Shown here one piece after another: positions 1 through 64,000 of a DNA stretch of 64,000 nucleotides (the first letter of the stretch is position 1; every line of letters begins with the position of its first letter). The notes under the pieces were generated by a model. It searched no databases. It was given only the letters and a program-made list of their open reading frames with translations, and was not told the origin of the DNA. Source of the stretch: Ferrimonas balearica DSM 9799 (GTDB lineage: Bacteria > Pseudomonadota > Gammaproteobacteria > Enterobacterales > Shewanellaceae); the NCBI RefSeq assembly GCF_000148645.1, contig NC_014541.1, positions 1,798,001 to 1,862,000 of the forward strand, written 5' to 3'. Made by a program: the position numbers and the translations under genes.

Positions 1-894
1 GGCCTGCTGGAGATGGTGGGCACCACCATGACCAAGCTGATGCGTCCGGTGTTTAATCTGCCCGGCCGCTCTGCGGTTGACTGTTTTGCTTCCTGGGTAG
101 GCGACGGTTCCGTCGGTGTCCTGATGACCTCCAAGCAGTATGAGCAGGGCCACTATACCGAGCGTGAAGCTGCGGTAATCGGCACCACCTTCTCCATCGT
201 GTCCATCACCTTCTCTCTGGTGGTGATCGGTACCGTGGGTCTGGAAGCGTACTTCCTGCCGTTCTTTGGTACTGTGTGTCTGGCCGGTATCGTGGTGGCC
301 ATTGTGGTGCCCCGTCTGCCGCCGCTGTCCAATAAGAAAGACCTGTTCGTAAACGGTAAAGCTCGCACCGGTGACGAAGAGGTGATCCCGGCCGGTGAAA
401 CCACCCTGAGCTACGGCTACAAGCTGGCTCTGGCCCGCGCCAGCCAGGTGAAGAACGCCGGTGATGTGGTCCGCGAAGGGGTACACAACGCCACCGATAT
501 GATCCTGGGCGTACTGCCGGTGGTGATGGCGATTGGTACGGCTGGCCTGATGGTGGCGGAATACACCCCGCTGTTCAGCATCCTGGGCACCCCGTTTGTG
601 CCGCTGCTGGAACTGCTGCAGATCCCGGATGCGGCCGCAGCCAGCCAGACCATGGTGGTGGGTTTTGCCGACATGTTCCTGCCGGCCATCCTGGCGGAAG
701 GCATCAACAGCGAGATGACCCGCTTTGTGATTGCTGCACTGTCTGTGACCCAGCTGATCTACATGTCTGAAATCGGTGCTCTGCTGCTGGGTTCCAAGGT
801 GCCGGTGAAGCTGTGGGAGCTGTTCCTCATCTTCCTGCTGCGTACCCTGGTGGCACTGCCGGTTATCGCGGGTATGGCCCACCTGATTTTCTAA
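1..894 (+). CDS. YjiH-family Gate-domain membrane protein, 5'-truncated
   Basis: The open frame is already running at base 1, so the start lies outside the window; 297 codons are visible. The protein is very hydrophobic with several membrane segments and has the composition of the nucleoside-recognition (Gate) family, best matching the YjiH-type subgroup, which is of uncertain function. A conserved-looking stretch near the end (MSEIGALLLGSKVPVKLWEL) precedes the last helix. It probably sits in the inner membrane. An intrinsic terminator follows directly, so it ends its transcript. The family call is by recognition of the overall pattern; substrate unknown. Confidence 0.7.
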   Translation, partial: GLLEMVGTTMTKLMRPVFNLPGRSAVDCFASWVGDGSVGVLMTSKQYEQGHYTEREAAVIGTTFSIVSITFSLVVIGTVGLEAYFLPFFGTVCLAGIVVAIVVPRLPPLSNKKDLFVNGKARTGDEEVIPAGETTLSYGYKLALARASQVKNAGDVVREGVHNATDMILGVLPVVMAIGTAGLMVAEYTPLFSILGTPFVPLLELLQIPDAAAASQTMVVGFADMFLPAILAEGINSEMTRFVIAALSVTQLIYMSEIGALLLGSKVPVKLWELFLIFLLRTLVALPVIAGMAHLIF

Positions 895-911
895 TCCCTT
901 TGGGAGCAGGC

Positions 912-939
912 AAAAGCCGGGCAAGTGCCCGGCTTTTTT
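912..939 (+). terminator. Intrinsic terminator after the YjiH-type gene
   Basis: Seven-pair GC stem gccgggc/gcccggc with loop aagt, flanked by A4 upstream and T6 downstream. Confidence 0.9.
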
Positions 940-1002
940 GTGCCTTTTTTGCTACCCAACGCTCTGTTATGTTGGTTTTTTTCCCATAAACAGGACGGCG
1001 TT

Positions 1003-1323
1003 GTGGAGCTGATCATCACCAATATCGAAACCATTCCCGGAAAAACCATCACCCAGCACCTCGGTCTGGTGCAGGGCAATACGGTGCGGGCTAAGCACGT
1101 GGGCCGTGACCTGATGGCGGGCCTGAAAAACATCGTAGGCGGCGAGCTCAAAGGCTATACCGAACTGCTGAATGAGGCCCGTGAGGAAGCGGTTGGCCGC
1201 ATGATTGAGCAGGCTCAGGCCATCGGCGCTAATGCGGTGATCAATGTGCGCTTTTCAACCTCTTCGGTCACCTCCGGCGCCGCGGAGCTGTTTGCCTACG
1301 GCACCGCCGTGGTGGTGGAGTAA
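1003..1323 (+). CDS. YbjQ/UPF0145 family protein
   Basis: A 106-residue protein of the YbjQ (UPF0145, putative heavy-metal-binding) family. The pattern IPGKTITQHLGLVQGNTVRA, the central LLNEAREEAVGRM helix, and the ending with GANAVINVRF and AYGTAVVVE are typical of the family, which forms a pentameric ring. I chose the GTG at 1003 because it follows an AGGACG motif at 992-997 and gives the usual family length; the longer open frame upstream runs through the terminator of the preceding gene. It is followed 3 nt later by a membrane-anchored paralogue and then an M48 protease, so the three genes look like one operon. Molecular function is not established. Confidence 0.85.
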   Translation: MELIITNIETIPGKTITQHLGLVQGNTVRAKHVGRDLMAGLKNIVGGELKGYTELLNEAREEAVGRMIEQAQAIGANAVINVRFSTSSVTSGAAELFAYGTAVVVE

Positions 1324-1326
1324 GCG

Positions 1327-1776
1327 ATGACCGCACTACTGATAACCTTTGGACTGCTGGTGATTGGCTACCTGTTCGGTCGCTACGCCGAGCTGCGCCA
1401 TTTTGAATCGATACGGCGCCGGGAAGCGGAGTTACAACCGCTGCTGGTGTTCTCCGATAAGCGAGTGCCGCAAGCCTTTCAGCCCTGCGAAGTGCGGCTG
1501 GTTGGCGGCAACACCGTGGTGGCCGTGGATTACTTCAAGGTGATGGCGGCGGCGCTTCGCAGTCTGTTTGGTGGGCGCATCGGAGCCTATGAGTCGCTGG
1601 TTGAGCGCGCCCGCCGTGAGTCGATTCTGCGGATGAAAACTGAGGCGCAGCGCCTGGGGGCCAGCGCCATCTTTAATGTGCGGCTGGAAACCGCGTCAAT
1701 CAGCAAGGGCGCCGGCAATCAGCAGGTCTCCGTCGAAGTCTATGCCTATGGCACGGCCGTGATTCAACGCGGATGA
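1327..1776 (+). CDS. Membrane-anchored YbjQ-like protein
   Basis: 149 residues. The first about 20 residues form one membrane helix (ALLITFGLLVIGYLFG); the rest is a divergent YbjQ-like domain with the same ARRESILRMKTEAQRLGASAIFNVRLET and YAYGTAVI landmarks as the gene before it. It begins 3 nt after that gene's stop and its own end overlaps the M48 peptidase start by 4 nt, so translation is probably coupled. The pair looks like an old tandem duplication in which this copy gained or kept an anchor. Function is inferred only from the family. Confidence 0.75.
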   Translation: MTALLITFGLLVIGYLFGRYAELRHFESIRRREAELQPLLVFSDKRVPQAFQPCEVRLVGGNTVVAVDYFKVMAAALRSLFGGRIGAYESLVERARRESILRMKTEAQRLGASAIFNVRLETASISKGAGNQQVSVEVYAYGTAVIQRG

Positions 1777-2516
1777 GCCAGTTTCAAAACCGGATACCAC
1801 CGGAGAACAACGTCTCTGACAACCACCCCCTGGCCGAGTTTTTGGGTCTGGGTATGGTGGCGCTGTTGCTGGTGGTGTTGCTCACCCTGGCACTGGTGTT
1901 CGCTGGCCACACCCTGGCGCGTTTTGTCCCGTTCAGCTGGGAGGCGCCGTTGCGCCTGGATTGGTCAGAATTGGCCGTGGACGAGGCGGACGGTAAACCG
2001 GTGCACTTGCTGTTTGAACAAGTACTGGTCGCTGACCCTCTGCCGCAGGGGCTGTCAGTGCGCCTCACGGTTGCCCGGGGGGAAACGCTGAATGCGATGG
2101 CGGGCCTTGGCGGCGAGCTGCTGATCTACCAAGGGTTGGTTGAGCAGCTCGACAATGATGCGGCGGTGGCCTTTGTGCTGGCCCATGAGCTGGCTCACGT
2201 TAGGCACCGAGACCCAATGCAGATGTTACTGAGCCAGAGTCTGGTCGCTCTGTCACTGGCCGCACTGTCAGGCAATGACAGCAAGATGCTGGAACTGGGG
2301 GTGATGGCCACCCAGCTGGGCTTCAGTCGCAGTCAGGAACTGGAAGCGGATCGTCGGGCGATGGAGACGGTAAAGCGCCTTTATGGCGACACAGAAGGGG
2401 TGGAGCAAGTGTTCGAATTGCTGAGTCAAGACAGCGCGCTGGGCGATTGGCTCATGACTCATCCCGATACGGAAGCGCGTTTACAGCAACTGGAGTCGTT
2501 TCGACGACGTCACTGA
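1773..2516 (+). CDS. M48 family membrane zinc metallopeptidase
   Basis: 247 residues. One N-terminal membrane helix (about residues 26-46) is followed by a M48-type peptidase domain with the zinc motif HELAHVRHRDP (HExxH) and the downstream third-ligand region ELEADRRAM (ExxxD). M48 enzymes such as HtpX, LoiP and BepA act in envelope quality control. The start ATG lies within an ATGA overlap with the YbjQ-like gene, indicating operonic expression. The protein is short for the family and has no TPR repeats, so it is a minimal membrane-tethered protease facing cytoplasm or periplasm (topology not resolved). The neighbouring YbjQ pair may be partners or substrates, which is inference. Confidence 0.85.
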   Translation: MSQFQNRIPPENNVSDNHPLAEFLGLGMVALLLVVLLTLALVFAGHTLARFVPFSWEAPLRLDWSELAVDEADGKPVHLLFEQVLVADPLPQGLSVRLTVARGETLNAMAGLGGELLIYQGLVEQLDNDAAVAFVLAHELAHVRHRDPMQMLLSQSLVALSLAALSGNDSKMLELGVMATQLGFSRSQELEADRRAMETVKRLYGDTEGVEQVFELLSQDSALGDWLMTHPDTEARLQQLESFRRRH

Positions 2517-2837
2517 ATCACTCCTTGGCTCCCCAGCTTACTCAGGCTTAAGTTGCGGGATACAACTACCTTACTCCCTTGTTGTTTCAAGGGGATGGGG
2601 CTTTCCTTTAAGTTGGTCGCACCAGTTAGCTCGGTTTTGTGGCATTTGCTGCTGGTGAGTGGGCGTCTGGATGTTAAAAGATCTGGTATGTTGCGGTTTT
2701 TCGGGCAAAAAGCTCTTAACTCGACTGCAATACCGACAATAACTGAAGTCGTCACCGGTGTCAGGAGGGATCAAATCGCTCCCGCACCTTCAGGCCTGGC
2801 AATGATGCTGCGGCCCGCTCTGGAGGGAATCCATTAC
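2517..2837. other. Intergenic region, no gene seen
   Basis: About 320 bases between the M48 peptidase and the LytTR gene. An open frame continues in from 2553 but its translation does not look like protein before the LytTR start. I see no clear terminator or strong promoter. Confidence 0.5.
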
Positions 2838-3869
2838 ATGACCAAATTGGCATACCATCTGTACGACGCCCCTTGCTTGTGGCAGTGGCCCCAGAGGGCG
2901 TTACGCCCGGCCCCCTTGACCATCTGGTTGCTCGATCTCCCGGCGGCACACCCGGGGTTGGCAGCCTACTGGCCATGCGTTCGCATTGATGACGCCGAAA
3001 CCCTGACGGCGCGCATGGCTCAGGCGGACCTTAACCAGGTATTGGTGGTCACCCGGGCTTCCCGCAGTAACGGCACCCGACAGGTGCTTGAGAAAGCCGT
3101 TGAAGAGAAGCGACTGCCCGGCAGTCAGATACTCTGTCTGCCGGAACAGGCCGACGAGGGGCAAAGCTCATTAATTTGGGCGTTGATCATTCAGGGCATT
3201 GAACGGCGCTTCGAGTATGAACTCAGTGCGCTGGAAGCACAGCTTATCCGCATTCACCAACCCCATGAGCAGGCCCGCTTGTGTGCCGATTTTGTCAGCC
3301 GCTGGCTGGATGTAGAACGCATAGAGTTCCAACTGCCCGGCCAGGCTGAACCCAAACCGGAGGAGATCCGGGGGGCGATGGTATTCTGCTGGCAAACGGT
3401 ACCGACCTGCGCACTGCGGGTTTATCTGGCGTCACAGCAGCCGCAGGCGTGCTGGATGCAAAGCCGCTTTGAGGACATGAAACAGACTCAGGTTGCCTGT
3501 CGCCAATCTTTTCCCAATCTGCAGCAGGCTGGCTATCTTGGCCGACTGCATGAACAGTGCCACCGTATTCTCTATCTGGTCGGGGCCAACCAGTATTGTG
3601 AGGTGGTGTGGGCTGATACCAGTAAAACCGAGCTGTTGTCGATGCCCCTGAAGATGGTGCACCGCTACATGCACAAAGAGTTGATTCAGGTGCACCGTTC
3701 CTATCTGGTCAACCCTGACCGCGTGCAGGGCGCCCGCCGTAAACGTAATGGACGGGTTGAGCTTTTCCTCCACCTGAGCCGCATTCCGGTCGGTGACACC
3801 TATAAACAGGGGCTGGAGGAGAGTCACAGCCACTGGTTTGACCGGGCTGACGCCTACCGAAGACGATAA
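2838..3869 (+). CDS. LytTR-domain DNA-binding regulator
   Basis: 343 residues. The C-terminal about 100 residues form a LytTR DNA-binding domain: YLVGANQYCEVVWAD, then LLSMPLKMVHRYM and the landmark IQVHRSYLVNPDRV, followed by VELFLHLSRIPVGDTYK. The N-terminal about 230 residues match no receiver or membrane domain I recognise, so this is not a classical response regulator. I chose ATG 2838 because GGAGGGA at 2822-2828 precedes it; the open frame extends upstream to 2553 without support. An intrinsic terminator follows. LytTR regulators bind direct repeats in promoters; the target is unknown and no obvious membrane partner sits beside it. Confidence 0.8.
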   Translation: MTKLAYHLYDAPCLWQWPQRALRPAPLTIWLLDLPAAHPGLAAYWPCVRIDDAETLTARMAQADLNQVLVVTRASRSNGTRQVLEKAVEEKRLPGSQILCLPEQADEGQSSLIWALIIQGIERRFEYELSALEAQLIRIHQPHEQARLCADFVSRWLDVERIEFQLPGQAEPKPEEIRGAMVFCWQTVPTCALRVYLASQQPQACWMQSRFEDMKQTQVACRQSFPNLQQAGYLGRLHEQCHRILYLVGANQYCEVVWADTSKTELLSMPLKMVHRYMHKELIQVHRSYLVNPDRVQGARRKRNGRVELFLHLSRIPVGDTYKQGLEESHSHWFDRADAYRRR

Positions 3870-3879
3870 GTCGGCCAAC

Positions 3880-3907
3880 AAAAAAGCCCCCGAATGGGGG
3901 CTTTTTT
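3880..3907. terminator. Bidirectional intrinsic terminator
   Basis: aaaaaagccccc / gaat loop / gggggctttttt, a symmetrical hairpin between the convergent LytTR gene and dihydroorotase gene, with A-run and T-run on either side so it can serve both. Confidence 0.9.
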
Positions 3908-3919
3908 ATGGTGTCAGGC

Positions 3920-5266
3920 TCAGCGATTAAACATCATGCGCTGACCCAGCACCTCGGTGGTGGCGGTGGTGCCATCGTAAGCATGGTGGCCATTGACCCA
4001 GGTGCCGGCGATGGTGGAGCGCAGGGTGGAGCCAACAAAGGGAGACCACTGGCACTTGTACAGCAGGTTTTCCTTGGTCACCGCGTAGGGACGGTTCAGG
4101 TCCACCAGAGCCAAGTCAGCAAAGTAACCTTCGCGCAGGTAGCCACGATCTTTCAGGTTAAAGCGCTCGGCCACGGCGTGGCTGGTTTTCTGAACGATGG
4201 TGTCCAGGCTCAGGTCGCCATTGTGGTAATGCTCGAACAGGGAGAGCAGGGCGTGCTGAACCAGCGGGACGCCGGAGGGCGCTTTAAAGTAGGTGCCTTG
4301 CTTCTCTTCCCAGGTGTGCGGCGCGTGGTCGGTGGCGATGATATCAATCACATCACGACGTACGGCATCCAGAATGGCGGTACGGTCACGCTCGGTCTTG
4401 ATGGACGGGTTGCACTTAATCTGAGCGCCCAGACGGTCGTAATCGCCATCGGAGAAGTACAGGTGGTGCACACAGGCTTCTGCGGTGATGTTGGCGCGAC
4501 CCAGGCTGTCGAGGGTTTTGCCCGCTTCGAACAGTGCCAGTTCGTCAGCGGTAGAGATGTGCAGAACGTGCAGGCGGCTGCCGTGCTTACGGGCGAGGGC
4601 GATGGCCATCTTGGTGGACTTAATGCACGCCTCGCGGGAGCGGATCTCACCGTGCAGCTTCATCGGTACCGCTTCGCCGTACTTGGCACGGGCTGCCGCT
4701 TCCAGAGCGGCGATGGTGGGGGTGTCTTCGCAGTGGGTGGCGATGGGGGTCGGTGCATTGGCGAAGATGCCGTCGAGGATCTCCTCCTTGTCCACCAGCA
4801 TGTTGCCGGTGGAGGCACCCATAAACACCTTCACACCACAGGCGGCGTTCGGATCCAGCGCCTTGATGTCTTCCAGGTTGTCGTTGGTGGCGCCCAGATA
4901 GAAGCTGTAGTTGGCCACAGACACTTCGGCGGCACGGCGATACTTGGCTTCCAGTGCGTCGATGTTGGTGGTCTGCGGGTTAACGTTCGGCATCTCCATA
5001 AAGCTGGTGATGCCGCCGGCAACGGCCGCACGGGACTCGGTGGCCATGCTGCCTTTTTGGGTCAGGCCCGGCTCACGGAAGTGAACTTGGTCGTCAATCA
5101 TGCCAGGGATCAGCAGTTTCCCTTCGGCGTCCACCACCTTGGCGTCGGCCGGAGCGCTGATTTGGCCTCCGATCTGCTCAATCCGTCCGTTACGGATTAA
5201 GAGGTCGCCCTGTTGACGGATTCCTTCGTTCAAAATCTCGGCATTGGTGATCAGAGTGCTAGTCAT
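3920..5266 (-). CDS. Dihydroorotase (amidohydrolase superfamily)
   Basis: 448 residues; the length and motifs fit a dihydroorotase, which interconverts carbamoyl-aspartate and dihydroorotate in pyrimidine synthesis. Visible active-site elements are the metal motif region DDQVHFREPG (residues 58-67), the carbamylatable Lys in GVKVFMGASTG (K146), H178 in ATHCED, H233/H236 in LHVLHIST, and D313 in IIATDHAPH. The first His of the usual DxHxHxR motif is Gln60, leaving only His62. The rest of the site is intact and the arrangement resembles a recognised dihydroorotase subgroup. An allantoinase or hydantoinase reading is less likely. It is transcribed away from the M23 peptidase gene and ends at a shared terminator. 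Confidence 0.85.
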   Translation of the reverse strand: MTSTLITNAEILNEGIRQQGDLLIRNGRIEQIGGQISAPADAKVVDAEGKLLIPGMIDDQVHFREPGLTQKGSMATESRAAVAGGITSFMEMPNVNPQTTNIDALEAKYRRAAEVSVANYSFYLGATNDNLEDIKALDPNAACGVKVFMGASTGNMLVDKEEILDGIFANAPTPIATHCEDTPTIAALEAAARAKYGEAVPMKLHGEIRSREACIKSTKMAIALARKHGSRLHVLHISTADELALFEAGKTLDSLGRANITAEACVHHLYFSDGDYDRLGAQIKCNPSIKTERDRTAILDAVRRDVIDIIATDHAPHTWEEKQGTYFKAPSGVPLVQHALLSLFEHYHNGDLSLDTIVQKTSHAVAERFNLKDRGYLREGYFADLALVDLNRPYAVTKENLLYKCQWSPFVGSTLRSTIAGTWVNGHHAYDGTTATTEVLGQRMMFNR

Positions 5267-5282
5267 GGGTACTTCAGTCTTA

Positions 5283-5310
5283 TTGTGAGGATAAAGTCGC
5301 GCTCTATAAT
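5283..5310 (+). promoter_or_regulatory. Sigma70-type promoter for the M23 peptidase gene
   Basis: TTGTGA (5283-5288), 16 nt, perfect TATAAT (5305-5310). A start near 5317 gives a leader of about 35 nt with GGGGAGGA before the ATG at 5352, which also argues against the ATG at 5319. Confidence 0.65.
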
Positions 5311-5351
5311 AGCCTCAAATGAGAATAAAGCCCATCTGGGGAGGACGTTCG

Positions 5352-6176
5352 ATGGTTCGTGGGAGTTGGCTGAGCACGCTGTTTTTCATTAGCTTTTCCC
5401 TGCTGGCGGGGGATACGCCGCCGTTGCAGCTGGAGGGGAAACTGACTCAGGGCAGCCTGATTCGGGGGCAAAGTTCACCGGGGGTTCAGGTCTGGCTGAA
5501 CGGTCAGCCGTTGCCGGTTACCGAGGATGGTCAGTTTGTGATGGGCTTTGGCCGCGATGCAACGCTGGAGCACACCTTGACGCTGCACTATGCGGATGGC
5601 CGCAAACAAGATTTCCCGCTGGAACTGGCGAAGCGCGAATACAAAATTCAGCGAATCGAAGGCATTGCCCGGCGGATCATGGAGCCGGATCCAAAGGACG
5701 TAGCCCGGGCACAGGAGGACGCTCGTCAGACCCGGGCTGCGCGGGAGCACTTTGATACCCGTACCGACTGGCAGCAGGCGTTTATCTGGCCGCTGACCGG
5801 CCCGATTACCGGCGTCTACGGCAGTCAGCGTTTCTATAACGGTGAACCCCGCAATCCCCATTTTGGCATCGATGTGGCGGCTCCGACGGGCACACCGGTG
5901 GTGGCGCCTGCGGATGGTGTGATCACCCTGGCGGTACCGGATATGTTCTATTCCGGTGGTACCCTGATCATCGATCACGGTTATGGAGTGAGCTCCACCT
6001 TTATCCACCTGCATAAGCTGTTGGTGGAACCCGGTGCGGTGGTGAAACAGGGTGAAGTGGTGGCCGAGGTAGGGGCGACCGGTCGGGTCACTGGCCCCCA
6101 CCTGGACTGGCGATTGAACTGGCATCAGGAGCGCCTCGATCCGGCGTTACTGGTAGGGCCGATGCCAGCGAAGTAG
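5352..6176 (+). CDS. Secreted M23 (LytM-type) peptidase
   Basis: 274 residues with an N-terminal signal peptide (WLSTLFFISFSLLAG) and a C-terminal M23 domain. Zinc motif HFGID (His170, Asp174) and IDHGYGVSSTFIHLHKL are present. The final motif is GPHLDWRLNW: the usual HxH is HLD, so Asp252 stands where the second His normally binds zinc. I believe this HLDW form recurs in proteobacterial M23 proteins, so the enzyme may still be active, with Asp as ligand. The start was set at ATG 5352 because of GGGGAGGA at 5338-5345. Probable role is periplasmic peptidoglycan cleavage or amidase activation. Confidence 0.85.
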   Translation: MVRGSWLSTLFFISFSLLAGDTPPLQLEGKLTQGSLIRGQSSPGVQVWLNGQPLPVTEDGQFVMGFGRDATLEHTLTLHYADGRKQDFPLELAKREYKIQRIEGIARRIMEPDPKDVARAQEDARQTRAAREHFDTRTDWQQAFIWPLTGPITGVYGSQRFYNGEPRNPHFGIDVAAPTGTPVVAPADGVITLAVPDMFYSGGTLIIDHGYGVSSTFIHLHKLLVEPGAVVKQGEVVAEVGATGRVTGPHLDWRLNWHQERLDPALLVGPMPAK

Positions 6177-6311
6177 TTACTGCTCCGGTTGGGCGGACTT
6201 GGTCCAGAACATCCAGATGATGTAACCCACGATGCCGCAGGTGGCGAAAATCACCAGCATCGACATCCAACCAACCGGGCTTTCCATGATCAGGTCAATC
6301 CAATGAGACAT
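6177..6311 (-). CDS. DUF3149-type small membrane protein
   Basis: A 44-residue protein beginning MSHWIDLIMESPVGWMSML and continuing with one membrane helix (VIFATCGIVGYIIWMFW), then a short polar tail. The layout fits the DUF3149 family of tiny single-span proteins common in gammaproteobacteria; function unknown. An AGAGGAG Shine-Dalgarno lies 6 nt before the ATG. It is convergent with and abuts the M23 peptidase gene. It is too short for ordinary ORF cut-offs and easily missed. Confidence 0.8.
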   Translation of the reverse strand: MSHWIDLIMESPVGWMSMLVIFATCGIVGYIIWMFWTKSAQPEQ

Positions 6312-6440
6312 GGTGCAACTCCTCTTTGTTAATGCACTGTTGCCACCCTATCTCATGGCGGTAATGAACCGAATGATCCGGATCAAAGAGTAACGCGCCA
6401 GCGCAATAAAGGCGCAGGTGCCTGAGATAAGGATGTCACT

Positions 6441-7580
6441 ATGGATTGGGATTTTGACCGGGTGATTGACCGCGGCCAAAGCGATTCCATCAAGTGGGGG
6501 CGGTTTGCCGGCCGGGATGTTCTGCCACTGTGGGTGGCCGACATGGATTTTGCCGTGGCGGCACCGATACAGGCGGCCATTAATGCGCGAGCCCGGCATG
6601 GTGTGTTTGGCTATGCGGCGGTGCCGGAATCGCTTTATCAGGCCGCTCAGGCCTGGCTCGCTCGACGTTGGGATTGGCAGGTGCCACGGGCCCACATGGT
6701 GGCGCTGCCAGCGGTGATTCCCGGGGCCAACCTGATGGTGCGGGCTCTGGATGGTCTGCAGCCAGTGCACCTGACCTGGCCCACTCCGCTGTACCACCCT
6801 CTGGCTCAGGTGGCGGACAATCTGCAACTGCCCGCCACACCGTTTTATCTTGATGCTCAGGGGCAATGGGACCTGGCCAGTCTGGATCAGGCCATCGCCA
6901 ATGGTGCCAACACCCTGTTGCTCAGCAATCCCCACAACCCCATCGGCAGTCGCTTTGACCTGTCGGCGTGTTCGGCACTGGCGCAACGCATTCGGGCACA
7001 CGGGTTGCGGGTGGTCTCCGACGACATCCATGGCGATATTCTGCTGACACCCGGAGCCCGACACCGGCCTCTGGCCCGCCTCTGTCCGGAGGTGGCTGAT
7101 CAGGTGGTGACCCTGATCGCTCCGGGTAAGGCCTTTAACCTGGCGGGGCTGCCTTTTGCTTTCGCGGTGGTCAGTTGCCCGCGAACCCGACGTGCACTCA
7201 AACAACAACTGAGAGGCCAGGTGCCCGCAGGCAATGTGATTGCCATGGCGGCGGCAGAGGCGGCATACCGGGAAGGGGAGCCCTGGCTGGAAGCGATGCT
7301 GGATTACCTCAGGGGCAACCTGGCGCTGATTGAACGGCGTCTGTCTGAGATGGGAGGCATTCGACTGGTGCGGCCGGAAGCCACGTATCTGGCCTGGCTG
7401 GATTGCCGTGCGTTGGGCTGGGATAAGCCGGCGCAGGTGCTGGAGTCATTTGGTGTGGGGCTGTCTGACGGCAGTGAGTTCAGTGCGGAGCCGGGCTTTG
7501 CCCGCCTCAACTTTGGCTGCCCCAGGGCGACACTGGAGGTCGCCCTGGATCGTCTGGCTCAGGCCGTGGCTTCGGCCTGA
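6441..7580 (+). CDS. PatB/MalY-family PLP-dependent C-S lyase
   Basis: 379 residues, fold-type I aminotransferase-like enzyme of the MalY/PatB cystathionine beta-lyase group. Landmarks are LPLWVADMDF near the N-terminus, LLLSNPHNPIGSRF (substrate-binding Asn), VVSDDIHGDI, and the PLP lysine in APGKAFNLAGLPFAF. The expected reaction is beta-elimination of cysteine-S-conjugates or cystathionine, giving pyruvate, ammonia and a thiol. AAGGA at 6429-6433 precedes the ATG. The 3' end overlaps the convergent yecM gene by 22 nt. Exact substrate (cystathionine or other thio-conjugates) cannot be told. Confidence 0.88.
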   Translation: MDWDFDRVIDRGQSDSIKWGRFAGRDVLPLWVADMDFAVAAPIQAAINARARHGVFGYAAVPESLYQAAQAWLARRWDWQVPRAHMVALPAVIPGANLMVRALDGLQPVHLTWPTPLYHPLAQVADNLQLPATPFYLDAQGQWDLASLDQAIANGANTLLLSNPHNPIGSRFDLSACSALAQRIRAHGLRVVSDDIHGDILLTPGARHRPLARLCPEVADQVVTLIAPGKAFNLAGLPFAFAVVSCPRTRRALKQQLRGQVPAGNVIAMAAAEAAYREGEPWLEAMLDYLRGNLALIERRLSEMGGIRLVRPEATYLAWLDCRALGWDKPAQVLESFGVGLSDGSEFSAEPGFARLNFGCPRATLEVALDRLAQAVASA

Positions 7581-8137
7581 CGCAAGCCCAGCACATCACG
7601 CATGTCGTGAGGGTGAACTTTGACGGTGATGCCGTCGTGGCGGAACGCCACGGTCGGATTGGCCAGCGGCTCATCGTCCCCTTTCGGGCAGCTGGTTTTG
7701 ATCTCAATGCCCAGCGTGCCATCTTTGAGTACCGGCCACTTGGCGATCATAGCCGGGATCTGCTTCACCGCTTCCAGCATCTGAACCTTATCGGTGGCGC
7801 CGCAAGGCATCACCAGCTCAACGTGTTCCCAGCCATCACGGCGCTTCTTGCCATCCGGAAACGGCAGCTCAACCAGGTCGATGGCCCAGGGGCCCACCTG
7901 CATCGGCGTGTGCAGCTGAATCAGCAGGATGGGACGGCCATTAATCTCTTTGTCCGACAGCAGGGTGCCACGGCTGAGCAGGTCGTCCCGCAGGGCTTCA
8001 GCGTCAGCGCGCTCAGTGATGCGCAGAGCGATGTGGTCAGCCACCAGGCCAGCTCGTAATAAACCCAGACGGTCAGCCAGCTTACTGGCTTTTTCGGCGA
8101 AGGCCGGCAGGGTTTCCATCATTTTGTCGAATGTCAT
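7559..8137 (-). CDS. yecM: YecM family VOC-fold protein
   Basis: 192 residues, matching YecM: VOC-like metal-enzyme fold with DHIALRITERADAEALRDDLL, GRPILLIQLHTPMQVGPWAIDLVELPFP, WEHVELVMP and FRHDGITVKVHPHDMRDVL. Function is not settled. The start is placed at 8137 because ATG overlaps the yfcE stop as ATGA; an ATG 12 nt upstream is possible and would add four residues. Translation is likely coupled to yfcE. Confidence 0.85.
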   Translation of the reverse strand: MTFDKMMETLPAFAEKASKLADRLGLLRAGLVADHIALRITERADAEALRDDLLSRGTLLSDKEINGRPILLIQLHTPMQVGPWAIDLVELPFPDGKKRRDGWEHVELVMPCGATDKVQMLEAVKQIPAMIAKWPVLKDGTLGIEIKTSCPKGDDEPLANPTVAFRHDGITVKVHPHDMRDVLGLRQAEATA

Positions 8138-8679
8138 TGTGGCTTCCATGTCGTGCTGGCCAGCTCCTGGCCATTGAGATCCAGTACCCGGAATCGCTCA
8201 CCATCAAAGTGGCCAAGGCTTTCGCTGTGGCCGCCTTTGCCCAGGGTGACTGAACCGGGGTTGAAGTGAAGGATGCCGTCCTGCCAGCCGGCAACAGGCA
8301 CATGGGTATGGCCATAGGCAATACCATCACCGGCACGCAATGGGGGCAGGTTATCGGGATTGAGTCGATGGCCGTGGGTCAGACACAGGCGTCGGCCATC
8401 CATCACCAGCCAGTTGTATTCCGCCATCAACGGGAAGTGGCACAGCATCTGATCCACTTCGCTGTCGCAATTGCCCCGGACCGCGACGATGCGGTCCGCA
8501 AACTGGTTAAGGCGGTCAGCCACCTCGGTGGGGGCGTACCCCGGCAGGACCGGGTTGCGGGGGCCGTGGTTGAGCACGTCCCCGAGAACAATGATCTGTT
8601 GGTAGCCCAGGCGCTCACCGAGATCGAGTGCACGATCCAGCGCCGGCAGGACACCGTGGATGTCGGAGATGAAGAGCAT
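8134..8679 (-). CDS. yfcE: YfcE phosphodiesterase
   Basis: 181 residues, calcineurin-type metallophosphoesterase. The motifs are DIHG (residues 6-9), GDVLNHGPRN, GNCDSEVD, THGH and YGHTHVP, the full di-metal set. E. coli YfcE is a Mn-dependent phosphodiesterase of unknown natural substrate. It is the first gene of a two-gene unit with yecM, overlapping by 4 nt. No strong Shine-Dalgarno is visible before the ATG. Confidence 0.93.
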   Translation of the reverse strand: MLFISDIHGVLPALDRALDLGERLGYQQIIVLGDVLNHGPRNPVLPGYAPTEVADRLNQFADRIVAVRGNCDSEVDQMLCHFPLMAEYNWLVMDGRRLCLTHGHRLNPDNLPPLRAGDGIAYGHTHVPVAGWQDGILHFNPGSVTLGKGGHSESLGHFDGERFRVLDLNGQELASTTWKPQ

Positions 8680-8882
8680 AATTTCGAGATCGTCGAGAGA
8701 GTGGACATAAGTCTACTGGTTGCAGCCGAGGGGTGCCAGCCTGGACCGCTGACGTACCCGCTAGTGGAGGTAAATTGCACTATCTTTGGCCGTTTCGCTG
8801 GTGTAGGGTGAAATGGCACCACAAACGGATAACACCAACACAACAAGAGTGCGCCGGTGATAAGCCGGGATAGGGAGGGTCG

Positions 8883-9239
8883 ATGAAAGACAGTATGGAT
8901 GCGAAGTTAGCGGTTGGGCCATTCGACGGTCAGACCAGCGATGAATCTCAGGAAAACCTGCCCAGCCACTTGGTGGCCACGATGTGGTTGTGCATGTTGA
9001 CCAGTCTCGATACCGACAGCCTGGAGTCCCTGGGTGACTGCAATATGGCGGTGGCCTTTGACCTGGGCATTGCGGTGCAGGTCTCCGACGAGGAGGATGT
9101 GCCGCTGGCTGAACTGATGGCAGAAGTATTTGAGTTCTATAACGAGAAGATGGAACTGACACTGCCCAGTGCCAAGCTTGGGGTTGCGATGGCCACCAGC
9201 TATCAGAAAGCCCAGTCGGTGCAGCACAGGGTGCATTAA
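8883..9239 (+). CDS. Small acidic protein of unknown function
   Basis: 118 residues, not recognised. It is acidic in the middle (QVSDEEDVPLAELMAEVFEFYNEKMEL) with a short hydrophobic patch (HLVATMWLCMLTSL), but has no signal peptide and no obvious motif. GGGAGG at 8874-8879 sits 3 nt before ATG 8883, and an intrinsic terminator follows 6 nt after the stop. It is therefore a well-bounded single-gene unit and likely real. It may be lineage-restricted. Confidence 0.7.
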   Translation: MKDSMDAKLAVGPFDGQTSDESQENLPSHLVATMWLCMLTSLDTDSLESLGDCNMAVAFDLGIAVQVSDEEDVPLAELMAEVFEFYNEKMELTLPSAKLGVAMATSYQKAQSVQHRVH

Positions 9240-9245
9240 GCAGAG

Positions 9246-9268
9246 AAACCAGCTTCGGCTGGTTTTTT
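9246..9268 (+). terminator. Intrinsic terminator of the 118-aa gene
   Basis: aaaccagc / ttcg tetraloop / gctggttttttt, a UUCG-capped 8-bp stem. Confidence 0.92.
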
Positions 9269-9357
9269 GCTTTTAGTGGGCTGATCATTCGCTTTCGGTA
9301 CAGCCAGTTTGGTTACAATGATTCGCCAAACCGTTCAAAAAGGAGAGGCTTCTCACC

Positions 9358-9852
9358 ATGGTCAAACACTATTGCAAGGTTTTGCTACTGGCACTGTTGC
9401 TGCCGTTGGCGGGCACATCACTGGCAGCGGACAAGACCGTGATTGGGCCGGTGGCCCGACTCAACGTGGTCGAAGCAGACCTGAGTTACCTGGCCCGGAT
9501 CGATACGGGGGCCTCCAAAACCTCCATCCATGCCGAGAATATGCAGGTGATTGGCGGAGACTTGCAGGATTGGGATGACAATATTGGGAAATCCATCCGC
9601 TTTGATACGGCCAATGAAAGTGGCACTAAAGCCAGCATTGAAGCCGAGATTGCCGATGTGCTGCACATTCGCAACTCGCAGGGCAGTGAAGACCGTTACG
9701 TCGTGTGGCTGCATGTGGGGCCGGAAGGGAAGGAGCGCCGTGTCCTGGTGACGCTCAAGGAGCGCGGTCCCATGACCTATAAGCTGCTGATCGGCCGTAA
9801 CTGGCTGGCCGGGGAGTACCTGGTGGATGTGGAGCTGCCAGACGAGAAGTAG
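9358..9852 (+). CDS. Secreted retropepsin-like aspartic protease (Zn_protease/RimB family)
   Basis: 164 residues. A signal peptide (VLLLALLLPLAGTSLAAD) is followed by one retropepsin-like domain with the aspartyl motif RIDTGASKTS (Asp49-Thr-Gly-Ala) and the closing LLIGRNWLAGEYLVDVE. The family (PF05618, often called ATP-dependent zinc protease) is better viewed as single-domain aspartic proteases; a cytoplasmic relative trims RimK-added glutamates. The signal peptide here places this copy in the periplasm, so a RimK link is not expected. AAAGGAGAGG precedes the ATG and a bidirectional terminator follows. Confidence 0.85.
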   Translation: MVKHYCKVLLLALLLPLAGTSLAADKTVIGPVARLNVVEADLSYLARIDTGASKTSIHAENMQVIGGDLQDWDDNIGKSIRFDTANESGTKASIEAEIADVLHIRNSQGSEDRYVVWLHVGPEGKERRVLVTLKERGPMTYKLLIGRNWLAGEYLVDVELPDEK

Positions 9853-9877
9853 TCTGGTGTTGCGATGAGCAGACAAC

Positions 9878-9905
9878 AAAAAAGGCGCCGATTGGCGCCT
9901 TTTTC
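9878..9905. terminator. Bidirectional intrinsic terminator
   Basis: aaaaaaggcgcc / gatt / ggcgccttttt between the convergent retropepsin and cold-shock genes. Confidence 0.9.
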
Positions 9906-9923
9906 TTCGCGGGTAATAACCAA

Positions 9924-10133
9924 TTAGATCTTGGTTACGTTAGCCGCTTGCGGGCCTTTCGGGCCTTGCTCGATATCGAAAGATACCTGCTGACCTTCAG
10001 CCAGAGTTTTGAAACCGTCACCCTGAATGGCACGGAAGTGTACGAATACGTCAGCGCCGCCGTTGTCTTGAGTGATGAAGCCGAAGCCTTTGTCTTCGTT
10101 GAACCACTTCACGGTACCAGTTGCTTTGGACAT
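9924..10133 (-). CDS. Cold-shock domain protein (CspA family)
   Basis: 69 residues, single cold-shock domain with RNP1 KGFGFI and RNP2 DVFVHF, starting [16 protein letters not shown]. It binds single-stranded RNA/DNA and melts RNA structure. AGGAG lies 5 nt before the ATG; an upstream in-frame extension to 10271 is rejected. The gene is followed by a terminator and has a long AT-rich leader of more than 100 nt, as is common for csp mRNAs whose 5' UTR controls expression; I could not identify a classical cold box. Confidence 0.95.
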
Positions 10134-10360
10134 GATGTCTCCTGAATAAAATAAAAAATTAAACACGCAATTTGTGCCCAACCTACTGAGCTTAGCAGTA
10201 AATCCGGACAATGAGCGCTTCAGACAACATGACTTAACAGTAAAGCAATGGAGCGAAGTGTTCAGTTTCAAATTGTTGCGTATGCTCGGCCCTGGGGCCG
10301 AACAAGCTGCACTATAGCACCCCGGGGCCGGGGGTACACCCTTTATTGGCCTGAAAACGA
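10134..10360 (-). promoter_or_regulatory. Long upstream/leader region of the csp gene
   Basis: About 230 nt without a gene. It is AT-rich close to the csp start and then contains an inverted repeat tcggccc(t)ggggccga at about 10287-10302. Probably holds the csp promoter and a structured 5' UTR; no consensus promoter stands out. Confidence 0.4.
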
Positions 10361-10389
10361 CAAAAAGCGCCCCGAAAGGCGCTTTTGTT
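10361..10389 (-). terminator. Intrinsic terminator of rlmI
   Basis: On the minus strand aaaagcgcc / tttcgg / ggcgcttttt directly after the rlmI stop. Confidence 0.88.
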
Positions 10390-10390
10390 G

Positions 10391-11581
10391 TTACCAGACC
10401 CGTAAAGCGAGGCCTTTTAGGTAGAAACCCTCGGGGTAGGCTGAGCCAATCGGGTGATCTGACGCCTGCGCCAGCTTCTCCAGGATCTGGGCATCACGGC
10501 CAGCGTCCAGTGCAGCATCGGCCACAATCTTCTGGAACAGGGCGGAGTCCATCAGGCCGGAGCAGGAGTAAGTCAGCAGAATGCCGCCGGGCTTCAAGCA
10601 CTGCATCGCCACCAGGTTGATGTCTTTGTAGCCGCGGCAGGCACCCGGCAGCTGAGCTTTGTTGTCGGCGAACTTGGGCGGATCCAGAATGATCACATCA
10701 AACTGCTCACCCTCTTCGCGGTATTGGCGCAACAGCTTGAAGACGTCGGCATCGACGTTGTTCAGGCGGCTCAGGTCGAGCTCATTGATCTCAGCGCTTT
10801 GTTGCGCCAGAGCCAGAGCCGGCTTGGAGACATCGACGTTCACCACTTCGGCGGCGCCCGCCTTCAGGGCGTAAGTGCCAAAACCACCGGAGTAGCTGAA
10901 GCAGTTCAGTACCCGCTGGCCTTTGACGTAGCGACTGGCGGCCAGGCGGTTGTCACGCTGGTCGAGGTAGGCGCCGGTCTTGTGGCCGTTCTCCACATCC
11001 ACCAGCAGCTTAACGCCGTTCTCTTCGAACACCATCGGCTGGGCGGGCAGGGTGCCGTGCAGCAGGCCAGCCACCGGCTTGAGGCCCTCTTTCTTGCGGA
11101 CGTCCACATCGGAACGCTCGTAGATGGCGCATTGCGGGAACTGGGCTTTCAACGCCTCGACCAGGGTGTCACGATGGGCTTCGGCGCCCGCGCTGAGCAG
11201 CTGGCACACCAATACGTCGGCAAAGCGGTCGATGGTGATGCCCGGCAATCCGTCGGACTCACCGGCGATCAGGCGGTAGCCAGTCAGGCCATCGCGCTCG
11301 ATCAGGTATTCACGGCCCAGTTGAGCGCGGGCGATGCGGCTGGCGAAGAAATCGAGGTCGACCGCTTCGTTTTGGTCAAAGGTCCAGATGCGAACGCGGA
11401 TCTGGCTTTGCGGTGAGTAGGCTCCCCGGCCCAGCCAGCGACCATCCTTGGCGTACACCTCAACGGTGTCGCCCAGTTCGGCGTGGCCTTCAACCCGCTC
11501 GATGCCATTGGAGAACACCCAAGGGTGACGGCGAAGCAGGGATTTTTCTCGGGATTTTTTCAGGATGACTTTGGCAACCAT
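10391..11581 (-). CDS. rlmI: 23S rRNA m5C1962 methyltransferase RlmI
   Basis: 396 residues, full length for RlmI. An N-terminal PUA-like domain ([20 protein letters not shown]) is followed by an EEHEP region and a Rossmann methyltransferase domain. SAM-binding is seen at [29 protein letters not shown] and the catalytic region [11 protein letters not shown], with TYSCSGLM near the end. It methylates C1962 of 23S rRNA using SAM. It is a single gene with its own terminator; the Shine-Dalgarno is weak. Confidence 0.95.
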
Positions 11582-11735
11582 GGTGCTCGGGTCCGGGAAG
11601 GGAAAGAGGGCGGATTTTAGGCCCAGTGCGCCACGCAGGCAAGGGGATGGTGGTGTTTTCGTCGTTTGCGCAGGGGCTTGGCAGCATTGGCGTCACCTTG
11701 TGCGACAATGGCAGCCTCAGTAAGAGGATTGACCC

Positions 11736-12518
11736 GTGAACGACACCAATTTTGACGGCCGTGCCCGTAAGTTTGCCGACAACATCTATGGCACCAGCAA
11801 GGGGCAGGTGCGGGAGGCGGTACTCTGGCACCAGCTGCAACACCGCTTCCTGCCGCGACTTGGCGAGAACGCCCGTGTACTCGATGCCGGGGGAGGTCAG
11901 GGCCAGATGGCACGCCGCGTGGCGGCCGCCGGTTACCCGGTATTGTTGAATGACCTGTCGGCAGAAATGTTGAGCATGGCCCGGCAGCGCGCGGACGAAG
12001 CCGGGCTGGCAAGCCGGTTCCAATACCAGCAGGGTGCCATTCAGCAGCTGCCGCAGCAGATCGCCCACCCTTATCAGGGGGTGGTGTGTCATGCGGTGCT
12101 GGAGTGGGCCAGCGATCCGCAGGCGGTGTTGGCTGCGCTGGCGCAATGCCTGGCGCCCGGAGGGGTACTGTCCCTGGCCTTCTTTAACCACTTGGGGGCC
12201 GAGTTCCACAACCTGGTGGCGGGCAATTTCGACAATCTGGGCGAGGCGATGACCAACCGCAAAACCCGACGGGTGCGGATGGTGCCCCACAGCCCGCTGC
12301 GCAATGAGCAGGTGATCGACTGGCTGGAAGCGTTGGGGCTGCAGGTCGAGCACCAATGTGGCGTGCGGGTGATTCACGACTATCTGCGTGACAAGAGCCT
12401 GCAACAGAGCCAGCTGGAGCGGCTGATTGAGCTGGAGTTGGCGTACTGCGAGCGGGTTCCCTACCGGGATATTGGACGCTACACCCACCTGCTGGTCAGC
12501 AAGCCTGAACAGAACTAA
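11736..12518 (+). CDS. cmoM: tRNA cmo5U methyltransferase CmoM (SmtA)
   Basis: 260 residues, class I methyltransferase matching CmoM/SmtA: DRNFD-like N-terminus (TNFDGRARKFADNIYG), VLDAGGGQGQMA SAM site, HAVLEWASDPQ, LSLAFFNHLGAEFHNL and TNRKTRRVRMVPHSPL. CmoM methylates cmo5U34 to mcmo5U in tRNA wobble positions. GTG start at 11736 with AAGAGGA 7 nt upstream. In E. coli cmoM is the first gene of the cmoM-mukFEB operon; here it lies next to a Muk/Mks-like condensin but faces it head-on, separated by a terminator. Confidence 0.93.
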   Translation: MNDTNFDGRARKFADNIYGTSKGQVREAVLWHQLQHRFLPRLGENARVLDAGGGQGQMARRVAAAGYPVLLNDLSAEMLSMARQRADEAGLASRFQYQQGAIQQLPQQIAHPYQGVVCHAVLEWASDPQAVLAALAQCLAPGGVLSLAFFNHLGAEFHNLVAGNFDNLGEAMTNRKTRRVRMVPHSPLRNEQVIDWLEALGLQVEHQCGVRVIHDYLRDKSLQQSQLERLIELELAYCERVPYRDIGRYTHLLVSKPEQN

Positions 12519-12545
12519 AAAAGCCGGCGCAATGCCGGCTTTTCT
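12519..12545. terminator. Intrinsic terminator between cmoM and mksF
   Basis: aaagccggc / gcaat / gccggctttt; the A-run and T-run on both sides allow use by both convergent transcripts. Confidence 0.88.
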
Positions 12546-12558
12546 GGCTTTTCTCGGG

Positions 12559-13776
12559 TCAGCGTAGTGCCACCCGCACATCCTCGATGTACTTGTTGCC
12601 ACTGAACACCGGATGGTCCTGCAGGGTGGGGTCAAGGGCAAAGCAGTCCTGTTGCTCCTTGGGCAGGCTGTCGAAGGCGCCGATCACCTGGTACAGCCAG
12701 GCCTCTTCAGGCCAACTCAGCGATTGTTGCTGCAGGTATTGCAGTGCCGAGAGCGGCTCAGCCCGGTCAATGGCGGCGCAGTAGAAGCGATCGACGTCCT
12801 GTTTCAGGCCATCGTCGCTGAGGGTGTAGTCCGCCACCTGTCCCAGTTCAAACGCTTCGCCGTGGGCCAGCCGGGCGTCCGCCGCTTCCCGTTCCGGTCG
12901 ACGGATCTGAGACACCAGCTGCAGCAGGGTGTGTTCTTCGTCGCCCTGGGTCACGTCCACGGACGCCGGAGCGAGCAGGGCTTCGGCCTGATTAAACAGG
13001 CTGGGCACCTGAACCCGCTCAAGGTGTGGCCCGACTTTGTAATCCGGGTGCTGTTCGCAATGCAGCAGGAAGCCTTTGAGCAGGCGGGTGCGGCCCTGGA
13101 TTTCGCGGAAGCGACCGAGCAGGGCCAACAGCCGGCTCTGCACCACGGCCATCTCCTGGGTGCAATCCACCAGAGTGTGTTGCAGCCCCACCACCAACAG
13201 GCGGCGCAGTTCTCGGGCATCACCGGCCAATTCGGCCAGCTCGTCAAAGCGGAACAGCTCAAGGCTGGCCAGCAGTTCAATCACTTGGTCCTGAGCCAGC
13301 CGGTTTTCACGGATCTTGGCCTCAATGGTGCCAACGTAACCAAACTCGTTGTTGATCCGTGACCACAGGCTGCGGGTGGAGTAGCGCAGGCTCTCCTTCA
13401 GGCCAAACACCTGTTCCTGCAGCTCCTGAAGGTGCACATCCGCCGCCGGGTAGTCGTGCAGGTGCAGCGCTTCCTTATAGTGGCCCGCCAGGGTTTTGAG
13501 GGTGGCCAGGGCCGAGCCGACGTTGGCATCGACCTGGCGGTTGCGCTCATCTTTGAGGGCGTCTTCCAGCAGTTGTCGTACCGGGCGGGCCAGACGCAGC
13601 GGTTCGTTCGGCTCACTGCGCTTTAGGATGCCGTTCTGCACCAGCTTGTCGACCGCCTTGGCGTTATCCGGGGTGACCTCCGCGGTGCCTGCCAGGTAGG
13701 TGTCCATCACCAGCCCGGAGTGGCGGCTGAGCAAACTCAGGAAGCGCTTGCCCGCGTCGTGCAGGTGATCGCTCAC
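12559..13776 (-). CDS. MukF/MksF-like condensin kleisin subunit
   Basis: 405 residues, last gene of a B-E-F condensin operon. Size and position fit the kleisin subunit MksF (JetA in Wadjet systems). The N-terminal part (LTGDAGKRFLSLLSRHSGL-type helix, VDKLVQNGILKRSEPNEPLRLARPVRQLLEDAL) looks like a winged-helix dimerisation domain, followed by long helices and a C-terminal winged-helix-like end that would bind the ATPase. Its start overlaps the mksE stop by 4 nt. Direct sequence recognition is weak; assignment rests on operon context and size. Confidence 0.75.
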   Translation of the reverse strand: MSDHLHDAGKRFLSLLSRHSGLVMDTYLAGTAEVTPDNAKAVDKLVQNGILKRSEPNEPLRLARPVRQLLEDALKDERNRQVDANVGSALATLKTLAGHYKEALHLHDYPAADVHLQELQEQVFGLKESLRYSTRSLWSRINNEFGYVGTIEAKIRENRLAQDQVIELLASLELFRFDELAELAGDARELRRLLVVGLQHTLVDCTQEMAVVQSRLLALLGRFREIQGRTRLLKGFLLHCEQHPDYKVGPHLERVQVPSLFNQAEALLAPASVDVTQGDEEHTLLQLVSQIRRPEREAADARLAHGEAFELGQVADYTLSDDGLKQDVDRFYCAAIDRAEPLSALQYLQQQSLSWPEEAWLYQVIGAFDSLPKEQQDCFALDPTLQDHPVFSGNKYIEDVRVALR

Positions 13777-14405
13777 AACAGGTTCTCCTGTTTCATCACC
13801 TCAGCCTTCTGCTCCAGCGCCAGGGACTCGGTTTCATCGATAAAGCGCAGTACCTCGTACAGGTATTCGATTTTGCCGGTGGCCTGGTAGATCTGTTTTT
13901 CCGCGTTGGGGCGCACCAGGTAGCCCAGCTCGCACAGGCGCTTAAAGATCTGCTTGAGCTGCCCCTCAACGCTGGTGGAGGTGGAGTTGAACAGGCGGAA
14001 ACGGGCGATCTTGCTCAGTTGTTCCGACAGTGCCGGCACATCCTCGATGGTGGTCTGCAGCTCGTTCAGGCGCACGCGCACGCCCTGGGCCAGCGGCTCA
14101 TCACCGGAACCGGCTTCCTGCACCAGTACCATCCACTGCACCAGCGGTTGCAGTGACTGCACCACATCCTGGAACTGGTGGCCGAGCACGTCGCGCTCCT
14201 CCTCGCCCAGGTCCTGGTAGCTGGCGTAGTACACGGTGTCGCTCGCCGCGCTGCTGACCTGACGATTCAACACCGCCAGGTGGTCATTGACCTGTTGCCG
14301 CTTGCTTTCATTGCTGAGCAGCTCCCAGCCGGCTTCATCGCTGATTTTGCAGATAAACTGGCCGCGCAGCAGGCTCTCGATCACCCGTCCGGTTTCGCTT
14401 CTCAT
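13773..14405 (-). CDS. MukE/MksE-like condensin subunit
   Basis: 210 residues, middle gene of the operon, overlapping both neighbours by 4 nt (ATGA). It begins MRSETGRVIESLLRGQFICK, a pattern seen in MksE/JetB proteins, and ends with LCELGYLVRPNAEKQIYQATGKIEYLYEVLRFID, which resembles the winged-helix part. MksE dimers bind the kleisin and DNA. Size matches MksE (about 200-230) well. The assignment rests on context plus pattern. Confidence 0.78.
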   Translation of the reverse strand: MRSETGRVIESLLRGQFICKISDEAGWELLSNESKRQQVNDHLAVLNRQVSSAASDTVYYASYQDLGEEERDVLGHQFQDVVQSLQPLVQWMVLVQEAGSGDEPLAQGVRVRLNELQTTIEDVPALSEQLSKIARFRLFNSTSTSVEGQLKQIFKRLCELGYLVRPNAEKQIYQATGKIEYLYEVLRFIDETESLALEQKAEVMKQENLL

Positions 14406-17400
14406 GCGGTGAGCTCCTCTTGCATGGCGCGGGCTTTCAGGCGTTCCGCGATGGGGCTGACTTTGGGTTGCACCACCTGCAGCTGGCGGGTGGTTTTATT
14501 GATGATGTAGCGGTTCTGGAACAGGGTAAGCACCTCAGATTCCGGGTTGGGGAACGCGCCCAGTACGGCGATGCGGTTGTTTTCGCAGGCGTCGAAGATC
14601 TTTTTGACGTTGCCGTGGTGCAGGGTACCCAGTTCGTCGATGGGCCAGTGGATCACCGTACCGGCGTTGCCCCGCAGCAGGCGGGTAAAGGCCAGCAGGA
14701 ACTTACACAGGATCAGGTACGCCATACCGTGGCTGGAGGATTCGTTGAGCTGGCGGTCGGTGCGGATCACCAGGTCGGAATTGCCCTCGCGCAGGCGCAG
14801 TTCAATCTCCAGCAACTTGGCGATGCTGCCGGACAGGGCGGCGCGGCCGATCACTTCCAGCGCGCGGCGCAGGCGCTGGGCGTACTCTTCGCCCGGCAGG
14901 CCGGCAAAGCCTTGCTTCTGCCACTGTTCATGGCTCTGGATAAAGGCGGTCAGCTCATCCCAGAACTCCAGCTCGCTGATGCGCGAGCGGATCTTCACTT
15001 CGGAACCGGATACGCCGTCCAGGAACAGCTCTTCGCCGACTTCGCGGGTGATGCGGGCCGACTGGGTGCCGATGCGTTTATCGATGTCCGCCAGTACGTG
15101 GTAGTAGGTTTCCAACTCTTTGCCGAAGGTCTGGCCGGTGGTGCGTAGCACCTCCATTCGGGACGGCAGCAGGTGGTTCATCATGTACTGCAGATGCGGC
15201 ACCAGCTTCATGTGGTCGAGCTTGGCCACGCCCAGATCGTTATCGGTGCTGCTCAGGCAGTCGCTGCGCCACTGTTCCCAGTTGGCGGCCAGCTCCGGCC
15301 CGGCCTTCTGGCCAATCAGGCTGTCGAAATGCTCGACTTGCTGTTTGATTACGGACAGGTGCTGGTCGCGGGCCTGCAGCTTCTCCTGAGTTTCACGCAG
15401 GCGCTCGTCCAACGGCGCGGCGGCGTACTCTTCGGCTTTGACCTGAGCGGGCAGGGACAGCTTGTTGAGGGCGGCCAGCAACTGTTTGAGTTGTTCCAGC
15501 TGCTCGTTGGCGTGGGTCAGTGCCTGTTCCGCCGCTTTCTGGCTGGTTTTCAGTTCGTCGTTGAGGGTTTTGTGTTCCCGCTGCAGCTTGGCCAGCACCT
15601 GATCCAGTTCGAGGATCTCGCGCTGGGCCACGGAGAGCTTGTCCTGCAGCTGGGGCTGCTCCAGGCTGAACGGGCCTTTAAACCAGATCTGGTAATCCGC
15701 CACCTTGTCGCGCATCGATTCGGTGCGGCCAATCTTCTGATCGATGGCGTGGATCTGCTCTTTCAGCGCCAGGATCTGGCTGTCGTCCACACCGCGCTCT
15801 TTCAGCTCGGCCTGATACCAGCGCTCACACTCGGCCAGCTCTTCGTTTTTCTGGGCGCGACGGTTGGCCAGTTCGCCGGAAAGCTGGGTCAGTTGTTCGT
15901 CGATGCCACCCAGGCGTTCCTGCCAGAACGCCTCCTTATCCATGCGGGCTTCCATCTGCTGGGCTTTGAGGTCTTCAACAAAGCCCTGGTACTCGCTGAC
16001 CAGTTTTTTCAGCTCGGCCTGGACTGACTTGAGCTGTTTCTCGGACTGCTGCTTACGCTCAGCGACGGCGCTGCGCAGGGTCTGGCTGAGCTGTTTCTTC
16101 TCATCCAGCAGGCGGGCGTGTTGGCTCTTGGCGCTCTGGTATTGAGTCTGGGCCCGGATCACCGCTTCGTTGGCGCTTTGCAGTTCGGCTTGCTGCGCTT
16201 CGATGCGGGCTTCCAGTTGCGCCTGTTCATTGCGGCACTGCTCCAACGCCTGGCGGGCCTGCTCGGCGCGTTGCTCCAGTTGCTGTTCGTTCTGGGCGTA
16301 TTCCGGGGTATCCAGGTTGCCCAGCTCCAGCGCCACACCAAACAGGCTGTCGCCACTGCCAATGGCAGGCTTAAGATCGCCGCGTTTGAGCAGCTCCGGG
16401 CGGATCACTTTACCGATGGTGTCGATCCACTCCGGCTTCTCCTGACGCAGGAACTTGAGCAGGGAGTGATCCTTGGGGAAGCGCAGGGCGTCGATGGCGT
16501 CATAGTCGGCCTGACACTGGGCCATACGCTGGCGTTGCTGGCTCAGCTGGGCCTGAAGGTCCTGTCGGATCTGGCGCTGGCGCTGTTCACCATCGCGCTG
16601 CTGCTCCAGCGCCTGCTCGGCACTTTGCTGTTGCTGGTACGCCTCGTCGATGCGCGCTTCCAGCACATCCAGTTGGCGACGTTCGTCGCTGCTGTAACTG
16701 GCGCTGTCGCACACCAGTTGCAGGCGCTGCTGCTCCAGCTCGAGGGTTTTCAGTTCGGCTTGGTGGCGCTGTTCGGCCGCCTGGCTCTGGCTGCGGAAGC
16801 CATCCTCCAGCGCCCGGATCTCATTCTGCTGCTGGCGCTGCAGGTCAGCCTGCTGGCTGCGGGCCTGATCCTGGCGCTCGCGCAGGGATTCGATGGCGGC
16901 GTTGTTGCGGACCTCGATCTGGCCGCGATGCTGGGTGTAGGTGGCCTCGATGTCGGAGTGCTTTTCGGTCAGCAGGGTATGACGCTCGCGCAGGTCCTGC
17001 AGATCAGCACGCCACTGGCCCAGCCGCTCCAGATCACGGGCGGCGGATTCAATGTCCAGCTCCAGCCAGTGCTGGTGTTCGTTTTCGATCTGCTCGAGGC
17101 GCTGCTCATAGCTGTTGGCGTCGGAGCGGGCATCGGCGCGGCGGTCTTTCAGCTCGCTGCTCTGGGCCTCGAACTCGCGGATCGCTTCCTCCAGCTGGGC
17201 CAGACACTCTCGGCGCTCTCGCTGGTGGCGCTCAATCGCTTCCTCCAGCAGGATCTTGTCGCTGCCAAAGCCCGCTTTCAGGCCTGCCAACTCCTGCTCG
17301 CACATCAGGAAGGCGTCGTAGCGCTGTTCCAGCTTGGCGAATTGCGGACGAGTCTGTTCAAAGTGCTGCACCAGCTGGCTTTCCCGGATCCACTCATCCA

Positions 17401-18094
17401 CCCGGTTGGCGTTAAGGCGGGTTTGCGGAGTTTCAACGCCATCCTCCTCCAGAATGGCAGCAACCATCTGGCGGATGGTCTCCATCTTGCCCTCTTTGGA
17501 GTGCACCGCACGCACCAGCTTCTCCATATGGCGCAGTGAGGCATTCGCTTCACACAGGGCGAAGCGGGCGGCACAGTCGCGCAGCTCGCGACTGTTGCTG
17601 GCGGCGTTCATCAGGCCACGGTCATTCTGAATGATGGCACGGTAGTCTTTGACGGAGCTGATCTGGTTGGAGATGGCGACGCCCTGATCCCGGAACACCT
17701 TCCGCATCTCGCCACTGGTGTGGCAGACCACTTTGTCGTCCTGGCGGGACTTGATGTAGTCGGCCATATCGAAGCCTTTGTCGACAAAACGGTACTGCAC
17801 CCCTTTGCCATCACCGGCAGAGGAGAGCACGGCCTGGGCCAAAGCCCCATCCGGACGTTCATACTCATAGATGATGTAGCTGGCATCGGTGGGCAGGTAC
17901 CAGCGCTCAAAACTGTCCCGGGTGGCGGGCACAACGCGGCTGGGGTATTCACCGTAGAACACCGGCACCAGTCGCTGCAGCGTGGTTTTACCGGAGGCGT
18001 TGGTGCCACAGATGTTGGTGTGACCATCCAGTTTGAGTTCGACCTCACCGGGCAGGTGGGTCGCGATCAGTATGATGCGCTTAAGGGTCGACAT
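14402..18094 (-). CDS. SMC-like condensin ATPase MksB/MukB family
   Basis: 1230 residues. Walker A is at residues 30-38 (GTNASGKTT); the ABC signature region is ESSSHGMAYLILCKFLLAF around 1118; Walker B is IHWPIDELGTL around 1148-1158. Between them are two long coiled-coil arms (very rich in Q, E, L, R) and a hinge-like break. This head-coil-hinge plan and the E and F genes after it make a MukBEF/MksBEF-type condensin that loops DNA in an ATP-dependent way. It is shorter than MukB (about 1480) and longer than typical MksB (about 900-1000). No TOPRIM nuclease gene (MksG/JetD) is next to the operon. The Shine-Dalgarno is poor. Confidence 0.85.
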   Translation of the reverse strand: MSTLKRIILIATHLPGEVELKLDGHTNICGTNASGKTTLQRLVPVFYGEYPSRVVPATRDSFERWYLPTDASYIIYEYERPDGALAQAVLSSAGDGKGVQYRFVDKGFDMADYIKSRQDDKVVCHTSGEMRKVFRDQGVAISNQISSVKDYRAIIQNDRGLMNAASNSRELRDCAARFALCEANASLRHMEKLVRAVHSKEGKMETIRQMVAAILEEDGVETPQTRLNANRVDEWIRESQLVQHFEQTRPQFAKLEQRYDAFLMCEQELAGLKAGFGSDKILLEEAIERHQRERRECLAQLEEAIREFEAQSSELKDRRADARSDANSYEQRLEQIENEHQHWLELDIESAARDLERLGQWRADLQDLRERHTLLTEKHSDIEATYTQHRGQIEVRNNAAIESLRERQDQARSQQADLQRQQQNEIRALEDGFRSQSQAAEQRHQAELKTLELEQQRLQLVCDSASYSSDERRQLDVLEARIDEAYQQQQSAEQALEQQRDGEQRQRQIRQDLQAQLSQQRQRMAQCQADYDAIDALRFPKDHSLLKFLRQEKPEWIDTIGKVIRPELLKRGDLKPAIGSGDSLFGVALELGNLDTPEYAQNEQQLEQRAEQARQALEQCRNEQAQLEARIEAQQAELQSANEAVIRAQTQYQSAKSQHARLLDEKKQLSQTLRSAVAERKQQSEKQLKSVQAELKKLVSEYQGFVEDLKAQQMEARMDKEAFWQERLGGIDEQLTQLSGELANRRAQKNEELAECERWYQAELKERGVDDSQILALKEQIHAIDQKIGRTESMRDKVADYQIWFKGPFSLEQPQLQDKLSVAQREILELDQVLAKLQREHKTLNDELKTSQKAAEQALTHANEQLEQLKQLLAALNKLSLPAQVKAEEYAAAPLDERLRETQEKLQARDQHLSVIKQQVEHFDSLIGQKAGPELAANWEQWRSDCLSSTDNDLGVAKLDHMKLVPHLQYMMNHLLPSRMEVLRTTGQTFGKELETYYHVLADIDKRIGTQSARITREVGEELFLDGVSGSEVKIRSRISELEFWDELTAFIQSHEQWQKQGFAGLPGEEYAQRLRRALEVIGRAALSGSIAKLLEIELRLREGNSDLVIRTDRQLNESSSHGMAYLILCKFLLAFTRLLRGNAGTVIHWPIDELGTLHHGNVKKIFDACENNRIAVLGAFPNPESEVLTLFQNRYIINKTTRQLQVVQPKVSPIAERLKARAMQEELTA

Positions 18095-18406
18095 TGCTTA
18101 TATGGAAGCCTGAATACAGTGGCAGAAACGGCCTACGCCCGATACGACAGGGAAGGGCAGCCGGGGCGACCAGATGGGCGCGTTCCGCCAGGGTTCAAAA
18201 ACCCCCATGTTATCACCCGAAGCTGGCCGAAAATCAATGCCGGTGCCTGGTTGCCGCATCCTTGAGCTAACCGGGATAAAATGTGCGCAATGAAGCGGAG
18301 TCAGTGAACCGTTATTGTCGGACACGTCTAACTCCCCGCGCCTCTGGTTGACATCGGCTTACTAAAACCGCATGTTGAACGCCGTTTTATGTAGTGAGGA
18401 AGCGGT
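18095..18406. other. Divergent intergenic region
   Basis: About 310 nt between mksB and the MepM-like gene, holding both promoters. No gene seen. A candidate plus-strand promoter is listed separately; no clear one for mksB. Confidence 0.5.
18348..18376 (+). promoter_or_regulatory. Candidate promoter for the MepM-like gene
   Basis: Perfect -35 TTGACA at 18348-18353, 17 nt, weak -10 CATGTT at 18371-18376. The -10 matches consensus at only three positions. Confidence 0.35.
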
Positions 18407-20227
18407 GTGTTTCGATCTTGGGGCAAGGGGTCGGAGGCGAATGCCATACGACGACGCCAACGACGGTTGCAAAATCAGCTGAAAAAACGCCAGGCGTTTG
18501 CGCCAGGCCGACAGGCTCGCCCCTTCGGACAACCACACCCCATCGTCAGTGCCTTGCGTGCTGTGATGCCCTCCGCCCGCACCCAGGTGATCGCGTTTTC
18601 CGCGGTCGCGGCCATCAGCGCCTTCATGGCGTTGCGTCCGGATGGCGACGCCACCGTCACCGCTGAAGCCGAGCCGACTCCTATCAGTGAACCGGCCGCA
18701 GAGTCCCTCGAGTCTTCCAACCGCATCGCCCTCGACTGGCAAGCCAACCAAGACACACCCAGCGACAGTCGCGCTTCTGTGACCGCGCCACCACCGCGCC
18801 CGGCAGGCCGCCAGGCAGACGCTGAACCTGAGGCGACAACCAGTCAGGAGCCTGTACAGGTTGCCGAGGCCAGCGTGGCCGAACCGAGCGACACGGCAGC
18901 CAAACCGGACAGCGACACGGATATGGCGCTGGACGGTGCCGAGCGTCTGGCCCACGTGCCGGAGCCGGAAGTGCACGCCAAGCCGGGCTGGTTTGCCCGT
19001 CTGTTTGGCTGGGAGAAGGAAACCACCGTTGCGGTGGTCACACCCGACCAGGCCGAGCCGGTTCTGCACCCGCCGATGTCAGAAGAGCCTCAGGCCCAAC
19101 TGGATACCGGCCCAGAGGTGCATTACTACACCATCGCGTCCGGCGACACCCTGAGCGGTTTGTTCAGCCGCTTTGGCATTGGCCAGGCTGAGATGTACCG
19201 GGTGCTGGAAGCGGACTATGCGGTGCTGGCGCTGGATACCCTGATGCCCGGCAACGACCTGATCCTGGAGCAGGACCGCGACACCCACGCCCTGAACCGA
19301 CTCGAGTTGGTGTTTAACGCCGCCCACCGGGTGGTCTATGAGCGCCAGAGTGACGACAGTTTTGCCGTGGATGAGATGCGCCTGGATGGCGATTGGATCG
19401 CCTCTGCGGTTGATACCGAGATTCGGGGCAGTTTCTATCTTTCCGCTGAACGCGCGGGCCTGACTCCGGCGGAGATCACCCGCATCAGCACCCTGTTTAA
19501 AGACAAACTCGATTTCCGTCGCCAGCTGCGTGCGGGTGACACCGTGCGGGTGCTGCGTGAAGCCCAGTACATTGAGGGTGAAGCCACTGGCCAGGACCGC
19601 CTGCTGGCGGTGATTTTTGCCGGTCGTAACTGGGAAAGCAGCGCTTACCTGCACGACGATGGCAGCTATTACGACAGCGAGGGTAACAGCCTGTCCCGGG
19701 CCTTTATGCGGATACCGGTCAAGGGCAAGTACCGCCTGAGCTCCCACTTTAATGGCAACCGTCGCCACCCGGTGACCGGACGCATTGCCCCCCATAACGG
19801 CACTGACTTTGCGGCCCCCACCGGCACGCCGATCCTGGCCGCCGGTGATGGCCGGGTCACCCGGGTGGAGAATCATCCGATCGCCGGTAAATACGTGGTG
19901 ATTGAGCATGGCGGCCAGTACCGCACCCGCTACCTGCACATGTCCCGGATCGACGTGAAGCGCGGACAGAGCGTGACCCGCGGCCAGCAGATTGGTGCCG
20001 TGGGGGCCACCGGACGAGTGACCGGGCCGCACCTGCATTACGAATTCCACATTAAAGGCCGTCCGGTTAACGCCATGACCGCCAATATCCCCATGGCCAC
20101 ATCGGTGGACGACGCGGATAAGCAGGCATTCCTGGCAAAGGTTTACCAGTACCAGGCGCAGATGGCGCAACTGGCCAAAGCCAACCACCAGGATGATCAG
20201 AGCGGCCCCACCGGCGCCGCAGACTGA
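18407..20227 (+). CDS. MepM-like murein DD-endopeptidase (M23, OapA/LysM-type)
   Basis: 606 residues, GTG start with GAGGA at 18396-18400. A basic cytoplasmic tail is followed by one membrane helix near residues 61-76, a Pro/Glu-rich linker, an OapA/LysM-like section (YYTIASGDTLSGLFSRFGIGQAEMYRVLEAD) and a C-terminal M23 domain. Zinc residues are complete: HNGTD near residue 463, YLHMSR, and GPHLHYEF near 541. It cleaves peptidoglycan cross-links to allow wall growth, like E. coli MepM. The linker is longer than in MepM (440 aa). A terminator follows, so it is monocistronic. Confidence 0.9.
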   Translation: MFRSWGKGSEANAIRRRQRRLQNQLKKRQAFAPGRQARPFGQPHPIVSALRAVMPSARTQVIAFSAVAAISAFMALRPDGDATVTAEAEPTPISEPAAESLESSNRIALDWQANQDTPSDSRASVTAPPPRPAGRQADAEPEATTSQEPVQVAEASVAEPSDTAAKPDSDTDMALDGAERLAHVPEPEVHAKPGWFARLFGWEKETTVAVVTPDQAEPVLHPPMSEEPQAQLDTGPEVHYYTIASGDTLSGLFSRFGIGQAEMYRVLEADYAVLALDTLMPGNDLILEQDRDTHALNRLELVFNAAHRVVYERQSDDSFAVDEMRLDGDWIASAVDTEIRGSFYLSAERAGLTPAEITRISTLFKDKLDFRRQLRAGDTVRVLREAQYIEGEATGQDRLLAVIFAGRNWESSAYLHDDGSYYDSEGNSLSRAFMRIPVKGKYRLSSHFNGNRRHPVTGRIAPHNGTDFAAPTGTPILAAGDGRVTRVENHPIAGKYVVIEHGGQYRTRYLHMSRIDVKRGQSVTRGQQIGAVGATGRVTGPHLHYEFHIKGRPVNAMTANIPMATSVDDADKQAFLAKVYQYQAQMAQLAKANHQDDQSGPTGAAD

Positions 20228-20233
20228 ACCAAG

Positions 20234-20259
20234 AAGGGCACCCCATGGTGCCCTTTTTT
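20234..20259 (+). terminator. Intrinsic terminator of the MepM-like gene
   Basis: aagggcacc / ccat / ggtgcccttttttg. Confidence 0.9.
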
Positions 20260-20469
20260 GTGGCCATCGCTTTACCGCCAAAACGCAGACCTTGCGCGGC
20301 TCGGTTGCTGTCCCTTTCGTTGCCCCTACTTGGCCGCATCAAAAGGACAGGCACTGAACCGGTGTTGAGCCCGCTGCGTAACCCCTCCTGCCTGTTATGT
20401 GAATGGCCACGTCCAGGCCATGGCGTTTCACGGCCCCAACCCCTTGTGTTACAGACTGTTGCGGGCCGG

Positions 20470-20498
20470 TTGGCATTTTGGGCGGCAGGTTTTAAACT
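20470..20498 (+). promoter_or_regulatory. Candidate promoter for the M13 peptidase gene
   Basis: TTGGCA (20470-20475), 17 nt, TAAACT (20493-20498), leaving a leader of roughly 100 nt. The rest of 20260-20607 shows no gene. Confidence 0.4.
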
Positions 20499-20607
20499 CG
20501 CCGCATAGCGTCCCGTCGCGACAAGCTGACACAGTGAAGCTGGAGTCACGGTTTTCCGTCAACGCTGGACTGAGAATCATAACGATGCAAAAAGGAAGCA
20601 AACAGCA

Positions 20608-22674
20608 ATGAAGCGTTCATTATTGGCGGTGGCCCTGACGGCCGCCTTCCTCACCGGTTGCGGCACTTCTGAAGTAGAGACTCAAGACGCTACCGTTGTG
20701 CAGGCGCCCCAGGGCAAACCGGAGCTGGGCACCTTTGGTATCGACCTGAGTGCCCGTGACCTGTCCGTTCGTCCCGGCGACGACTTCTTCGCGTACGCCA
20801 GCGGCAATTGGTACGACAACTATGAGATGCCGGCGGATAAAACCCGCTTTGGTGCGTTCAACAAACTGGCGGAGCGCAGTGAAGAGCGGGTAAAGGGGAT
20901 CATCGATGATATTCTGTCCCGCGACGATTTGAACCAGGAGGAGCAGCTGATTGCTGACTTCTACCGTGCCTACATGGACGTCGAAACCGTTAATGCCGCG
21001 GGCCTCAAACCGATTCAGGACACCCTTGACCAGATCGAAGCCATCGATTCCCGCGCGGATTTGACCACCGTATTTGGCGAAGCCTGGCTGACCGGCGCGT
21101 CCAGCCCTCTGGCCGGTGGTATGTGGTTTAACCGTCTGGACCCCAACCAATATGAACTGAGCCTCTTCGCCACCGGACTGGGCCTGCCGGATCGCTCCTT
21201 CTACCTGGAAGACAGCGAGCGTTTCGTGAAGATCCGTGAAGCCTACCTGGCTCACATCGCTGAGATGCTCAGCTTTGCGGGTGTTGAGAACGCCGAGTCA
21301 CGCGCCGAGGCCATTCTGGCACTGGAAACCAAGATGGCAGAGCATCAGTGGCCCCGCGAGAAGCGCCGTAACCGCGACCTGACCCTCAATCAGGTGAAGC
21401 GTGAAGACCTGGCCAAAGAGTACCCGGGTTTCGATTGGGACCGCTTTATCGCCCCCTCCGGCTACCAGCTGCCTCAGCTGAACATCGCTTACCCTGAGCC
21501 GACCAAAGCGATGATTGAGCTGATTGGTAATGAGCCGCTGGCTGTGTGGCAGGATTACCTGACCTTCCACACCATCAGCAACAACGCCGGTTTCCTGACC
21601 GACGAAATCTATGACGCCAACTTCCGCTTCTATGGCACCACCCTGAGCGGACAGGCAGAGCCCCGTGAACGCTGGAAGCGCGCCATCGAGCAGATGTCCG
21701 GCACCGAGTCGCTGGGCTTTGCCATCGGCAAGGTCTACGTGGCCAAGTACTTCCCCGAGTCCTCCAAGCAGCAGATGTCTGAGCTGGTAGAGAACCTGCG
21801 TACCGCGCTGGGCCAACGTATCGACCAGCTCGACTGGATGGGCGAAGAGACCAAAGTGAACGCGCGAGCCAAACTGGCGGCGTTCAACCCGAAGATCGGC
21901 TACCCGGATGTGTGGCAGTCGTTCGATGGTCTGGAGCTGTCCGACGATGATCTGGTGGGCAACGTGCAGGCCCTGCGTCGCTTCTTCCACGCCCAGAGCG
22001 TTGAGCGTGAGCTGGAGAAGACCGACCGCAACCGCTGGGGCATGACCCCGCAACGGGTGAACGCCTACTACAACAGCTCCTTTAACGAGATCGTGTTCCC
22101 GGCCGCGATTCTGCAGGCGCCGTTCTTTGACCCCAACGCCGATCCGGCGGTGAACTACGGCGGTATTGGTGCGGTGATTGGCCATGAGATGGGCCACGGC
22201 TTTGACGACCAGGGCTCCAAGTCCGATGCCAACGGCATCCAGCGTAACTGGTGGACCGACGAAGACCGCGCCGCGTTTGAAGCCCGTGCTGCCAGCCTGG
22301 TAGCCCAGTACAACAAGTACGAGCCCATCCCCAACAACTTCGTGAATGGCCAGAACAGCCTTGGCGAGAACATTGGTGATGTGGGTGGTCTGGCGATGGC
22401 CTACCACGCCTACAAGCTCAGCCTGAATGGCGAAGAAGCGCCGGTGATCGACGGTATGACCGGCGATCAGCGATTCTTCCTGGCCTGGGCTCAGGTTTGG
22501 AAAGAGAAGCGCACCGAGCAGAGCATGCTGAACCAGCTGCGTGCCGGTACCCACGCTCCGGGTCGTTACCGTGCTCTGGCACCCCGTAACCACGACGCCT
22601 GGTACGAGGCGTTTGACGTTCAGCCGGGCGACGAGCTCTACATCCCCAAAGAGGATCGGGTGCGTATCTGGTAA
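20608..22674 (+). CDS. M13 family lipoprotein metallopeptidase (PepO-like)
   Basis: 688 residues. Lipoprotein signal with lipobox LTGC (Cys18), then a neprilysin-type M13 domain: PGDDFFAYASGNWYDN at the start, zinc motif GHEMGHGFDDQG (HExxH around residue 526), ENIGDVGGLAMAYHAY (third ligand Glu), and the closing FFLAWAQVWKEKRT plus R-rich C-terminal pattern ending in VRIW. It is a lipid-anchored oligopeptidase in the periplasm or on the surface that degrades peptides of limited size. AAGGAAG upstream of the ATG. Single gene with its own terminator. Confidence 0.93.
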   Translation: MKRSLLAVALTAAFLTGCGTSEVETQDATVVQAPQGKPELGTFGIDLSARDLSVRPGDDFFAYASGNWYDNYEMPADKTRFGAFNKLAERSEERVKGIIDDILSRDDLNQEEQLIADFYRAYMDVETVNAAGLKPIQDTLDQIEAIDSRADLTTVFGEAWLTGASSPLAGGMWFNRLDPNQYELSLFATGLGLPDRSFYLEDSERFVKIREAYLAHIAEMLSFAGVENAESRAEAILALETKMAEHQWPREKRRNRDLTLNQVKREDLAKEYPGFDWDRFIAPSGYQLPQLNIAYPEPTKAMIELIGNEPLAVWQDYLTFHTISNNAGFLTDEIYDANFRFYGTTLSGQAEPRERWKRAIEQMSGTESLGFAIGKVYVAKYFPESSKQQMSELVENLRTALGQRIDQLDWMGEETKVNARAKLAAFNPKIGYPDVWQSFDGLELSDDDLVGNVQALRRFFHAQSVERELEKTDRNRWGMTPQRVNAYYNSSFNEIVFPAAILQAPFFDPNADPAVNYGGIGAVIGHEMGHGFDDQGSKSDANGIQRNWWTDEDRAAFEARAASLVAQYNKYEPIPNNFVNGQNSLGENIGDVGGLAMAYHAYKLSLNGEEAPVIDGMTGDQRFFLAWAQVWKEKRTEQSMLNQLRAGTHAPGRYRALAPRNHDAWYEAFDVQPGDELYIPKEDRVRIW

Positions 22675-22698
22675 CGGTAATTCGCGAGTCGAAACCAT

Positions 22699-22727
22699 AA
22701 AAAAAGGGGCGTTAAGCCCCTTTTTTG
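22699..22727. terminator. Bidirectional intrinsic terminator
   Basis: aaaaaaggggc / gttaa / gcccctttttt between the M13 gene and the convergent orphan gene. Confidence 0.9.
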
Positions 22728-22732
22728 TGCCC

Positions 22733-23584
22733 TTAACGCAGGGCTGAGCGGGTCAGCGCCACCAGTGTGTCGCGCTGCGGTCCGGGTTCCAGCGGCTGGT
22801 CAACCTTGATGCGGTAGCGGCCATTAAAGGGAAACTGGGCCAATCCAGCCTGGTTGATCGCTTCGGTGACGCAGGGGTCTTCGTCGCCGTAGGCGCGGAT
22901 CTCGAACTTGATCCCTTTGGCGTAGCCATAGAGCAACACGGTGTTGTCCACCCGGCCATGCACCTTGAATCCAATGTAGGCGGATTTGTAGTTGACCTCG
23001 ACCGGGCTGCCGTGCGCTTCGCTCAATACGTCGAACAGGGAATCGGCGATGGCCATGCGGTCACCGATTTTGCTGGTCCAGTAGTCGCGATCCGGCGTTT
23101 TGAATACGCCCTCTTCGCGGTCATCAATGACGGAGGCAAACTGGTCCCGGGTATCAATCGCTTTGTTAAAGATCAGCGCAGTGTCGCTCTGGTCCGGCAG
23201 CGACAGGGCAATCGCCTGAATCACCACAATGGGCATCACCTGCCCAAGCAGATTGACCACACCGTAGAAGCGCGACGCCTGCACATCCTCGGCGACCAGT
23301 ACCGCAACATGCTGGTACTGAGGGTGTCGGTCTTTCTCGTGCAGCCAGTAGCTGACGGCTCGAAACAGGTGGTCGGCGTCCAGTGGGCCGCACATGCACT
23401 CGACGCAGTAACGCACGTCGTCGCCCTCCAGCAGCAGGTCGAGTCGACCGAAGTTCTGCACCCGCTCCTTATCACGGACAAACAGGTTGCCCAGTCCCAA
23501 AATCGCGGGCTCTGCGGCAATCCGGTCCTGCAGCCAATACTCATCCAACCCCGAGGATTGCTTAATGCTCACCACCGAAACCAC
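22733..23584 (-). CDS. NucS/PD-(D/E)XK-like protein of unknown function
   Basis: 283 residues, GTG start supported by AAGAGG 5 nt upstream. Residues about 25-80 (ILGLGNLFVRDKERVQNFGRLDLLLEGDDVRYCVECMCGPLDADHLFRAVSYW) have the shape of a NucS/DUF91 endonuclease core: a strand with Asp, a turn, a strand with Glu, then a helix. The usual ExK is ECM here, so the catalytic Lys is missing and activity is doubtful. The C-terminal half has no feature I recognise. It is monocistronic and faces the M13 gene. No toxin or restriction partner adjoins it. Confidence 0.6.
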   Translation of the reverse strand: MVSVVSIKQSSGLDEYWLQDRIAAEPAILGLGNLFVRDKERVQNFGRLDLLLEGDDVRYCVECMCGPLDADHLFRAVSYWLHEKDRHPQYQHVAVLVAEDVQASRFYGVVNLLGQVMPIVVIQAIALSLPDQSDTALIFNKAIDTRDQFASVIDDREEGVFKTPDRDYWTSKIGDRMAIADSLFDVLSEAHGSPVEVNYKSAYIGFKVHGRVDNTVLLYGYAKGIKFEIRAYGDEDPCVTEAINQAGLAQFPFNGRYRIKVDQPLEPGPQRDTLVALTRSALR

Positions 23585-23774
23585 GTAAACCTCTTAGAAA
23601 AACCGGCGCCGCAGGTCGCGGCAACAATTCGGAAGGCGGCGATGCTACCACTGCAGCACAAAGGGCGAAATGGCAATGTGACGAAGTCGGGAGCGCGGTT
23701 TGGGACAGAGGTGATTATTCCCTGCTGGCGTTCTTGCTATAGTGGCGCTTTCCATCGCTATTCACGGAGGCCTT

Positions 23775-24113
23775 ATGGCCATCATCCCCAAAAACTATGC
23801 GTCGCTGGAGCAGGGCTACCGCGACAAGGCATTGAAGTTGTTTCCATGGGTTTGCGGCCGCTGCGCCCGCGAGTTTCAGTACTCCAACCTGCGCGAGTTG
23901 ACGGTTCATCACATCGACCATAACCATGAAAACAATCCGTCGGATGGATCCAACTGGGAATTGCTGTGCCTGTTCTGCCATGACAACGAGCACGAGAAAT
24001 ACACTCAGGCCGCGCAATACGGCAGTACCGTGCAGGCCGGGGACGACCTGAAGCGTGAAGTGGCCACCCACAACCCCTTCGCTGACCTGAAGGCGATGAT
24101 GGGCAAAAAGTAA
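23775..24113 (+). CDS. yajD: YajD family HNH nuclease
   Basis: 112 residues (E. coli YajD 115). HNH/Zn-finger layout: CGRC (residues 32-35 region), HHIDHNHENNPSDGSNWELLC and CLFCHDNEHE. Domain type is an HNH endonuclease with zinc-ribbon cysteines; the physiological role is unknown. ATG 23775 is chosen because ACGGAGG at 23764-23770 precedes it. It ends with FADLKAMM as in the family and is followed by a terminator. Confidence 0.93.
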   Translation: MAIIPKNYASLEQGYRDKALKLFPWVCGRCAREFQYSNLRELTVHHIDHNHENNPSDGSNWELLCLFCHDNEHEKYTQAAQYGSTVQAGDDLKREVATHNPFADLKAMMGKK

Positions 24114-24135
24114 CCCTGACGATATCGATAATAGG

Positions 24136-24165
24136 AAGCCCCTGGATACGCAGGGGCTTTTTTTG
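24136..24165 (+). terminator. Intrinsic terminator of yajD
   Basis: aagcccctg / gatacg / caggggctttttttg. Confidence 0.92.
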
Positions 24166-24562
24166 TTGCGCGGCTCCGGTATCACTTTCTGGCATGGCCA
24201 GCTGAACCCGAGAGGATGAATTTGGCGTAGCCTGGGCCTGTGGCCAACGGAAACCATGGTAATTCGAGCGATTGAATCGCGTGTAGATTTCGAGTCCACC
24301 CTCCTGCTGGGGCATGTATCGTTAAAATCATCGGCTGGTTTAGCTGGCTTAACCAGACACCCGCCTTAAGAGAAATTGATCTCCTACTGTGCTGCAACAG
24401 CAGCTCAGTCATGCACTGGTGGATGGCAAAGTGTTTGACGGCAATGAGGTAATCTGAGAAGTGGCATGCTAATGTGAGTGCCCAGTTGGTTCCGCAAGGG
24501 GACCGTCGTCGCACTAACAGACGTGTTATCTATCCTGGGTATATCGCAAAGAAGGAACTTTG
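24166..24562. other. Gene-free stretch at the left of an AT-rich islet
   Basis: About 400 nt with no convincing gene. A 110-codon open frame on the minus strand (24182-24514) lacks a Shine-Dalgarno and recognisable features. GC content drops towards the right. Confidence 0.5.
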
Positions 24563-24835
24563 ATGAAACCTTACAAGAATATTAAATCTGAGAATCTCGG
24601 GTTGTTGCTTTTACTTGCAAGGGTTACTGCAGTATTTGGTATTGTTCTTAGCGCGATGTCACTCGTCGCCATTGTCTTTAAAGTTATCTTTTCCGGGGGC
24701 TGGGCCATAACAAGTAGCCTGGCTATCATTCCAGTGTGCGTTGGAACTCTGTTTGCCTCTGGGCTAATGGCAGCAACGGTCGCAATTGAAGAAAACTATA
24801 GAATCAGAACCGTACACCTTTTGTCCAGCAGGTAG
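24563..24835 (+). CDS. Small membrane protein of unknown function
   Basis: 90 residues with two or three membrane helices (LLLLLARVTAVFGIVLSAMSLVAIVFKVI and SSLAIIPVCVGTLFASGLMAATVAI). No family recognised. AAGGA at 24552-24556 precedes ATG 24563 by 6 nt; a TTG directly before it is the other possible start. Base composition is more AT-rich than the flanking genes, and codon use (TTA, ATA, AGA) differs. It may be a recent acquisition. Confidence 0.6.
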   Translation: MKPYKNIKSENLGLLLLLARVTAVFGIVLSAMSLVAIVFKVIFSGGWAITSSLAIIPVCVGTLFASGLMAATVAIEENYRIRTVHLLSSR

Positions 24836-24857
24836 AGGTAACACAACGGTTCTGCTG

Positions 24858-24898
24858 AGTTGCGCGTTGCAATAGCACGTCAATAAGACGGCGCAACT
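24858..24898. repeat. Inverted repeat in the AT-rich islet
   Basis: agttgcgc (24858-24865) and gcgcaact (24891-24898) form an 8-bp stem around a 25-nt spacer, between the two small membrane-protein genes. No T-run follows, so it is not an obvious terminator. Confidence 0.4.
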
Positions 24899-25104
24899 GG
24901 ACACTCACTTTAAAAACCTTGGTTTCCTGTTGCTTATCACGCCACCGCCGAGGTATTCGGGACTCCTGAGAAGCGATGGCTTACGGATTCAAAAGTTTAG
25001 CCCCCGTGAGTATGAGTGTTTGCTGATTCAGGTTCTGGATGTAAGGATGAGTGTTCAGATAAACAAAAGGTATCTAGTTAGACAGCATCGATTAAGGAGG
25101 TTAG

Positions 25105-25620
25105 ATGCGCGTTGACAAGGGAGACAGCAATGGCTTATTGATTCATTCTGAAGCGTTGCCATCGGCTTTCTATTTGTTGTCTGATGAGTGTTTTTCATTC
25201 TTTTTGTTTGGTTTCGGAACATTGTTGATGCTCATGGCGACGGCAGTTATGGGCGATGTCTCGACCTTACTGATGTTGGGATTGCCGTCAGTCACTTTGT
25301 TTTACCTAATGTTCCTCCGGCCGGCTCTGTCCCTCGGCCATTACGTAAAAGAAATTGGAATGTATCAAGTCAAAGGTGGTGAGTTGATAACCTTTGATCG
25401 CAATGGAAATGTTAAAGGGCGCATTAAATATAATAAGAACCAGATTAAACTGTACGACCGTGGGGACACCTTTGATATTCGAGTGGCCAATCCGCTTGCG
25501 GATTTAATCGGCAACTTTGACTTTGGTTTCAAGGCTAATACGCATCATCTTTATATTTGCCATGTGAAAAGTGGGCCGGAAATCGTGAACCGAATTAAAG
25601 GCACTACCACTGACTCATAG
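25105..25620 (+). CDS. Membrane protein of unknown function
   Basis: 171 residues. Two adjacent membrane helices (about residues 28-50 and 53-72) are followed by a soluble C-terminal part (GMYQVKGGELITFDRNGNVKGRIKYNKNQIKLYDRGDTF) that looks beta-rich. No family recognised. A strong AAGGAGG at 25094-25100 precedes the ATG. AT-rich compared with flanks, like the 90-aa gene before it; about 270 nt separate the two, so co-transcription is uncertain. The layout suggests a small accessory insertion between yajD and the DMT transporter. Confidence 0.65.
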   Translation: MRVDKGDSNGLLIHSEALPSAFYLLSDECFSFFLFGFGTLLMLMATAVMGDVSTLLMLGLPSVTLFYLMFLRPALSLGHYVKEIGMYQVKGGELITFDRNGNVKGRIKYNKNQIKLYDRGDTFDIRVANPLADLIGNFDFGFKANTHHLYICHVKSGPEIVNRIKGTTTDS

Positions 25621-25675
25621 AAACAGTAAACCTGGCAATTGGGAGCGATCCGGGGCGAAATCAGCGCCGACTCTC

Positions 25676-26515
25676 TCACCGTCGCTGCTTCGCCAGTATC
25701 ACCAGCAAGATGCCCCCCAGTATCAGCACCGAGGCCAGCAGCAGACGTGCCGAAAGGCTCTCCCCCGCAAACAGGATGCCGCCGATGGCGGCGATGATTG
25801 GCACCAGCAGCTGCAGAATCGCGGCTCTGATGGCGGAAAGGTCTGACAGGGCGTAATACCAGAGGGCGTAGCCGATGCCCGACATTACCCCGCCGGAAAG
25901 CATCGCCAGTGCGACACCCTGAGTGGAGAGTTGCTGGGTATCAATGGTCAGTATCAGCAGGATTAGGGTGAAGGGCAGGGTTCTAAGGAAGTTGTCCCTC
26001 GTCGTGAGCAGGGGGTTATCGGCGCTCCGGCCCAACAGGGTGTAGGCTCCCCAGGCGATACCGGCGATGGCCATCAGGGTAAAACCCGTCAGCGACGGTG
26101 TGCTGACGCCAGGCAGCATCAGATAGGTAAACCCGGCAAACGCCAGGATCAGACCCAGCCACTCGATGGGCAGGAAGCGGTCACCGGCCAAGTAGCTGAT
26201 CAGCATCATCGAAACCTGAACCGCACCAAACAGGATCAAGGCTCCGGTTCCGGTCTCCAGCGTCAGGTAGGCGTAGGAGAAGGTGAGGGCGTACAGAAAC
26301 AGGAAAAAGGCCGCTTTCCAGCTTCCCTGACTGCCTCTGGGGGCCGCGCTCTGTCCGAATGAGGCAATAAACAGCAGGACAGCGATACCGGACAGCAGCC
26401 TTATCGAGGTGAAACTGGCGGCATCAATCTGTTGGTCACCCAGTGCCAGTCGGCACAGCACCGAGTTTCCGGCGAACGCAATCAGTGCCAGTGCGGTGGC
26501 GACGAGGGATTTCAT
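25676..26515 (-). CDS. DMT-superfamily EamA transporter
   Basis: 279 residues, ten membrane helices in two EamA repeats. It opens KSLVATALALIAFAGNSVLCRLAL and has the family landmarks TSIRLLSG and GAYTLLGR, ending with a basic KQRR. Such carriers export amino acids, metabolites or drugs across the inner membrane. I took ATG 26515, which gives the usual N-terminus; an in-frame ATG at 26584 would add 23 basic residues and lies 15 nt after the GNAT gene stop, so it may be co-transcribed with it. Substrate cannot be inferred. Confidence 0.82.
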   Translation of the reverse strand: MKSLVATALALIAFAGNSVLCRLALGDQQIDAASFTSIRLLSGIAVLLFIASFGQSAAPRGSQGSWKAAFFLFLYALTFSYAYLTLETGTGALILFGAVQVSMMLISYLAGDRFLPIEWLGLILAFAGFTYLMLPGVSTPSLTGFTLMAIAGIAWGAYTLLGRSADNPLLTTRDNFLRTLPFTLILLILTIDTQQLSTQGVALAMLSGGVMSGIGYALWYYALSDLSAIRAAILQLLVPIIAAIGGILFAGESLSARLLLASVLILGGILLVILAKQRR

Positions 26516-26599
26516 GCCGGGGGGACTGGCCAGAAGGGTCGCACGGCGTCGCTCTTGGCGGCGTGGCCAGAGCCGAGTGACCATGGAGGGGACGCGACG

Positions 26600-27232
26600 T
26601 CAGGCCTCAATGCCCTGGTGCATTGCGCCGACAGTGGCGTGGTTGATGTCATTGTCGTCAGTGGGCGGCAGGTGGGTATCGAGGGTGACGGTAAACTCCC
26701 CTTCGTCGTACACCAACTCGGTGGGATAGCCTTGGGTCTTGAGCAGCTTCAGCATGGCGTGATTCTCCGCATGCACCAGGGCAATCACCCGGTTGACGCC
26801 CCACTCCCGCCCGGTTTCCAGTAACTGGCGCACCAGCACCCGGCCGATGCCGCGGTGCTGCATCTCGTCAATTACCAGGCAGGAGAGTTCGGCCACGTCA
26901 GAGTCGGCCGTGGCCCGAATCAGTCGCCCCGCGGCCACCATGCGCTGTTCCGGCCCCCACAGCACCACCAAAGCCAGGTGGGTGTCGAAATCCACGTCGG
27001 TATAACGTGAAATCGCCTCCAGACTTGGGGCACTGATGACCCGGAAGAAACGCATGTAGAGGGTGCGCTCCGACAGGGTGGGGTAGATGTCCCGCATCTC
27101 ATACTTGTCCTCTGGCGTAATGGCGCGGATCACCACCGGCGTTCCATCCCGGGTATGGTCGGTCAGGAAAAGCCGGGCGGCTTCATCGGCATTCAGAGTT
27201 GGGCAGTGAGCGGGTGCTAATTCCATCGGCAT
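26600..27232 (-). CDS. GNAT acetyltransferase of the Pat/PatZ-domain type
   Basis: 210 residues, GNAT fold. The opening VVIRAITPEDKYEMRDIYPTLSERTLYMRFF strongly resembles the acetyltransferase domain at the end of PatZ-type protein acetyltransferases, followed by AELSCLVIDEMQHRGIGRVLVRQLLE (acetyl-CoA loop in QHRGIG) and LVHAENHAMLKLLKTQGY. It lacks the large acyl-CoA synthetase-like part of PatZ. It lies just past the terminator of acs, the classical Pat substrate, so a role in acetylating and silencing Acs is plausible but inferred. ATG 27232 is taken; the next ATG (27226) is possible. The Shine-Dalgarno is weak. Confidence 0.75.
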   Translation of the reverse strand: MPMELAPAHCPTLNADEAARLFLTDHTRDGTPVVIRAITPEDKYEMRDIYPTLSERTLYMRFFRVISAPSLEAISRYTDVDFDTHLALVVLWGPEQRMVAAGRLIRATADSDVAELSCLVIDEMQHRGIGRVLVRQLLETGREWGVNRVIALVHAENHAMLKLLKTQGYPTELVYDEGEFTVTLDTHLPPTDDNDINHATVGAMHQGIEA

Positions 27233-27335
27233 CGGACAATAAAAAGTTTCACCTTGGCGATTGTAGCAGGACAAATTCTGGCCGCTGTTTGACCATGATC
27301 GCAATTTGCCGCTGCCGCGACAGCAACGCTGAGTC

Positions 27336-27361
27336 AAAAAAGGCCCACGTTATGTGGGCCT
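27336..27361 (-). terminator. Intrinsic terminator of acs
   Basis: On the minus strand aggcccac / ataac / gtgggcctttttt. Confidence 0.88.
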
Positions 27362-27390
27362 AAGGTTGGGAAATGTCAGCGACTTACCGC

Positions 27391-29349
27391 TCAGTCCGCC
27401 TGGCGGTTCAGGCGGGTGTCGATAAGGTGGTCCAGCACGGCCGGATCCGCCAGGGTGCTGTTGTCACCCAGGGTGCCCACCTCGTCCGCGGCGATCTTGC
27501 GCAGGAAGCGGCGCATGATCTTGCCGGAGCGGGTCTTGGGCAGGCCCGGGGCCCACTGCACCAGGTCCGGTGAGGCGAGGGCACCGATTTCGCTGCGTAC
27601 CCATTGGCGCAGCGCCTGACGTAGCTCTTCGCTCTCCTCGACGCCCTGGTTGAGGGTGACGTAGGCGTAGATCCCCTGGCCCTTGATGTCGTGGGGGTAG
27701 CCCACCACAGCGGCTTCGGCCACCTGGGGGTGCGACACCAGTGCGGATTCAATCTCAGCGGTACCAAGACGGTGGCCGGACACGTTGATGACGTCATCGA
27801 CCCGGCCGGTGATCCAGAAATACCCGTCCTCATCGCGTTTGGCGCCGTCGCCGGTGAAGTACATGCCACGGAACGTTTTGAAGTAGGTCAGGACAAAGCG
27901 CTCGTGATCGCCGTAGACGCTGCGCATCTGGCCCGGCCAGGAGTCCAGCAGCACCAGGTTGCCTTCACCCGGGCCCTCAATCAGGTTGCCGAGGTTGTCC
28001 ACCAGTGCCGGTTGCACGCCGAAGAAGGGGCGGGTGGCACTGCCGGGTTTCAGGTCGGTGGCGCCGGGCAGCGGGGTGATCAGGCAGCCGCCGGTTTCGG
28101 TTTGCCACCAGGTGTCGACGATGGGACATTTGCCGCGGCCGATCACCTCGTGGTACCAGCGCCAGGCTTCCGGGTTAATGGGTTCGCCTACGGAGCCCAT
28201 AATGCGCAGGGTGCTGCCATCCATGCTGTCGAAGTGCTCGGTTCCCTGCGCCATCAGGGCGCGGATCAGAGTCGGCGCGGTGTAGAGGATATTGACCTTA
28301 TGACGGTCGATCATCTCACCCAGGCGACCGGCGGTGGGCCAGTTCGGCACCCCTTCGTGCATCAGGATGGTGGCGCCATTGGCCAGCGGGCCATACACCA
28401 TGTAAGAGTGGCCGGTGATCCAACCCACATCCGCAGTACACCAGTACACTTCGCCTTCGCGGTAGTCGAACACGTACTCGTGGGTCATGGAGGCGTACAC
28501 CATGTAGCCACCGGTGGTGTGCAGAACACCCTTGGGTTTGCCGGTGGAGCCGGAGGTGTAGAGGATAAACAGCGGGTCTTCCGCGTTCATTTCCCGGGCT
28601 TCGCAGAACTCGGAGGCGATGCTCATGACATCGTGCCACCAGATGTCCCGCCCAGCGACAAAGTTCACCTCTTCGTTGCCGGTGCGCTTGAGTACGATAA
28701 CGCGCTCAACGGTGGTGACGTCCGGATGGTCCAGCGCGGCGTCCACGTTGGCCTTGAGGGGAACGATACGACCGCCACGCACGCCTTCGTCAGAGGTGAT
28801 CACCACCTTTGACTGGCCGTCGTTGATGCGGCTGGCGATGGAGTCCGGAGAGAAGCCGCCAAAGATAACGGAGTGCACGGCGCCGATGCGGGCACAGGCC
28901 AGCATCGCCACAGCCGCTTCCGGCACCATCGGCATGTAGATGGTCACCACGTCGCCGCGGCGAACCCCCTGGCTGCGCAGGGCATTGGCGAACTTGCACA
29001 CTTCGCTGTGCAGCTCGGCGTAGGTCAGGGTGCGTTGTTCGGAGGCATCGTCGCCCTCCCAGATGATGGCGGTTTGGTCACCGCGCTGCTCCAGGTGGCG
29101 ATCAAGGCAGTTGTAGGAGGCGTTGAGGGTCCCGTCGTAAAACCACTTGATGTAGAGATTGTGATCGTCGAAGGAGACGTCACGGATCTTGGTGTAGTCC
29201 TTAAACCAGCTGATGCGCTGGCCGTGTTCGCGCCAGAAGCCTTCCGGATTCACCACGGATTCCTGGTACATCTTGCGGTACAGTTCGTCATTCACTTTGC
29301 TGCTCTGCGCCAGCTCGGGGCTGACGGGATAGAGAGACTGCGTACTCAT
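27391..29349 (-). CDS. acs: Acetyl-CoA synthetase
   Basis: 652 residues, full length. AMP-forming acyl-adenylate enzyme converting acetate, ATP and CoA to acetyl-CoA. Motifs: [12 protein letters not shown] (P-loop-like A3), [38 protein letters not shown], and the C-terminal [11 protein letters not shown], whose Lys is the known acetylation switch. ATG 29349 has AGGAGAGGG upstream; the longer open frame is rejected. The gene diverges from crbS, the sensor kinase that controls acs in Vibrio and Pseudomonas, and a GNAT acetyltransferase gene follows it. Confidence 0.97.
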
Positions 29350-29414
29350 CGGGTTTCCCTCTCCTGAAATGGGCGTGTTCAAAGTCTTCCAGCCACACTC
29401 AATAGGTGCCATAC

Positions 29415-29424
29415 GACCATGGTC
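29415..29424. promoter_or_regulatory. Palindrome in the acs-crbS intergenic region
   Basis: gaccatggtc is a perfect 10-bp palindrome about 65 nt upstream of acs and 95 nt upstream of crbS. It could be an operator or chance. Confidence 0.3.
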
Positions 29425-29517
29425 TAGTCGCCTTGTGGCCCGTCCTCTACCCAAACGCTTTTGAGACCAACGGTTTACTGGCACACTGTTGGGAAAACCA
29501 CCGCAATACTGGACGTT

Positions 29518-32500
29518 ATGCTCTCATCCCTCACCGTCATCATCGTGTCGCTCAGTTACGTCACGCTGCTGTTCCTTATCGCCTGGCTCGGTGAGCGTTG
29601 GGTCGGCAAACGCAAGGCGCAACTGGGGCCCTGGGTTTACGGCTTGTCGCTGGCGGTGTACTGCTCCTCCTGGAGCTTCCTGGGCACGGTGGGGCAGGCC
29701 AGCACATCGCCCTGGGCGTTCCTGCCGATCTACATCGGCCCAATCCTGCTGTTTACCCTCGGTTTTGGCTTTATTCGCAAACTGGTGATGGTGGCCAAGG
29801 CCCAGAACATCACCTCGGTGGCGGACTTTATCGCCGCCCGCTACGGCAAATCTCAGCTGTTGGCGGTGCTGGTCACGCTGATCGCCACCCTCGGCATCAT
29901 GCCCTACGTGGCTCTGCAGCTTAAGGCGATGGTGTTTTCGCTGGGGCTGTTTGCCGAGGATGGGTTTATCGATAACGATACCCTGGCGCTGCTGATTGCC
30001 CTGACTTTGGCGCTGTTCGCGATTCTGTTCGGCACGCGCAAACTGGATGCCACCGAGCACAATCCGGGGATGATCCTGGCGGTGGCGTTCGAATCCTTTG
30101 TGAAGCTGTTTGCCTTTGTGCTGGTGGGGATGGTGGTGACCTTTGGCCTGTTTGACGGGCCGATGGACATTCTGAACCAGGCCCGGGCCCAGGATGTGGC
30201 GCCGTCGATGGTGCTGGACCTGGCGGACATTGGGCCGGAGGTGCTGATCTCCATGGCCGCCTTTGTCTGCTTGCCGCGCATCTTCCATGTGATGGTGGTG
30301 GAGGTGGAGCAGACCGAATACGTCGACCGGGCCCGCTGGGTGCTGCCGCTGTATCTGGTGCTGTTCTCCTGCTTTGTGATTCCGCTGGCGCTGGCGGGCC
30401 GCGTGATGCTGGGGGATGCGGTTGCCGCGGACACCTACGTGATCAACCTGCCGCTGGCCATCGGCGCGGATGCGTTGGCGGTGATTGCCCTGCTTGGAAC
30501 CATCTCGGCGGCCAGTTCCATGGTGATCGTGGCGGTGGTGACCATCGCCATCATGATCTCCAACGAGTGGCTGGTGCCGCTGTTGCTGCGTTCGGGCCGC
30601 ATCCGCGGCAAGAGCTTTGACCAGTTCTCCATCGGCCTGCTGAATGCCCGGCGCCTGGTGATCGTGGTGCTGCTGGTGGCGGGCTTCCTGGCATATCGCC
30701 TGCTGGACAACACCGATACTCTGGCCCGCATCGGGATGCTGGCGTTTGGCGCTTTTGCCCAACTGGCGCCGGCACTGGTGGGTGGCCTGTACTGGAAGAA
30801 GGGGCACCGCAACGGAGTGTTGCTGGGCCTGCTGTTGGGCTTTGGTGGCTGGTGCTACGTGATGGCGCGCCCGATGTTGGGTCTGGAGCTGGACGGACTG
30901 CGGTTGCTCGGCAATATGAGTGACGACATGAACCATATCCTGCTGGCGCTGATGGCCAACGCGGCGGGTTATGTGGTGGGTTCGTGGTTGTCGCGGCCCT
31001 CAGTCACTGAGCGCATCCAGTCCGGTGCCTTTGTTCAGCTTCCGGGGATGCCCAAGGCCAACCATGGTCGGGTGGGTTCCATCAGTCAGCAGGACTTGCT
31101 GCTGCTCGCCAGCCGTTTTGTCGGCCCGGCCCGGGCCTACTCCTCCTTCTCCCAGTTCTTCCCGGACGCCATTGCCCGGGAGAGTTGGAACAAACCCTCC
31201 AGCGAAGCCCTGATTGAGCACACCGAGCGGCTGATTGCGTCGGTGTTGGGGGCGTCGTCGGCATCGGTGGTGATGGACAGCGTCATGCGTGGCCGCGACT
31301 TGGCACTGGATGAGGTGTTCTCGCTGGTGGATGAGGCCAGTGCCAAGATCCTGATGAGTCAGGACCAGTTGCGCGGCGCCATCGAACACGCCTTCGAAGG
31401 GATGAGCGTGGTGGACGGCGACCTCAATCTCGTGGCCTGGAACCAACGTTACGAGGTGCTGTTCGATTTCCCCGCGGACTTCCTCAAGGCGGGGATGCCG
31501 GTGGCGGAGATCATCCGTTACAACGCGGCGCTGGGCCGCTGTGGTCCCGGTGATGTGGAAACCCACGTCGATAAACGGGTGGCCTTTATGCGGGCCGGTT
31601 CCGCCCACACCTCGGAACGCCAGCATGCGGATGGCCGGGTGATTCGGATCCGTGGCAACCCGATGCCGGACGGCGGCTTTGTGATGACCTTCAGTGACAT
31701 CACCGATTTCCGTGCGCAGGAAGCGGCATTGAAAGAGGCCAATGAAAACCTGGAAGCCCGGGTGGCGGAACGTACCGCCGAGCTGGGCCAGCTTAACGCC
31801 CGGTTGATGGAGTCCAAAGCGGCCGAGGAGCAGGCCAACCAGTCCAAATCCCGGTTCCTGGCGGCGGTCGGTCATGACCTGATGCAGCCGCTCAACGCCG
31901 CGCGGCTGTTTACCGCGTCCCTGATGCAGGAAACCCGGATGCACCCGAAAGACCATGAAACCGTGGTGCACATCGCCGGCTCCCTGAAAGCGGCGGGGGA
32001 GATGCTGTCTGACCTGCTGGACATCTCCAAGCTGGACGCCGGTACCATGACCGTGGAGCGTCGGGCGGTGAACCTGGCCACGGTGCTGGAACCCCTGACT
32101 GTGGAGTTTTCCGCGATGGCGGCCAACAAAGGGCTGACCTTCCGTCATCGATTGCGGGATTTGACCCTGGACACCGACCCCAATCTGCTGCGTCGATTGG
32201 TGCAGAATTTCCTCACCAACGCTCTGCGCTACACCGATTCCGGTACGCTGCTGCTGGGCTGTCGTCGCCGTGGTGATGCGGTGGAGATCCAGGTGTACGA
32301 CACCGGCTGCGGCATCGCCGATGATCAGGTCGAGGAGATCTTTAAGGAGTTTCGCCAGGTCGAGGGGCAGGGTGAGCGTGCCGGTCTGGGCCTGGGTCTG
32401 GCGATTGCGGACCGCATCGCCAAGGTTCTCAATACCCCGCTTAAGGTGCGCTCCAGCCTGGGGATTGGATCGATGTTCTCAGTGACGGTACCGCTGGCCC

Positions 32501-32919
32501 GCTACAAGGTACAGGCCACCCGGGTCAGTGCGGTGCGTACCGCGCCACTGCAGGGGGTGAAGGTGCTGTGCATTGATAACGAGGAGGCGATTCTGGCGGG
32601 CCTGGAGAGTTTGCTGAAGCGCTGGCAGTGCAAGGTGGTGACCGCCAAGGATCTGGCCGATGCCCGGATTCGACTGGGGTTGAAGGGGTTTGCCCCCGAC
32701 ATCGTGCTGGCGGATTACCACCTGGATAATGGCCAAAGTGGTCTGGAAGCGATGGATGGCATTCGCAAGCTGTACGGTGCGGAGCTGCCCGGTATCCTGA
32801 TCACTGCTGATACCCGCAAAGAGCTGGTGGAAGAGGTGGAGAGCCGGGGCTATCGCTATATGGCCAAGATGGTGCGGCCCGCAGCACTAAGGGCGATGAT
32901 CTCCGCGTCGGTGAAGTGA
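29518..32919 (+). CDS. crbS: CrbS-type SSF-linked hybrid sensor histidine kinase
   Basis: 1133 residues. Residues about 1-500 form a sodium/solute-symporter-like (SLC5) membrane domain, beginning with [24 protein letters not shown] domain lies around 610-720 ([18 protein letters not shown]), a short coiled coil, a HisKA region with [20 protein letters not shown] (His about 787), a HATPase domain ([28 protein letters not shown]) and a C-terminal receiver ([12 protein letters not shown]). This is the CrbS/CbrA-like architecture; CrbS with CrbR drives the acetate switch by activating acs, and acs is divergent here. CrbR is not in the window. Confidence 0.9.
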
Positions 32920-32932
32920 CCGACAGTGGCAG

Positions 32933-32966
32933 AAAAAACGCCCCCTAAGCGGGGGCGTTTTGTTTG
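32933..32966. terminator. Bidirectional intrinsic terminator
   Basis: aaaacgccccc / taagc / gggggcgtttt between crbS and the convergent Big2 gene. Confidence 0.92.
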
Positions 32967-32974
32967 TTGCTGTC

Positions 32975-35900
32975 CTATTGCGGCTCAAAGGCTCGGGTCC
33001 GTTCCACCACAGTGACGGTGGTCTGCCCCCGATAGCTGACGCCAGAGAGGTTGAGCTGCGCGGAGAGCGTGGCGCTTCCCTCCTCGAGTCCATACACCAC
33101 GCCATCGGCACCGCTGAACGTGGCAACCCGGTTGTCGCTGGAGATCCAGGCAGCGTATTGGGTGATCGCCACCTCGGTGCCGTCACTGAGCTCCGCCGTC
33201 GCCGTTAATGGCTGGATGGCGCCCACCTGAATTGTGGGGGCATCGGGCTCGATCCGGATCCCGGTGATGGTGACCGCACTGCCTTTCACCGTAACTTCCA
33301 GCGTGCCAGCGTAGGTTCGGTTGCCAACGGTGTATTGGCCGCGGAAGGCGGCCACGCCCTCAGCGATACCGCGAACCTGGCCGGGCAGATCCGTCAGTAC
33401 CGCGATGGTGGGATCAAACGCCTCCCAAACCGCATCCGCCGTCACATCCACCTCAGTGCCGTCCACCCAGATGGCGGTCGCGTTCAACTGCAGCAGGCCG
33501 TCCTTAAGGATGGTTTGGTTATCGGGCGTATAGCGCACGGTGCTGACGGTATCGTTCGGGTCGGTAATGGTGGCATTGATCGAGGCATTCACCCAGGAGC
33601 CCACATTGACGGCGCCGTTGATGGGGGTACGGCCGGTTTTAACGCCGTACACAAATCCGGTGCTGTCCACCTTTGCAATGGCGTCATTGCCCGGGCTCCA
33701 GATGGCCGTGTCGGACACATCGACCACCGAGCCATCATCAAACCGGGCCGTCGCATAGAGCTGGCGGGTGCTGCCAACCGGCATTTTCAGTTGCGAAGGC
33801 ACAATCTCTACCGATACGACGCTGACCATTGGCCCCAGCACTTTTAGCTGGCCCACGCCAAGGTAGCTTTGCCCGGCGTACTGGTAGCGGGCCTGGATGG
33901 TGGTTTCCCCATCCTTCAAGCCCAGGAACTGACCGTCACTGGCCAACTGCGCGGCAACCGTGGTGTCATCGATGGACCACTGTACTTGGTCGCTGACGTC
34001 GATGCGTCGCCCGTCATCCATCAATGCCGTGGCGCGGTAGGCCGCGGTGCCGTTGACCAGAATGGTTTGTTGCCTGGGGCTCAGGTCCAGTGCCAGCAGC
34101 TGCACCTCCGGTGCCTTCACCCGAACATAGGCTTGCGCCTGATACAGTCGGCCCTGATAAGCCCGGGTTGCCGTGATCACCGTTTCACCAACCCCATTGG
34201 CAATGACGTGGCCACCCGGCGCCACACTGGCAATGTCGGGGTCCCCCGACTGCCAGCTGACGTCTGAGGAGACCTCCTGTTCGCTGCCGTCGTCCAGCAG
34301 GGCATAGGCCTGAAGGCTGATGCCGCTGCCCAGCAGCAGATCGGTTTGCCCGGGGCGAACCTGAAGCGCGGTAATCGACACACTCTCTTCGGTCACCCAC
34401 AACTCGGCCTGAGCCTGATACAACACGCCATTGAGACCAAAGCTGGCCTGCACCTGAGTTGCGCCGCCGCGATGGCCGGTGGCCACACCTTGTTGAGTCA
34501 GGGTGGCCGTTGCGGCTTCGCCGGATTGCCAGCCGACCTTATCGCTGACATCGAGACGGGTGCCATCTTCAAGGGTTAAGGTCGCGGTATAGGGCTGAGT
34601 GCCGTCAACCAGAACCGAAGCGCGGAAGGGCGCCAGAGAGAACTCTCTGATCGATACGGTTGGTGCCAGCACAAACAGGCTGGCTTGCGCCTGATGCAGC
34701 TGCCCCTGATAGCCCAATGCGGCCTGGATGGTGGCCTGTCCCTCGGTGAGACCTTCCGCCACGCCAGTGCTGTTGATGACGGCGTTGGTGGATAAGGAAC
34801 GCCAGACAACCTGTTCGGTCACACGCTGCTTGCTGCCATCACTGAATATCGCTTCCGCCTCAAAGGCGAGGCTGTCGCCGATCAGAACGCTGTCCCGATA
34901 GGGAAACACCTGCAGCGACACCAGTGACAGGGTTGGGCTCAGGACGGTCAGGCTGGCATCAGCCTCCAGCAGGGTGCCGGGAAGCGAAGCCAGGATGTCC
35001 GCAGAGCCGGCACTCAAACCCGTTGCCTGGCCAGTGGCATCGATCACCGCAATGGCACTGGATTGGCTTTGCCAGTTCACTTCTGTGGTCACGTCATGGT
35101 CGCTGCCATCGCTGAAACGCGCGCTGGCGGTATAGCCGACCTGGCCGCCAATCAGGGTGCTGGCCCGGTAGGGGGTGATACTGAGGGATTCCGCCACCGC
35201 ATCGGTGACGGACAGCTTACCGCTGCCGCTCAGGCCCTGATAGCTGGCCTGAAGGGTGGCGTCGCCCACGGCGTGTCCCTGAGCCAGCCCAGCGGCACCA
35301 CCGCGACTTCCGACGGTAGCAAGGGTGGGTTGGTCGCTTTGCCATTGGCTGAACTGGGTCACGTCCCGTACCGAGCCATCGGTATAGCTCAGCAGGGCCT
35401 GGAACGGTTGGGTACGTCCAATGGGGGTGGCGGCCAGGGACGGGGTTACCGTCAGCGCGACCGGCTCCGCCTCGGAGAGGGTGACCTCGGCACTGGCGGA
35501 TAAGCCACCAAATGCGGCTTCAACGGTGGCGGTACCGGGCCTTTGACCTTGTATGCCGCCCGCGTCGGGGCCTGCGGCAACGAGCCAAAGTTTTTCGGGC
35601 TGAGCGGTACTCCAGGACGCGCGTTCACTGACCGTCTCTTCATGGCCATCGGTGTAACGTGCAATCGCGTGCAACCGGGATTCGACGCCAACCGGCAGCT
35701 CGATTTGAGCCGGGCTTATCTGCAGCGACTCTAGCATCGCATCGGTGACCGTTTGCACCGCTTCACCTTCCAGTCCGGCGACGCGGGCCGTGATGGTGGT
35801 ACTGCCGGGCTTGAGCGCCAGCGTGCGGTTGGCCAGCGCGCCGCTGCCGGAGAACTCCGCCACACTGACATCGCTGCTCTGCCAACTGACCCGCCGGGTC

Positions 35901-37204
35901 AGGTCCTGGATGTGGCCATCGCTGAACACACCCAGCGCCTGATAGGCGACACTGACACCAACGGGCGCGCTGGCCACCGGGGGGGAGACCTGAATCGAGG
36001 TCAATACCGCATCGGTGATGGTGACCCCCGTGGTCGCCTCTACGCCGCCAAAACTGGCCTGGATCTGGCTGTTACCCGGCTGCAATGCGACGGCGTCGCC
36101 CGCCTCGGAGCCGGCATTGACCATCTGAACCACGTCGGCCTCGCTGCTGCGCCAGATCGCTTCGCGGGTCACGTCGCGGGTGTGGCCATCACTGTAGTAG
36201 GCCAGCGCGGTATAGGTTCCGGTGGTGCCGGCGGGATAGACTCCATCGACCGGCGTTAACTGAAGGGCGGTGACGGAGGCATCGGTCACGTTGATGCCGG
36301 CCACCACACCGAAAGACTGTTTGGGTAATGTCAGCGTCGCTTCGAGCATCCCCAGACCAACAGCAATGCCTTTTACCAGGCCGGGATGGTTGGCTTCATC
36401 CATCGCTTCCAGATACTGCGCATCCAGGGCCCAGACCACCTCATTGGTGACGTCGATCCGCTGCTGTTCAGCCAATATCAGCGCGCTGTGCATCTGTATG
36501 CTGGTTCCCAGTGGAATGGAGGCATCGCTGGGTGTCACCTCCAGTGCGACCGGCTCCGCGTCCAGCACAACCAGACGGGCACTCTGCTGTTCCTCTTTCC
36601 AACTGACGATCACCTGAGTATCACCGGTGGCCAGTGCGTTAACCCGACCGGTACCGATGAGGTTGGCTACGGCGCTGTCTGCAACCGTCCATTGTGCGAC
36701 ATCGGTGATGGGGTGTTCGCTGCCGTCCTGATACAGCGCCAACGCCTCATATTGTTGCGTCAGTCCAACCAGAGTGAGGCTTTCAACGGGGGTGAGCCGC
36801 AGGCTTTGCAGTGTCTTATTGACGACCACCAACGACGCCTCGCTGGTGACGCCATCGAACTCGCCCCTAACCCGGGTTTCACCCACTGCCAGTGACGCCA
36901 GAAGACCACTGGTGTCGATGCTGGCGACGTTGCCGTCAATGACTTGCCAGGCCGTCTCAGCGGTGACATCGGCTTTGCGGTCGTCGCTGTAGATCGCGAC
37001 AGCGCGGTAGGGTTGAGTGACCCCAACGTCCAAGGTCTGATCGAAGGGTGTGATCTCCAGCGCCACCAGATGGGGGGCACAAGGGTTATCAGGTTGGCCA
37101 CAACCGGCAGAAGGAAAGCCGGAATGGCTGCCATTACAGGCCGACAGCATCAGGCCCAGCAGCAGGATTACGCTGCGGATTGTGAGGGTCAGGGGGCGGT
37201 TCAT
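32975..37204 (-). CDS. Big2 (bacterial Ig-like) repeat lipoprotein
   Basis: 1409 residues. Lipoprotein signal with lipobox LSAC (Cys23), then 15 tandem Big2-type units of about 85-90 residues filling nearly the whole chain. Units start with a pattern like LxLxPxxxxxxxG and include YxDGxxxDVTxxxxWxS and a GxxxG(x)AxIxA strand. Such proteins are long surface or periplasmic rods for adhesion or matrix attachment. No C-terminal sorting or secretion domain is visible. It overlaps the upstream ompA-like gene by 4 nt (ATGA), so the two are made together. The repeats are divergent, not identical, so this is an old expansion. Confidence 0.9.
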   Translation of the reverse strand: MNRPLTLTIRSVILLLGLMLSACNGSHSGFPSAGCGQPDNPCAPHLVALEITPFDQTLDVGVTQPYRAVAIYSDDRKADVTAETAWQVIDGNVASIDTSGLLASLAVGETRVRGEFDGVTSEASLVVVNKTLQSLRLTPVESLTLVGLTQQYEALALYQDGSEHPITDVAQWTVADSAVANLIGTGRVNALATGDTQVIVSWKEEQQSARLVVLDAEPVALEVTPSDASIPLGTSIQMHSALILAEQQRIDVTNEVVWALDAQYLEAMDEANHPGLVKGIAVGLGMLEATLTLPKQSFGVVAGINVTDASVTALQLTPVDGVYPAGTTGTYTALAYYSDGHTRDVTREAIWRSSEADVVQMVNAGSEAGDAVALQPGNSQIQASFGGVEATTGVTITDAVLTSIQVSPPVASAPVGVSVAYQALGVFSDGHIQDLTRRVSWQSSDVSVAEFSGSGALANRTLALKPGSTTITARVAGLEGEAVQTVTDAMLESLQISPAQIELPVGVESRLHAIARYTDGHEETVSERASWSTAQPEKLWLVAAGPDAGGIQGQRPGTATVEAAFGGLSASAEVTLSEAEPVALTVTPSLAATPIGRTQPFQALLSYTDGSVRDVTQFSQWQSDQPTLATVGSRGGAAGLAQGHAVGDATLQASYQGLSGSGKLSVTDAVAESLSITPYRASTLIGGQVGYTASARFSDGSDHDVTTEVNWQSQSSAIAVIDATGQATGLSAGSADILASLPGTLLEADASLTVLSPTLSLVSLQVFPYRDSVLIGDSLAFEAEAIFSDGSKQRVTEQVVWRSLSTNAVINSTGVAEGLTEGQATIQAALGYQGQLHQAQASLFVLAPTVSIREFSLAPFRASVLVDGTQPYTATLTLEDGTRLDVSDKVGWQSGEAATATLTQQGVATGHRGGATQVQASFGLNGVLYQAQAELWVTEESVSITALQVRPGQTDLLLGSGISLQAYALLDDGSEQEVSSDVSWQSGDPDIASVAPGGHVIANGVGETVITATRAYQGRLYQAQAYVRVKAPEVQLLALDLSPRQQTILVNGTAAYRATALMDDGRRIDVSDQVQWSIDDTTVAAQLASDGQFLGLKDGETTIQARYQYAGQSYLGVGQLKVLGPMVSVVSVEIVPSQLKMPVGSTRQLYATARFDDGSVVDVSDTAIWSPGNDAIAKVDSTGFVYGVKTGRTPINGAVNVGSWVNASINATITDPNDTVSTVRYTPDNQTILKDGLLQLNATAIWVDGTEVDVTADAVWEAFDPTIAVLTDLPGQVRGIAEGVAAFRGQYTVGNRTYAGTLEVTVKGSAVTITGIRIEPDAPTIQVGAIQPLTATAELSDGTEVAITQYAAWISSDNRVATFSGADGVVYGLEEGSATLSAQLNLSGVSYRGQTTVTVVERTRAFEPQ

Positions 37205-38205
37205 TGGTCGACCTCCATGCCTGGAATGTAAAGGTGTACCCGCCGATTCTGGGCGCGGTGCTCTGCGGTGGCGTTGTCGATCACCGGCAGGCGCTCGCCA
37301 AAGTCTTCAATACGGATTCGGTCAGGCTCGACGCCCTGGCTCTGCAGATAATCGGCCACCGCCTGGGCGCGACGATGTGAGAGTGAAAGGTTGTATTGGG
37401 AGCGGCCGGTCGAATCGGCAAAGCCCTGGATAAACACCTGAGCATCGGGGTAACGCAGCAATCGCTCGATAATGTCGGACAGGGGGGAGAGGTCAGTCAG
37501 CTCGCTGCTGTCAAAACCGAAGTGGAGTTCCCGGTGCAGGGCAGGCAGCACCACAGGGCCAGGTGGGGGAGTGGGGGTGGGCTGAACGGCGCGCGTTCGG
37601 TCGGCCCCAAAGCGGTACTGTACGCCGATGGTGGTCAGCCACAGGTTGCTGCCACCCAACTCATCGCTGCCAACGCCATCACCGTATTGGGTGGCCAGAT
37701 TAAGCTGCCAGCGTTGGCTAAAACGGTAGCCCAGGCCGACTTCAGCAACCGGAGCCCAGCCCTCGTCCTTGCGGGTGGGGGTAGGCCCTTCAACCTTGCC
37801 CTGCCAGTAGAGGGCGCCAAGCTTGCCGAACAGCTCGACCTGTTCGGTCACGGGCAGGCTGGCCCGGGCTGATAATGCCCAGCCCCGCTGGCTTCCGGTG
37901 TAGGTGCCGTGCGGATAGGTAAAGGGGTAGGTGGCCTCAGCCTGGCCAAAGTCCAGGTATTCCAGTTCAGCCGCCCAGTTGGGACTGAATTGATAACCCA
38001 GTTGGGCGCCCCAGCCCAGGTCATCCTTATCACAGTCACTGGCACCCGACTCGCAGCCGTTGTGGTAGTGGCTCCAGCCGGCTTTGGCACCCAGATAAAG
38101 GTGATCCGCATAGGTGTCATCACCCGCTTCGGCGCTGACGGTAAACGGCAAACAGAGGCACAGCAAGGTACCGAGTCGGCCAATATTTAAGAAGGAGACG
38201 CTCAT
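37201..38205 (-). CDS. OmpA-like outer-membrane protein
   Basis: 334 residues. Signal peptide (LGTLLCLCLPFTVSAEA), an eight-stranded OmpA-type beta-barrel (YLGAKAGWSHYH, LGWGAQLGYQFSPNWAAELEYLDFGQ, ending in TIGVQYRFG), a Pro/Thr hinge (QPTPTPPPGP) and a C-terminal OmpA/peptidoglycan-binding domain (LHFGFDSSELT, VFIQGFADSTGRSQYNLSLSHRRAQAVADYL, RIEDFGERLP). It tethers the outer membrane to the wall. The ATG at 38205 begins the signal peptide; the Shine-Dalgarno is weak. Two Cys (positions about 51 and 57) lie in a likely loop. It shares an operon with the Big2 lipoprotein and could anchor or help display it. Confidence 0.92.
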   Translation of the reverse strand: MSVSFLNIGRLGTLLCLCLPFTVSAEAGDDTYADHLYLGAKAGWSHYHNGCESGASDCDKDDLGWGAQLGYQFSPNWAAELEYLDFGQAEATYPFTYPHGTYTGSQRGWALSARASLPVTEQVELFGKLGALYWQGKVEGPTPTRKDEGWAPVAEVGLGYRFSQRWQLNLATQYGDGVGSDELGGSNLWLTTIGVQYRFGADRTRAVQPTPTPPPGPVVLPALHRELHFGFDSSELTDLSPLSDIIERLLRYPDAQVFIQGFADSTGRSQYNLSLSHRRAQAVADYLQSQGVEPDRIRIEDFGERLPVIDNATAEHRAQNRRVHLYIPGMEVDQ

Positions 38206-38387
38206 GGCAATTGTCTCTTTGTCGATAGGGGAAGTCGGGGGAGTGGCGCCGTGCTGCCAGGGCAAATCGGCATCTCCTTGCCGGATTGGAAAAACGTATC
38301 CTGTCGCGCAGGGTCGCGCAAAAAATAATCCGCAAATATGGTGCGGGAATTAATGGCGATAAATCAAACGCTTTGAGTTGATGATTA

Positions 38388-38843
38388 CTAGTTGGCGGAT
38401 GAAGAGGATTGATGTCGGAACCATTGCCCCGGTGTCAAAACCAGAACCAGCCAGACCAAAAGCTGAAATCCATTGGCCCCGGGGAGGGACCATCCATAGC
38501 CGATGGCGATGGTGAGCAAACACAGGGCCACCGTGGTTGGCCAGCCTGGCAGCCCCATATGGCGCAAGCGTTTGCTCATCAGGTTGAGGCCCGTCAGGGT
38601 GATCAACAGCAAAGCCAGCAGTGCCAGTATCACCCCCGGACCGGTCAGGGCGGCGGTCAGTTCGGTCAGTTGGTCGGGGGCGGTGGGGTGGTGCTGCGCG
38701 TAATGCCGAACCCGCTCGCTGATGGCATAGCCCAGCGCCATCAGCAGCAGAAGCAGGCCCATAGTGAGCACCAGAAAGGGCAGGCGGGCCAGCTGGCCGG
38801 AGCCGGTTTCTCCCCATAAGGTTTGTCCTATCCTTGGTTGCAT
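38388..38843 (-). CDS. DUF805-like membrane protein
   Basis: 151 residues with four membrane helices. The loop SKRLRHMGLPGWPTTVALCLL matches the RRxHDxGxSGWW hallmark of DUF805 in position and pattern, though the typical aromatic residues are partly missing. Role unknown. ATG 38843 was chosen because AAAGGAG precedes it by 7 nt; the open frame continues upstream without support. No close partner gene. Confidence 0.7.
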   Translation of the reverse strand: MQPRIGQTLWGETGSGQLARLPFLVLTMGLLLLLMALGYAISERVRHYAQHHPTAPDQLTELTAALTGPGVILALLALLLITLTGLNLMSKRLRHMGLPGWPTTVALCLLTIAIGYGWSLPGANGFQLLVWLVLVLTPGQWFRHQSSSSAN

Positions 38844-39057
38844 CGCGGCTCTCCTTTGCATTGCGATGAGTACAGCGCCAGCGTAGACCAAATCCGCGGG
38901 CCGATACAGCGACAGGCCAGCACGGTGTAAGCGAGACGTTGCGCCAAAGGTGTGCTGATGTCTCATTGTGGTGAACAAAGCCGTTGAAAGGCCGAATAAA
39001 ACCCGATTTAATAGCGGCCAGAAACCAGTGCAATTGGCGCAGACAGGAGTCGACACG

Positions 39058-39429
39058 GTGCACCGCTTACGCAAAACATCATCGGCATGGCGACGGGCAA
39101 TCAGCCTGCCGCTGTTGATGGTGTTGGCGTTGTCCCAGCTGTTTGCCAGTTGCCTGACTGCGGCAGTGGAATACCCGGGAGCTGGGCACCCATTGGGTGC
39201 CAATGTGGTGCACTGCCACCCGGAAAGCGGTGGGGAGGCCAAGCTGGCCCCATTGATGGATGTGGCCACCGGCGACCATGAGCACACGCCGCACTCTCAT
39301 CTGCCTTGCCATCCACCCACAGAGTACCGCCTTCATCTGGCCCGTCCGGAAGGCAACCCTTTCCTGACCGTATCCGATAATCGCCCCGATCGTCGGGCGG
39401 CACCGCCTATCCCCCCTCCGAACGCCTGA
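39058..39429 (+). CDS. Small His-rich periplasmic protein preceding czcCBA
   Basis: 123 residues, GTG start with AGGAG at 39045-39049. A signal peptide or single membrane segment (ISLPLLMVLALSQLFASCLTAAV) precedes a His-rich part (HPLGANVVHCHPESGG, DHEHTPHSHLPCHPP) that looks metal-binding. It has no family I can name with confidence but its place before a HME-RND efflux operon, and its His/Cys content, suggest a periplasmic metal sensor, buffer or chaperone. A 10-bp hairpin lies between it and czcC. Confidence 0.7.
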   Translation: MHRLRKTSSAWRRAISLPLLMVLALSQLFASCLTAAVEYPGAGHPLGANVVHCHPESGGEAKLAPLMDVATGDHEHTPHSHLPCHPPTEYRLHLARPEGNPFLTVSDNRPDRRAAPPIPPPNA

Positions 39430-39458
39430 ACACACCTCCGTAATCCTGTGTTTGTTTT

Positions 39459-39482
39459 CCGGTATGGCCGTCGCCATACCGG
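39459..39482. promoter_or_regulatory. Hairpin between the His-rich gene and czcC
   Basis: ccggtatggc / cgtc / gccataccgg, a perfect 10-bp stem just upstream of the czcC Shine-Dalgarno (39485-39491). It lacks a good T-run. Could attenuate readthrough, stabilise the mRNA, or act as an operator. Confidence 0.55.
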
Positions 39483-39496
39483 CGTTTGGAGTCGTT

Positions 39497-40834
39497 ATGT
39501 TTACGAAAAATCGATCGAGGGTGCCGCAGTTCGGCAGTCTCAAACGCCTGTGGCGTCCCCAGGGGAATCGCTGTGGTGGGATTGCGCTGTGGCTGATATC
39601 TGCCGTTGGCGTTGTTTGGGGGGCCCCCGTTCGGGCGGACACCGTCAGCCTCAGTACCGTGATGGAGCAAACCCTGCTGCACCACCCACAGCTTCAGTTA
39701 TTTCCCCATCAACAGCGTATTGCAGAAGCGCAGGCGCTGCAGGCGGGGATCCGGCCCAATCCCAACCTGAGCCTGTCCGTCGAAAACGTGCTGGGCAGTG
39801 GCGAAGCCAGTGGTTTCAGTGGCGCTGAAACCACGCTGGCGATCAGTCAGTTGATTGAGTTGGGTGGCAAGCGTCAACGCCGTATCGAGTTAGCGGACGC
39901 GCAGCAGCGAGAGATGCAGCAATCCTATGAGCAGCAACGGGTTGAAGTATTGGCAGAAGCCACCCGACGCTACTACCGGTTGCTGCATGTGCAAACGCTG
40001 CTCGACTGGAGTGAGCGGCGGATGGCGTTGGAGCAGGACGCGCTGCAACGTATCCAGGCCCGCAGTCGGGCGGGGGCTGTGCAGCAGGCCGACGTTTCCG
40101 GTATGGCCCTGCAATTGGCGGAGTCGCAACTGCAGCACCGTCAGCTGCAACGGCAAGCGGAGTTGGCACGCTACCGCCTCGCGGCGATGTGGGCCGCCGA
40201 GCCCCGTTTTGAACGGGCACAAGGCAGGCTGCGACAGCCGAAAACGGTTCCGGCCCTGGCCGCGGTACTGGATGCGGTCAACCAGGCGCCTCAGTACCTG
40301 TTGTTGCTGGAGCAGGGCTACGCTGCCGCGGCCCAGAGCCGGCTGGCTGAGGCCAATGGACAGTGGGATCTCAATCTGGGTGTGGGGGTTAAGCGTGATG
40401 AAGCCAGCAACGATACCGGACTGGTTTTCTCACTGGATGTGCCACTGCAGCTCAGCCATCCCAACCAGGGCAACCTGTTGGCCGCCCGAATGGCGGAACA
40501 GCAACTGGCGCAACAGCAGCAGCTGCTGCGGGGGGAGTTGCGGGTGCAACTGATGGCGGTATACCAGTCGCTGCAAGCCCAGACCGATAAGGTCACCGCG
40601 TTGGACCACACCTTATTGCCCCTGGCTCAACAGTGGCTGCAGCAGGTGCAGAAGGCCTATCAAACCGGACAGCAAAATGTGCAGTCGCTGCTGGCGGCGC
40701 AATCCCGCCAGTTTGATCTGGAACGACAGCGCATCGACGCGCTGCATGCCATCTGGCTGCAACTGTTGGAACTGGAACGCCTGACCGGCCAAGCCTTGGC
40801 CCCATCCTCTTCGTCGCTGGAGACCGAATCATGA
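39497..40834 (+). CDS. CzcC-like outer-membrane efflux channel (TolC family)
   Basis: 445 residues. Signal segment (GIALWLISAVGVVWGAPVRA) then a TolC-type coiled-coil protein: MEQTLLHHPQL, RPNPNLSLSVENVLGSGEASGFSGAETTLAISQLIELGGKRQRRI, and repeat of the pattern in the second half. It forms the trimeric outer-membrane duct of the tripartite pump. TTTGGAG at 39485-39491 precedes the ATG. The stop overlaps czcB start by 4 nt (ATGA). Confidence 0.9.
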   Translation: MFTKNRSRVPQFGSLKRLWRPQGNRCGGIALWLISAVGVVWGAPVRADTVSLSTVMEQTLLHHPQLQLFPHQQRIAEAQALQAGIRPNPNLSLSVENVLGSGEASGFSGAETTLAISQLIELGGKRQRRIELADAQQREMQQSYEQQRVEVLAEATRRYYRLLHVQTLLDWSERRMALEQDALQRIQARSRAGAVQQADVSGMALQLAESQLQHRQLQRQAELARYRLAAMWAAEPRFERAQGRLRQPKTVPALAAVLDAVNQAPQYLLLLEQGYAAAAQSRLAEANGQWDLNLGVGVKRDEASNDTGLVFSLDVPLQLSHPNQGNLLAARMAEQQLAQQQQLLRGELRVQLMAVYQSLQAQTDKVTALDHTLLPLAQQWLQQVQKAYQTGQQNVQSLLAAQSRQFDLERQRIDALHAIWLQLLELERLTGQALAPSSSSLETES

Positions 40835-42084
40835 CTTTTACTTTTTCCCGTGCGGCGGCGTTGCTGATGCTGGCTGCCACTGCTGTTATGCCCATGGCGA
40901 CGTTGGCCGGGGGCAATCATGGTCACGATGACCAGCATGCTGAAGAGGCCGCCAAGGGCCCCAACGGCGGGACACTGCTGGAGCAGGGCGACATTGCCCT
41001 TGAAATCACCATTGTTGAACAGGGCATTCCGCCAGAGATGCGGGTGTATGCCTACCGTGATGGTCAGCGGTTGTCTGCGGATCAGTGGCAGGTGGCGGTG
41101 GAGCTGGCCCGACTTGGCGGCCAGACCGAACGGCTCAGTTTTGTCGCTGAGGGTGACTATCTGGTTTCACAACAGGTGGTCAGCGAACCCCACTCTTTTG
41201 ATGTCGCCATCGAGGCGGAGGTGGCGGGCGAACGTTACCACTGGGACTACGAGTCGCATGAGGGGCGTACCACCATCTCCGAGCGATTGCTGGCGCTTTC
41301 CGGCGTGGAGACTGCAGTGGTTGCCCCCCGGCAGTTGCGCTTTACCGAGACTCTGTTCGGGGTGGTGCAGCCGGTGCAGGACCGGGTCTATTCGGTTTCT
41401 GCCCCCTATGACGGCATCATCGAAGCCCTCCACGTCAGCATCGGCCAGCAGGTCAAAAAGGGCGACACCGTAGCCACGGTGCGCAGCAGCGACACGCTGC
41501 AGCAGTATCCCGTTAGGGCGCCGGCCGATGGGGAGATTACCGCACTTAAACTGAATCAGGGGGACCACACCCGTGGCGGCGCGCTGCTGGAGCTGGCCGA
41601 CCTGTCTCAGGTGTGGGTCGACCTCTCGGCGTTCCCCAATGTGCTGGAGAAGTTGCGGGTGGGCATGCCCCTCAGCGTTCTTACCATGCACGATGCCGAA
41701 GCGGGACACGATGGGGTGCAAACCACCCTCAGCTACATCGCCCCGACCATGACCGGCGGGCACATCGCCCGCGCCAGAGCGGTGATCGATAATGCCGATG
41801 GCCAGTGGCGGCCGGGCATGCACGTTCAGGCCGAAGTGTTGACCGAACAGCGACAAGTACCGATGGCGGTGAGTGTGGAGGCACTGCAGCGCTTCCGCGA
41901 CATGGACGTGGTGTTTGGTCGTTTCGGCAATACGTTTGAGGTACGGATGCTGGAGTTGGGCGGTAACGATGGCCGTTATGTCGAGGTGCTCGGCGGGATC
42001 CGGCCCGGCACCGAGTACGTCACCCGCAACAGCTACCTGCTGCTTGCGGATGTGATGAAAGACGCTGCCAGCCACAACCACTAG
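40831..42084 (+). CDS. CzcB-like periplasmic adaptor (HlyD/RND MFP family)
   Basis: 417 residues. Signal peptide, then a short His-rich start (GGNHGHDDQHAEEAAKGPNGG) typical of CzcB-type adaptors, a lipoyl/barrel-sandwich domain (VSAPYDGIIEALHVSIGQQVKKGDTVATV ... YPVRAPADGEITALKLNQGD) and a beta-barrel domain (VWVDLSAFPNVLEKLRVGMPL). It links CzcA to CzcC. The His-rich N-terminus likely binds metal. Translationally coupled to czcC; AGGAG for the next gene lies right after its stop. Confidence 0.9.
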   Translation: MTFTFSRAAALLMLAATAVMPMATLAGGNHGHDDQHAEEAAKGPNGGTLLEQGDIALEITIVEQGIPPEMRVYAYRDGQRLSADQWQVAVELARLGGQTERLSFVAEGDYLVSQQVVSEPHSFDVAIEAEVAGERYHWDYESHEGRTTISERLLALSGVETAVVAPRQLRFTETLFGVVQPVQDRVYSVSAPYDGIIEALHVSIGQQVKKGDTVATVRSSDTLQQYPVRAPADGEITALKLNQGDHTRGGALLELADLSQVWVDLSAFPNVLEKLRVGMPLSVLTMHDAEAGHDGVQTTLSYIAPTMTGGHIARARAVIDNADGQWRPGMHVQAEVLTEQRQVPMAVSVEALQRFRDMDVVFGRFGNTFEVRMLELGGNDGRYVEVLGGIRPGTEYVTRNSYLLLADVMKDAASHNH

Positions 42085-42094
42085 GAGCCCCGTT

Positions 42095-45000
42095 ATGATC
42101 GACAGCATTATCGCTTTCGCATTGCGACGGCGCTTTCTGGTGTTGGCCCTGACCCTGCTGATTGCCGGTGTCGGGGTGTACAACACGCTCAAGCTGCCCA
42201 TTGATGCGGTGCCGGACATCACCAATGTGCAGGTGCAGATCAACACCGCAGCACCGGGTTATTCGCCGCTGGAGTCGGAACAGCGCATCACCTATCTGGT
42301 GGAGAACGCCATGGCCGGGATCCCGGCGCTGGACTACACCCGCTCCATCTCCCGTTACGGCTTGTCTCAGGTCACTGTGGTGTTTGAAGAGGGTACCGAC
42401 ATCTTCTGGGCACGACAGCAGATCAGCGAACGCCTGCAGGGGGTTCGCGCCGAACTGCCCGCAGGCATTGAGCCGATGATGGGCCCCATTGCCAGTGGCC
42501 TGGGCGAAGTGTTCACCTACGCCGTCCGTGCTGAGCCCAGGGCGGTGAAAGCGGATGGCACCCCCTATAACGCGGAGGATCTGCGCACCATTCAGGAGTG
42601 GATCATCCGGCCTCAGCTGGTGCAGGTGCCTGGCGTCACTGAGATCAACAGCATCGGCGGCTATGAGCGTCAGTATCAGGTGGCCCCCATTCCGGGTAAC
42701 CTGCTGGCGTTTAAGGTCACCATTCAGGATGTGATCACCGCGCTGGAGCGCAACAACCTCAACGCCGGTGCCGGCTACATCGAGCGCAATGGCGCACAGT
42801 GGCTGGTGCGGTCGCCGGGCCAACTGGACAGCCTTGAGGCCATTGCCGATGTGGTGGTGGCCAAGCGGGACGATGCGCCCGTTCGGGTGCGTGACGTGGC
42901 GCGGGTGTTCTATGGCAAAGAGCTGCGTACCGGTGCCGCCACCCTGAATGGGGAGGAAACGGTACTGGGCACCGCCTTTATGCTGATGGGCGAGAACAGC
43001 CGCGTGGTGGCTAAGGCGGTCGGCCAACGTCTGCAGGAGGTCAACGCCAGTTTGCCACCGGGCGTGGTGGCGGAACCGGTCTACGACCGCACGGACCTGG
43101 TGGAGAAAACCATCGCCACGGTACAGACCAACCTGTTTGAAGGGGCGGTGCTGGTGATCGTGGTGCTGTTCCTGTTCCTCGGCAATATCCGGGCCGCGTT
43201 GATCACCGCTCTGGTGATTCCGCTCAGTATGCTGTTTGCCATCACTGGCATGGCCAGTAATCGGGTGTCCGGCAACCTGATGAGCCTGGGGGCGATCGAC
43301 TTCGGCCTGATCGTGGATGGCGCGGTGATTGTGGTGGAAAACTGCCTGCGCCGGCTTGGTATGGCCCAGCACAGCCACGGCCGTTTGCTGGGACTGGAGG
43401 AGCGCCTGAAGGTGGTGTTTGAGGCCACCAAAGAGGTGTTCCGGCCTGCGGTGTTTGGCGTGTTGATTATTATGCTGGTGTATCTGCCGATCTTTGCCCT
43501 GTCCGGGGTTGAGGGCAAGATGTTCCACCCCATGGCCTTTACCGTGGTGGCGGCCCTGCTGGGGGCGCTGATCTTCGCCATCACCTTTGTGCCTGCCGCC
43601 ATTGCCCTGTTTGTGAAAGGGCGCATCAATGAGCGTGAAAATGGGCTGATGCGTGGCGCCCGCTGGCTCTATGAGCCGCTGCTGAAACGGTCGCTCAAAT
43701 GGCCGCTGGTGCCGGTGGTGCTGGCGCTCGCTCTGCTGGCGCTGTCGGTGCAGCAGTTTCGCCAGATGGGCAGCGAGTTCCTGCCCCAACTGGACGAGGG
43801 TGACATTGCGCTGCATGCCTTGCGGGTAACGGGCACCGGCCTGGACCAGTCGGTGCTGATGCAGCGCAAGCTGGAACAGGTGCTGGCGGAGATGCCGGAG
43901 ATCGAACGGGTGTTCTCCAAGATTGGTACCCCGGAGGTCGCCACCGACCCCATGCCGCCGAGCGTGGCGGACACCTTCCTGATCATCAAACCCCGCCAAC
44001 AGTGGCCCCAGCCGGACAAGACCAAAGTCCAGCTGCTGGAGGAGTTGCGGGCACTGGCGGAATCGGTGCCGGGCAACCAGTACGAGTTTACCCAACCCAT
44101 CGAGATGCGGTTTAACGAACTGATCGCCGGTGTGCGAACGGACGTGGCGCTGCGCATCTATGGGGATGATCTCGATACGCTGCTGGCAGCCGGGGAACGG
44201 GCGGAACAGATCCTGAAACGGATCCCCGGCGCGGAGGACGTGCGGGTGGCGGCCCTGGACGGTTTGCCGATGCTGTCCGTGGAGCCGGACCGCAACCACC
44301 TGGCGCTACTGGGGTTGACCGTTGCCGATGTGCAGGCTTCGGTGCAAACCGCCATCGCCGGGGTGCAGACCGGACTGATCTTTGAAGGGGACCGTCGCTT
44401 CCCGCTGGTGGTGCGACTTGACCAGCCTCTGGGGGCCGACCTCAAGGGCCTGACCAACCTGCCCATCGCGTTGCCTGCAGAACTGAACCCGGACCTGAGC
44501 TATGTGCCATTAGGGGAGGTGGCCGAAGTGCGGCAGATCCAGGGGCCCAATCAGATCAGCCGCCAGAACGGCAAGCGGCACGTGGTTGTGACCGCCAATG
44601 TCGAGGGGCGTGACCTTGGCGGCTTTATCGCTGAGGCCAAGCAACAGATGTCTGAACAGTTGGCACTGGAGCCGGGATACTGGTTGGCCTACGGTGGCAC
44701 CTTCGAGCAACTGGAGTCCGCCAGTCAACGCCTTGCCATCGTGGTGCCGCTGACCCTGCTGCTGATTTTTGGCCTGCTCTACAGTGCCTTTGGCTCCATG
44801 CGCGATTCGCTGATCATCTTCACCGGTGTGCCTTTGGCCCTGACCGGTGGTGTTCTGGCGTTGGTAGTTCGGGATATGCCGCTGTCGATCTCGGCGGCGG
44901 TCGGCTTTATCGCCCTGTCCGGCATTGCGGTGCTGAATGGCGTGGTGATGCTGACCTTTATTCGTCAGCTCAAGCAGCAGGGCATGGCGTTGCTTGACGC

Positions 45001-45259
45001 GGTGCAAACCGGTGCCAGTGCTCGTCTTCGCCCGGTGCTGATGACGGCACTGGTGGCCAGTCTCGGCTTTGTGCCCATGGCGCTGAACACCGGCACCGGC
45101 GCTGAGGTACAACGGCCGTTGGCGACCGTGGTGATTGGCGGCATTGTGTCCTCGACATTGCTGACCCTGGTGGTGTTGCCGGTGCTTTATCTGGTGGTGT
45201 ACCGCCTGACCGGACGACGCCGGAGCGCGTCGGACACCGCATTGCCTGCACAGGCATAA
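42095..45259 (+). CDS. CzcA-like heavy-metal RND efflux pump
   Basis: 1054 residues, full RND proton/metal antiporter with 12 membrane helices and two large periplasmic loops. The helix-4 motif is IDFGLIVDGAVIVVENCLRRL, which is the divalent-cation (Co/Zn/Cd or Ni) type rather than the Cu/Ag CusA type (which reads A-G-x-x-D-A). Landmarks are PIDAVPDITNVQVQI near the start and the MxxKxG-like ending. It is the inner-membrane engine of the czcCBA operon. An intrinsic terminator ends the operon. Metal specificity is deduced from the motif and needs testing. Confidence 0.93.
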   Translation: MIDSIIAFALRRRFLVLALTLLIAGVGVYNTLKLPIDAVPDITNVQVQINTAAPGYSPLESEQRITYLVENAMAGIPALDYTRSISRYGLSQVTVVFEEGTDIFWARQQISERLQGVRAELPAGIEPMMGPIASGLGEVFTYAVRAEPRAVKADGTPYNAEDLRTIQEWIIRPQLVQVPGVTEINSIGGYERQYQVAPIPGNLLAFKVTIQDVITALERNNLNAGAGYIERNGAQWLVRSPGQLDSLEAIADVVVAKRDDAPVRVRDVARVFYGKELRTGAATLNGEETVLGTAFMLMGENSRVVAKAVGQRLQEVNASLPPGVVAEPVYDRTDLVEKTIATVQTNLFEGAVLVIVVLFLFLGNIRAALITALVIPLSMLFAITGMASNRVSGNLMSLGAIDFGLIVDGAVIVVENCLRRLGMAQHSHGRLLGLEERLKVVFEATKEVFRPAVFGVLIIMLVYLPIFALSGVEGKMFHPMAFTVVAALLGALIFAITFVPAAIALFVKGRINERENGLMRGARWLYEPLLKRSLKWPLVPVVLALALLALSVQQFRQMGSEFLPQLDEGDIALHALRVTGTGLDQSVLMQRKLEQVLAEMPEIERVFSKIGTPEVATDPMPPSVADTFLIIKPRQQWPQPDKTKVQLLEELRALAESVPGNQYEFTQPIEMRFNELIAGVRTDVALRIYGDDLDTLLAAGERAEQILKRIPGAEDVRVAALDGLPMLSVEPDRNHLALLGLTVADVQASVQTAIAGVQTGLIFEGDRRFPLVVRLDQPLGADLKGLTNLPIALPAELNPDLSYVPLGEVAEVRQIQGPNQISRQNGKRHVVVTANVEGRDLGGFIAEAKQQMSEQLALEPGYWLAYGGTFEQLESASQRLAIVVPLTLLLIFGLLYSAFGSMRDSLIIFTGVPLALTGGVLALVVRDMPLSISAAVGFIALSGIAVLNGVVMLTFIRQLKQQGMALLDAVQTGASARLRPVLMTALVASLGFVPMALNTGTGAEVQRPLATVVIGGIVSSTLLTLVVLPVLYLVVYRLTGRRRSASDTALPAQA

Positions 45260-45266
45260 GCGTAAG

Positions 45267-45296
45267 GAAAGCCGGGCATAAGCCCGGCTTTTTTTG
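45267..45296. terminator. Bidirectional intrinsic terminator
   Basis: aaagccgggc / ataa / gcccggctttttttt between czcA and the convergent kinase gene. Confidence 0.92.
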
Positions 45297-45310
45297 GTCA
45301 TCGGATGGCG

Positions 45311-47686
45311 TCAGATGTGGATTTGGTTAAGCACTTCAAGCAACTCCTGCTCCTTAAAGGGTTTGGTGAGGAAATCGTGAAATCCGGCTTGTTGGCAGGT
45401 TGCCCGCATCTCCCGGGTGATGTTTGCGGTCAGCGCGATTATCGGCATCGAAGGGTTAAGGGCGCGGATCTGACGGGTGGCTTCAATGCCATCCATCACC
45501 GGCATATGGATGTCCATCAGAATGGCATCGAAGGTGTCGCCTTCGGCGCGAACCCGCTCGACGGCCTGCTGTCCATTACAGGCAAGATGCACCTGCGCTC
45601 CCATCTTCTTCAGCAACCGCTTCATCACCAAACGATTGATGTCGACGTCTTCGACCAACAACAGGTTGAGCGGCTGAGCGATGTTGTCGGATTCGCAGCA
45701 GCTGGCTGCCGGATCGATGTTACGCAGAAAGTAAAAGGGGTGGGGCGGTAAGGTCTGCAGCACTTCGAGTTTGTTGTGGCGGCAGGGGGGAATGCCGTCG
45801 TTCGGTGTGCGGTCTGGCAGCAGGTAGAGTCGCTGAAAACTCGGGTGCGCCAGATAGGGCTGGATGTCGTCGATGTATTCCTGGCTGCACAACACAATCA
45901 CCATCTGTTGGCTCTCCAGAATGGGCTGCGCTTGCGCCATTGAGGTATGGAAGCCCGCCAGGGTGATGTTGGCGAACTGCTCCGCCAGTTGGGCGATAAC
46001 CCTGGGGTTCGGGTGCAGACAGAGAATGTGCAGATGACAATGGGACTGCGCGGCAAAGGTCGAGGCATTGGTGGGTACCTTGACCTGACCGGTTACCCGG
46101 CAGGTGGTGCCCTGGCCTTCAGCGCTCTCGATCTCCAGGCTTCCCCCCATGTGGTTGGCAATGCGCTCAATAATGGGGATGCCCAGCCCCGTACCGCCAA
46201 ACTCTTTGGTGATGGACAGGTCAGCCTGTTCAAACGGTTTGCGGATGTGCTCGAGCTTGGAGGGACACATGCCAATGCCGGTATCACTGACGGTGATCTC
46301 AAGGGTGTGTCCATCCGGTACCGCCATGGTCAGCCGGATCTGACCGTACTGGGTGAACTTAATGGCGTTAGAGAGCAGATTAACCAAAACCTGTTTTAAC
46401 CGAACTTCGTCGCCATACAGGGTTTGTGGCATGGCCCCAATGTCGAAACGGATGTCGTTGTGGTGGGCCAGGTTCTGGTTTTGCACCATCGAATAGACGT
46501 CGTGAAGCAGTGGCAACACATCGATGACGGCATTCTCGAGTACCATCTCGCCGGATTCGATCTTGGAAAAGTCGAGAATGTCGCCAATGATGCCGGTGAG
46601 ATTGTTGACCGTATTGGCACAATGGTTCACGTACTCGCGTTGTTCCTGACTCAATCGCGTGCGTTTCAGCAGCGAGACAAAACCACTGATGCCATTCAGT
46701 GGGGTGCGAATCTCATGGCTCATATTGGCCAGGAACAGTGATTTGGCCTGGTTCGCGTGATTGGCCCTGGCGGTCAGTGCCTGATTCTTGTCTCTCTGCT
46801 CTCTGAGGCTGTCGATCAGGTTTTCGTTGTCCATCATTCCATACAGCACGGACGAACAGAGGTAATCCACCTCAACGAAATCGCTCTTTATCCGCTTGAT
46901 TCGGGTCAGGCGCTGGCGAGTGTCGGGGATCTTGATCGCCCGGGACAGCTTCGAGATGGGTTTGCTCAGATTGCGGACGATCAGGTAACCGCCCAGCCAG
47001 AACACAAAACTGCTGATCAGCACCACGAGCAGGAACAGAATATTCAACCACTTGGCCAGCTGTTCCGAGTGCGCCTGATTGGCCTGCACCCGAGCGCTGG
47101 CCAGCGTGTCAAACTGCGCAATGGTGGCATCCAGTTGCTGCTTCAGGGCCCGATGTTGGTCGGAGGAGTAGATGGCGAGCACCGTATCTAATGCCATGGT
47201 GCCACGACGGTGGGAGGTCATGGCGTCGCGCTCCATTTCGAACAACTCGGTCTCTGTCGCGATGATAGTGGCCAACAGGACCCGTTCATCGGCGTTAAAG
47301 CGGTTCATGTCGATCAGTTCACTGTCGGTGTATTGGCCAGACTGCAGCGCGCCAATCTTGGCTTGTTCGTCGTGCACCAGAAACGGACGCATCTCTGCGA
47401 CACTGCGGGGGGCTTGCCCCGTTTTAATGGCAACAATGGCGTTAAACCGGGCAAGGTGGCCAATGTCACCCGTGGCCAGATACAGGAAGGAGTGCTTGGT
47501 CAGGCGAGTGGAGTCGTATCGCAACTTCTCCGTCAGATAGGGGATCTCGATGCGCTCCTCGATCAGGGCGGAGGTGTTGCTTGATACCCGTATCTCCAAC
47601 AGGTACACCACAACCAGGATGTAAATGAGCAGAAGCGACGTGGCAAACACCGCCAGGGTGAACTTTTCAATGCGCATTTTGGTCAT
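45311..47686 (-). CDS. Hybrid sensor histidine kinase (phosphorelay)
   Basis: 791 residues, last gene of the phosphorelay operon. Membrane helices at about 10-30 and 214-237 enclose a periplasmic sensor of about 180 residues; HAMP-like linker; HisKA with [16 protein letters not shown] (His324); HATPase ([24 protein letters not shown]); a divergent pseudo-receiver-like stretch (residues about 540-660); and a C-terminal receiver with [14 protein letters not shown] (Asp725). It has no HPt of its own, which fits the free HPt protein encoded first in the operon. The sensor domain is not recognised. The 5' end overlaps the regulator gene by 20 nt. Confidence 0.9.
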
Positions 47687-48404
47687 TGAGGTGGACGCTT
47701 TCCGACAGTTGGCAGATGGCTTTGAGCTGGTAGCCCATCGACTGGACCGTGACGATCATTTCATTCTTGATTCCGAGTGAACGTATCTTGCCCCGGATCT
47801 TAGAGACGGTCAGGTCAACGCTGCGGCTGATGCCGTCAAAGTCGCGTCCGGTGGTGCTTCGGGTCAGAACATCGCGGTTCATGGTGCGGTTGGCGCTGGA
47901 GGAGAGCACCGACAGCGTGCGCGCTTCGATGCGGGTCAGATTGGCGGTACGGTCCTCAAACATGATGGTGCGGTTGGTGTAGTCGAACACCAGTCCGTTG
48001 TCGTACAGCCACAGTTTGTCGTTGGCCGCCATATGCTGCGGGTCGCTGCCCACGGAGATCTGGTTAACGGTATGCAGCAGCGGGATCAGGCCCCGATCTT
48101 TGGAGATGTACTGGTCACAGCCGCCCTGGTAGGCGAGGGTTTCAATGTCGAAACGTCGGTAGGAGGAGAAGACGATCAGGAACGCGGATGACAACAACCG
48201 AATTTTTGCGATGTTATCCAGTGGCGCATCGCTATTCAGCTCCAGGTCGAGAATGATGCAGCGAGGTGTCACGTTATTCAATTTAAGCATGGCGGAGCTT
48301 ACGTCACTGAATGTGGTGACCCGATAACCATGACGCACAAAAAAGTGGCTAATCAATGAGGAGGACATGGTGTCATCCTCAATCAGAAATACGTCTTTAT
48401 CCAT
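47667..48404 (-). CDS. OmpR-type response regulator with winged helix
   Basis: 245 residues. A receiver domain (LIEDDTMSS, phospho-Asp53 in IILDLEL) is followed by an OmpR/PhoB-type winged helix with [38 protein letters not shown] and [10 protein letters not shown]. Transcriptional output of the phosphorelay. The receiver has an SSYR stretch where the usual conserved Thr/Ser would be, and [10 protein letters not shown] in the Lys position, so it may be atypical. Gap to the REC-EAL gene is 9 nt; overlap with the kinase gene is 20 nt. Confidence 0.88.
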
Positions 48405-48413
48405 GACGGCTCC

Positions 48414-49565
48414 TTATTCAACATTAAAAAACTTTATGGCCTGGTTGACGGGAATGGGTGGTTGATACCAGTATCCCTGTAGTCTGTTTGCCCCTAAGCT
48501 TATTGCCGTCAATTTATCCTGCTCCTGTTCAATTCCCTCAAATACCACTCGGGTCCCGAGACTCTGACAGGTTTGGCAGAAACGCAAAATCAGTTGGCGA
48601 ACCTTATTCTCTTCATTAGCACGCTTTAGCATGCTTTTATCAAACTTAACTTCATTGAAAGGGAATTCCAGAAACTCATCCACGGTGGCCTGTGACAGAT
48701 CGAAATCGTCAATGGAAATGCTGATTCCAGCTAATCTGAAGCCGATCAAATTCTGATAGGTGATATTGTCTCTGCTGAAACCGGTCTCGGTGACTTCCAG
48801 CGTGATCCGGCCGCACGGATAACCTTGCTGTTTGATGATCTGGATAACCCGGCTGGCAAAGTGCGCGTCCTCCAGGCTGCGGTAATCGATATTAAAGGAG
48901 AGCCTGGGTTGACTGCGGGTGTGGCGGTTAACCTCTTCAAGGGTCTGGCCAATGAATCGGTAGGTGAATGCGGTGATCTCACCGTTGGCGATCAACTGTG
49001 GGATCACTTGATTGGGCATCAGGATCTGGCCGTGTGGCCCCTTAAATCTTGCCAACACCTCGAAGCTTGTGACTCTGTCGTCCGTGGAATATTGAGGCTG
49101 ATAAAACGCCAGGGTGATGTGCTGGTGGAAATCCGGATACGGTACGCTTGCGTCAACTTTCTTCGGGCCTTGCTGGCGGGTTGTGAACGCATTAATCCGC
49201 TCCAGAAGGTGGTGCAGAGGCAGGCTTTTGCTCAGGTTACAAACATTGCGGATCCCGCTGCTCTGGAACAGGTTGTGCACTGAGTGAGCGATGTCATCGC
49301 TGCAGGCACTGTAGATCACGACGCCGCAAAGGCCCGGCAGTTCAGCCAACTGCTGGCAGTGCTCATAGCCATTGCCAAAGTGGCCCAGTTCGACATCAAT
49401 GATCACCACCAACGGCAGAGAATACCGGGTCGAAAACAGACTCTGAATACCCGATACCGCGCTGCAATGAAACTGACCCAGTCGTTGCAGTCGGTTCACC
49501 AGCACCGACTGTTGAAAGGGGTCGTCATTGACAATGACGATATGATGGGAGGCCGCATCGCTCAC
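48414..49565 (-). CDS. REC-EAL c-di-GMP phosphodiesterase
   Basis: 383 residues. N-terminal receiver (VNDDPFQQS, phospho-Asp in VVIIDVELG near residue 57) joined to a C-terminal EAL domain. The EAL signature reads FEVLARF, with the other catalytic features present: SFNIDYR, EVTETG, ISIDDFDLSQA, VKFDKSML, VFEGIEQE and LQGYWYQPP. The catalytic Glu, Asn, Asp-Asp, Lys, Glu and Gln positions look intact, so hydrolysis of c-di-GMP is expected. It is the second output of the phosphorelay, in a layout like VieA without its HTH. The start overlaps the HPt gene by 4 nt. Confidence 0.9.
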   Translation of the reverse strand: MSDAASHHIVIVNDDPFQQSVLVNRLQRLGQFHCSAVSGIQSLFSTRYSLPLVVIIDVELGHFGNGYEHCQQLAELPGLCGVVIYSACSDDIAHSVHNLFQSSGIRNVCNLSKSLPLHHLLERINAFTTRQQGPKKVDASVPYPDFHQHITLAFYQPQYSTDDRVTSFEVLARFKGPHGQILMPNQVIPQLIANGEITAFTYRFIGQTLEEVNRHTRSQPRLSFNIDYRSLEDAHFASRVIQIIKQQGYPCGRITLEVTETGFSRDNITYQNLIGFRLAGISISIDDFDLSQATVDEFLEFPFNEVKFDKSMLKRANEENKVRQLILRFCQTCQSLGTRVVFEGIEQEQDKLTAISLGANRLQGYWYQPPIPVNQAIKFFNVE

Positions 49566-49936
49566 CAGACATCCTTTCGACGTTTAATGATGGAGAGATA
49601 CTTATCTAACTCTGTACTGACGGCCCTTACCAATCGACTGACATTATTGTGCAGGGACTCATCATATTGCACAGTCCCCTGACGCAGTTGATTTTCGAAC
49701 TGCGACAACTCATGAGCCTGTTCAGCAAAACCCAACAGGCCAATGCTGCCACAAAACATATGAATCAATTGGACCGCTTCCTGACGATCTTTATTCTGTG
49801 GCTCCGAGAGCTCTCTTAACGTATTGAGAATGGACAGTGAATACTCATTGAAGCCATTAATGGTTTTCAACATAAAGTCATAGTCCGAATCACACACTTC
49901 TTTGTAGAAATAATCGACATTAATACGATCGGTCAT
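49562..49936 (-). CDS. Stand-alone HPt phosphotransfer protein
   Basis: 124 residues, helical. The region QEAVQLIHMFCGSIGLLGFAEQAHELSQFENQLRQG fits an HPt domain with phospho-acceptor His59 followed by GS; the usual Lys three after His is Cys here. First gene of the operon, so it can link the hybrid kinase (which has no HPt) to the two receivers. AGAGG precedes the ATG. The assignment is by pattern and by operon context. Confidence 0.82.
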   Translation of the reverse strand: MTDRINVDYFYKEVCDSDYDFMLKTINGFNEYSLSILNTLRELSEPQNKDRQEAVQLIHMFCGSIGLLGFAEQAHELSQFENQLRQGTVQYDESLHNNVSRLVRAVSTELDKYLSIIKRRKDVW

Positions 49937-49972
49937 GAAACCTCTTAGTTACATCCCTGAGACACGGCCTTA

Positions 49973-50001
49973 ATACTAGATACTTCGAGAATACAGTTCA
50001 A
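49973..50001 (-). promoter_or_regulatory. Candidate promoter of the phosphorelay operon
   Basis: Minus strand TTGAAC (50001-49996), 17 nt, TAGTAT (49978-49973), start near 49966, 30 nt before the HPt ATG. Confidence 0.55.
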
Positions 50002-50456
50002 TCCGGTTCAAGGGCTAAAGTTCGCCAATTTGTAACGTCTGCGTATTGTTCAAATGGCCCATTCGCATGCTGCTTATTTCTTAGCCGGATGGCTGGATGT
50101 GATTAATAGTTTGTGGTCATTGTTCCTGGTGATTATCAATAGTGGCAGAGTCGAACGTGGCCTGACTTCTTTGTATATTCTGGTACTTCTACTTATTAGG
50201 AATTATTAATTTACTTTAAGTTCGCGCTCACTGACCTTTTCCGAAAACCTCATTGTGGCCGTTCGGCTTTTGGGGCTTTGCTCCGCACTGACGTCTTTGG
50301 GGCAGGATGGGCATTCAAAGGGGAGTGACAGGATAGCGTGACCCCGAGCTATGGCATGGGGCCCTGGCATTATGGATGGCAAGCGTCGGGAGGGGGGGGG
50401 GAGTGTTCAGGGGAGAGTCACGGCAGTCCGGGTTTGCGGTATCGGTCGGCGTGACG
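50002..50456. other. Long gene-free region with a G10 tract
   Basis: About 455 nt with no convincing gene. The left half is AT-rich; the right half is GC-rich and includes a run of ten G at 50392-50401, close to the 3' end of the CPCC gene. No clear terminator for the latter. Confidence 0.5.
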
Positions 50457-50873
50457 TCAGCGCTGCCGATAATAGGCCTCTGTGGCGGCCAGAGCCACCG
50501 CCCACAGGCGTTCATCGTCACGCCGCATCGCTTCGGCAAAGGCAAAGTAGACCGCCATCTTCTGAATCCGTGCGGCGCGTTCCCGCTTGAAATGATGATG
50601 GTCAGAAGGGCGGTACATGGTCTGGTGACGGCGAAAATTGGCCCGTGCTTCGCTCAGCGAGTAATCGTGGTTGGGGCCGCCGCGTACCTCATTGGCGTCG
50701 TCACTGTCCTGGCCGTCATCTTCCCAGAAGCAGATAAGGCAAATCTCGTACCGTGCCCGCTCAGTCAGCGTCGGCATATGGCAGCAGGGACAGAGGTAGC
50801 GATCGCGGTAGCGGGCCCAAGGCTTCTCCCGGCTTGCCTGACTGCAGTAGCGAATAAACCAGTCGATGGACAT
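50457..50873 (-). CDS. CPCC family zinc-ribbon protein
   Basis: 138 residues of the CPCC cysteine-rich family: LCPCCHMPTL, ICLICFWEDDGQDSDDANEVRGGPNHDYSLSEARANF. The paired CxxC-type motifs probably bind zinc. Role unknown; members are often found as single genes or near immunity loci. ATG 50873 lies 2 nt beyond the stop of the GFA-family gene, so they form a two-gene unit. The open frame extends upstream inside the GFA gene, which I reject. Confidence 0.85.
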   Translation of the reverse strand: MSIDWFIRYCSQASREKPWARYRDRYLCPCCHMPTLTERARYEICLICFWEDDGQDSDDANEVRGGPNHDYSLSEARANFRRHQTMYRPSDHHHFKRERAARIQKMAVYFAFAEAMRRDDERLWAVALAATEAYYRQR

Positions 50874-50875
50874 AT

Positions 50876-51298
50876 TCAGCCGCGCGAGTCCGGATAGCGC
50901 GGCGAGTCGTCCACCAGTGTCAGCCAACGACACTGGCTGTTGGTGTGCAGGTGATACCGGGGGGCGACCTGATCGGGCTGGTCAAGGCTGGCGATGCTGA
51001 GCGTCAGGAGATCGGCGTAACCCGTATGGCGATAGGTGAGGGCGGTTCCGCACTGAGGACAGAAGCCACGGCGAACCTGATCCGAAGAGGCATACTCCCG
51101 AGGTGTGCCCTGTTCCCAGATAGCCTGCTCAATACGGAAATCCATCCAGGCTGCTACCGGGCCCCCCGTCGCCCGTTGGCACTGGCGGCAGTGGCAGAAC
51201 TCCGCGTCATAGGGGGCATCGGTGATGCGGTAGCGGATGGCGCCACAGAGGCATCCGCCGGTCAGAGGCAGTGATAACCGGGTTGGCGTGTTGTCCAT
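50876..51298 (-). CDS. GFA/CENP-V family glutathione-dependent enzyme-like protein
   Basis: 140 residues. Zinc-binding pattern GGCLCGAIRY, FCHCRQCQRATGGPVAAW and FCPQCGTAL identifies the GFA (glutathione-dependent formaldehyde-activating-like) family. Most members have no proven reaction. AGAGGGA upstream of ATG 51298. Operon with the CPCC gene, giving two zinc-ribbon proteins together. Confidence 0.88.
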   Translation of the reverse strand: MDNTPTRLSLPLTGGCLCGAIRYRITDAPYDAEFCHCRQCQRATGGPVAAWMDFRIEQAIWEQGTPREYASSDQVRRGFCPQCGTALTYRHTGYADLLTLSIASLDQPDQVAPRYHLHTNSQCRWLTLVDDSPRYPDSRG

Positions 51299-51505
51299 AA
51301 CATTCCCTCTTATGGTCGGGGCCGAACAATCCTGAGTTCGCCGTTAACCATCCGTAATGGGCGCGGTTGTGTCAACGGACAGGGGGGCATTTCTCCACTT
51401 AGTTGGCGCCAAAGGTTCTACAAAATAGAATGTTTGGGTCGAAATTACGCGATTAACTTTCGACAAGGTGGCTCGTAATCTGGCACTAAGCCAAAGGAGG
51501 CAACC

Positions 51506-52336
51506 ATGAACATTCGACCGCTGAACGCCGTACAACCGTCCCGTCCCACCAGCGATGGAGACGGCGTCAAAATTCGCCGGACCGCCGGCTTTAACGATGC
51601 CCGCATGGACCCGTTTCTGATGGTGGATGAGTTGAAAGCGGATGAAACCAAGGATTACGTCGGTGGCTTTCCGCCCCATCCCCATCGCGGTATTGAGACC
51701 CTGACCTATATGCTTAATGGCCACTTCCGCCACCAGGACCACCTTGGCAATGTGGGGGAGTTGAGAGACGGGGGCGCCCAGTGGATGAGCGCGGGCCGTG
51801 GGGTGATCCATTCGGAGATGCCGATCATGACCGATGGTCGGCTGCATGGCTTCCAGATCTGGATCAACCTGCCCAGAGCCAAGAAGATGCAGGCCGCCGA
51901 TTACCGGGATTTCCAGTCTGACGTGATTCCGCTGGTGGCGCTGGCCCCACACAGCACCTTCCGCTTAATCAGTGGTGAACTGGCGGGCCAGACCGGGCCG
52001 CTGACCGCCCCGGCTGTCCCGATGCTGGTGGGTGACCTGCAGGCCCGCTCTGATGTGTCGCTGGCTGTGCCAGCTCACTACAACCTGGTGACCTATCTCT
52101 ATCAGGGAGCGATTGAGCTGGATGGACGCCGCATTGAGGCGGACCAGATGCTCTATTTCGGCGCTGGCGACACCCTGGCCTTCGGTGTGCCCGAAGGGGA
52201 ACAGGCCGGGTTGTTGGTGCTGGCGGGCCAGCCCATTGGTGAGCCTGTGGTGCATTGGGGACCGTTTGTGATGAACTCCATGGCGGAGATTGAGCAGGCG
52301 ATTGCCGATTACCAAAGCGGTCAGTTGACCGCCTGA
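51506..52336 (+). CDS. Pirin family protein
   Basis: 276 residues, bicupin. Motifs GFPPHPHRGIETLTYMLNGHFRHQDHLG and GAQWMSAGRGVIHSEMP contain the metal-binding His/Glu set of the N-terminal cupin. Pirins bind iron and some have quercetinase activity. AAAGGAGG precedes the ATG. A LysR regulator gene converges on it with a 16-nt overlap, and may control it, though LysR targets are usually divergent. Confidence 0.92.
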   Translation: MNIRPLNAVQPSRPTSDGDGVKIRRTAGFNDARMDPFLMVDELKADETKDYVGGFPPHPHRGIETLTYMLNGHFRHQDHLGNVGELRDGGAQWMSAGRGVIHSEMPIMTDGRLHGFQIWINLPRAKKMQAADYRDFQSDVIPLVALAPHSTFRLISGELAGQTGPLTAPAVPMLVGDLQARSDVSLAVPAHYNLVTYLYQGAIELDGRRIEADQMLYFGAGDTLAFGVPEGEQAGLLVLAGQPIGEPVVHWGPFVMNSMAEIEQAIADYQSGQLTA

Positions 52337-53202
52337 AGCAGGGCCGCCATGGTGTCGGTGATCAGGCTGAACCGTTTGGGCAGGGCCTGATAGCGACGTT
52401 TAACCAGATAGACCGTCTCACTGACCGGGTTGTCCAGCGCGTGCGCCCGGATCCGCTCCGGTTGGGCGAAGGCGGCAACCGCGTAAGCGGGTAATACGGT
52501 AAACCCCAAACCCCGGGCAACCGGCTCCAGAATCAGGCCGATCTGGTTGGAAAATCCCCGTCGTGGCAGCTGGTCAATCTGTTCGAACTGGCTGAAGTTG
52601 GCACTGAGCAACAAACCGGCGTGGTGCGACCCATCCGGGTGGTCGATGTAGCCGAGTTGCTCCAGCGTGGCCCAGTCCGGCTGCGTGACTGAGGCGGGGG
52701 TGACCAGATACAAGGGTTCATCGGCAAAGCTCTGGCTGGACAGCTCCGGCAGTCGGGCCGGCCGGGTGATCAAACCAAGGTCGAGCTGCCTTGCGGCCAG
52801 CTGCTTCTCAATGCTGTCGTTGGGGGCGAAGGCAAACTCCACCTGAAGGCCCGGATGGCGGACCTGCAGGTCCAGCAAGCCGGGGTAGAGGCGCAAGCCG
52901 AGGCTGCCCGGGCTGGCGAGGCGGCACCGCCCCTCCACTTCGCTGTCAGCCTGCAGGCTGCGCTCCAGGCGGTCCAGCTGAGACAAGGTGCGCTGCGCCT
53001 GGTGATACACCCGGTCACCGGCTTCCGTCAGGCTGAAGGACTTGCCTTCCCGCAGCAGCAGTGGCTGGCCGAAGTGCTGCTCCAACTTGCGGATCTGCTG
53101 GCTGACGCCGGGCTGGGTCATCGCCAGTTTTTCCGCCGTGCGGGTGAAGTGGCCGGTTTCGACCAGAGTGCAGAAGGTTTGCAGCCAATCCAGGTTCACC
53201 AT
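52321..53202 (-). CDS. LysR-family transcriptional regulator
   Basis: 293 residues. N-terminal winged HTH (LQTFCTLVETGHFTRTAEKLAMTQPGVSQQIRKLEQHFGQPLLLREGKSFSLTEAG) and an effector-binding domain (VEFAFAPNDSIEKQLAARQLDLGLIT). ATG 53202 is picked since it gives the usual NLDWLQTF start; the frame goes on to 53277 without support. Target unknown; nearest partners are the convergent pirin and the divergent topB. Confidence 0.9.
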   Translation of the reverse strand: MVNLDWLQTFCTLVETGHFTRTAEKLAMTQPGVSQQIRKLEQHFGQPLLLREGKSFSLTEAGDRVYHQAQRTLSQLDRLERSLQADSEVEGRCRLASPGSLGLRLYPGLLDLQVRHPGLQVEFAFAPNDSIEKQLAARQLDLGLITRPARLPELSSQSFADEPLYLVTPASVTQPDWATLEQLGYIDHPDGSHHAGLLLSANFSQFEQIDQLPRRGFSNQIGLILEPVARGLGFTVLPAYAVAAFAQPERIRAHALDNPVSETVYLVKRRYQALPKRFSLITDTMAALLQAVN

Positions 53203-53452
53203 AAGCGTGCGCGATTGCCTAAGTCCAAAAGGATAACGATTGGTTTGGATTTTGCCCTGCGAATCGTTCCGGAACAAGGCTCAGAGGGGCGCAGAGGCCG
53301 GGGCAGGGTCAGACACCAAGTTGTCAGCCTGCCGATTTATTGGCCATGTGGGCAGGGGATTGTCCGGGGACTGTTCATTTATACAGTGTTTGATTGCGAG
53401 CTGAGCCGGGGCTGGGGTACGCTAGCGCCATCCCGCTCCCGTTGAGATTGTC

Positions 53453-55372
53453 ATGCGCCTCTATATTGCTGAAAAACCGAGTCTTGGCCGGGCCATTGCC
53501 GCGGTGCTGCCTAAGCCCCACCGAAACGGCGATGGCCATATTGTGGTGGGCAATGGAGACGTCGTGACCTGGTGCATCGGCCACCTGCTGGAACAGGTTG
53601 AGCCGGAGGCTTATGACGCACGGTACCAGCGCTGGGCGTTGTCAGACCTGCCCATTCGGGTGGACAACTGGCAGCTGAAGCCCCGCAAGGGGGGCGCGAA
53701 ACAACTGCAGGTGATCAAAAAGCTGCTGAAGCAGGCCACTGATGTCGTGCACGCCGGCGACCCGGACCGGGAAGGGCAGTTGCTGGTGGACGAGGTATTG
53801 GATTATCTGAAGTTGGATGACGCCCGACGCCACTCGGCCCGGCGTTTGCTGATCAGCGACCTCAACCCGGCGGCGGTCACCCGTGCGCTGAAAGGGATGA
53901 AATCCAACCGCGAATTTGCCCCACTGTCGGTGTCCGCGCTGGCCCGTTCCCGGGCTGACTGGCTTTATGGCATGAACTTATCCCGCGCTTATACCCTGTT
54001 GGGGCAGCAGGCGGGCTACCGTGGGGTGTTGTCGGTCGGGCGGGTGCAAACGCCGGTTCTGGGGCTGGTGGTACGCCGCGATGAGGCGATCGCCAACTTT
54101 GTGGCCAAACCGTTCTACCAGCTGGATGCGCTGATCGAGCATGACAGTGGGGTGATCCGGGCGCGTTGGCAGCCCAGCGAGGCGTGTCAGCGCTGGCTGG
54201 ATGAGGAGGGCCGTTTGTTGTCCCGCGGTCTGGCGGAAAACGTGGCGTCGCGGATCGCCGGACAGCCCGCCACGGTGGTGACCTCCGAACATAAGGAGAG
54301 CAGCCAGGCGGCGCCGCTGCCGTACTCGCTGTCGGCGTTGCAGATCGACGCCAACAAGGCGTTCGGGATGAACGCTCAGGAGGTGCTGACCCTGGCCCAG
54401 TCGCTGTATGAAAAACACAAAGTGATCACCTATCCCCGCTCCGACTGCCGTTACCTGCCTAAAGATCACTTCGCCGAAGCCGGTGCCGTGACTCAGGCCA
54501 TCGCCCGGTGCTTGCCGGAGCTGGATGGCGCGGTATCGGGGGCGGACCTTAAACGTCGCTCCCGGGCCTGGAATGACAGTAAAGTCACCGCCCACCACGC
54601 CATCATCCCCACCCCTAAAGCGGTGGCGCCACACAGCCTGTCCGGCAAAGAAGCGAAGCTGTATGGACTGATTGCGCGCCAATACCTGATGCAGTTCTAT
54701 CCGGCGGCGCAGTACGCCGAGTCGAAACTGGTGTTCACCATCGGCAGTGGCCATTTTGTTGCCAAGGGCAAGGTGTTGCGCCAGCCGGGGTGGCGGGCTT
54801 TGCTGCCGAAAAAGCCGGAGGCGGAATCCCGTGCCACGTTGCCGGAGCTGGCGCCGGGCAGTCAGTGGCCCTGTCGTGGTGGTGAGATTAAGGATTGCAT
54901 GACCGAGCCGCCAAAAGCCTTTACCGAGGCGACGTTACTGCAGGCGATGACGGGGATCGCCCGGTTCGTGCTGGATGACACCCTTAAGGGGATCCTGCGG
55001 GAAACCGATGGGCTGGGCACCGAAGCTACCCGGGCGGGGATTCTTGAGTTGCTGTGCAAACGGGGGCTGTTGCGGCGGGAGGGCAAAACCCTGCGCTCAA
55101 CGCCATCAGGGCAGGGCTTGATTCATGCTTTGCCGGAGCAGGCCAGCTACCCGGATATGACGGCGCATTGGGAACGCAAGCTGCAGGACATTGCCGAACG
55201 GGAGTATGGCTATGCCCCCTTTATGGCGGATCTGGACCAGCGCCTGCTGGCTTTGGTCACTCAGGCCCAGCAGGGTGGGGTGCCGCCTTCGCTGCGCAAC
55301 CTGCCTGCGGTGGCGCGCAAAGCGCCGGTGCGGCGGCGTCGTAAAACGGCAAAAAAAACGCCATCTCAGTGA
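53453..55372 (+). CDS. topB: DNA topoisomerase III
   Basis: 639 residues (E. coli TopB 653). Type IA topoisomerase: TOPRIM start MRLYIAEKPSLGRAIA, DPDREGQLL acidic triad (HAGDPDREGQ), LSVGRVQTP, and active-site Tyr in VITYPRSDCRYLP. It decatenates and unlinks DNA, acting with RecQ. C-terminal tail basic (RRRRKTAKK), without zinc fingers. The predicted terminator of a small RNA on the opposite strand overlaps the stop codon, and topB's own terminator is 60 nt further on. Confidence 0.95.
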   Translation: MRLYIAEKPSLGRAIAAVLPKPHRNGDGHIVVGNGDVVTWCIGHLLEQVEPEAYDARYQRWALSDLPIRVDNWQLKPRKGGAKQLQVIKKLLKQATDVVHAGDPDREGQLLVDEVLDYLKLDDARRHSARRLLISDLNPAAVTRALKGMKSNREFAPLSVSALARSRADWLYGMNLSRAYTLLGQQAGYRGVLSVGRVQTPVLGLVVRRDEAIANFVAKPFYQLDALIEHDSGVIRARWQPSEACQRWLDEEGRLLSRGLAENVASRIAGQPATVVTSEHKESSQAAPLPYSLSALQIDANKAFGMNAQEVLTLAQSLYEKHKVITYPRSDCRYLPKDHFAEAGAVTQAIARCLPELDGAVSGADLKRRSRAWNDSKVTAHHAIIPTPKAVAPHSLSGKEAKLYGLIARQYLMQFYPAAQYAESKLVFTIGSGHFVAKGKVLRQPGWRALLPKKPEAESRATLPELAPGSQWPCRGGEIKDCMTEPPKAFTEATLLQAMTGIARFVLDDTLKGILRETDGLGTEATRAGILELLCKRGLLRREGKTLRSTPSGQGLIHALPEQASYPDMTAHWERKLQDIAEREYGYAPFMADLDQRLLALVTQAQQGGVPPSLRNLPAVARKAPVRRRRKTAKKTPSQ

Positions 55373-55419
55373 GATGGCGAAACAACATTCAATAAATGCA
55401 GGGAGATGATGATGTCCTT
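55351..55419 (-). ncRNA. Candidate sibling sRNA C (nearest topB)
   Basis: Predicted RNA of about 69 nt starting near 55419 with AAGGACATCATCATCTCCC. It holds the 16-nt core TCATCATCTCCCTGCA shared with two neighbouring units, an AU-rich linker, and a terminator hairpin cgccatctc / act / gagatggcg with T8. No open reading frame of note. The core is complementary to a GGGAGATGATG-type ribosome-binding site, so base-pairing with mRNA leaders is the likely role. The terminator overlaps the end of topB on the other strand. Function inferred. Confidence 0.75.
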
Positions 55420-55425
55420 GCATAG

Positions 55426-55453
55426 TCAGGCAATCGCCCCGGCCAGGAGTTCC
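55426..55453 (-). promoter_or_regulatory. SigmaE-type promoter of sRNA C
   Basis: Minus strand GGAACTC (55453-55447), 15 nt, GCCTGA (55431-55426). SigmaE consensus in E. coli is close to GGAACTT N15-16 GTCTGA/TCAAA. Slightly weaker than the other two promoters. Confidence 0.65.
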
Positions 55454-55473
55454 CTGCCGGGGCGATTTTTTTC
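55432..55473 (+). terminator. Intrinsic terminator of topB, with nested minus-strand promoter
   Basis: Perfect 12-bp stem aatcgccccggc / gccggggcgatt with 12-nt loop, then T7. The loop holds the -35 of the opposite-strand sRNA promoter (gagttcc at 55447-55453). Confidence 0.9.
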
Positions 55474-55514
55474 GTTTTTTGTTTGCCCGAGTTGGGTGGG
55501 GCTGGGAAAAGAGC

Positions 55515-55586
55515 AAAAAAAACCGCCCAATCCAAGGGCGGTGAACGAATTCGTCAATGAATTTGCAGGGAGATGATGAATTCCTT
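55515..55586 (-). ncRNA. Candidate sibling sRNA B (middle)
   Basis: Predicted RNA of about 72 nt starting near 55586 with AAGGAATTCATCATCTCCC. Same 16-nt core TCATCATCTCCCTGCA, then AAATTCATTGACGAATTCG, and a terminator hairpin accgccc / ttggatt / gggcggt with T8. The piece TTGACGA[A/G]TTCG is also found in unit A, so A and B are the closest pair. Function inferred. Confidence 0.8.
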
Positions 55587-55592
55587 ACAGGG

Positions 55593-55620
55593 TATGACTG
55601 GGCGGTTCAGACAAAGTTCC
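55593..55620 (-). promoter_or_regulatory. SigmaE-type promoter of sRNA B
   Basis: Minus strand GGAACTT (55620-55614), 15 nt, GTCATA (55598-55593), then 6 nt before the predicted start. Perfect -35. Confidence 0.75.
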
Positions 55621-55659
55621 CAATCGAAGGACATTTTTTGCGGATGCAGCGAAACGGGC

Positions 55660-55730
55660 AAAAAAAAGCCGCCAAGGGAAGTGGCGGCTGGCGAACTCGT
55701 CAAAATTTGCAGGGAGATGATGATTCACTT
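55660..55730 (-). ncRNA. Candidate sibling sRNA A (nearest the SixA-like gene)
   Basis: Predicted RNA of about 71 nt starting near 55730 with AAGTGAATCATCATCTCCC. Same 16-nt core, then AAATTTTGACGAGTTCG, and a terminator hairpin agccgcc / acttccctt / ggcggct with T8. Function inferred; the U8 end and single-stranded C-rich core fit an Hfq-dependent riboregulator. Confidence 0.8.
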
Positions 55731-55736
55731 ATTGCT

Positions 55737-55764
55737 TATGACTGGGGCGTTGGCGGGAAGTTCC
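55737..55764 (-). promoter_or_regulatory. SigmaE-type promoter of sRNA A
   Basis: Minus strand GGAACTT (55764-55758), 15 nt, GTCATA (55742-55737), then 6 nt before the predicted start. Same layout as unit B. Confidence 0.75.
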
Positions 55765-55828
55765 CAGCCGCGCTAAAAATTCCGTCGTAACCGTGAATAT
55801 GGGGCGCAGGAAGCGCCGGAGGGTAAGC

Positions 55829-56278
55829 ATGAAAGCGCTGTTACTGGTGCGTCACGCCAAATCAAGTTGGCGCCATAAAGCGCTGGCGGATCTTTATCGG
55901 CCGCTGTCTGGCCGGGGGTATCGGCAGGCGCTGGGGATCCGGGCCCGTCTGCCGGTCGAACCGGAGTTGTGGCTGTGCTCACCCGCGGTGCGGGCTTACA
56001 GTACCGCGTTGCTGGCCGGCGCGGCGCCGCTGCAGCTGGAACCCGCGCTCTATCCGGGGGACGTCAACGCCTGCCTGAGTTGCCTGGATGGGTTGCCGGA
56101 CTCGCTCAGCCGGGTGGCGATGGTGAGTCACAATCCGGGACTGGAAGCGCTGGCAGAGCGGCTGTCCGGACAGTCGCTGGTATTGAAAACCGCTGAGATG
56201 GTGCTGCTCTGTTGGCAGGGAGAGTGGCAGAGTTGGCGGATGGGGGTGCAGATCACCCCCATCCGACGCGAGGATTAA
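55829..56278 (+). CDS. SixA-like histidine phosphatase
   Basis: 149 residues, short histidine-phosphatase fold. Catalytic motif LLVRHAKSSW (His9) in place of the RHG usually seen, LSGRGYRQALGI, LCSPAVRAYSTA and VSHNPGLEAL (second His). Such proteins dephosphorylate phospho-histidine proteins (SixA acts on ArcB HPt or PtsN-type carriers) or small phosphate esters. ATG 55829 follows GGAGGG at 55818-55823. The stop overlaps the convergent pdxY by 4 nt. The upstream region is shared with sRNA unit A. Confidence 0.88.
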   Translation: MKALLLVRHAKSSWRHKALADLYRPLSGRGYRQALGIRARLPVEPELWLCSPAVRAYSTALLAGAAPLQLEPALYPGDVNACLSCLDGLPDSLSRVAMVSHNPGLEALAERLSGQSLVLKTAEMVLLCWQGEWQSWRMGVQITPIRRED

Positions 56279-57129
56279 ACCGCCTCGGCGGTAAAGGTTT
56301 GCTGCGGCGCCACCAGTTGGTCCTGAACGGCCACCAGCAGCAGCTCGCGGCTCTGCTGTTGATGGGTTTCATTAAACAGCGCGAACATCGCTCCGGCGAC
56401 GTGCTCCAGCGCCGCTTTCAGGTCGCGGGTTTGCAGGTAACGGGCCAGGAACAGGGCGGTGGTGGCATCGCCGGAACCGTTCATCGGGGTCGGGAAGGTC
56501 AGGCGTGGGGTGCGCACCAGGAACGCTTGCTGTTCGGTCACCGCCAGCATCTCGATGCTGTCCTCGGGCGCGTCTTCTCGCAGCAACGAGGTGATCAGCA
56601 CCACCTTGGGGCCACGGGCCAGCAGTTCCCGGGCGGCGCCGAGGGCGTCTTCCAGGGTGCGCAGGGAGCGGCCGGTCAGGAATTCGGTTTCAAAGTGGTT
56701 GGGGGTGAGAATGTCCGCATGCTGAATCACCGCATCGCGGAAGTGCTCCGGCACACCGGGGCGGACAAAAATGCCACGGTCAACGTCGCCAATCACCGGG
56801 TCACAGCAGTACAGCGCATCCGGGTTGGCGGCCCGAACCTTGGCCACCGCATCCAGGATGACCCGGGCCATTTGTGGGTCGCCCAGGTAGCCGGAGAGCA
56901 CGGCTGAGCAGGTGGGCAGCACGCCGCGGTCGTCGATGCCCTGGATAACCTCGGCAACCGTATCCGGTGCGAATACCGGGCCGCGCCACTGGCCGTGGCC
57001 GGTGTGGTTGGAAAACATCACGGTGTAGACCGGCCAGACATTGAGTCCCATACGTTGTAACGGGAACACGGCGGAGGCATTGCCAGCATGGCCGTAAGCG
57101 ACATGGGACTGAATGGAAAGGATGTTCAT
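56275..57129 (-). CDS. pdxY: Pyridoxal kinase PdxY
   Basis: 284 residues (E. coli 287). PfkB-type kinase: [63 protein letters not shown] and [18 protein letters not shown], the ATP/Asp motif. It phosphorylates pyridoxal to PLP in the salvage route. ATG 57129 is chosen; a TTG 12 nt upstream is the alternative. Convergent with the SixA-like gene. Confidence 0.95.
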
Positions 57130-57278
57130 GGTACTGCTCAATGGGTCGGGTAAAACATGAATGGGGGTTTTAGCACGGTTTTGGCGCCAGCGCGATGGTC
57201 AATCCCTGCCAATGCTTCACCTTGCTATCGTGTTCACCCCGTGGCTCAATGGACTCATCTCCCTTGTGAGCGTTGAGC

Positions 57279-58238
57279 ATGAATCCGGCTTTCTCCATCG
57301 CCACCTTTAACCTGTTTAACTTTGTTGAGCCGCCACTGGCCTACTACGACGCGGAAAACATCTACGATGCGACCCAGTGGCAGCGCAAGTGCGACTGGAC
57401 CCGCGATCGCCTGATTGAGATGGCGCCGGACATCATCGGTTTTCAGGAGGTGTTCAGTGCTGCGCCGTTGGCAGCATTGTGTGAGGCGCAGGGGCTCAGC
57501 CACTGGGCGCTGGCGCCGGGTCAGGAGGAGCAGGACTTTATCCGGCGCAAGCCGCGGGTGGCATTGGCCAGCCGTTACCCCATTGTCGAAACCGCCACCG
57601 TGCAGCCCAACCCCGAGCTGGTGAAAGCGCTGGGGCTGGCTCAACCCTTCCACTTCTCCCGGCAGCCTCTCAAGGCGCGCCTGCACGTCCCCGGCTTCTC
57701 TGATGTGCGGGTCATCGTAGTGCACCTGAAAAGCCCCCGGGCGGCGTGGCAGCCCGGCGAGCGTCCCTTGATCGCCGACGAGGAACTGGACCAACGGGTG
57801 GCCACCCCGGTGCTGGGTCGGTGGGCCTCTGCGCTGCAACGCAGTGCCGAGGCAGCAATGCTCTGCCTTGACCTGATGAATGAGCAACTGCGGGACCCGC
57901 TGCCCAGCGTCATTCTCGGTGACTTTAATGGCGATCTCGGCAGTGACCTGCTGACTCTGCTGCAGGGCGGGGAAGAGGACGCCTATCGCCTGCAGGACGC
58001 CCATGACCTGGCGCTGTACCAGGGTGACCGGGACCCGACCCATTACTGGGGCGCGAACGGCAGCGTGCTGGACCATATTCTGCTGTCGGCGCAGTTCAAC
58101 GCCGGTTTTGGCCAGAGCCTGGCCCAGGTGGATGAGGTGGTGGTTTGGGATCGACACCTGCGTTTCAACGATGCGGAGCAGGATCGGATGGCGTCAGACC
58201 ACGCGCCGGTTTTAGCTCGAATTTCCGTCAGAATCTGA
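57279..58238 (+). CDS. Endonuclease/exonuclease/phosphatase (EEP) family protein
   Basis: 319 residues. EEP fold: IATFNLFNFVEPP, IIGFQEVF (catalytic Glu), VIVVHLKS, VILGDFNGDLGSDL (GDFN) and the SDHAPV ending (SDH motif). Metal-dependent phosphodiesterase; the substrate could be nucleic acid or a phospholipid. No signal peptide, so cytoplasmic. Weak Shine-Dalgarno (TTGAG). Its last codons form part of an inverted repeat. Confidence 0.88.
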   Translation: MNPAFSIATFNLFNFVEPPLAYYDAENIYDATQWQRKCDWTRDRLIEMAPDIIGFQEVFSAAPLAALCEAQGLSHWALAPGQEEQDFIRRKPRVALASRYPIVETATVQPNPELVKALGLAQPFHFSRQPLKARLHVPGFSDVRVIVVHLKSPRAAWQPGERPLIADEELDQRVATPVLGRWASALQRSAEAAMLCLDLMNEQLRDPLPSVILGDFNGDLGSDLLTLLQGGEEDAYRLQDAHDLALYQGDRDPTHYWGANGSVLDHILLSAQFNAGFGQSLAQVDEVVVWDRHLRFNDAEQDRMASDHAPVLARISVRI

Positions 58239-58241
58239 CGG
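58225..58241. repeat. Inverted repeat at the end of the EEP gene
   Basis: ccgtcag / aat / ctgacgg, flanked further out by tcgaa (58218-58222) and ttcga (58242-58246). No T-run follows. Could be a weak terminator or an operator. Confidence 0.5.
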
Positions 58242-58405
58242 TTCGAAACTCCTTACCGCCTTTCGTTCCAGATTGTTAAGTGGACTGCACCCTGTGGGGG
58301 GCGCACTGAGAAGGGGGTCACAAGGCCCTATGCCCCTTGTTGTTACACTGTCGACAAGTTGATTAACACCACCGTGTTGACATCCTCATAACAAGAAATG
58401 CCGCC

Positions 58406-59668
58406 ATGGTTAATCTCAGCAAGTCGCTCGACTTTGATACGCAGGCCGGAGCACTTATCGATAAGCGCACCGGTGAAAGCACTCAACTGACCTTTTCCGA
58501 AGCTGCCGTTTTGTCTGCCCTGCTTGAACACCAGGATGACATCTGCTCGAAAGAATCGTTACTGGAAGCCGGCTGGCCCGATCGGGTCGTGGCCGCCTCG
58601 TCGTTGCTGCAGTGCATCAGCCTGTTGCGCAAAAAGCTGCAGCCCTATCCGGAGATTGAGCTGAAAACCCTGGCGCGCCGGGGCTATCAGCTGACCATCC
58701 GCGAACTCGACAGCGACGCCAGTGAAGCCGAAGCGCCTGTCCGTAACTGGCGCCCATTGGTGTTTGTGCTGGTGTTTATGGTGGCCATTTCAAGCTTGCT
58801 GGGGTGGTATGTGGGGGATTACCACCGCATGTTGCAGTCCAGTAAGGTGTGGAACGGCAGCATCACCAAGAGCCTGATCATCGGCAGTGCCCGAGGCGCC
58901 CTGCAGATCCTGACCCGGGAAGACCAGGACAAACCGCGCTCGACCAGTTGGCAGCGCCACTTTACCGAGACGGCGGTACCGCACCAGCACTTCAATCAGT
59001 TTAAGGGCTTCGGCCTGACCAGCGAGTACGGCCACTCTGTCGCGCTGTGTCCGGATTTCCATCAGGGACACTGCTCCGGCAAGGGGTTGCTGAACATCAC
59101 CTTCCCGGCCAATGAGCGGGTAACGCTGGATCTGCCGGCGTTCCTCCAACAGGCGGAGGAGATGGAAGAGCGGATCCGCTACAACCGGATCCAGCTGCCC
59201 AAAGCCCCCGAGGTTATCGAAGGTGAGCTGGTTGAGCAGATCTACCAGGGGGACATCTACTTCCCCTCCAACGGTCGTCTGTTGATCCGTACCGACCACG
59301 CGTTGTCGTTGGTGTATCAGGATGCCAACAGTGGTGTTCTGTCGGCCAGCTACTGTGTGACGGATGAGGACTGCATCACCTCGCCGATCAAGTACCGCAT
59401 TGAGGGCAAGTTCAAGCGCTATGATCGCACCATCGGCAGCGACAAGGTTGAGGTGTTCCAGGTTGAGGTGACCCGTAAGAACCTGTTTACCCCGGAAAGC
59501 GTCAGCCCATCGGCGCTGGTGTTCTACCGTGAACTGCGCCGCCAGAGCCTGAGCAAGGAGACGCTGTACTTCTACCGTCTTCATAATGACGCTGAAACCG
59601 GCCTGTGGATCCTGCCCTATATGGGCAATACCCTGGCCTGGATGCCGCGCAGTGAGCTGAAGATGTAA
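58406..59668 (+). CDS. ToxR/CadC-like membrane-bound transcription regulator
   Basis: 420 residues. N-terminal OmpR-type winged helix (residues about 1-100, with ESLLEAGWPDRVVAASSLLQCISLLRKKLQ and LARRGYQLTI), a membrane helix at 116-136, and a periplasmic domain of about 280 residues with four Cys (HSVALCPDFHQGHCSG and SASYCVTDEDCITS), which could pair as disulfides. This is the one-component, membrane-anchored ToxR/CadC plan. The periplasmic sensor is not a family I recognise. Weak Shine-Dalgarno. No obvious target operon adjoins it; own terminator. Confidence 0.87.
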   Translation: MVNLSKSLDFDTQAGALIDKRTGESTQLTFSEAAVLSALLEHQDDICSKESLLEAGWPDRVVAASSLLQCISLLRKKLQPYPEIELKTLARRGYQLTIRELDSDASEAEAPVRNWRPLVFVLVFMVAISSLLGWYVGDYHRMLQSSKVWNGSITKSLIIGSARGALQILTREDQDKPRSTSWQRHFTETAVPHQHFNQFKGFGLTSEYGHSVALCPDFHQGHCSGKGLLNITFPANERVTLDLPAFLQQAEEMEERIRYNRIQLPKAPEVIEGELVEQIYQGDIYFPSNGRLLIRTDHALSLVYQDANSGVLSASYCVTDEDCITSPIKYRIEGKFKRYDRTIGSDKVEVFQVEVTRKNLFTPESVSPSALVFYRELRRQSLSKETLYFYRLHNDAETGLWILPYMGNTLAWMPRSELKM

Positions 59669-59697
59669 ACTTGCCAGCCAACCTTGAGCCTGATGTC

Positions 59698-59727
59698 AAA
59701 ACGCCGCCTCTCCAGCGGCGTTTTTTG
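59698..59727 (+). terminator. Intrinsic terminator of the ToxR-like gene
   Basis: aaacgccgc / ctctcca / gcggcgttttttg. Confidence 0.92.
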
Positions 59728-60097
59728 TTGTCACCCCAAAACCACCGCCTATGGCGCACGCTGCGGCCGAATCCGTATTCAACACCGAAGAAGCGGCATA
59801 GTCCGTAGCGTGCGGCTGTGCCGCACGGATCCCAAGGGGGTTCGGGTCATCAATCCGATGAATCGCAGGTCAATCGAGGCAGGTGCCAAAGTGTGGGGGC
59901 TAACGACGAACTCCCTCGGCGCGATGTGAGACACCAGGATTGCGCTTCAAGGGAGGTGGAGAGACAGCAAGGCCTGAACCTCTACGCCTAAGTGGAAAGC
60001 CCCCTTCTTAGGGGCGAATCAAAACCACCTTCTATGGCGGTGGCGATCGTCCGTTCAGGGCTTTGCCCGAAAGGGAAGGGGTAGGGGCAGAGACAAC
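59728..60097. repeat. Gene-free region with short repeats and stems
   Basis: A 20-nt near-direct repeat CAAAACCACCnnCTATGGCG occurs at 59737-59756 and 60020-60039 (two mismatches). An imperfect 12-nt inverted repeat (59755-59766 with 59803-59814) competes with a local hairpin cgtgcggc/tgt/gccgcacg (59809-59827). Other small stems lie at about 60055-60072. No gene seen; could be a mobile or REP-like intergenic element. Confidence 0.45.
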
Positions 60098-60121
60098 AAC
60101 GCCCCCAATGCTGGGGGCGTT
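60098..60121 (-). terminator. Probable terminator of the TlpA-CcmH-CcmF operon
   Basis: aacgccccc / agcatt / gggggcgtt on the minus strand, followed by a weak U-rich GTTGTCT. Confidence 0.6.
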
Positions 60122-60140
60122 CGCAGGCAAGCGGAAGGCA

Positions 60141-60737
60141 TCAGCCTTTGTGTGGGTGCTGATACTTGTCGACAAACTTCTCCAGGTAGGGAATGACCCC
60201 TTTGGCTTCCCAGTCCAGATAACCGCGAACAAACCCCACCAGGTGGCCTTCGCCGTCAAACAGGTAGGTGGCGGGTACCACGTTAACCGGGACGGTGTTG
60301 CCGATGGTGTGCTCCGGGTCGTACAGGGTGTTGAGCTCCGGCAGGTCCAGTTTGGTCAGCAGGGCCCGGACATCGGCGGGCAGTTCGCCCTCCTGGTCAA
60401 TATTCAGCGGCACCACGGTCAGGCCCTTACCGGCAAAGTGCTGGCGCAACGCCTCCATCTCCGGCAGCTCTTTGCGGCACGGCCCACACCAGGTGGCCCA
60501 CAGGTTCAGCAGCACAACATCACCCTGGTATTGGGTGAGGCTGACCGGCTCCCCGGCTTCGTTATTGAAGCTCAGGTCCGGCACTTTACGGGCCTGGGTA
60601 AACTCAATCAGGCGGGACAGCACCATGGGCTTCATGATCGGCTCGCCGGTGTTGTAGGCCTTTTCAAGATGGGAAGTGGCACCCGCGGGCAGGCTCAGTG
60701 TCAGGGCCAGACCCAGGGCCAGGGCAGATAATCGCAT
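60141..60737 (-). CDS. TlpA/DsbE-like thioredoxin of a cytochrome c maturation set
   Basis: 198 residues. Signal peptide (LALGLALTLSLPAGATS) then a thioredoxin fold with ATWCGPCRKELPEM (Cys84, Cys87) and a cis-Pro VPATYLFD. It would reduce disulfides in apocytochromes or in the CcmH-like partner, or act in metal-centre assembly. Third gene of an operon with the CcmH-like and CcmF-like genes (3-nt gap). Its end is followed by a probable terminator. Confidence 0.9.
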   Translation of the reverse strand: MRLSALALGLALTLSLPAGATSHLEKAYNTGEPIMKPMVLSRLIEFTQARKVPDLSFNNEAGEPVSLTQYQGDVVLLNLWATWCGPCRKELPEMEALRQHFAGKGLTVVPLNIDQEGELPADVRALLTKLDLPELNTLYDPEHTIGNTVPVNVVPATYLFDGEGHLVGFVRGYLDWEAKGVIPYLEKFVDKYQHPHKG

Positions 60738-60740
60738 CGT

Positions 60741-61118
60741 TCACTCCGTTTGGTTGGAACGGCGGGCGCCGATAAGCACGCCCACCACTAGCAGACAAAA
60801 CAGGCCCAGCGGGCCAAACCACAGCAGCCAGGTGTTGGCCTCCACTGCCGGGCGATAACGAATTTGCGGGCCGTAGCGTTGTTCCAGCTCGGTCATCACC
60901 GTCTCTTTGCTGGCGCCCTCAAGCAGGCGTTCTGCAATGCGGGCTTTGAGCTCAAAGGCGATGGGCGCCTGGGACTCCAGAACCGTCAGGTTGACGGAGG
61001 CAGGACAGCGCAGCTCTGCGGCGATCGCTTCGTATTGGTGACGCTGGCTGGCGGACATCTGCTGTGCCGCCAGTGGGGCACTGAGCAGTGCCAGCAGAAA
61101 CAGGGTCAGGGCACGCAT
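60741..61118 (-). CDS. CcmH/NrfF-like protein with CXXS motif
   Basis: 125 residues. Signal peptide (ALTLFLLALLSAPLAAQQ), a CcmH/NrfF domain (QYEAIAAELRCPASVNL, ERLLEGASKETVMTELEQRYGPQIRY) and a C-terminal membrane helix with LWFGPLGLFCLLVVGVL. The family redox motif LRCxxC is LRCPAS: Cys38 is present but the second Cys is Ser41. Start at 61118 gives a TGATG overlap with the CcmF-like gene stop; the longer frame is rejected. One-cysteine use suggests mixed-disulfide chemistry with the neighbouring TlpA-like protein or loss of redox role. Confidence 0.88.
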   Translation of the reverse strand: MRALTLFLLALLSAPLAAQQMSASQRHQYEAIAAELRCPASVNLTVLESQAPIAFELKARIAERLLEGASKETVMTELEQRYGPQIRYRPAVEANTWLLWFGPLGLFCLLVVGVLIGARRSNQTE

Positions 61119-62989
61119 CAGGCGCTCTCCTTCCGTTGGGGCCACAGGCACAACATGCCGCCCAGCATCATCAGGGCAGCGGCCAGCCACAGCCCGTTGA
61201 TACCGGGCTTAAAGCTGATCCGCATCAGGTACTCTCCCTGCTCGAGCTCGGGGCCCATTGACAGGTACAGATCCCCCATCGGGCGGCGCAGTAACGCGGA
61301 CTCGGTCAGCTCCGTCATGTCATCGGTGTAGGTGCGGCGCTGGGGCAGCAGGGTGGCCTGCTTGATGCCGTCGCCATCCTCAATGCGGATCCGTGCCTGA
61401 GTGGCGATAAAGCCGCGGCCGGTGACCTGCTCGGTGGCTTCATACACCACGGTGTGTTCCGCCACGATGCGACCGGTACCCGGGCCCATCCGGACCATGG
61501 CGTTCTGTTCGTAGTTGGAGACCGCCGTGGCCCCCAGCATGGCGATAACCAGACCAAAGTGTGCCAGCCACATGCCGGCTTTACGGGGGCGAAGGAACAG
61601 GTCAGGGGTCTGTACGGCCCGCACCATCAGGCTCAGTAGGAGTGCAATGGCGGTGAACAGTCCCGGTACCACCCAGGCCAGGCTGTCGGTGGGGTAAACC
61701 GCTATCAGCGCCACGCTAGCCAGCGCGCTGCCGCCCAGCACCAGGGCCGCACTCTGCCACTTCAGTTTGCGCACCAACGCGAGCGACGCCAGCAGGGCAC
61801 AGAGGCAGGTAATGGGCACAAACAGGCTGTTGAAGTAGGGAGGGCCCACTGAGATGGCGCCCATATCCAGCATCTTGAACAGGATGGGGTAGCAGGTGCC
61901 CAGCAACACCGCGAAGGAGGCCACCAGCGTCAGCAGCGCACCAAACAGGGTAAAACCGGCGCGGCCGCCCAAGGGCACCCGGGCACTTTGCGGCACACCA
62001 CGCCAGGCGATCACTGCCATGGCAGGGCCGACGGTGGCAAGCAGCAGCGACAAAATCGCAATGCCACGGCTGGAGTCGGAAGCAAAGGCGTGAACCGAAT
62101 CAATCACACCGGAGCGCACCAGGAAGGTGCCCACCAACGCCAGGGCATAACCCAGAATGCACAAGCACAGGCTGCTGGCGGTCAATGCCTGGTGGCGGCG
62201 GTTGAGATAGAGCAGGTGGAGGAGGGCGGTGGCCACCAGCCAGGGAATAAAGGAGGCGTTTTCCACCGGGTCCCAGAACCACCAACCACCCCAGCCCAAC
62301 TCATGGTAGGCCCACCAGGAGCCAAAAGCGTTGCCGCCGGTCAGAACGATCCAGGTCAGCAGGGTCCAGTGTCGCAGCCAGCGGCCTAATTGCGTCCCGC
62401 TCTGCTGCCGCCACAATGCCGCCATGGCACCGGCAAACAGCACGGTAAAGCCGATGTAGCCCAGGAAGATCATGGGGGGATGCAGGATCAGGCCGATGTC
62501 CTGCAACAGAGGATTAAGATCCCGTCCCTCGGCAGGGACATCGGGCAGGTAGCGGGCGAAGGGGTTGGAGGTCAGGACGATAACCAGATTAAAGCCCGCG
62601 TTTACGCCGGCCAGAATCGCCACCGTCGTGCGCTGAAAAGCGGGTTCCAGTCCGCGGGAGAAGGTGATGCAGCCCAGCGCAACCGTGATGCCCGCCGCCC
62701 AGAACAGGAAGGAACCCTCATGGCCTCCCCAGAGTGCTGCGACTTTATAGGGCCAGGCCAGGGTGCTGTTTGAGTTGTTGGCCACATAGGCCACGGAAAA
62801 GTCGTCCACCAGAAAACTGATGGCCAGACTGAGAACCGCGACCGCCGTCAACGCCAGCATCATCGCAACGCTGGTTTTTTGCATTTGCCAACGGTAAAGC
62901 GAAAAGCGTTTTAGCAGCGGCAACACGAATATCAAAATTGATAAGACGGTAGCGACAATAAAAGCAAAGTGCCCAATTTCCGGGATCAC
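61118..62989 (-). CDS. CcmF/NrfE-like heme lyase subunit
   Basis: 623 residues, GTG start with AGAGG upstream. Polytopic inner-membrane protein of the CcmF family: LWGGHEGSFLFWA (His-containing), the tryptophan-rich heme-handling WWD region GWGGWWFWDPVENASFIPWL, HAFASDSSRG and a late His in WLAHFGL. First of a three-gene set (CcmF-, CcmH-, TlpA-like) transcribed away from the multiheme cytochrome gene. The core cell will have another CcmF; this looks like a dedicated heme lyase, like NrfEF for NrfA or SirEF for SirA. The sir reading is my preference from the neighbour but not proven. Confidence 0.9.
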   Translation of the reverse strand: MIPEIGHFAFIVATVLSILIFVLPLLKRFSLYRWQMQKTSVAMMLALTAVAVLSLAISFLVDDFSVAYVANNSNSTLAWPYKVAALWGGHEGSFLFWAAGITVALGCITFSRGLEPAFQRTTVAILAGVNAGFNLVIVLTSNPFARYLPDVPAEGRDLNPLLQDIGLILHPPMIFLGYIGFTVLFAGAMAALWRQQSGTQLGRWLRHWTLLTWIVLTGGNAFGSWWAYHELGWGGWWFWDPVENASFIPWLVATALLHLLYLNRRHQALTASSLCLCILGYALALVGTFLVRSGVIDSVHAFASDSSRGIAILSLLLATVGPAMAVIAWRGVPQSARVPLGGRAGFTLFGALLTLVASFAVLLGTCYPILFKMLDMGAISVGPPYFNSLFVPITCLCALLASLALVRKLKWQSAALVLGGSALASVALIAVYPTDSLAWVVPGLFTAIALLLSLMVRAVQTPDLFLRPRKAGMWLAHFGLVIAMLGATAVSNYEQNAMVRMGPGTGRIVAEHTVVYEATEQVTGRGFIATQARIRIEDGDGIKQATLLPQRRTYTDDMTELTESALLRRPMGDLYLSMGPELEQGEYLMRISFKPGINGLWLAAALMMLGGMLCLWPQRKESA

Positions 62990-63495
62990 AATTCACCTCT
63001 GGTTCACTGGGTGAGAATAATTAAATAATGCAAAGGCCAATCGACTCAGCCTCATTATTGACCCTTACTCTATCACTACCGTTCCCCGTCAAAACGCCCA
63101 AGTCGACAAAGTGTGAGGCGTCTCCCCGAAAAAGAAAGCGCTCAAAAAACGCCCAAAAAAGACAAAGAATTTCAATTTGGCATGTTCTGGATACTGCAAC
63201 CCCGTTTGGCAAAAAGATGTTAACAATCAGGCTAAATCAGACCTGATAAAGGGCGATTTTAGATCTCACAAAACCTCAAATATAGATAGTTATGTGGTTG
63301 TAATGGAAGGTAAAAGATATCAGTAATCTCAAAGCGGTGGAGGTTATAACAAACCCTGGAGAAAAATGTGACACAAGTTGGGTGGAAATGTGTCTTGGGG
63401 GTGTTTGAATAATTTCACCTTCACCGGGAACGCCATGGGAACCGCCTTTGCCAGCGGGGCAGCCTGGGAAGGAAAAATGAAATTAGGAGATGTTG
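62990..63495. other. Divergent regulatory region, gene-free
   Basis: About 500 AT-rich nt between the CcmF-like gene and the multiheme cytochrome gene. Expected to carry both promoters and any anaerobic or catabolite control sites. AAATGTGA at about 63365 is half of a CRP-like site with no matching right arm. No gene seen. Confidence 0.55.
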
Positions 63496-64000
63496 ATGAA
63501 AACCTGGAAACTCCGCGCGACTGTTGCGGCCGTGATTGCCACTACCAGCGTAGCTGCTTACGCCGGTGATGCCGCAAAAGGGCCCAATCCAAAAATGTCG
63601 CCCCAAGCTCAATTGATATTTAACAACCCCGATGGCACCGAGGCGGTGAAAGGGGTTAAAACCCTCCATGATTATATCGTCGACGAAAAAGAGTTGTTTG
63701 AGTTCCTGTTTGAAAATCATCCGATTTTCAAAACCTACGGACCTGAAAATCGCATGTTGGGCACGCCCCACATCAGTGACCGTGGTGAAGAGTATCTGCA
63801 CACCGGCAACTCAGAAGAGTACAGCGGTGTGGTGGGCCGGCCCTCTGCGGTTCAGTACCGCCTGGGTTCCAAATCGATTCTGGACTACCCCAACAAGTTT
63901 GTTGGCCCTGAGAAGTGTGGTGAGTGTCACCAGGTACAGTACGAGAAGTGGAAACGCTCTCGTCACGCCAACACCATCCGATTCCCGGAGCACGTGGTTG
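63496..64000 (+). CDS. sirA: Multiheme cytochrome c, SirA/MccA-like, 3'-truncated
   Basis: 168 residues visible, cut by the window end. Signal peptide ([18 protein letters not shown]), then a region ([48 protein letters not shown]) and the first heme motif [18 protein letters not shown] (Cys141, Cys144, His145). The arrangement recalls the octaheme sulfite reductase SirA/MccA of Shewanella and Wolinella; an octaheme nitrite or hydroxylamine-type cytochrome is the alternative. ATG 63496 follows TAGGAGA. The divergent CcmF/CcmH/TlpA set is in the place expected for dedicated maturation genes. The heme with a CX15CH motif would lie outside the window. Confidence 0.65.

Follow-up and report, generated by a model that had tools for sequence, protein, structure and literature searches.

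A tandem array of candidate MicA-like small RNA genes with sigma-E-type promoters and its predicted outer-membrane targets

Organization of the locus

The 64,000-nucleotide stretch of DNA that was analysed here (the window, to which all coordinates refer) carries three predicted small RNA (sRNA) units in tandem on its minus strand. They lie in the gap between a topB-like DNA topoisomerase gene (53453..55372, plus strand; Topoisom_bac, 353.5 bits) and a histidine phosphatase gene (55793..56278, plus strand; His_Phos_1, 31.5 bits), whose SixA-like label comes from an earlier reading of the sequence, and they are spaced by 144 and 167 nt. All three follow one plan: GGAACTT or GGAACTC, 15 nt, GTCATA (two units) or GCCTGA (one unit), 6 nt, AAG, a 16-mer, a linker and a GC stem with T8. 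Counted from the first base of the -35 element, the 5' edges of units 1, 2 and 3 are at 55764, 55620 and 55453, and their T8 terminators end at 55660, 55515 and 55351, respectively. Every element of this plan had been given in a preliminary description of the DNA, and each was found as described there.

In unit 1, the -35 element GGAACTT (55758..55764, minus strand, as for all elements of the array) and the -10 element GTCATA (55737..55742) precede a predicted sRNA of 71 nt (55660..55730), which contains the 16-nt seed TCATCATCTCCCTGCA (55708..55723) and ends in an intrinsic terminator with an 8-bp stem and a T-run (55660..55689). Unit 2 has the same two promoter elements by sequence pattern (55614..55620 and 55593..55598), a predicted sRNA of 72 nt (55515..55586), an exact match of the seed (55564..55579) and a terminator with a 7-bp stem and a T-run (55515..55542). 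Unit 3 carries GGAACTC (55447..55453) and GCCTGA (55426..55431), the latter reading GTCTGA in three aligned orthologues, followed by a predicted sRNA of 69 nt (55351..55419) with the seed at 55397..55412 and a 9-bp stem with T8 (55351..55379). The expectation of RNAs of 69-72 nt sharing an invariant 16-mer thus agrees with the lengths and with the three exact occurrences, read on the minus strand at 55723-55708, 55579-55564 and 55412-55397.

The 3' end of the unit 3 sRNA is antisense to the final 22 bases of topB, and this overlap is what speaks for the units being 5' leaders or antisense regulators of adjoining genes. We consider such a role highly improbable: every unit has its own terminator, topB and sixA are on the opposite strand, and the neighbours are different in other clades. 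On the minus strand 3' of the array only open reading frames antisense to topB are listed, and the next gene there is of the LysR type, beginning at 53277.

Sigma-E-type promoters, seed and predicted fold

GAACTT and TCTRA are elements of sigma-E promoters. In all 14 genomes of the genus, the rpoE gene has ACGAACTTT upstream, followed by AGTCT at the distance that the units show, so that the rpoE promoters and the units agree in the -35 element (for unit 1, GGAACTT), the spacing and the beginning of the -10 element. Since the rpoE promoters are alike in 14/14 genomes, sigma-E is the likely driver of the predicted sRNA units, and the sigma-E-type promoters claimed earlier hold at the level of sequence. 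The promoter pattern was found three times in the window, as compared to 0.175 times per shuffle with a maximum of 2 (40 shuffles); the pattern had been written after the units had been seen. sRNA genes with sigma-E-type promoters are the best-supported reading of the units on these sequence features.

The exact 16-mer is present at three places in the complete genome of 4,279,159 bases, all within the array; one further place has one mismatch and nine have two, while the reversed 16-mer used as a control was not found genome-wide at up to two mismatches. The predicted sRNAs fold better than their own shuffles (z of -2.96, -2.53 and -3.05 for units 1-3). The CUCCCUGCA part of the seed has an unpaired probability of at least 0.76 in all three predicted folds, and the UCAUCA part is partly closed.

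A multi-copy family in the genus

The preliminary description had given a triplicate sibling set at this locus; the three copies stand, and related units are present well beyond it. Among 13 genomes of the same genus for which stretches were fetched, each has one to five array units. The script that collects units returned 44, one of which belongs to a class with a hairpin at the 5' end, leaving 43 array units. GAAC is invariant, with the C of the -10 element at a fixed distance, in 42 of the 43, and the remaining unit has one extra base. At the start of the -10 element, at a fixed distance from GAAC, T is found in 41/42 and C in 42/42, this count omitting the hairpin-class unit and the extra-base unit. 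Further classes of units, in which a hairpin precedes the seed and the promoter is of the GAAC type, are present in some genomes.

For a covariance model across the genus, 42 of the 44 units were aligned (alignment A2), with one near-duplicate and the 5'-hairpin-class unit left out, and the resulting model R2, built on 42 units from 13 genomes and including the promoter, was used throughout; an initial three-unit model, R1, played no part in the results. R2 has matches in 14/14 genomes of the genus, with best E values of 1.8e-20 to 1.2e-7, the last being that of G033, a genome that contributed no units to the model. In the terminator stem of the 42 units, both sides have changed in 28 cells, where shuffled alignments give 10.5 +/- 2.7 and every slid version of the stem gives fewer. 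Counted by pairs or by pair types, such two-sided change was not clearly above shuffles (67/500 and 136/500), and misaligned rows pull the paired fraction of the stem down to 84.7%. Since RNAalifold, run on the alignment of 42 units, gave no consensus pairs, the terminator stem is the sole named structure tested for covariation. The earlier remark that stem sequences differ while pairing is kept was weak on three copies; it is the genus-wide alignment that supports it.

At orthologous loci, the seed is preserved while its surroundings drift: in three genomes with unit 1, the seed is invariant at 16/16 positions, the promoter spacer at 5/15 and the 3' part at 27/40, and in four genomes with unit 3 the corresponding values are 16/16, 1/15 and 28/38. 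The opposite outcome, flanks conserved around a varying 16-mer, which the preliminary description had named as evidence against its reading, was absent. The array lies between topB and sixA in G000, G018, G021 and G029, and elsewhere in other genomes, near genes for DAHP synthase and inositol monophosphatase (G025), threonine dehydratase (G002) or aconitase (G015). Tandem copies, together with a copy number and a chromosomal place that vary between clades, could also be produced by a mobile or repeat element (REP/MITE-like) carrying a promoter and a terminator by chance. This origin appears very unlikely, as the units have no flanking terminal inverted repeats, the spacers drift around a conserved seed, promoter and terminator, and the exact 16-mer is restricted to the array in its own genome. 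By their sequences, the units are instead part of a genus-wide, multi-copy family of candidate sRNA genes found at several chromosomal places, whose copies have a common seed and each its own promoter and terminator, with three copies here and up to five in relatives.

A search for the seed with one mismatch gave matches in 18 of 96 genomes of the family, some of which are not units: several of those in a second genus of the family, g2, which we take to be Shewanella, and those in G007 and G031 have no promoter and are not counted as units. In g2, predicted RNAs share the promoter and the seed, many of them continuing with a CUAGCGC block, and in G043 of this genus six promoter-terminator units follow one another, five with the seed. 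R2 run over 345 genomes of the order has matches in 117 at E <= 0.01, many of them weak; this number does not measure the size of the family, because weak and terminator-only matches are included. A scan of named genomes returned seven stretches, three in this group and four in unrelated lineages, and we take these four as chance matches.

Relation to MicA and other known sRNAs

A search of the array against Rfam found no family reaching its gathering score, and on 15 relative loci (8 from g2 and 7 from the same genus) nothing was named beyond three tRNAs. The earlier statement that the family was not a recognised one is therefore right as regards Rfam thresholds; however, the array is not without kin, the nearest known relative being, on sequence features, MicA. 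The units resemble MicA in the sigma-E-type promoter, the length of about 70 nt, the UCAUCAUCCCUG-like pairing stretch and the terminator. They differ in that MicA is a single gene at luxS-gshA, while here a tandem array lies under the Rfam cut-off, and in that the predicted targets here include multihaem cytochromes. We read the units as putative MicA-like sigma-E sRNAs amplified in tandem.

Whether the units are diverged true orthologues of MicA or a separate family reusing the promoter and the seed is a question that overlaps with our reading, which leaves descent open. Orthology would agree with the shared promoter and size class and with a seed close to that of MicA. The MicA model RF00078 matches 8 of 148 genomes, and R2 has a match over the same place in 8/8, yet the promoter supplies part of the R2 score at these MicA loci. 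RF00078 itself gives unit 3 only 18.5 bits against a cut-off of 41, finds neither unit 1 nor unit 2 at E <= 10 and, under stricter filters, has no hit in the genome studied here, in G002 or in the eight listed g2 genomes. Nor is the array at luxS-gshA, its flanks being the topB-like and histidine phosphatase genes. True orthology thus seems to us possible but rather doubtful. In PMC4618604, MicA is described as confined to Enterobacteriaceae apart from one partial match, and ompA as its classic target; the units, if truly of the MicA type, would extend this range.

Other known sRNAs are more distant. Among the best sub-threshold Rfam scores are anti-hemB (RF02837, 28.6 bits) and Hrs13 (RF02631, 24.9 bits), which the array resembles through CUCCCUG-like stretches and terminators, while staying far under their gathering scores of 49.5 and 52. 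VrrA and MicV of Vibrio cholerae and RybB are sigma-E sRNAs with a common seed-pairing domain that repress outer-membrane proteins, according to PMC7602753. The array is similar to them in comprising several predicted sigma-E sRNAs with a common seed; the RybB and VrrA models are absent from the 31 Rfam matches of the array at E <= 10, and it is by these match lists that the array is set apart from them.

Predicted targets in the genome

Outside the array, the genome has 11 exact sites for the 11-base seed complement GGAGATGATGA; as we read the frames, three of them are on translation starts. These starts belong to P0001, a multihaem lipoprotein with a cadherin-like domain, to P0002, an OmcA-type cytochrome (OmcA-like_N, 90.3 bits, cut-off 27; TIGR03507, 204.1 bits against a cut-off of 209.3, on a 350-aa fragment), and to P0003, an OmpA-domain barrel protein (PF01389, 60.2 bits, cut-off 21). 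Duplex energies were calculated for the three array sRNAs and compared with 290 background genes of the same genome, ignoring accessibility and with gene starts picked by a simple script, some of them visibly wrong. The three founders rank at 0 (P0001), 3.1% (P0002) and 0.3% (P0003) of the background; the duplex of P0003, a gene that came out of the seed search and falls short of a full OmpA, has -25.0 kcal/mol.

As a set that had not been selected by the seed, we used the six other relatives of P0001 and P0002 in the genome, collected by protein similarity; their picked starts are in frame with the protein match. Two of these cytochromes pair more strongly than any of the 290 background genes (-28.1 and -26.9 kcal/mol) and a third ranks at 0.7% (-23.4 kcal/mol), which places three of the six in the top 1%. 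The fourth reaches 10.7% (-19.8 kcal/mol), and the fifth and sixth are without pairing (-11.1 kcal/mol, 77%, and -8.0 kcal/mol, 95%). For one cytochrome, L268, the start is ambiguous between two codons, of which the first was scored. At some cytochrome sites the two halves of the seed both pair, UGCAG lying upstream and AUGAUGAUGAA on the start, and runs like UGCAGAGGAAUGAUGAUGAA mark several of them, whereas ATGATG at the start is found in 4 of the 290 background genes. Porins were rejected as main targets, since 0/8 with a clear start reach the best 5% of the background, the nearest being at 5.5%; a ninth porin row had a wrong start and was not counted. The best predicted targets are multihaem outer-membrane cytochromes and the OmpA-domain protein, and not porins.

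In 13 genomes, genes of the three target families rank in the best 5% in 12/19, 14/24 and 6/9 cases, and have P <= 0.05 against shuffled sRNAs in 13/19, 15/24 and 5/9, as compared to 7 of 100 background genes; these counts are not independent, because the genes are related, the seed had served to select the founders and one genome supplied the whole background. Left out were 11 of 63 target loci, namely three genes of G033, which has no array sRNA set, five hits far inside the protein and three distant barrel relatives.

These results have to be weighed against a more conventional explanation, that the units are classic sigma-E sRNAs acting on envelope mRNAs, that of the OmpA-type barrel among them, with the complementarity to cytochromes arising from purine-rich Shine-Dalgarno sequences and ATG-run starts. 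The site on the start of the OmpA-domain gene agrees with it, as does the lack of co-evolution: targets pair no better with sRNAs of their own clade than with foreign ones (47 targets, P = 0.42). In g2, OmcA/MtrC genes of the Shewanella type start with ATGATG in 23 of 30 cases, against 1 of 59 neighbouring ORFs, and yet they pair only weakly with the conserved g2 sRNA: 3/30 rank in the best 5% and 5/30 stand out against shuffles. ATG runs may thus predate sRNA control or be independent of it, and ATG-run starts may have a cause other than sRNA pairing. However, the background genes that several cytochrome sites outrank mostly carry a Shine-Dalgarno sequence as well, some of the sites use both seed halves, and porins have no comparable sites. 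On balance, we consider the conventional explanation unlikely.

Proposed mechanism and significance

Our main reading, to which we give a probability of roughly 70%, is that the units are separate genes for trans-acting sRNAs of about 70 nt, MicA-like siblings that would repress mRNAs of outer-membrane proteins under sigma-E. Each sRNA would have its own sigma-E promoter and its own terminator, with the pairing stretch UCAUCAUCUCCCUGCA near the 5' end, its CUCCCUGCA part in a predicted loop, followed by the linker and a terminator that ends in a long U tail. Such a tail is seen in Hfq-binding sRNAs and is the sole Hfq-related feature visible in the sequence. Judging from the promoters, envelope stress would lead sigma-E to raise all copies together, and each RNA would stop at its own terminator, a step well supported by the sequence. 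The seed is computed to pair over the Shine-Dalgarno sequence and the AUG, which would block translation; complementarity beyond controls supports this for several genes, among them the OmpA-domain barrel protein and multihaem outer-membrane cytochromes of the OmcA/MtrC and cadherin-domain types. By analogy to MicA and its kin, decay of the mRNA with the help of Hfq would follow the stop of translation. While promoters, seeds, terminators, conservation and covariation can be read directly from the DNA, we infer that the units are transcribed, depend on sigma-E, act with Hfq and repress their targets.

A further step, which we put forward tentatively and hold to be somewhat short of an even chance, is that the sigma-E response shuts down extracellular electron transfer, the amplified MicA-like sRNAs repressing several cytochromes whose ATG-repeat starts are part of the docking site. 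If true, this would link the envelope-stress response to extracellular respiration in carriers of OmcA/MtrC-type cytochromes, and envelope damage would set the respiratory surface of the cell. The kind of sRNA is a known one, and novelty would rest on the targeting of cytochromes.

In the literature on OmcA/MtrC-type cytochromes, as covered by the texts accessible to us, RyhB was the sole sRNA found tied to them; most subscription papers and supplements were outside this scope, so the absence of other cytochrome sRNAs is not proof. No such sRNA was found in the accessible text of the Shewanella piezotolerans sRNA screen (PMC5471319), the supplementary trans-sRNA table of which lay outside the scope, or in those of PMC4214671, PMC3575234, PMC13414033 and PMC11045786. 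In Shewanella oneidensis, RyhB lowers cytochromes including MtrA and MtrC, with omcA excepted by the authors (PMC5826389). RyhB thus parallels the action on cytochromes that is proposed for the units here, and differs in its Fur/iron control.

The extra copies may raise the dose or widen the control. Multi-copy siblings tied to envelope stress are known from Listeria monocytogenes, where LhrC1-5 pair by a CU-rich loop with Shine-Dalgarno regions (PMC5880928), in a Gram-positive host and under LisRK control, unlike the array. The natural series of one to five array copies gives a handle on why bacteria multiply sRNA genes.

Related units in other genomes

Tandem predicted sRNA genes with the same seed as the array, and with promoters judged by sequence to be of the sigma-E type, were also found in three genomes of another genus of the family, which we take to be Shewanella (L314 in G043, L231 in G040, and L315 in G067). 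Many of these tandem genes carry a CUAGCGC block. The G043 locus consists of six consecutive promoter-terminator units, five of which contain the seed, and an Rfam search of L314 and L315 returned no match. The array is present as well in L263, a locus from a record titled Marinobacter nauticus DP3N21-5; this species name is probably wrong.

Further sRNA-like genes in the F. balearica genome and in family f6

An additional predicted sigma-E-type sRNA gene with the seed UUCAUCAUUAUCCUCC was located on the minus strand (L326, G000:C1:958188-958292); it is conserved in the congeneric genomes G018, G021, and G029, and a diverged form occurs in G002. Two further units, near each other and equipped with GAAC promoters and terminators (L327, G000:C1:1890938-1891055, minus strand), lie about 29 kb past the end of the window, and their seeds, CACUUCCCUGCA and CCAAUCAUCG, differ from that of the array. 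Units of this type are present in G018 and G021, and G029 has three of them.

In family f6, the loci L219, L232, L224, and L240 hold short units that resemble RNA genes and have a GAACTT promoter. They contain a UUUUCCCU, UCUCCCUG or AUCCCUG stretch, and are perhaps more distant members of the sRNA family of the array.

Elements adjoining the arrays

The -35 element and spacer of the unit 3 promoter fall inside a 17-nt inverted repeat followed by a T-run (window 55432-55475, plus strand; arms 88% complementary and 2 nt apart), which is perhaps the topB terminator. In the orthologue alignment, the spacer inside this repeat was not common to the orthologues of unit 3. We also noticed classes that flank arrays and have a hairpin 5ʹ of the seed (L070, L073, L074, L077, L079, and L083), an example being AACAAAUUU..AAAUUUGUU.

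Other observations

A cspA thermoregulator leader was identified at window 9875-10267 on the minus strand (Rfam RF01766, 107.9 bits). In the genomes taken to be Shewanella, 23 of the 30 OmcA/MtrC-type cytochrome genes (L284-L313) start with ATGATG, as compared to 1 of 59 neighbouring ORFs.
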